Assembly: GCA_003387805.1 (NCBI GenBank)
Contig: QGSR01000011.1
Span: 1-16,692, forward strand
Length of the DNA stretch: 16,692 bases
DNA from: Bacillota bacterium
Lineage (GTDB): Bacteria > Bacillota > Limnochordia > Limnochordales > ZCTH02-B6
Direction of reading: 5' to 3'
A program made the position numbers and the translations under genes. Below, piece after piece: positions 1 through 16,692 of this stretch (its first letter is position 1; every line of letters begins with the position of its first letter). The notes beneath the pieces were generated by a model. It had not been told where the DNA came from and did no database searches. It was given only the letters and a program-made list of their open reading frames with translations.

Positions 1-930
1 CACGTGCATTGGCTGCGGGGCGGCCGCTTCCGGCTGGACGGCGGGGCCATGTTCGGCCCCGTGCCGAAGCCTTTGTGGTCCCGCCGCTACCCCTGTGACG
101 AACACAACGCCATCCCGATGCAGGCCTTTCCGCTGCTGGTGGTCACGCCCGCGCACCGCATCCTCATCGACACGGGCCTGGGCAACAAGCTCACGGACAA
201 GCAGCGCCGGAACTTCCGCGTCGAAGAGGACTGGGCCGTGGAGGAACATTTGGCCGATCTGGGCCTGGGCACGGAGGACATCGACTTCGTCGTGCTGACG
301 CATATGGACTGGGACCATGCCAGCGGCGGCACGAAGGCGGCGGCCCCCGGGCCGGCCGGCCAGGCGGACTCGGGCGGCGCCGGAAGCTCCCGCGGGCCGG
401 CCCATGCGGACGGCGGCGACTCGCTGGTCGGCGCCGCCGTGGTGCCGACCTTCCCCCGGGCCCGCTACGTCGTGCAGAAGGACGAGTGGGAGGCGGCGCT
501 GAACCCCAACAGCCGCACGAAACACGGCTACTGGCGGGAAAACTGGGCGCCGCTGCTGGACGCGGGGCTGGTGGACGTGGTGGACGGCGACGTGGAATTG
601 GTTTCCGGCGTGCGCCTGCACAAGACGGGCGGCCACACCCACGGCCACCAAATCGTGCGCATCGAGTCCGGCGGCGAGACGCTGCTGCACATGGCGGATC
701 TGCTGCCCACCCACGCGCACATGAACCCGCTGTGGGTCATGGGCTACGACAATTTCCCGCTGACCAGCATCGAGGAAAAGGAGCGCTGGCTGGCGAAGGC
801 CCGGGAAAACGGGTGGTGGCTCAGCTTCTACCACGATCCGTTCGTGCTCGCGGCCAAAGTGGACGCGGAGGGCCGCTTGCACGACGTTGTCGAAGGGGTG
901 CTGGGCTGGCCTCCGCGGGCGGCGGAGTGA
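1..930 (+). CDS. MBL-fold metallo-hydrolase, YtnP-like (5' end missing)
   Basis: Metallo-beta-lactamase-fold hydrolase resembling YtnP-type quorum-quenching lactonases. Numbered from the GTG at 4, the N-terminal DGGAMFG.VPKPLW block is typical of that family. The metal site is visible as H100-x-D102-x-D104-H105, then H211 (GGHTHGH), D232 (MADLLP) and H277 (FYHDP). The second histidine of the usual HxHxDH motif is Asp102. Family members have about 10-20 more residues before the first block, and the frame is open to base 1, so the true start probably lies outside the window. Residues about 112-149 are a Gly/Ala/Pro-rich stretch, longer than usual for this loop and probably a disordered insertion. 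The fold and hydrolase class are clear. The substrate (acyl-homoserine lactone or another lactone/ester) is inferred only from resemblance. Nothing links it functionally to the respiratory genes downstream. Confidence 0.88.
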   Translation, partial: HVHWLRGGRFRLDGGAMFGPVPKPLWSRRYPCDEHNAIPMQAFPLLVVTPAHRILIDTGLGNKLTDKQRRNFRVEEDWAVEEHLADLGLGTEDIDFVVLTHMDWDHASGGTKAAAPGPAGQADSGGAGSSRGPAHADGGDSLVGAAVVPTFPRARYVVQKDEWEAALNPNSRTKHGYWRENWAPLLDAGLVDVVDGDVELVSGVRLHKTGGHTHGHQIVRIESGGETLLHMADLLPTHAHMNPLWVMGYDNFPLTSIEEKERWLAKARENGWWLSFYHDPFVLAAKVDAEGRLHDVVEGVLGWPPRAAE

Positions 931-987
931 ACAAAGCGGGGCTTCTCGGGGTGGGGCCGGCCGTTGGCGCCATCGCGCGCGAGGCCT

Positions 988-1013
988 GCCATACAACATT
1001 TGGAAGGTATGGC
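988..1013. repeat. Inverted repeat GCCATAC-N12-GTATGGC
   Basis: A perfect 7-bp inverted repeat with arms at 988-994 and 1007-1013 lies in the gap upstream of the cytochrome b6 gene. It could be a dimeric regulator site or a hairpin. There is no T-tract, so it is a poor terminator for the hydrolase gene that ends at 930. Confidence 0.45.
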
Positions 1014-1036
1014 GGCAAAGGAAGCGAAATGCAATT

Positions 1037-1068
1037 TTGTTAAGCATGCGCATCAGCGGGAATATTAG
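1037..1068 (+). promoter_or_regulatory. Weak candidate promoter for the bc-complex cluster
   Basis: TTGTTA at 1037-1042 is followed by an A/T-rich AATATTAG at 1061-1068. The spacing is 18 to 20 bp depending on which hexamer is taken as the -10. This is the most A/T-rich patch between the hydrolase and the cytochrome b6 gene, but the -10 match is poor. Confidence 0.3.
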
Positions 1069-1111
1069 ATTTCGGCGGTTTCACGGCGCCGTGCGGCAGG
1101 AAACTGAGATC

Positions 1112-1144
1112 ACGACGGCGAACGACTGCAAGGTGTGCCGTCGT
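1112..1144 (+). promoter_or_regulatory. Leader hairpin before petB
   Basis: ACGACGGC at 1112-1119 and GCCGTCGT at 1137-1144 form a perfect 8-bp stem with a 17-nt loop. It ends 35 nt before the petB start. No U-tract follows, so it is more likely an mRNA leader structure or an operator than a terminator. Confidence 0.45.
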
Positions 1145-1179
1145 TTGGCAGGGCGCGGCAGGGAGGTCTTGGTTCTGGT

Positions 1180-1953
1180 ATGAACCTCATCAAGTGGATC
1201 ACGTCATCCCGTTTCTGGAAATCCTGGTTCCGCAATCCGTATCCACGGGACCGGCGGTCGCGGGCCATGGTCATCTTGAACAGCTTGGCGCTTCACCTGC
1301 ACCCCGTGCGCGTGCCCAAGCGGGCCACCAAGGTGACCTACACGTGGGGTCTGGGCGGCCTGGCCACCTGGATGTTCATGATTCTTACTTTTACCGGCGT
1401 GTTCCTCATGTGGTACTACATCCCCACCACCGAAGACGCCTACTGGACCATCGTCAAGCTGGAGACGGGCGTCACCTTCGGCTCGTTCTTCCGCAATCTG
1501 CACCGGTGGGCGGCCCACGCGATGGTCATCGCCGTCATCGCGCACATGACGCGGGTGTTCTACACCGGTTCCTACAAGCCGCCGCGTGACTTCAACTGGG
1601 TTATCGGCGTGGGGCTTTTGCTGCTGACGCTGCTGCTCAGCTTCAGCGGCTACTTGCTGCCCTGGGACCAGCTCGCGTACTGGGCCATCGCCGTCGGCAT
1701 GGAGATGGGCGGCGCGACGCCGTTCATCGGCAAGCAGGTGCGCATGGCGCTTCTGGGCGGCTTCGAAATCGGGCAGCAGACCCTCATCCGCTGGTACACG
1801 CTGCACGTCATCTTCCTGCCGCTGGCAACCATTTTCCTCATGGCGACCCACTTTTGGCGGGTGAGAAAGGACGGCAACATCTCCACCCCCGTGTATGAAG
1901 ACGACGAAGAAGAGCTGCGCAGAGTCGCCGAAGAGCGGCGCCGGCGGCGCTGA
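1180..1953 (+). CDS. petB: Cytochrome b6 subunit of bc-type quinol:cytochrome c reductase
   Basis: Diheme membrane subunit of a b6f/bc-type complex that oxidises quinol and moves electrons across the membrane between two b hemes. It has 257 residues and four membrane spans, the usual size for a split cytochrome b6. Heme ligands are H108/H122 in span B and H209/H224 in span D. The 15-residue second spacing is the b6 type, as against 14 in mitochondrial bc1. The LPWDQLAYWA block follows span C. The ATG at 1180 is chosen over an in-frame GTG at 1135 because GGAGGT (1162-1167) precedes it and homology starts there, though a 12-nt spacing is long. Oddity: the protein has no cysteine, and the position of the b6 Cys before the LGG motif is glycine. 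A covalent heme c(n)/c(i) therefore cannot form as in chloroplast b6f or Bacillus. The C-terminal tail is acidic, then Arg-rich. It is followed by subunit IV after 30 nt. Confidence 0.95.
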   Translation: MNLIKWITSSRFWKSWFRNPYPRDRRSRAMVILNSLALHLHPVRVPKRATKVTYTWGLGGLATWMFMILTFTGVFLMWYYIPTTEDAYWTIVKLETGVTFGSFFRNLHRWAAHAMVIAVIAHMTRVFYTGSYKPPRDFNWVIGVGLLLLTLLLSFSGYLLPWDQLAYWAIAVGMEMGGATPFIGKQVRMALLGGFEIGQQTLIRWYTLHVIFLPLATIFLMATHFWRVRKDGNISTPVYEDDEEELRRVAEERRRRR

Positions 1954-1983
1954 GACGCGCGGTTCGGGAGGGAAGCGGTTTCT

Positions 1984-2736
1984 ATGGCTACGGAAGTCCG
2001 GCGACCGGGCACGGACGAAGAGCAGGACGATCTGCTCCGAAACGTAAAGGAAAGTGAACTGAAACCGGTTCACACGTGGCCCCATCTGGTCAGCATCGAG
2101 CTGATCGGGGCGCTGATCTTCACGCTGCTGCTGTCGATCATGGCCATTTTCGTGCGGGCGCCGTTCTACCGCATGGCGGACCCGGAGCTGACGCCCAACC
2201 CGGCCAAGGCGCCGTGGTACTTCCTGGGGCTGCAGGAGCTGCTCTTGCACATGCACCCGGCCCTGGCCGGCGTGGTGGTGCCTACGGCCCTTCTGATTTT
2301 GCTGGGCGCCATTCCGTACATCGACAAGAGCAAGAAGGGCACCGGCATCTGGTTCTACAGCAAGAAGGGCGTGCCCATCGCCGTGTTTTCGGCGATTTAC
2401 ACGACGGTGTGGAACCTGAGCCTCATCCTGCTGGACGAGTATTTGCCGGCGGGCGGCTCCACGGGCATCGCTCCGTTCCTGAAGATGCACGGATTCCCCG
2501 ATGCCTTCGGCGAGATTTTCGTGCCGCTGGTCTTTATGACGTTCATTCCGTTTTCGCTGTGGGTCATCGTCAAGCGGCGGTGGAACGCGGACACGCGCGA
2601 GCTTATGATCGCGATGTACTCGTTCTTCCTGGCGTCGTTCATCGTGCTGACCATCGTCGGCACCGCCTTCCGCGGCGAAGGCATGGCGTTGACCTGGCCG
2701 TGGGAGATTCCGCATCCGCCCATCGGCAAGGAGTAA
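1984..2736 (+). CDS. petD: Subunit IV / cytochrome b C-terminal domain of bc complex
   Basis: Partner of the preceding cytochrome b6 that completes the quinol-oxidation (Qo) pocket. Start ATG with GGGAGGGA at 1966-1973. At 250 residues it is much longer than chloroplast-type subunit IV (about 160 residues, three spans). I count about five spans, near residues 37-57, 93-113, 129-149, 176-198 and 208-230. The Qo motif, PEWY in most complexes, reads A76-P77-W78-Y79 followed by FLGLQELL, so the acidic residue is absent. Similar APWY/PPWY variants are known to me from menaquinol-type complexes of other bacterial groups. The end (GTAFRGEGM..TWPWE) resembles the extended C-terminus of those proteins. 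There is no heme c motif here, unlike the fused QcrC of Bacillus, because the cytochrome c is a separate gene further on. Confidence 0.93.
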   Translation: MATEVRRPGTDEEQDDLLRNVKESELKPVHTWPHLVSIELIGALIFTLLLSIMAIFVRAPFYRMADPELTPNPAKAPWYFLGLQELLLHMHPALAGVVVPTALLILLGAIPYIDKSKKGTGIWFYSKKGVPIAVFSAIYTTVWNLSLILLDEYLPAGGSTGIAPFLKMHGFPDAFGEIFVPLVFMTFIPFSLWVIVKRRWNADTRELMIAMYSFFLASFIVLTIVGTAFRGEGMALTWPWEIPHPPIGKE

Positions 2737-2746
2737 GCCGCCCGGG

Positions 2747-2765
2747 GCGGCCGCCGGGCGGCCGC
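2747..2765. repeat. GC-rich palindrome after petD
   Basis: GCGGCCG at 2747-2753 and CGGCCGC at 2759-2765 form a 7-bp stem with a 5-nt loop just after the petD stop. There is no T-run, so at most it is a weak or factor-dependent 3' end between the cytochrome b and Rieske parts of the cluster. Confidence 0.35.
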
Positions 2766-2806
2766 TTGGGGGCTTGACGGGTGCGGCGGTGCGGCGTTGT
2801 CCGGAG

Positions 2807-2834
2807 TTGTACAAGACGGCTGTGAGCGTATAGA
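2807..2834 (+). promoter_or_regulatory. Candidate internal promoter before the Rieske gene
   Basis: TTGTAC (2807-2812) and TATAGA (2829-2834) are separated by 16 bp. They lie 48 bp before the Rieske start, in the only sizeable gap of the cluster (145 bp). AGACGTGT occurs twice just downstream (2832-2839 and 2847-2854). This may allow separate expression of Rieske-small protein-cytochrome c. Confidence 0.45.
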
Positions 2835-2881
2835 CGTGTCTATTGCAGACGTGTGCTGAAGGAACAAAGAGGTGAAATGCG

Positions 2882-3379
2882 ATGGCGCAAGCCGGCGTCG
2901 AGCGGCGCGACGGGGACAAGATGACCCGGCGCGGCCTTTTGCGCAACATTATGTGGGTGTCGGCGGGAGCCTTTGCCCTGCAGGTGGCTGTCACGGGCCT
3001 GTCCATGTTCTGGCCCCGCAAAGTGGAAGGGTTCGGTTCGGTCATTGACGCGGGTCCGCTGGAGAACTTCCCCGTGGGCTCGGTCACCCGCGTTCGCGAC
3101 GGCCGCTTCTACATTTCCCGCCTTCCCGAAGGCATCCTGGCCCTCTACTGGCGCTGCCCGCACCTGGGCTGCACGGTGCCGTGGGTGGAGAGCGAGCAGC
3201 TTTTCATCTGCCCGTGCCACGGCTCGGTGTACGAGCCCACCGGGCAAAACATCGCCGGGCCGGCGCCGCGGCCGATGGATGTCATGCAGGTCGAGATCCG
3301 CAACGGCCGGGTTCTGGTCAACACGGGCGTCATCCGGGAGCGCGCCCGGCATACGCCCGCGGACGTGACACCCGTCTGA
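2882..3379 (+). CDS. petC: Rieske [2Fe-2S] protein of bc complex
   Basis: High-potential iron-sulfur subunit that takes one electron from quinol at the Qo site and passes it to cytochrome c. It has 165 residues. Cluster ligands are C92 and H94 (CPHLGC) and C110 and H113 (CPCHGS). C97 and C112 would form the usual disulfide. The N-terminus has a twin-arginine-like TRRGLLR at about residues 15-21, followed by one hydrophobic span to about residue 41. This fits Tat export with a retained anchor, as in other Rieske proteins. The start is the ATG preceded by AGAGGTG (2868-2874). The Gly-Pro-Ala-Pro-Arg-Pro segment after the second ligand loop is the conserved Pro loop. It follows subunit IV, whereas in Bacillus the Rieske gene comes first. 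Confidence 0.95.
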   Translation: MAQAGVERRDGDKMTRRGLLRNIMWVSAGAFALQVAVTGLSMFWPRKVEGFGSVIDAGPLENFPVGSVTRVRDGRFYISRLPEGILALYWRCPHLGCTVPWVESEQLFICPCHGSVYEPTGQNIAGPAPRPMDVMQVEIRNGRVLVNTGVIRERARHTPADVTPV

Positions 3380-3397
3380 GGAGGTCTTGGGCGCACC

Positions 3398-3532
3398 ATG
3401 TTCATGGTACCGGACGTCATTGAGCTGCTGCTGGTCTTTACGCTGTTCTTTACGGGGCTGGCGCTGATGTACCTGGCTCAGCGCTGGATCGACGGCAAGC
3501 AGCGCGACGATGCCGTGGATGACGAAGACTGA
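3398..3532 (+). CDS. 44-residue single-span membrane protein in the bc cluster
   Basis: A short open frame between the Rieske and cytochrome c genes, starting MFMVPDVIELLLVF and ending in the acidic DDAVDDED. About residues 8-26 form one hydrophobic span, followed by a short basic/polar segment and an acidic tail. GGAGGT (3380-3385) directly follows the Rieske stop and lies 12 nt before the ATG, or 18 nt before a second in-frame ATG at 3404. The next gene follows after 35 nt. The position, Shine-Dalgarno and clean membrane topology argue that it is real. By analogy with the tiny one-span subunits of b6f (PetG, PetL, PetM, PetN) it may be an accessory subunit or assembly factor. That is inference: I recognise no sequence family. 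Confidence 0.72.
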   Translation: MFMVPDVIELLLVFTLFFTGLALMYLAQRWIDGKQRDDAVDDED

Positions 3533-3567
3533 CCGTCGGCCGACGCGGTGAAAGGAGTCGTTCCCCA

Positions 3568-4527
3568 GTGAACGGGAGAAAGTACGTCGTCGTCCTCATA
3601 CTCAGCTGGGCGCTCATCATCACGTGGGGCGTCTATCTCGCGTTCGAGGGCACGCGGATGGCCACGGCCGAGCAAGCCCACCTTGACGACCTGATCCAGC
3701 GCGGGCTGGTTACGTACGCCGAAAACTGCGTGGTCTGCCACGGGGCGATGGGACAGGGGCACGTGGGGCCGCCGCTCAACCGGGAAGAGTTTCGGGGCAA
3801 CCCGAACGAAGACAAGGATACGTTTGAATTCATTGTTTCGACCGTGCGGGACGGCCGGCCGGGCACGACGACGCCGCGCTGGGAGCGGCTGGTCACCGGC
3901 GAGTGGGCGTCCTACACCGCCATGCCCACCTTCGGCAGCGTGCACGGCGGCCCGCTGAACGAGCTGTACCTGCGGGCGGTGGCCACGTTCATTATGATGG
4001 GCGACTGGCGCCAAGTGTCGCAGCATATTCCGGATCCGGTCATTCCGGAAGACCGGGAAGTGGCCCTGAGCCGCATGCCCGACGCGACGGGGCTGACGCC
4101 GGAGGAAAATCGGCTGGCGAAACAGCTGTTCATGGACCGGGGCTGCGTGACGTGCCACTCCATCAACGGCGTGGGCGGCTTCGTCGGCCCGGACTTGACG
4201 CAGGTCGGCGCGTGGACGCAGCTGCTGCCGGTGGAGGAATGGGAAGCGTTCCTGTACGAGTGGGTGGAGTTCCCGCCGACGAAGGACAACCGCATGCCCG
4301 TGTACTGGTCCAACTACTCGGGCCCGCTGCCGTACGCGGCGGTGGGCGCGGCGGCGACGCGTGCGGCCGCCGGCACGGCCGCGGACGGCCAGCAGCCGAT
4401 GAGCGTGTGGGAGGCCATCGCCCTGCCCCAGCCCCTGCAGTACGGCCCGACGCAGATGCCGCCCATGCCCATGACCGACGAGGAGCGGGCGGCCTTGGTG
4501 CGGTATTTGGCCCGCCTGGGGCGGTGA
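3568..4527 (+). CDS. Membrane-anchored diheme cytochrome c
   Basis: Electron acceptor for the Rieske protein, probably filling the role of cytochrome f/c1. It has 319 residues. An N-terminal anchor (about residues 6-27) is followed by two cytochrome c domains. Heme motifs are C54-V-V-C57-H58 and C193-V-T-C196-H197. Likely sixth ligands are M119 (TAMPTFG) for the first heme, and M243 (RMPVYW) or one of M297/M300/M302 (MPPMPM) for the second. An Ala-rich stretch between M243 and M297 lengthens the second domain. The start is a GTG with AAAGGAG at 3551-3557, 10 nt upstream. It is separate from subunit IV, unlike Bacillus QcrC, where subunit IV and a single cytochrome c domain are fused. No oxidase genes are in view, so the onward acceptor is unknown. 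Confidence 0.93.
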   Translation: MNGRKYVVVLILSWALIITWGVYLAFEGTRMATAEQAHLDDLIQRGLVTYAENCVVCHGAMGQGHVGPPLNREEFRGNPNEDKDTFEFIVSTVRDGRPGTTTPRWERLVTGEWASYTAMPTFGSVHGGPLNELYLRAVATFIMMGDWRQVSQHIPDPVIPEDREVALSRMPDATGLTPEENRLAKQLFMDRGCVTCHSINGVGGFVGPDLTQVGAWTQLLPVEEWEAFLYEWVEFPPTKDNRMPVYWSNYSGPLPYAAVGAAATRAAAGTAADGQQPMSVWEAIALPQPLQYGPTQMPPMPMTDEERAALVRYLARLGR

Positions 4528-4538
4528 GGGATTAGCCG

Positions 4539-5096
4539 ATGGTCGTCTCCGGCCGGCAGCTGGCGCCTTTGCTGCTGACGGCGTTCGTCGTCGGCGCGCT
4601 GTTCCGGATGTACAGCGTGACCGGCATCGCGCTGTACCGGATGTTCGGCACGCTGGGCATCGTGGTGGCGGGCTGGCTGGCCGTGCGCATCGTCAACAGC
4701 TGGCAGCTGAAAGACGCCACCGCCGGCATGCACGAAGTGCTGGACGCGCTGCCCGAGTCGTGGCAGGCTCTGGAACGGGGGGCTCCCATCGGCATCCTCG
4801 GCTGGCAGGGGTACCTGGTGGGCCCCGACCGCACGCTGGCCGTGACCACCCTGCCGGTGCCCAACTACGCGAAAGGCGGCAGCCTGCGGCGCAGCATGAA
4901 CCGGGGCTTCGTGCGGGCCCGGGCGCTGGCGGAAACCGCGCCGCCCAAGCTGGTGGTGTTCCCGGTGGTGCCCTGCGTCGTGCTGCTGCGCCGCCGGGCC
5001 GATGAGGAAGCCCGGGCCGGCGCCCCCGAGGACACGCTGGTCTTCGACCTTGACAGCTTGAAAGAGTACTTGCTGGGTGAAACGCCCCCCGCCTGA
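4539..5096 (+). CDS. Unrecognised membrane protein, last gene of the bc cluster
   Basis: A 185-residue protein whose ATG lies 11 nt after the cytochrome c stop, so it is probably co-transcribed. Two hydrophobic segments (about residues 8-24 and 33-51) are followed by a soluble part of about 130 residues. That part has alternating strands and helices, including GPDRTLAVTTLPVP, a basic patch (LRRSMNRGFVRAR), a hydrophobic strand (KLVVFPVVPCVVLL) and a final DLDSLKEYL. The order of the last elements faintly recalls NERD-type nuclease-like domains, but I cannot point to the catalytic residues and make no functional call. The ribosome site is weak (GGGATTA), consistent with translational coupling. 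The stop codon lies inside the terminator hairpin. Confidence 0.72.
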   Translation: MVVSGRQLAPLLLTAFVVGALFRMYSVTGIALYRMFGTLGIVVAGWLAVRIVNSWQLKDATAGMHEVLDALPESWQALERGAPIGILGWQGYLVGPDRTLAVTTLPVPNYAKGGSLRRSMNRGFVRARALAETAPPKLVVFPVVPCVVLLRRRADEEARAGAPEDTLVFDLDSLKEYLLGETPPA

Positions 5097-5113
5097 CGGC
5101 GAGGGGCGTTTTT
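5081..5113 (+). terminator. Intrinsic terminator of the bc cluster
   Basis: AACGCCCC (5081-5088) pairs with GGGGCGTT (5103-5110). The stem continues inward by five more positions with one mismatch to a 4-nt loop, and TTTTT follows at 5109-5113. The stop codon of the preceding gene (5094-5096) is in the loop region. The opposite strand has only a TTT run, so termination of the convergent minus-strand operon here would be weaker. Confidence 0.85.
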
Positions 5114-5145
5114 CGCTGCGCGAGATCAGTGGATCAGACGGCGGG

Positions 5146-6312
5146 TTACACGGCGGCGTCGGCGGTGACGCCCGCGGCCTGGCGCAGCCACCGGCCGATG
5201 GCCCAGGCCGCGACGGCGGCCCGCAAGGCCATGGTGGGGACCTCCAGGTACTCCTGGTCGCTGTGGGCCCGGCCGCCCACCGGGCCCAGCGAGTCGATGA
5301 CGGGCACGCCCGCGTCCGCGATGAGGTTGGCGTCGGACACGCCGCCCGAGGACGTTTCGGTGAACTCCACGCCGAAGGCCCGGCCCGCTTCCCGCATGTG
5401 CTCGAACAGCGCGGCGATGCCTGCCGTGCGCTCCAGCGGCGGCCGGGTAATGCCGCCGGTCAGCTCCACCCGGTAGCCCGGATGCGACGGCCGGCAGACG
5501 GCCCGAATCTGCTCCAGTACCGCTTCGCCGTCGGCTTTGGTGGCGAAGCGCAGGTCCACCCGGGCCGTGGCCCGTTCGGCCACCACGTTGCGGGCCGTGC
5601 CGCCGGACACGATGCCCACGTTGACCGAGCGGCCCTTTTTCGTGTCGGTGAGGGCGTGCAGGGCCAAAATTTTGCGGGCCAGCTCCTCGATGGCGCTGAG
5701 GCCGTCCTCGATGGCCGCGCCGGCGTGCGCGGCTTTGCCGGTAATGGCCAGCGTCAGATCGCCCACGCCCTTGCGGCTGGTGGTCAGCGTTTCCATGGAC
5801 TGGGCGGGCTCAAACACGAAGGCGGCCCGGCAGAGGCGGGCCTGCTCGTAAATGACGGGGCGGGAGTGGATGGAGCTGATCTCCTCATCCGCGTTGACAA
5901 CGATGCGCACGTGCCGGTGCAAGCCCCCGGCCCGTGCCAGCGCCTTCACCACGTAGAGCAGGCTGACGATGCCGCTTTTCATGTCAATGACGCCCGGCCC
6001 GTACGCCCGGGCGCCCTCGCGGCGGAAGGGCCGGGCGGCTGCGGTGCCCGGCGGAAAGACGGTGTCGATGTGACCCATGAGCAGCACCTGGGGGGACCGG
6101 GGGCCGTACGCCACCAGGTGTGGGCCCACGGGCGACGGCCGCCGCTCCGTGGTCAGGCCCAGCTCCTGCAGCATGGGCTCGATGATGTCCACGATGCGCT
6201 CGATGCCTTCGGCGTGGCCGGTGCCCGAATCGATGTTCACCAGCCTCTCCAAGAGCGCCAGCATCTCATCCTCCCAGCTGACGAACAACGCTCTCATTTC
6301 GTCGGGTGTCAA
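5146..6312 (-). CDS. M20 family metallopeptidase, CPG2-like
   Basis: Zinc-dependent amidohydrolase of the M20/ArgE/DapE family, closest in layout to glutamate carboxypeptidase (CPG2). It would cleave a C-terminal residue or an acyl group from a small peptide or N-acyl amino acid. It has 388 residues. Metal and catalytic residues are H81 (GHIDTV), D110 (GPGVIDMKSG), E143 (catalytic base) and E144 (NADEE), E168 (FEPA) and H350 (RAHSDQEY). There is no signal peptide, so it is cytoplasmic. The start is taken as TTG at 6310-6312, because GGAGG (complement of 6323-6327) is 10 nt away, whereas the in-frame ATG at 6295-6297 would be 25 nt away. It is the last gene of an operon with an IclR regulator, a solute-binding protein and two permeases, which suggests it processes what the importer brings in. 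Exact substrate unknown. Confidence 0.93.
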   Translation of the reverse strand: MTPDEMRALFVSWEDEMLALLERLVNIDSGTGHAEGIERIVDIIEPMLQELGLTTERRPSPVGPHLVAYGPRSPQVLLMGHIDTVFPPGTAAARPFRREGARAYGPGVIDMKSGIVSLLYVVKALARAGGLHRHVRIVVNADEEISSIHSRPVIYEQARLCRAAFVFEPAQSMETLTTSRKGVGDLTLAITGKAAHAGAAIEDGLSAIEELARKILALHALTDTKKGRSVNVGIVSGGTARNVVAERATARVDLRFATKADGEAVLEQIRAVCRPSHPGYRVELTGGITRPPLERTAGIAALFEHMREAGRAFGVEFTETSSGGVSDANLIADAGVPVIDSLGPVGGRAHSDQEYLEVPTMALRAAVAAWAIGRWLRQAAGVTADAAV

Positions 6313-6322
6313 TGGAACGAGG

Positions 6323-6327
6323 CCTCC
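6323..6327 (-). promoter_or_regulatory. Ribosome binding site that selects the TTG start of the M20 gene
   Basis: GGAGG on the minus strand, 10 nt before TTG (6310-6312) and 25 nt before the nearest ATG. It favours the TTG start. Confidence 0.7.
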
Positions 6328-6403
6328 GTTCTGTCAAGCAAGCTTCGCCACATCCGTACGCCGCCGCGCCGTCCCCGGCGCGTCCCCCACCGAGGCCGCG
6401 GCG

Positions 6404-7300
6404 TCACAGCGTTTTCTGCTTCGGATCCAGCGCGTCCCGCAGACCGTCGCCGATGACGTTGAAGGCCAGCACCGTGACGGTGATGGCCAGGCCCGAGTAC
6501 ACCGCCAGCCACGGGTTGCTCAAGATGTTGTCCACACCGGATTTGATCATGTTGCCCCAGCTGGGCCACGGCGGCTGCACGCCCAGGCCCAGGAAGCTCA
6601 AGCTGGCCTCGGTCCGGATGGCCGTCGCGATCCAAAGGGTGGACATGACCGAAATGGGGCCCAAAATGTTGGGCAGCACGTGTTTGAACAAGATGCGGGT
6701 CGTGGACGCGCCCATGGCCCGGCAGGCCACGATAAACTCCCGCTCCCGCAGGGCCAGCACCGGGCCCCGGGCCAGCCGGATGAAGTTGGGCAGCAGCGAC
6801 AGCGCCACCGCGATGATGACGTTGGTCGTGCCCGGCCCCAGCACCACCACCACCATGAGCCCCAGCAGCAGGCTGGGGAAAGACATCAGCACGTTGACGA
6901 CGCTGGAGACCATCAGGTCAAACCGGCCGCCGATGTACCCGGACAGGCCTCCGATGACGGTGCCCACCACGCCCGCCAGAAACACCGACGCCAAGCCCAC
7001 GATGAGCGAGGCCCGGCTGCCGTAGATGATGCGGGACAGGACGTCGCGCCCGAACTCGTCGGTGCCCATGCGGAACTGTTCGCTGGGCCCCCGCAGCCGG
7101 TAGATGATATGCTGCTCCGCCGGATCGTAGGGCGCCAGGTACGGCGCGAACACGGCCATGAGCGTCAGCAGGAGGACGACGATGACCCCCGCGACGGCCA
7201 TCTTGTCCCGGCGAAAGCGGCGAAACCACGGCGCGTTCCAGCCGCCGGCGAACGTCGCGTGGTCCGCCGCGGGCGTGCCGGTTGCTTGCCTTGCAGCCAA
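6404..7300 (-). CDS. ABC transporter permease, DppC/OppC type
   Basis: Inner-membrane permease of a peptide/nickel-class (PepT) ABC importer, paired with the upstream DppB-like gene. It has 298 residues. A cytoplasmic N-terminus of about 30 residues ends in a basic RRFRRDK, then comes the first span (about 34-55). The OppC-type N-terminal region (YLAPYDPAEQH) and a periplasmic-side loop precede the conserved core. The EAA loop that docks the ATPase is visible as EFIVACRAMGASTTRILFKH, followed by LPNILGPI and SFLGLGVQPPWPSWGNM, classic for DppC. The start is TTG at 7298-7300 with GGAGGG (complement of 7308-7313) 7 nt before it. It lies 31 nt after the DppB-like gene. No ATPase gene follows, so the importer must borrow one from elsewhere. 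Confidence 0.94.
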   Translation of the reverse strand: MAARQATGTPAADHATFAGGWNAPWFRRFRRDKMAVAGVIVVLLLTLMAVFAPYLAPYDPAEQHIIYRLRGPSEQFRMGTDEFGRDVLSRIIYGSRASLIVGLASVFLAGVVGTVIGGLSGYIGGRFDLMVSSVVNVLMSFPSLLLGLMVVVVLGPGTTNVIIAVALSLLPNFIRLARGPVLALREREFIVACRAMGASTTRILFKHVLPNILGPISVMSTLWIATAIRTEASLSFLGLGVQPPWPSWGNMIKSGVDNILSNPWLAVYSGLAITVTVLAFNVIGDGLRDALDPKQKTL

Positions 7301-7331
7301 CGCAATTCCCTCCGTCCGTCAAGCCGTGCGG

Positions 7332-8270
7332 TCAGTCGTAGCGAATGGTCGGGTCCACCACGCCGTACAAGATGTCCACCAGCGTGTTGACCACCACGAT
7401 GACCGCGGCGTAAATCATCAGCCCGCCCTGAATGAGCGGATAGTCCCGCTGCTGAATGGCGCCCACCAGCAGCCGGCCCAGCCCCGGCCGGTTGAACACC
7501 GTCTCCGTCAGCACCGTGCCCGCCAGCAGCGTGCCGATGTAAAGCCCCATGACGGTAATGACCGGAATCAGGGCGTTGCGCAGCGCGTGATGGTACGACA
7601 CCCGGCGAGGATGGACGCCTTTCGCGTGGGCGGTGCGGATGTAGTCCTCCTGGAGCACTTCCAAAAGCGACGAGCGGACCATGCGCATAATAAAGGAAGC
7701 CTGAATGAGTCCCAGACTCAAGGCCGGCAAAAACGTGTAGTACATCCGCTCGAAGAAGCCGCCCCGGGGGGCGGAGATGACCGGAAACCATTGCAGGTGG
7801 ATGGCGAAGGCCAAGAGCAGCAAAATGCCCAGATAAAAAGCCGGCATCGACAGGCCCAAAAGCGCCACGATGCGGCTGATGTAGTCGAAGATGCTATTGT
7901 GGCGCACGCCCGCGATGATGCCCGTGGGCAGGCCGATGACGGTGCCGATGAGCATGCCCCAGAACACCAGCTCCAGCGTGTCGGGGAACGCCCGGAACAC
8001 CTGCTCGGCCACGGAGCGGCCCGTAATCAGCGAGCGGCCGAAGTCGCCGCGCACGGCGTTCAGCAGAAACTCGCCGTACTGGACCAGCAGCGGCCGGTCC
8101 AGCCCCATCTCCGCCCGCAGCCGCTCCAGCGCCTCCTGCGTGGCGGAGGCGCCCAAAATGGCCACCGCGGGGTCGCCCGACGCCATGCGCATGACGAAAA
8201 ACACCAGGCTGCCGACGATGAGCAGCGTCGGGATGATGGACAACAGCCGGCGTGCGATGTATGCTGTCAC
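7332..8270 (-). CDS. ABC transporter permease, DppB/OppB type
   Basis: First permease of the peptide-class importer. It has 312 residues. The N-terminus (MTAYIARRLLSIIPTL, then the first span) and the GDPA block are typical of DppB/OppB. About six spans are visible. The EAA docking loop reads DYIRTAHAKGVHPRRVSYHH and is followed by ALRNALIPVITVMG. The end (VDILYGVVDPTIRYD) is the standard DppB C-terminus. The start is GTG at 8268-8270 with an AGGGGG site (complement of about 8279-8284). That site sits right beside a large hairpin in the gap to the binding-protein gene, which may set the expression ratio. Confidence 0.95.
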   Translation of the reverse strand: MTAYIARRLLSIIPTLLIVGSLVFFVMRMASGDPAVAILGASATQEALERLRAEMGLDRPLLVQYGEFLLNAVRGDFGRSLITGRSVAEQVFRAFPDTLELVFWGMLIGTVIGLPTGIIAGVRHNSIFDYISRIVALLGLSMPAFYLGILLLLAFAIHLQWFPVISAPRGGFFERMYYTFLPALSLGLIQASFIMRMVRSSLLEVLQEDYIRTAHAKGVHPRRVSYHHALRNALIPVITVMGLYIGTLLAGTVLTETVFNRPGLGRLLVGAIQQRDYPLIQGGLMIYAAVIVVVNTLVDILYGVVDPTIRYD

Positions 8271-8290
8271 GTCTTTTGCCCCCTAGGCCA

Positions 8291-8343
8291 AGGCCGGGGA
8301 GGCGAGCGGGGGGGTGGGGCTGTGGGCCGCTCGCCTCCGGCCT
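8291..8343 (-). promoter_or_regulatory. Strong hairpin between binding-protein and permease genes
   Basis: Arms at 8327-8343 and 8291-8309 pair over 17 bp with a 2-nt bulge, around a G/C-only-rich loop of 17 nt. No U-tract follows on the minus strand. Instead the permease ribosome site begins within about 10 nt. Such intercistronic stems often protect the 3' end of the binding-protein message and lower permease expression. The role here is inferred from position. Confidence 0.7.
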
Positions 8344-8382
8344 AAAGCCTGCACTTGGTTAGGGCCGCATGGGCCGCCGAGA

Positions 8383-9993
8383 CTACCGACCGATCAAGTC
8401 GGTGTTCTCGTTGTAAATGTAGTGTTCGAACAGGTTGTCGAAGTGGTTGGGACCGATGAGCTCATAGCCCAGGTCCACGTACGGCTGGCGCGCCATGGTG
8501 GAGTAGCGCTGCGCGTAAGGCATGGCCGCGGCCACTTCCATGATGATGCGCTGCGCCTCGGCGTACAGCTCCCGCTGCCGCTCGGCGTTGTGCTCAAAGC
8601 GCGCCTCTTCGATCAAGTGGTCCACGCTGGCCACCACGTCGCCCAGGTGCGAGAAGTTGGTGATGGCCGTCGGTTTGCCCACGATGGCGTCGCTGTGGTA
8701 GAACTGCGACAAGTACACGTCCGCGATGGGCAGACGGGTCGCGTTGTACAGAATGACCCCGTTGCGGTTTTCGCGCACGAGGGCGTGGTAGCTGGCGTGG
8801 TCCACGATGTTGAGATTCATGGTCACGCCGATGGCCCGCCAGTGGGCCTGGAAGATCTGCGCGAAGGGCAGGTAGCTGGACGCTTCGCTCATGTAGATGT
8901 CAAAGGTGAAGCCGTTGGGATAGCCGGCTTCCGCCAGCAGCTGCCGGGCCCGCTGCGGGTCGTAGTCGTACGTCTCGATGCCTTCGGTGGTGTGGCCGAA
9001 ATAGCCCATGGGCACGGGGCTCTTGAGCTCCCTGGCCAAAGCGGGCCCGAGGAACTCCACCACGTCCTGGCGGTTGATGGCGTAGGACAGAGCCTGCCGC
9101 ACCAGCAAGTTGTCAAAGGGCGGCATGGTCATGTTGTACTGCAGGAAGTAGCCGTTGCCCGGGCCGACGGTGTCGACGATGAGGCCCTGGGACCGCATGC
9201 GGTCCACCCAGATCTGCTCGGCGTTGCCGTCGGCCGCGTCAATTTCCCGGGTCCGCAGGGCCAGCTCACGGGTGGCCGTGTCGGGCATGAAGAGGAAGAC
9301 GAGGCCGTCCAGCTTCGGCGCGCCCTTGAAGTAGTCCTTGTTGGCCGCCAGGACCACGCTCTGGCGAGGATTGTACTCCTCGATCATGAACGGGCCGGTG
9401 CCGATGGGGCGGAAGCGGTACTCCTCGCCCAGCTCCTCCACGGCCTTCTTGCTGACGATGAAGCCGGAGTGGTAGCCCACCAGCCGCAGCAGCGTGAACG
9501 GGTCCGCCGCGTGCAGCTCAATCTCGACCGTGTACGGATCGACGGCCCGCACCTCTTTGATGTTGGCCACCTCGCTGCGCCACGGGGAGCCCACTTCCTC
9601 GCTCTTCATGCGGTTGAAGGAGAAGACCACGTCCTCGGCCGTGAACTCGCCGTAGCCGTGGTGCCACTGCACGCCTTGCCGCAGGTAGAACGTCCAGACG
9701 GTGCCGTCTTCGTTGACCTCCCAGCGCTCGGCCAGGTCAGGCTGGATGCGCTCCATGTCCACCGTGCCGGGCGGCAGGTCCACCAGGCCGTTGAACATGG
9801 CTTTCACGATGGGGTACTCCCCGAAGTTGGTCGCGAAGTGCGGGTCCAACGTGCCCACGTCGGCCACGCCCGAGCCGATCCGCATCACCTTGGCGCCGGC
9901 AGGCGCGGCGAAGACGAAAGCCGTCAGGGCGAGGGCGACGACCGCGGCCGCCAGGGGCAGCAGCCGAAAATGAGACCGCATCTTGCTCAGCAT
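8383..9993 (-). CDS. Peptide-type ABC solute-binding protein (SBP family 5)
   Basis: Extracytoplasmic binding protein (DppA/OppA class) that captures the substrate for the two permeases encoded next to it. It has 536 residues from the chosen ATG at 9991-9993. AAGGAGA (complement of 10001-10007) is 7 nt upstream of that ATG. An in-frame ATG at 10015-10017 would add 8 residues but lacks such a site and overlaps the IclR stop. A signal peptide is clear: MLSKMRSHFR, a hydrophobic core, then FAAPAGA before KVMRIG. The body shows the SBP_bac_5 layout (LDPHFATN...FNGLVDL near the start, then RQGVQWHHGYGEFTAEDVVFS, then RPIGTGPFMIEEY). There is no cysteine anywhere, so it is not a lipoprotein, which is unusual for a cell without an outer membrane. 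Peptide class is firm; the ligand is unknown. Confidence 0.95.
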   Translation of the reverse strand: MLSKMRSHFRLLPLAAAVVALALTAFVFAAPAGAKVMRIGSGVADVGTLDPHFATNFGEYPIVKAMFNGLVDLPPGTVDMERIQPDLAERWEVNEDGTVWTFYLRQGVQWHHGYGEFTAEDVVFSFNRMKSEEVGSPWRSEVANIKEVRAVDPYTVEIELHAADPFTLLRLVGYHSGFIVSKKAVEELGEEYRFRPIGTGPFMIEEYNPRQSVVLAANKDYFKGAPKLDGLVFLFMPDTATRELALRTREIDAADGNAEQIWVDRMRSQGLIVDTVGPGNGYFLQYNMTMPPFDNLLVRQALSYAINRQDVVEFLGPALARELKSPVPMGYFGHTTEGIETYDYDPQRARQLLAEAGYPNGFTFDIYMSEASSYLPFAQIFQAHWRAIGVTMNLNIVDHASYHALVRENRNGVILYNATRLPIADVYLSQFYHSDAIVGKPTAITNFSHLGDVVASVDHLIEEARFEHNAERQRELYAEAQRIIMEVAAAMPYAQRYSTMARQPYVDLGYELIGPNHFDNLFEHYIYNENTDLIGR

Positions 9994-10000
9994 GTTTTCA

Positions 10001-10007
10001 TCTCCTT
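10001..10007 (-). promoter_or_regulatory. Ribosome binding site that selects the binding-protein start
   Basis: AAGGAGA on the minus strand, 7 nt before ATG 9991-9993. It decides against the upstream in-frame ATG at 10015-10017. Confidence 0.75.
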
Positions 10008-10013
10008 CTCTCG

Positions 10014-10958
10014 TCATTCACCGGTTCCGTACTGCCGCGTGTGCTCGCTGCGCTCGCTCACGGAGCTGGCTGCTTGGTCCTCGTCCGCCCGCTGCGGGCC
10101 CGGACGCGGCATCCCTCCTTCCGCTGCAGCGTTGGCCGAAGGTTCGGGCCCGGCGGCGCAGGAGGCCTCGTCGGCGCCGCCGTCTTCGGCCCCGTCGGCG
10201 CCGCCGGGGAGAACCCCGAACTGTTCCGAAATCTTCCGCGCCGTGCGCCGCAAAAGCCGCAGGCACATTTGCCGCCGCTGGGCGGTCATGCGCACGGTGG
10301 GGCCCACTACGGACAAGCTGGCGGTGACGTAGCCGAACACGTCCCGCACGGGGACGCTGACGGCCGTCACGCCCTCCTCGTTTTCGCCGGTGCTGACGGC
10401 CCAGCCCCGGGCGGCGATGTCGGCCAGCTCGCGCCGCAGCTGGTCCAGCCGCCCGAATACCGGATCGTCGGGCGGCAGGTGGGCCCGGAGCGCCTGGACC
10501 ACTTCCGGCCAGGCCATGTGCGCGGCCAGGATTTTGTTGGACGCGCCCGCGTGGAGTGTGCGGCGCTCGCCGACGCGGCCGGTCATGCGCAGCGAGTGGG
10601 GGCTTTCCACGGCCGCGACGATAACGGTTTGCCCGCCGTCCACTTGGGTGAGTTTCACGGTCTCTTCGGTCAGCTCGGCCAGCTGCACCATGTGCGGGTA
10701 CGCGGCCCGGGCCAGCGCGGGCTGCGCCATGCGGGCCAGGGACAAGATGCGCAGACCCAGGCGGTAGCGGCGGGTGAGAGGGTCCTGGCTGAGGAAGCCG
10801 TGCTGGGCGAAGGTGGCCAGCGTCTTCTGCACCAGGCTCTTGGGCAGGTCCAGGCGGCGGGCCAGTTCCGAAACGCCCCACTCGGGCCGTTCGGATTCGA
10901 AAAACGTCAGCATCCACAAAGAACGATCAAGCGTTTTGAGCAAGTGCGGTCTCGTCAT
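10014..10958 (-). CDS. IclR-family transcriptional regulator
   Basis: DNA-binding regulator at the head of the importer/peptidase operon. It has 314 residues. The winged helix-turn-helix occupies about residues 8-65 (KTLDRSLWML..., WGVSELARRLDLPKSLVQKTLATFAQHGFL), followed by YRLGLRIL and the IclR effector domain to about residue 248 (TLHAGASNKILAA, STGENEEGVTAVSVPV, ASLSVVGP). The effector-domain cysteine usually found in the GxxNxxEGxxxxA/C region is not evident. About 65 extra residues at the C-terminus are Ala/Gly/Glu/Pro-rich and probably disordered; the family is usually near 250 residues. The start is ATG 10956-10958 with a GGGGG-type site. It is followed after 20 nt by the binding-protein gene. 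A promoter and repeated sites directly upstream suggest autoregulation. Confidence 0.93.
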   Translation of the reverse strand: MTRPHLLKTLDRSLWMLTFFESERPEWGVSELARRLDLPKSLVQKTLATFAQHGFLSQDPLTRRYRLGLRILSLARMAQPALARAAYPHMVQLAELTEETVKLTQVDGGQTVIVAAVESPHSLRMTGRVGERRTLHAGASNKILAAHMAWPEVVQALRAHLPPDDPVFGRLDQLRRELADIAARGWAVSTGENEEGVTAVSVPVRDVFGYVTASLSVVGPTVRMTAQRRQMCLRLLRRTARKISEQFGVLPGGADGAEDGGADEASCAAGPEPSANAAAEGGMPRPGPQRADEDQAASSVSERSEHTRQYGTGE

Positions 10959-10970
10959 GGCCGCCCCCTT

Positions 10971-11009
10971 CGTTTCTATATCAGAAACGACGTACCTATA
11001 TCAAAAACG
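10971..11009. promoter_or_regulatory. Putative IclR operator: inverted and direct repeats
   Basis: CGTTTC (10971-10976) and GAAACG (10984-10989) form a perfect inverted repeat with a 7-bp centre. TATATCAGAAACG (10977-10989) recurs as TATATCAAAAACG (10997-11009), 12 of 13 identical, exactly 20 bp away. That places both copies on one DNA face. Position over the promoter suggests binding by the adjacent IclR protein. Confidence 0.55.
10975..11004 (-). promoter_or_regulatory. Promoter of the IclR-importer-peptidase operon
   Basis: On the minus strand, TTGATA (complement of 10999-11004) and TATAGA (complement of 10975-10980) are separated by 18 bp. They lie 17 bp before the IclR start. The elements overlap the repeat at 10971-11009, as expected for an autoregulated operon. 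Confidence 0.6.
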
Positions 11010-11181
11010 TTGCCTAGGAAATTCCCTTCATTGGCGGCGATTCCTGCCGCCGGGCGCACATTTTTCACGATCCGGCGAGAAAAAAGCAGGGAGGGAGACC
11101 CGGCGCCGCCCAGCGCCTCCAGGAGAATGTGCTGCTCGGGGCAGGGTTGCGGCCCCCGGCGGCGAAGCATTCTTAAGCCCC

Positions 11182-11211
11182 TTGGCCTGCGGGGGCCCAG
11201 CTTGGTATAAT
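11182..11211 (+). promoter_or_regulatory. Promoter 1 of the polyferredoxin gene
   Basis: TTGGCC (11182-11187), 18-bp spacer and perfect TATAAT (11206-11211), with the extended -10 TG at 11203-11204. It lies 58 bp before the ferredoxin start. Confidence 0.7.
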
Positions 11212-11218
11212 GCTTCTA

Positions 11219-11227
11219 TGTTATAAT
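11219..11227 (+). promoter_or_regulatory. Second extended -10 before the polyferredoxin gene
   Basis: TGTTATAAT, a second perfect TATAAT (11222-11227) with an extended TG, lies 16 bp after the first. No convincing -35 is placed for it, so it would rely on the extended -10. Confidence 0.5.
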
Positions 11228-11269
11228 GGATATACACGGAGTCGGCGGGCCTTTGGGGAGGCGAAACGT

Positions 11270-11704
11270 TTGGCTCACTATATTACCACCGATTGCACCG
11301 GATGCACCGCCTGTGTCAAGGTGTGCCCCGTTCAATGCATCACCGGCGACCGCCGGCAGCTGCACGTCATCGACAGTTCCATCTGCATCGATTGTCACGC
11401 GTGCTCGTACGTCTGCCCCGAGGACGCCATTGAAGATCAGTTCGGGAACCGGCTGAGCCGCATTCCGGGGCGGTCCAACTGGCCCAAGCCGGTGGTGGAC
11501 CCGGACAGCTGCACCGGCTGCAATTTCTGCGTGGACATCTGCCCCTTTGACTGCTTGGCTTTGACCGGCGACGAGTTCAACGGCCTGGCCGAGCTGGTGG
11601 ATCCGAAATCCTGCGTCGGCTGCCGTTTGTGCGAGGGCGTCTGCGCCAAAGGCGCCATCGTCGTGGTGACGCCGGACAAGATCAAGACGGCGTTCGTGGC
11701 CTGA
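11270..11704 (+). CDS. Ferredoxin with four [4Fe-4S] motifs
   Basis: Small cytoplasmic iron-sulfur electron carrier of 144 residues. There are four complete CxxCxxCxxxC motifs: C9-C12-C15-C19, C39-C42-C45-C49, C81-C84-C87-C91 and C115-C118-C121-C125. Three of them are followed by proline. This is two bacterial 2[4Fe-4S] ferredoxin domains in tandem, joined at about residues 57-76. Two further cysteines (C23, C95) occupy equivalent places in the first and third motifs, supporting an internal duplication. The start is taken as TTG 11270-11272, because GGGGAGG (11255-11261) lies 8 nt before it and the first motif follows directly. An in-frame ATG at 11210 overlaps the promoter -10 elements and is rejected. 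No obvious oxidoreductase partner is adjacent, so the role is open. Confidence 0.92.
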   Translation: MAHYITTDCTGCTACVKVCPVQCITGDRRQLHVIDSSICIDCHACSYVCPEDAIEDQFGNRLSRIPGRSNWPKPVVDPDSCTGCNFCVDICPFDCLALTGDEFNGLAELVDPKSCVGCRLCEGVCAKGAIVVVTPDKIKTAFVA

Positions 11705-11737
11705 CGGCCCGGCGCCGTCCATCGGTGACGGAACGAG

Positions 11738-11775
11738 AACTCCCCTCTACGCTTCGCGGCGGGAGGGGAGTTTGT
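11738..11775 (+). terminator. Terminator after the polyferredoxin gene
   Basis: AACTCCCCTC (11738-11747) pairs perfectly with GAGGGGAGTT (11763-11772). The 15-nt loop can form a small inner stem. The following T-tract is short (TTTGT), so efficiency may be moderate. Confidence 0.65.
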
Positions 11776-11796
11776 GCATGATGGGGATGAGAAGCC

Positions 11797-12141
11797 GTGA
11801 GCTGGCTGCGCGATGCCGTTGTCCATCAAAAGGCCCGGGCCATGGCCCGGCAGTGGCAGGACGTGGGCGCGGCGCTGATGGATCTGCTGGGCGACGAGCA
11901 GGCGCTGGCGGCCATCCCGCCGGAGGCGGCGTGGACGGTCATCGAAGGCCTCCGCAAGGGCCTGCGGGACATGGAGTCGGCCGTGCGGCAGGCGCGGAAG
12001 CACGAACTCCCGGCCGGCGCCCGGCGGGCCACGGGCGACTTGCTCTACGCCTTGACCGACGTGCGGGACGTCATTGAAAAGCACGTGGTGCCCGCGGCCG
12101 AGAAGCGGTGGGGCTTGCCGCCGCGCGGCGCGCGATCCTAG
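11797..12141 (+). CDS. Small helical protein, unrecognised
   Basis: A 114-residue protein that I do not recognise. It begins MSWLRDAVVHQKARAMAR, is predicted almost wholly helical by its heptad-like hydrophobic pattern, and has no signal peptide, membrane span or cysteine. It is Ala/Arg-rich with several WxxV/LxxxL patches, which suggests a small helical bundle. The start is GTG 11797-11799 with a GGGGATGAG site about 10 nt upstream. It follows the terminator of the ferredoxin gene and precedes an HD-domain gene by about 100 nt, so it may depend on read-through. A shared function with either neighbour cannot be argued from sequence. Confidence 0.6.
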   Translation: MSWLRDAVVHQKARAMARQWQDVGAALMDLLGDEQALAAIPPEAAWTVIEGLRKGLRDMESAVRQARKHELPAGARRATGDLLYALTDVRDVIEKHVVPAAEKRWGLPPRGARS

Positions 12142-12245
12142 GTACCCGGCCGGGCCGCCGCGCGGGCGGACGGCGCGGCGGGCGGCCGGCTTGCGGGGAC
12201 GTCGGGGGACCCTTTCCGTCAACAGGCTAGACCGGGGGGTGGAGC

Positions 12246-12848
12246 CTGGCCGGCCACGACCTCATTACCCGGGACGCGGCGTGGAAACTGCTGACCGAGT
12301 ACACGAAAAGCGAGAGCCTCCTCCGCCATGCGCTGGCGGTGGAGGCGTCCATGCAGGAATACGCCCGCATTTTCGGCGAGGACGAGGAGCGCTGGGGCAT
12401 CGTGGGCCTGCTGCACGACTTCGACTACGAACGCTGGCCGGACCCGCCGGACCACCCGCTGAAAGGCGCGGCCATCCTCCAGGAGCTGGGCTGGCCCGAG
12501 GACGTCATCTACGCCATCAAGAGCCACGCGGACTATCTGGAGCTGCCGCGCGTCGACAAAATGTCCAAGACGCTGTACGCGGTGGACGAGATGAGCGGCT
12601 TCGTCATGGCGGTGGCCCTGGTGCGGCCCAGCAAGAGCATCCACGAAGTGAAAGTGTCGTCGGTCAAGAAGAAGCTGAAGGATAAAGCTTTCGCCCGGGC
12701 CATCGACCGGGACATGCTGCGGGCCGGCGCGGAGGACCTGGGCGTGGAGCTGGACGAGCACATCGCCAACGTCATTTCCGCGCTGCAAAAGGTCGCGGAT
12801 CAGCTGGGTCTGGCGGGGACGTCCCCTTCGCAGGAGACGCCGGCCTAG
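12246..12848 (+). CDS. HD-domain (HDIG-like) phosphohydrolase; start uncertain
   Basis: Cytoplasmic HD-superfamily protein of about 200 residues. Counting from CTG 12246, the metal-binding pattern is H28 (LLRHALAVE), H57-D58 (LLHDFDYE), H94 (SHADYL) and D114 (AVDEMSG). The order and spacing fit the HDIG family, whose members hydrolyse phosphoester substrates such as nucleotides. Residues such as ALVRPSKSIHEVKVSSVKK and the LDEHI region match the C-terminal part of this group as I know it. The start is a problem: the family-typical segment DLITRDAAWKLLTEYTKSESLL is encoded here, but after the in-frame TAG at 12228-12230 there is no ATG, GTG or TTG until GTG 12339, which would delete H28. CTG 12246, behind GGGGGGTGGAG, is the best option. 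A sequencing frameshift is another. Confidence 0.8.
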   Translation: MAGHDLITRDAAWKLLTEYTKSESLLRHALAVEASMQEYARIFGEDEERWGIVGLLHDFDYERWPDPPDHPLKGAAILQELGWPEDVIYAIKSHADYLELPRVDKMSKTLYAVDEMSGFVMAVALVRPSKSIHEVKVSSVKKKLKDKAFARAIDRDMLRAGAEDLGVELDEHIANVISALQKVADQLGLAGTSPSQETPA

Positions 12849-12895
12849 CGCGGCCCGGGGCCCGTCTCCTCTCTTGCGCGCGTCCGCGAAAAGTT

Positions 12896-12934
12896 CTTGC
12901 ATATTATTTCAGAGTCCATGTATAATTAGTCAAA
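12896..12934. promoter_or_regulatory. Tandem ARG-box-like operator
   Basis: Two 18-bp sites at 12896-12913 and 12917-12934, separated by 3 bp. Their cores, TGCATATTATTTCA (12898-12911) and TGTATAATTAGTCA (12919-12932), each match the ARG-box core TGAATWWWWATTCA at 12 of 14 positions. The 21-bp spacing is the canonical tandem arrangement bound by an ArgR/AhrC hexamer. It covers the promoter of the carbamoyltransferase gene. Confidence 0.7.
12897..12926 (+). promoter_or_regulatory. argF: Promoter of the carbamoyltransferase gene
   Basis: TTGCAT (12897-12902), 18-bp spacer and perfect TATAAT (12921-12926), in an A/T-rich island inside very GC-rich DNA. It is followed by a GC-rich leader of about 115 nt with several potential stems (for example GGGCGC/GCGCCC) before the ribosome site AGAGGTGA at 13035-13042. 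Confidence 0.75.
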
Positions 12935-13047
12935 CCGTCCCCCGGCGGCGGGGCGGGCGCCCGTGCGCGCCCGGACCTGGCCGCGTGCCGGGCCGGCCGC
13001 CGGCGGCGCGCGCCGACGCCGTCGCATCATGACAAGAGGTGACCTTT

Positions 13048-13962
13048 GTGAAACACGTGCTTTCGCTGCACCACATGCCCGCGGAAGACATCGCCGCCGT
13101 TTTGGAGACGGCCGAAAAGGTGAAGAAAAATCCCGAGCGGTACGAAGACCGGCTGAAGGGCCGCACGCTGCTGATGCTGTTTCAGAAGACGTCGACGCGC
13201 ACGCGGCTGTCCTTTGAGCTGGGCATCCAGCAGCTGGGCGGCCGCGCGGTGGTCATGGACTGGGACAAGTCCAACTTCGCCATCTCGCCCATTCGCTACG
13301 AGGCCCGCTACGTGTCGCGCCACGCGGACGTCATCATGGCGCGGCTCATCCGCCACAGCGACTTGCGGCAGCTGGCCGAGTCGGCCGACGTGCCGGTCAT
13401 CAACGGCTGCGACGAGCGGTACCATCCGACCCAGGCGCTGGCCGATCTGCTGACCATCCGGGAGCGGGCGGGCGGCTCGAAAGACGTGACCGTGGCCTAC
13501 ATCGGCATGCACAACAACGTGGCCAACTGCCTCACCGCCGGCGTCACGAAGATGGGCTACAACATGATCCTGATCACGCCCGAGGCGAATGAAGCCGCCC
13601 GGGACGAGGAGCTGCTGGCGGCCGCCAAAGCCACGGGCCGCCTCGAAATTACGACGGATCCGCGGGCGGTGCGCCAGGCCGACTTCGTGTACACCGACAC
13701 GTGGGTGGACATGGAGAACTTCAACAACCCGGCCTACGCCGAGGAGAAGGAGCGGCGGCTCCGGGTGATGATGCCGTATCAGGTCAACGCCGAGCTGCTG
13801 GGCGGCAGCCGGCCCTACATCATGCACGACATGCCGGTGCACCCGGGCCTGGAGATCGCCGAGGAGCTCATTGAATCCGAGCGCTCGATCATATATGATC
13901 AAGCTGAGAACCGCCTGCATGCGGAAAAGGCGCTGATGCTCCACCTGCTGGGCGCCGCGTGA
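13048..13962 (+). CDS. argF: Ornithine-type carbamoyltransferase with altered substrate site
   Basis: Transfers the carbamoyl group from carbamoyl phosphate to an amino acid acceptor, nominally ornithine to citrulline in arginine metabolism. It has 304 residues, normal length. The carbamoyl-phosphate site is intact: S49-T-R-T-R53, R99 region, H126-P-T-Q129. The amino-acid side is not standard. The D-x-x-x-S-M-G loop of ornithine transcarbamylases reads D217-T-W-V-D221-M-E223, and the HCLP motif reads H260-D261-M-P263, so the conserved Cys is Asp. The GDxNNVANS block reads GMHNNVANC (153-161). The loop that follows the first domain (SNFAISPIRYEARYVSR, 75-91) also differs from the usual S-Q-L-G-R-G-E-P. 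GTG 13048 is chosen over GTG 13039 because AGAGGTGA precedes it. Tandem ARG boxes support an arginine-related role. Another acceptor (acylated ornithine, putrescine or other amine) is possible. Confidence 0.9.
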   Translation: MKHVLSLHHMPAEDIAAVLETAEKVKKNPERYEDRLKGRTLLMLFQKTSTRTRLSFELGIQQLGGRAVVMDWDKSNFAISPIRYEARYVSRHADVIMARLIRHSDLRQLAESADVPVINGCDERYHPTQALADLLTIRERAGGSKDVTVAYIGMHNNVANCLTAGVTKMGYNMILITPEANEAARDEELLAAAKATGRLEITTDPRAVRQADFVYTDTWVDMENFNNPAYAEEKERRLRVMMPYQVNAELLGGSRPYIMHDMPVHPGLEIAEELIESERSIIYDQAENRLHAEKALMLHLLGAA

Positions 13963-14364
13963 CGCCGGCGCGCCGGCCGGCCGCAGCCGGGGCTTGCTCA
14001 CCGGCTCATCCGAGGAACGGGTTCGGCATAGATTACATTGCAGCCGTGGACGCCGTGCTGAAAACCCCGACACCGCAGCTTCGTTTTCGGACATACTAAG
14101 GTTGTCGAGAGCACCCGCCCGTCCATAGGCGTTCCCACTGAGAAGAGCGGACAAGGCCGCGGCGCGGCCGTGACATGGCTCGTCCGACGACGTCGGACTG
14201 TCGGAACGCAGGAGAAAGCGTGAGCCGTGCAGAAGAGAACCGCAAAATGGCGCTCTGACCGCAAATTGGCTCACTTGTACTGTGGGGGATGACCCATCGC
14301 GACACGGGTCCGTCGTGCCGGGCGCAATGATGGTCGGGGCCGGCGACTGCCCTTCTCCGGGCCG
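13963..14364. other. 402-bp gap without a supported gene
   Basis: This stretch is visibly less GC-rich than its surroundings. Short open frames exist on both strands but none has a ribosome site or a recognisable protein. Seen in it are a loopless palindrome (13964-13977), a hairpin GTCCGAC-GAC-GTCGGAC (14182-14198) without a T-tract, and a 13-bp direct repeat (14239-14270). It may hold regulatory sites for the genes at 14365 onward, or be decayed sequence. Confidence 0.5.
14239..14270. repeat. Direct repeat ACCGCAAAWTGGC
   Basis: Two 13-bp copies at 14239-14251 and 14258-14270, 12 of 13 identical, 19 bp apart (about two helical turns). They lie about 100 bp before the LolA-like gene and could be a regulator site. 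Confidence 0.4.
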
Positions 14365-15000
14365 GTGCGGGCGGCCGTCGGGGAGACGCGGTCGGTCCGC
14401 GCCCTCTTAGGGGCGGCGTGCGCGCTGGCCGTGCTGTGCACGCTGCTGGCGGCGCCGGGCACGGGGGCGGCGGCGCCGTCCGTGGACGAAGTGGTGCTGA
14501 ACGTCCGCGGCGCGGCGGGCGTGCGCCCGGAGGCCATGCGCTTCCGCCAGGACATTACGCTCGAAGTGCTGTTTCTGCGCTGGAACTTTCACGCGGACGT
14601 GACCCGCAGCGGCGACCGCGTGGAACTGGTGTTGCACAACGCCCCCGGGTTTATCGACGAAGACGTGTCCGCCTCGCTTCTCGAAGTCAGCGAAGGCTTG
14701 GACCATTTTGATCTGCGGCTGGTGGATGAAATTCGCCGCGGCGGCGACGTGGTGTACGTTCTTCAAGGGGTCCCTCGGAGAGAGGGGGGCGCGCGAGGCG
14801 GCAGGATCTGGGTCAATGCGCGCACATGGCTGGTGGAAAAGGCGGAGCTGGAGTATCCCTGGGGCATGCTCGAGGTAGAGCAGACGTTTCAGAACATCAA
14901 CGGATACACCGTGCTCAGGGAGCAGAAGGCGTCGGTGAGCCGTCTGGGCGCGCGCATGACCGTCCGGTACAGCGACTACTGGTTCGCCGGGGGAGAATGA
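14365..15000 (+). CDS. Exported LolA-fold-like protein
   Basis: A 211-residue exported protein. The N-terminus has a basic stretch, a hydrophobic core (about 12-30, ALLGAACALAVLCTLLAA) and a likely signal-peptidase site near GTGAAA-PS. The mature part has the strand-rich pattern of the outer-membrane lipoprotein-sorting (LolA/LolB/LppX-like) fold. It shows FRQDITLEVLFLRWNFHADVT early, GGDVVYVLQGVP in the middle, and IWVNARTWLVEKAELEYPWG followed by TVRYSDYWF at the end. The last two blocks recall the 'W.D..T.L..K.E' and 'Y..Y' features of the family. No lipobox is evident. The start is GTG 14365, but the ribosome site is poor and no better in-frame start exists after the TGA at 14290-14292. 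The HEAT-like gene follows after 24 nt, probably in the same operon. LolA-like proteins also occur in monoderms, so this does not prove an outer membrane. Confidence 0.72.
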   Translation: MRAAVGETRSVRALLGAACALAVLCTLLAAPGTGAAAPSVDEVVLNVRGAAGVRPEAMRFRQDITLEVLFLRWNFHADVTRSGDRVELVLHNAPGFIDEDVSASLLEVSEGLDHFDLRLVDEIRRGGDVVYVLQGVPRREGGARGGRIWVNARTWLVEKAELEYPWGMLEVEQTFQNINGYTVLREQKASVSRLGARMTVRYSDYWFAGGE

Positions 15001-15024
15001 GAAGATGATTGTGGGGGAAAGACG

Positions 15025-16335
15025 TTGAACAGCGGGTTTCTCACCGACAAGGTCCGACCGGCCAAGACGGCGACCCGGATGGACAACGAAACGTATCGGA
15101 TCCGTGTCGAGGATCTGTTCAAAGAACTCCATGACGAGTCCGGAGCGGTCAACGAAGCGGTCAAGGAGCAGCTCAAGGAGCTGGCGCTGCTGCCGCGCAA
15201 GACGCGGCACTTTCTGCGCGTGCTCAACGATCAGCCGCTGGAGGTCCAGGCGGAGTTTTACCGCCACATTTTCCGCGAGGTCAAGGGCGACGACTTTTAC
15301 AAGGACCTGGAGCGGCACGTGCGGCACCGGTTTTACGAGGCCCGGGACGAGTTCAAGGAGCTGCTGGGCATGCTGGACGACCCCGACGCCATCCAGGCGC
15401 TGATGCACGTCATCGCGCTGACCGAAGAAGGCTGGCTGGCCGGGGAGCTCATCCGCATCGTGCTGGCCCACGATCCGGAGCAGGCCCGCGAGCCCGTGCG
15501 CCACGCGCTGGAGTCCGGCGACTATTTGCTGCAGTGCCTGGGCATTTATCTCGCGGGCAAGAGCAAGAGCGACCCGCTGCTGGAGGAGCTGAGCCGCTTC
15601 TACCGGCGGCCCTTCGGCGACAAAGTGGATCGCCTGGAGCGCAAGTCCTACGACGCGCTGCTGGAAGGCTCTGAAGGCGTCAGCGACGATTTGATCCTGC
15701 GCTGGCTGCGGGACAGCAGCGCGCGGGTGCGCGAGGTGGGCATTATCGCGGCGGCGCGCCGGCGCCTGAAGGCGTCGGTGGAGGACTTGGTCCGGCTGGT
15801 GCTGGTCGACAACCGCACCCGGCCCCGGGCGGCCCAGGCGCTGCTGGACTTCGAAGCGGAAGGCTTGCTGGAGTTTTCGCCGGAGGATGAGGCGGGGCGG
15901 GCCATGGCCGGCATTTTGAACGCCGCGAAGCGGGAGCCGCTGTTGAACATGCTCAAGGAGCTGACCCGGGATGAAAACGCCACGGTGCGGGAGCTGACCG
16001 TGAAGCTGGTCCGGCTGCTGGACGAGCCGGCGCCGCTGGCGGGCGCGGTCCGCTCGGCCGTGGACGACCGGGTGCGGGGGGTGCAAGTGGGCGCGCTGGA
16101 GACGCTGGCCCGCATCGCCAAGGAGCGGTTCTTCGACGCGGCCGCGGAGACGCTGTCGGACCCGGCGGCCCACGAGGAAGTGGTGCAGCGCCTGCAGGAG
16201 CTCATCGCGGAGACGATGAGCGCCGAGGAGCGCCAAGAGCTGGAGGCCGAGACGGAGCGCCGCCGCAAGCGGCGTGAAGAGGTGCTGGACAAATTCGCCC
16301 GGCCCATCGAGTCGTGGCGCCACGATCTGGAGTAA
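15025..16335 (+). CDS. HEAT-like helical repeat protein
   Basis: A 436-residue soluble, wholly helical protein, rich in charged residues and with no signal peptide or membrane span. From about residue 115 onward, pairs of amphipathic helices repeat every 30-40 residues. Examples are DPDAIQALMHVIALTEEGWLA, SDDLILRWLRDSSARVREVGII, LVLVDNRTRPRAAQALLDF, ELTRDENATVRELTVKLVRLL and AVDDRVRGVQVGALETLARI. The D..VR...A..L pattern is that of HEAT/armadillo-type repeats, which serve as protein-protein scaffolds. The last 45 residues form a charged coiled-coil-like helix (MSAEERQELEAETERRRKRREEV). The start is TTG 15025 behind GGGGGAAAG; ATG 15079 would lose 18 residues and lacks a site. It follows the exported LolA-like gene by 24 nt, so the two may act in one process, but the partner is unknown. 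Confidence 0.82.
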   Translation: MNSGFLTDKVRPAKTATRMDNETYRIRVEDLFKELHDESGAVNEAVKEQLKELALLPRKTRHFLRVLNDQPLEVQAEFYRHIFREVKGDDFYKDLERHVRHRFYEARDEFKELLGMLDDPDAIQALMHVIALTEEGWLAGELIRIVLAHDPEQAREPVRHALESGDYLLQCLGIYLAGKSKSDPLLEELSRFYRRPFGDKVDRLERKSYDALLEGSEGVSDDLILRWLRDSSARVREVGIIAAARRRLKASVEDLVRLVLVDNRTRPRAAQALLDFEAEGLLEFSPEDEAGRAMAGILNAAKREPLLNMLKELTRDENATVRELTVKLVRLLDEPAPLAGAVRSAVDDRVRGVQVGALETLARIAKERFFDAAAETLSDPAAHEEVVQRLQELIAETMSAEERQELEAETERRRKRREEVLDKFARPIESWRHDLE

Positions 16336-16338
16336 GCC

Positions 16339-16365
16339 CGGCCGCCGGTTCGTCGGCGGCCGTTG
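16339..16365. terminator. GC-rich hairpin between convergent genes
   Basis: CGGCCGCCG (16339-16347) and CGGCGGCCG (16354-16362) form a perfect 9-bp stem with a 6-nt loop, directly after the HEAT-like stop and before the convergent gene's stop. Only TT follows, so it is a weak intrinsic terminator at best. Confidence 0.45.
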
Positions 16366-16393
16366 CGCGCGGCGGGCCGGCCGCGGCCGGCGG

Positions 16394-16692
16394 TCAGCGG
16401 GGCCCGGCCGTCCAGGGCTCGTCGCCGGCACCGGCCCGGTGCGCGACCAGGCGGGCGATGACGAACAGCAGATCCGACAGGCGGTTCAGGTAGCGGATGG
16501 TCTCGGGCGAGATGCGCTCCGCCCGGGCCAGGCTGACGGTGCGGCGCTCGGCCCGGCGGACCACGCTGCGGGCCGCGTGGGCCAGGGCCGCGGCCCGGGG
16601 TCCGGCGGGCAAAATGAAGCTGCGCAGCCGGGGCAGCTCAGCGTCGAAGCGGTCGATGGCCTCCTCCAGCGCCTTGACGTGCCGTTCTTCGA
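16394..16692 (-). CDS. pduO: Cob(I)alamin adenosyltransferase, PduO type (partial)
   Basis: C-terminal part of the enzyme that transfers the adenosyl group of ATP to cob(I)alamin, making adenosylcobalamin. The frame is open to the right edge, so the ATP-binding N-terminus is outside the window. About 99 residues are visible. HVKALEEAIDRFDAEL, RSFILPAGPRAAALAHAAR, VVRRAERRTV and TIRYLNRLSDLLFVIAR are the standard C-terminal signatures. They include the RAERR and NRLSDLLF motifs that line the cobalamin/ATP site. The stop codon is at 16394-16396. Family members are about 180-190 residues, so roughly half is present. A TTG at 16610-16612 falls inside the conserved FILP.G motif and is not a start. 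It is convergent with the HEAT-like gene. Confidence 0.93.
   Translation of the reverse strand, partial: EERHVKALEEAIDRFDAELPRLRSFILPAGPRAAALAHAARSVVRRAERRTVSLARAERISPETIRYLNRLSDLLFVIARLVAHRAGAGDEPWTAGPR

Follow-up and report, generated by a model that had tools for sequence, protein, structure and literature searches.

Carbamoyltransferase gene of the window and its surroundings

The window (the whole stretch of DNA analyzed, 16,692 nucleotides) carries a carbamoyltransferase gene on its plus strand at positions 13048..13962, which encodes 304 amino acids plus a stop. An in-frame GTG at 13039 gives an alternative product of 307 amino acids in the translation of the window. Residue numbers used here (K50, D224, and so on) follow this longer start and equal those of an earlier, sequence-only reading plus three; the residue coded at 13048 is the first residue in most aligned relatives. 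Both carbamoyltransferase Pfam domains score far over their cut-offs in the window protein (137 and 130.6 bits).

The translation places the motifs where the sequence-only reading had put them (in its numbering, STRTR at 49-53, HPTQ at 126-129, GMHNNVANC at 153-161, DME at 221-223, and HDMP at 260-263). All lie on the plus strand. FQKTSTRTR (13180..13206) holds the carbamoyl-phosphate motif STRT and K50, the lysine of ornithine carbamoyltransferases (OTCs), and HPTQ (13423..13434) is likewise a carbamoyl-phosphate motif. The 80s loop, MDWDKSNFAISPIRYE (13255..13302), is clade-specific, with W75, N79 (Gln in OTC), and E88. GMHNNVANC (13504..13530) retains N159 and N160, with the Asp of the OTC motif replaced, and DTWVDME (13696..13716) retains D220 and M225, with D224 in place of Ser at the SMG loop position. 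ENFNNP (13714..13731) includes an insert following M225, where each of the 33 OTC rows has a gap, and HDMP (13825..13836) replaces HCLP.

Elsewhere in the window, positions 4-930 encode a metallo-hydrolase; its closest model is that of the YtnP lactonase, with 313.5 bits against a cut-off of 425. The row of genes at 1135-4527 encodes a cytochrome b (297.2 bits, over the ExtP cut-off of 290), another b-type subunit, a Rieske protein, and a c-type cytochrome, and two other loci (L007 and L008) also have similar genes upstream of their carbamoyltransferase. On the minus strand, an M20 peptidase, two Opp/Dpp-type permeases, a family 5 solute-binding protein, and an IclR regulator follow one another at 5146-10958.

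No arginine gene was recognized by eye beside the carbamoyltransferase gene in 24 of 80 related loci laid out (excluding the window and L022) and in further layouts. The gene adjoins ribosomal-protein genes in several Bathyarchaeota, as judged from the same kind of layouts. On a Priestia megaterium plasmid (L197, NZ_CP085446.1), a gene of the same clade as the window gene lies in a phosphonate-type cluster (6732-18689). Its neighbors there are a PEP-mutase-like gene that scores 318.3 bits and narrowly misses its cut-off, two ATP-grasp genes, and one gene each for a decarboxylase subunit, a YqcI/YcgG protein, and a flavin oxidoreductase. This looks like a phosphonate product cluster, in which the carbamoyltransferase may either take part in biosynthesis or serve as an OTC for self-protection.

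A single clade within the OTC branch

The window protein is a member of one clade in the OTC branch, here called the HDMP clade. The clade is a single group in the tree (support 100/100) and has fixed residue changes, which bears out the earlier suggestion of a divergent subfamily. As to its exact position among the ornithine, putrescine, and diaminopropionate enzymes, the tree rejects neither a joint clade with the HDLP proteins, the diaminopropionate and diaminobutyrate carbamoyltransferases (DPTC/DBTC; P = 0.275), nor one with the putrescine carbamoyltransferases (PTC; P = 0.437).

Among the best 120 of 7731 matches from a protein search in which no motif was required, the nearest non-self sequences are 86-89% identical to the window protein. 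Residues D224, M225, and E226 are retained in all 25 aligned rows (the window protein and 24 of these matches), one of which (P0032) has HPMP in place of HDMP. A peptide scan of GTDB species genomes gave at least 551 relatives, each with one of two clade peptides, and we examined the best-scoring 80 of the 551 loci. Their record titles name Bacillota, Deltaproteobacteria, SAR324, and Bathyarchaeota, with Paenibacillus foremost among the Bacillota, which also include Paenactinomyces, Rossellomorea, and "Bacillus sp." records. Because one of the two search peptides contains DME, the presence of DME at these 80 loci is partly by construction. The 131 carbamoyltransferase sequences from fetched loci, in which some genes appear twice, comprise 101 with HDMP and D.W.DME and 30 with HCLP and SMG (SMH in one); none of the 131 combines HDMP with SMG or HCLP with DME. 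The motif changes are therefore linked more than expected by chance.

"UTC" sequences that branch outside both OTC families were put aside in earlier work, according to the part of that report drawn on here (PMC514541). In the open-licence literature, we found no published account of the HDMP clade and no paper on OTC of Bathyarchaeota in arginine biosynthesis or on carbamoyl phosphate in Bathyarchaeota pyrimidine synthesis.

Residues kept and changed in the active site

We compared 82 distinct rows reading HDMP with 33 rows of ordinary OTCs. Because the clade rows were sorted by reading HDMP, positions 264 and 265 give no independent test. Common to all rows of both sets are K50, S52 to T55, R102, H129, P130, Q132, N159, N160, D220, M225, H263, P266, N291, and R292. 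Other positions separate the two sets. W75 is fixed in the clade and differs in OTCs, and position 79 of the 80s loop (Q82 in Escherichia coli) reads Asn in all 82 rows of the clade and Gln in all 33 OTC rows. Five further positions are uniform in the OTC rows (33/33) and different in the clade: Ser or Ala versus Glu at position 83, C124 versus Leu, D224 versus Ser, Ile or Val versus Ala at position 267, and Ile, Val, or Ala (Met in the window protein) versus Asp at position 157. At position 88, the clade has Glu, while 31 of the 33 OTC rows have Thr.

The 80s-loop Gln of the neighboring subunit takes part in binding carbamoyl phosphate. Because this residue is Asn in all 82 clade rows, the claim that the carbamoyl-phosphate site is intact was slightly too strong, although STRTR and HPTQ are indeed unaltered. 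On the ornithine side, the motif changes noticed earlier are real, but to speak of lost ornithine-site motifs overstates them, given that K50, N159, N160, D220, and M225 are retained in every clade row. Similarly, in the change of SMG to DME the Ser has become Asp, but the Met is kept as M225, and the Gly falls at the short insert.

In the Arabidopsis OTC-ornithine structure, as far as the cited part of its description goes, N232, D293, and S297 hold the alpha-amine; N232, the M298 backbone, and, via water, K121 hold the carboxylate; and the L334 backbone oxygen holds the side-chain amine (PMC10765591). The counterparts of K121, N232, D293, and M298 are K50, N159/N160, D220, and M225, so that, among the ornithine-holding side chains of that account, only the counterpart of S297 is replaced. 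The Asp in its place, D224, might likewise bind the alpha-amine. Regarding the HxxP motif, a review states, in the section used here, that HxLP side chains make no direct substrate contact, and the same review proposes that the HDLP Asp of DPTC/DBTC contacts the alpha-amine (PMC4581275).

Comparison with known carbamoyltransferases

The window protein resembles ordinary OTCs (ArgF/ArgI/ArcB) in fold, length, STRT, HPxQ, K50, N159, N160, D220, and M225. We found no solved structure of the HDMP clade. In the PDB, the top match by sequence belongs to an ordinary OTC (215.6 bits), and the nearest solved structure is Pyrococcus furiosus OTC 1a1s (41% identity to the window protein). The fold of the window protein is that of an OTC, with many OTCs tied within one Z unit in the fold search, which added no functional information. 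The Lys two residues before STRT that marks OTCs is present as K50 throughout the clade (82/82). Unlike ordinary OTCs, the window protein reads DTWVDM plus insert where DxxxSMG is expected (retaining the Asp and Met but neither Ser nor Gly) and HDMP where HCLP is expected, and it has Asn for the 80s-loop Gln and replacements of Asp 157 and Leu 124.

With TIGR00658 the window protein reaches 275 bits versus a cut-off of 280.85, while a Bathyarchaeota member (L037) passes with 306.9. NF011379 (PRK14804), an automatic "ornithine carbamoyltransferase" model for which no naming paper was found in the open-licence literature, is the best NCBIfam model for all six clade members scanned. Its cut-off of 373 bits is missed by the window protein (336.1) and by four of the five other members (only just by L010, with 372.6) and passed by L037 (388.8). 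Because it lacks both OTC motifs and stays below the curated cut-offs, we file the window protein as an OTC-branch variant, neither an ordinary member nor an enzyme with a demonstrated new activity. It scores 129 bits with the N-acetylornithine carbamoyltransferase model NF003384 (cut-off 288) and 34.2 bits with the model of the knotted carbamoyltransferase YgeW, TIGR03316 (cut-off 500), and the RxQxER motif of aspartate carbamoyltransferases is absent from its translation.

Gene content of the own genome and its relatives

In the own genome of the window (G000; 2.37 Mb, 454 contigs, 91.34% complete), genome searches found two carbamoyltransferase genes, the HDMP gene and a pyrB with the motif RIQRER. 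The second, canonical argF that the sequence-only reading had proposed to look for was not found in this 91%-complete genome, and a sole copy is part of what that reading had named as speaking against its own proposal. One contig (C331) carries argC, argJ, argB, argD, and carB side by side. No argG was found at this completeness (91.34%), at which loss and incompleteness are indistinguishable, and the one argH-like match over the cut-off (344 bits) belongs to a weaker second class. This class scores 313.8-379.6 bits with TIGR00838 and coexists with a stronger argH in G001 and G043; the best model for the G001 copy is PRK06705, below its cut-off (371.9 of 883). Second-class genes lie at G000:C210:436-1755 and, beside transporter-like genes as judged by eye, at 5204-6694 of L170 (G001:C91). 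We do not use the match in the own genome as proof of arginine synthesis there.

Among 41 relatives including the own genome (a tool-chosen set, with tallies not corrected for kinship), 24 have an ordinary argF, six have the HDMP gene (G000, G040-G043, and G069), none has both, and 11 have neither. Within the class, as sampled by these 41 genomes, argF and the HDMP gene exclude each other. The letters HDMP were seen in five of the six holders; the G043 copy stops at a contig end but has the 80s loop of the clade. An argG over the cut-off is present in 14 of the 24 genomes with argF, five of the six with the HDMP gene, and none of the 11 with neither. Because ten argF genomes have no argG either, the combination of an OTC with a missing argG also occurs outside the HDMP clade. 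One of the five, G041, may have a broken pathway, because its argG runs only to position 297 and is followed by a short piece of argH. At this locus (L172, G041:C8, 7278-8391), argG stops at about position 297 of the model with the C-terminal argH piece directly after it, a deletion or a misassembly.

Gene content of the wider set of genomes

A wider set of 40 or 42 genomes was picked by hand from the 80 loci and the own family, and all hold the gene for that reason. Because the loci are the best 80 of 551, these genomes hand-picked, and the relatives tool-chosen, the genome counts are no census; completeness figures cover the own genome and its relatives. An ordinary argF accompanies the HDMP gene in 11 of 40 genomes (nine Paenibacillus and two "Bacillus sp. 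FJAT"); in G010, the one of the 11 whose arginine cluster was read, it lies between argD and argG-argH. The further carbamoyltransferase matches of the other 29 genomes are the pyrB of the own genome and 29 fetched stretches, 26 of which have the aspartate motif RxQxER. The remaining stretches are a G018 fragment that ends before the motif, a second HDMP piece at a contig end in G027, and a C-terminal piece of an HCLP-type OTC in G039. Because the last adjoins a run of 100 N (L261, G039:C1:2000-3500), G039 was left out of every argument. The genome search of G030 found no carbamoyltransferase match besides the HDMP gene.

The HDMP gene is thus the only OTC-branch gene found in 28 of 40 genomes, with G039 left out. 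Because one N-acetylornithine, one YgeW, and one putrescine enzyme score 123, 133, and 335 bits with TIGR00658, a search with this model should reveal such genes too. In 15 of the 28, among them Rossellomorea sp. BNER and Paenactinomyces guangxiensis, argC, argG, and argH are all over their cut-offs. The argH match exceeds 450 bits in 11 of these 15 and reaches 357-380 bits in G004, G005, G014, and G023, and the argC match holds one stop in G004, G014, and G023. In G002, with open reading frames named from matches or similarity, argC-argJ-argB-argD-carB lie together and argG-argH elsewhere, without argF. The arginine deiminase pathway was considered as a general partner and rejected, PF02274 being present in only two of 42 genomes (G017 and G037).

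Eight Bathyarchaeota (G017, G019, G020, G029, G030, G031, G032, and G036) keep the gene with no argC, argG, or argH over the cut-off; G026, with pieces of argH and carB on one 3.2-kb contig, was excluded from this set. In seven of the eight (all but G032), neither the carbamoyl-phosphate synthetase large chain nor carbamate kinase was found, in genomes whose completeness is unstated. An aspartate-type pyrB is present in all of these seven but G030 (0.6 Mb), which has none. As judged by eye (and confirmed for L248), pyrI adjoins pyrB in five of the six stretches, with none seen in G036. PF02274 occurs among these Bathyarchaeota only in G017, in a dimethylargininase-like protein.

Function of the HDMP clade

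Given its residues, fold, and gene content, the window protein is probably a divergent OTC. From the computed clade, its kept and changed residues, the fold, and the gene content, we infer both reaction and direction: the carbamoyl group of carbamoyl phosphate would be transferred to the side-chain amine of L-ornithine to give citrulline. The active site would have been rewritten throughout the clade, with Asp for Ser beside the alpha-amine, Asp-Met for Cys-Leu in HxxP, Asn for Gln in the 80s loop, and a short insert in the mobile loop, and the part that each change plays is inferred in the same way. The HDMP gene would fill the usual argF step of the arginine pathway in the family of the window and in several other lineages, where it seems to have replaced argF. 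Several observations run against this reading. Both recognition marks of OTCs are absent from the window protein, which also stays under the cut-offs of NF011379 and TIGR00658. The own genome has no argG found and only a weaker-class argH-like match, four of the 15 full-pathway genomes have argH matches of 357-380 bits, and three of these four have a stop in argC. Eleven genomes carry an ordinary argF too, the gene persists in eight Bathyarchaeota with none of argC, argG, and argH found, and the Priestia member sits within a phosphonate-type cluster.

The sequence-only reading had proposed a different acceptor. In this form, the enzyme would carbamoylate another alpha-amino acid, such as a different diamino acid or an ornithine derivative, with OTC activity absent or secondary. 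The fixed changes at N79, W75, E88, D224, D264, and M265 would suit such a shift, as would the alpha-amine contact proposed for the HDLP Asp, the unrejected grouping with the HDLP proteins, and the same coexistence with argF, Bathyarchaeota, and Priestia observations that run against an OTC. We nevertheless consider it unlikely, because all five residues that anchor the alpha-carbon groups (its amine and carboxylate) are retained throughout the 82 rows and the signatures of PTC and DPTC/DBTC are absent. Moreover, the 15 of 40 genomes with argC, argG, and argH beside the HDMP gene as their only OTC-branch carbamoyltransferase would be left without any OTC, and argF and the HDMP gene exclude each other in the class.

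In the Bathyarchaeota without the arginine genes, the enzyme may release carbamoyl phosphate or use another acceptor. Catabolic transcarbamylases do release carbamoyl phosphate in some microbes, according to the part of a published account cited here (PMC6022934). A more specific scenario, which we regard as doubtful, concerns those Bathyarchaeota in which arginine synthesis, carbamoyl-phosphate synthetase, and carbamate kinase all went undetected. There the enzyme would work in reverse on citrulline or some other ureido compound taken up from the surroundings, and aspartate carbamoyltransferase would have no other supply of carbamoyl phosphate; the rewritten acceptor site would then suit an OTC-type enzyme that works in both directions. 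G036 is one of the genomes without a detected carbamoyl-phosphate synthetase, and its locus L253 (G036:C17) has, at 3484-5516, agmatine deiminase-like and N-carbamoylputrescine amidase-like genes (below cut-off) near pyrB.

These model matches, together with the unrejected tree grouping, would fit a PTC, perhaps one making carbamoyl phosphate from N-carbamoylputrescine, but we find this very improbable. By the criteria given in part of PMC3282769, a PTC has no Lys before STRT, its own loop, and a C-terminal extension. The window protein has K50 where PTC has Gln, N159 and N160 where the Enterococcus PTC has Thr and Gln, no (Y/W)(G/W)(V/L/I)x loop in the 230-loop region, no extension (307 versus 339 amino acids), and 210 bits with TIGR04384 versus a cut-off of 500. 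Least credible of all is a DPTC/DBTC of antibiotic pathways, which shares the Asp of HDxP (PMC4581275, in part) and, in two Streptomyces rows, K50, but which has Thr or Ser (Ser in both Streptomyces rows) for D220, no insert, Leu for the Met of HDMP, and TRWQ(S/T) in place of the Asp-Met-Glu loop, whereas the HDMP clade has a housekeeping-like spread in single copies. Both of these readings were rejected on signature residues, although the tree alone is compatible with either grouping.

DxxxSMG and HCLP have been used in print as marks of OTCs (PMC4581275 and PMC6022934, in the parts cited). Neither occurs in the HDMP-clade members that were read, although gene content suggests that the clade performs the same step. 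If a divergent OTC is confirmed, these motifs are not diagnostic of OTC, and arginine-pathway calls for these genomes would change; a different acceptor, if one is found, would instead make the OTC label incorrect for many species. The clade is already caught by the automatic OTC model NF011379, though the window protein falls under its cut-off. The rewritten signature is fixed in one way and common to a branch of bacteria and archaea, in many of which the variant enzyme seems to replace the usual one.
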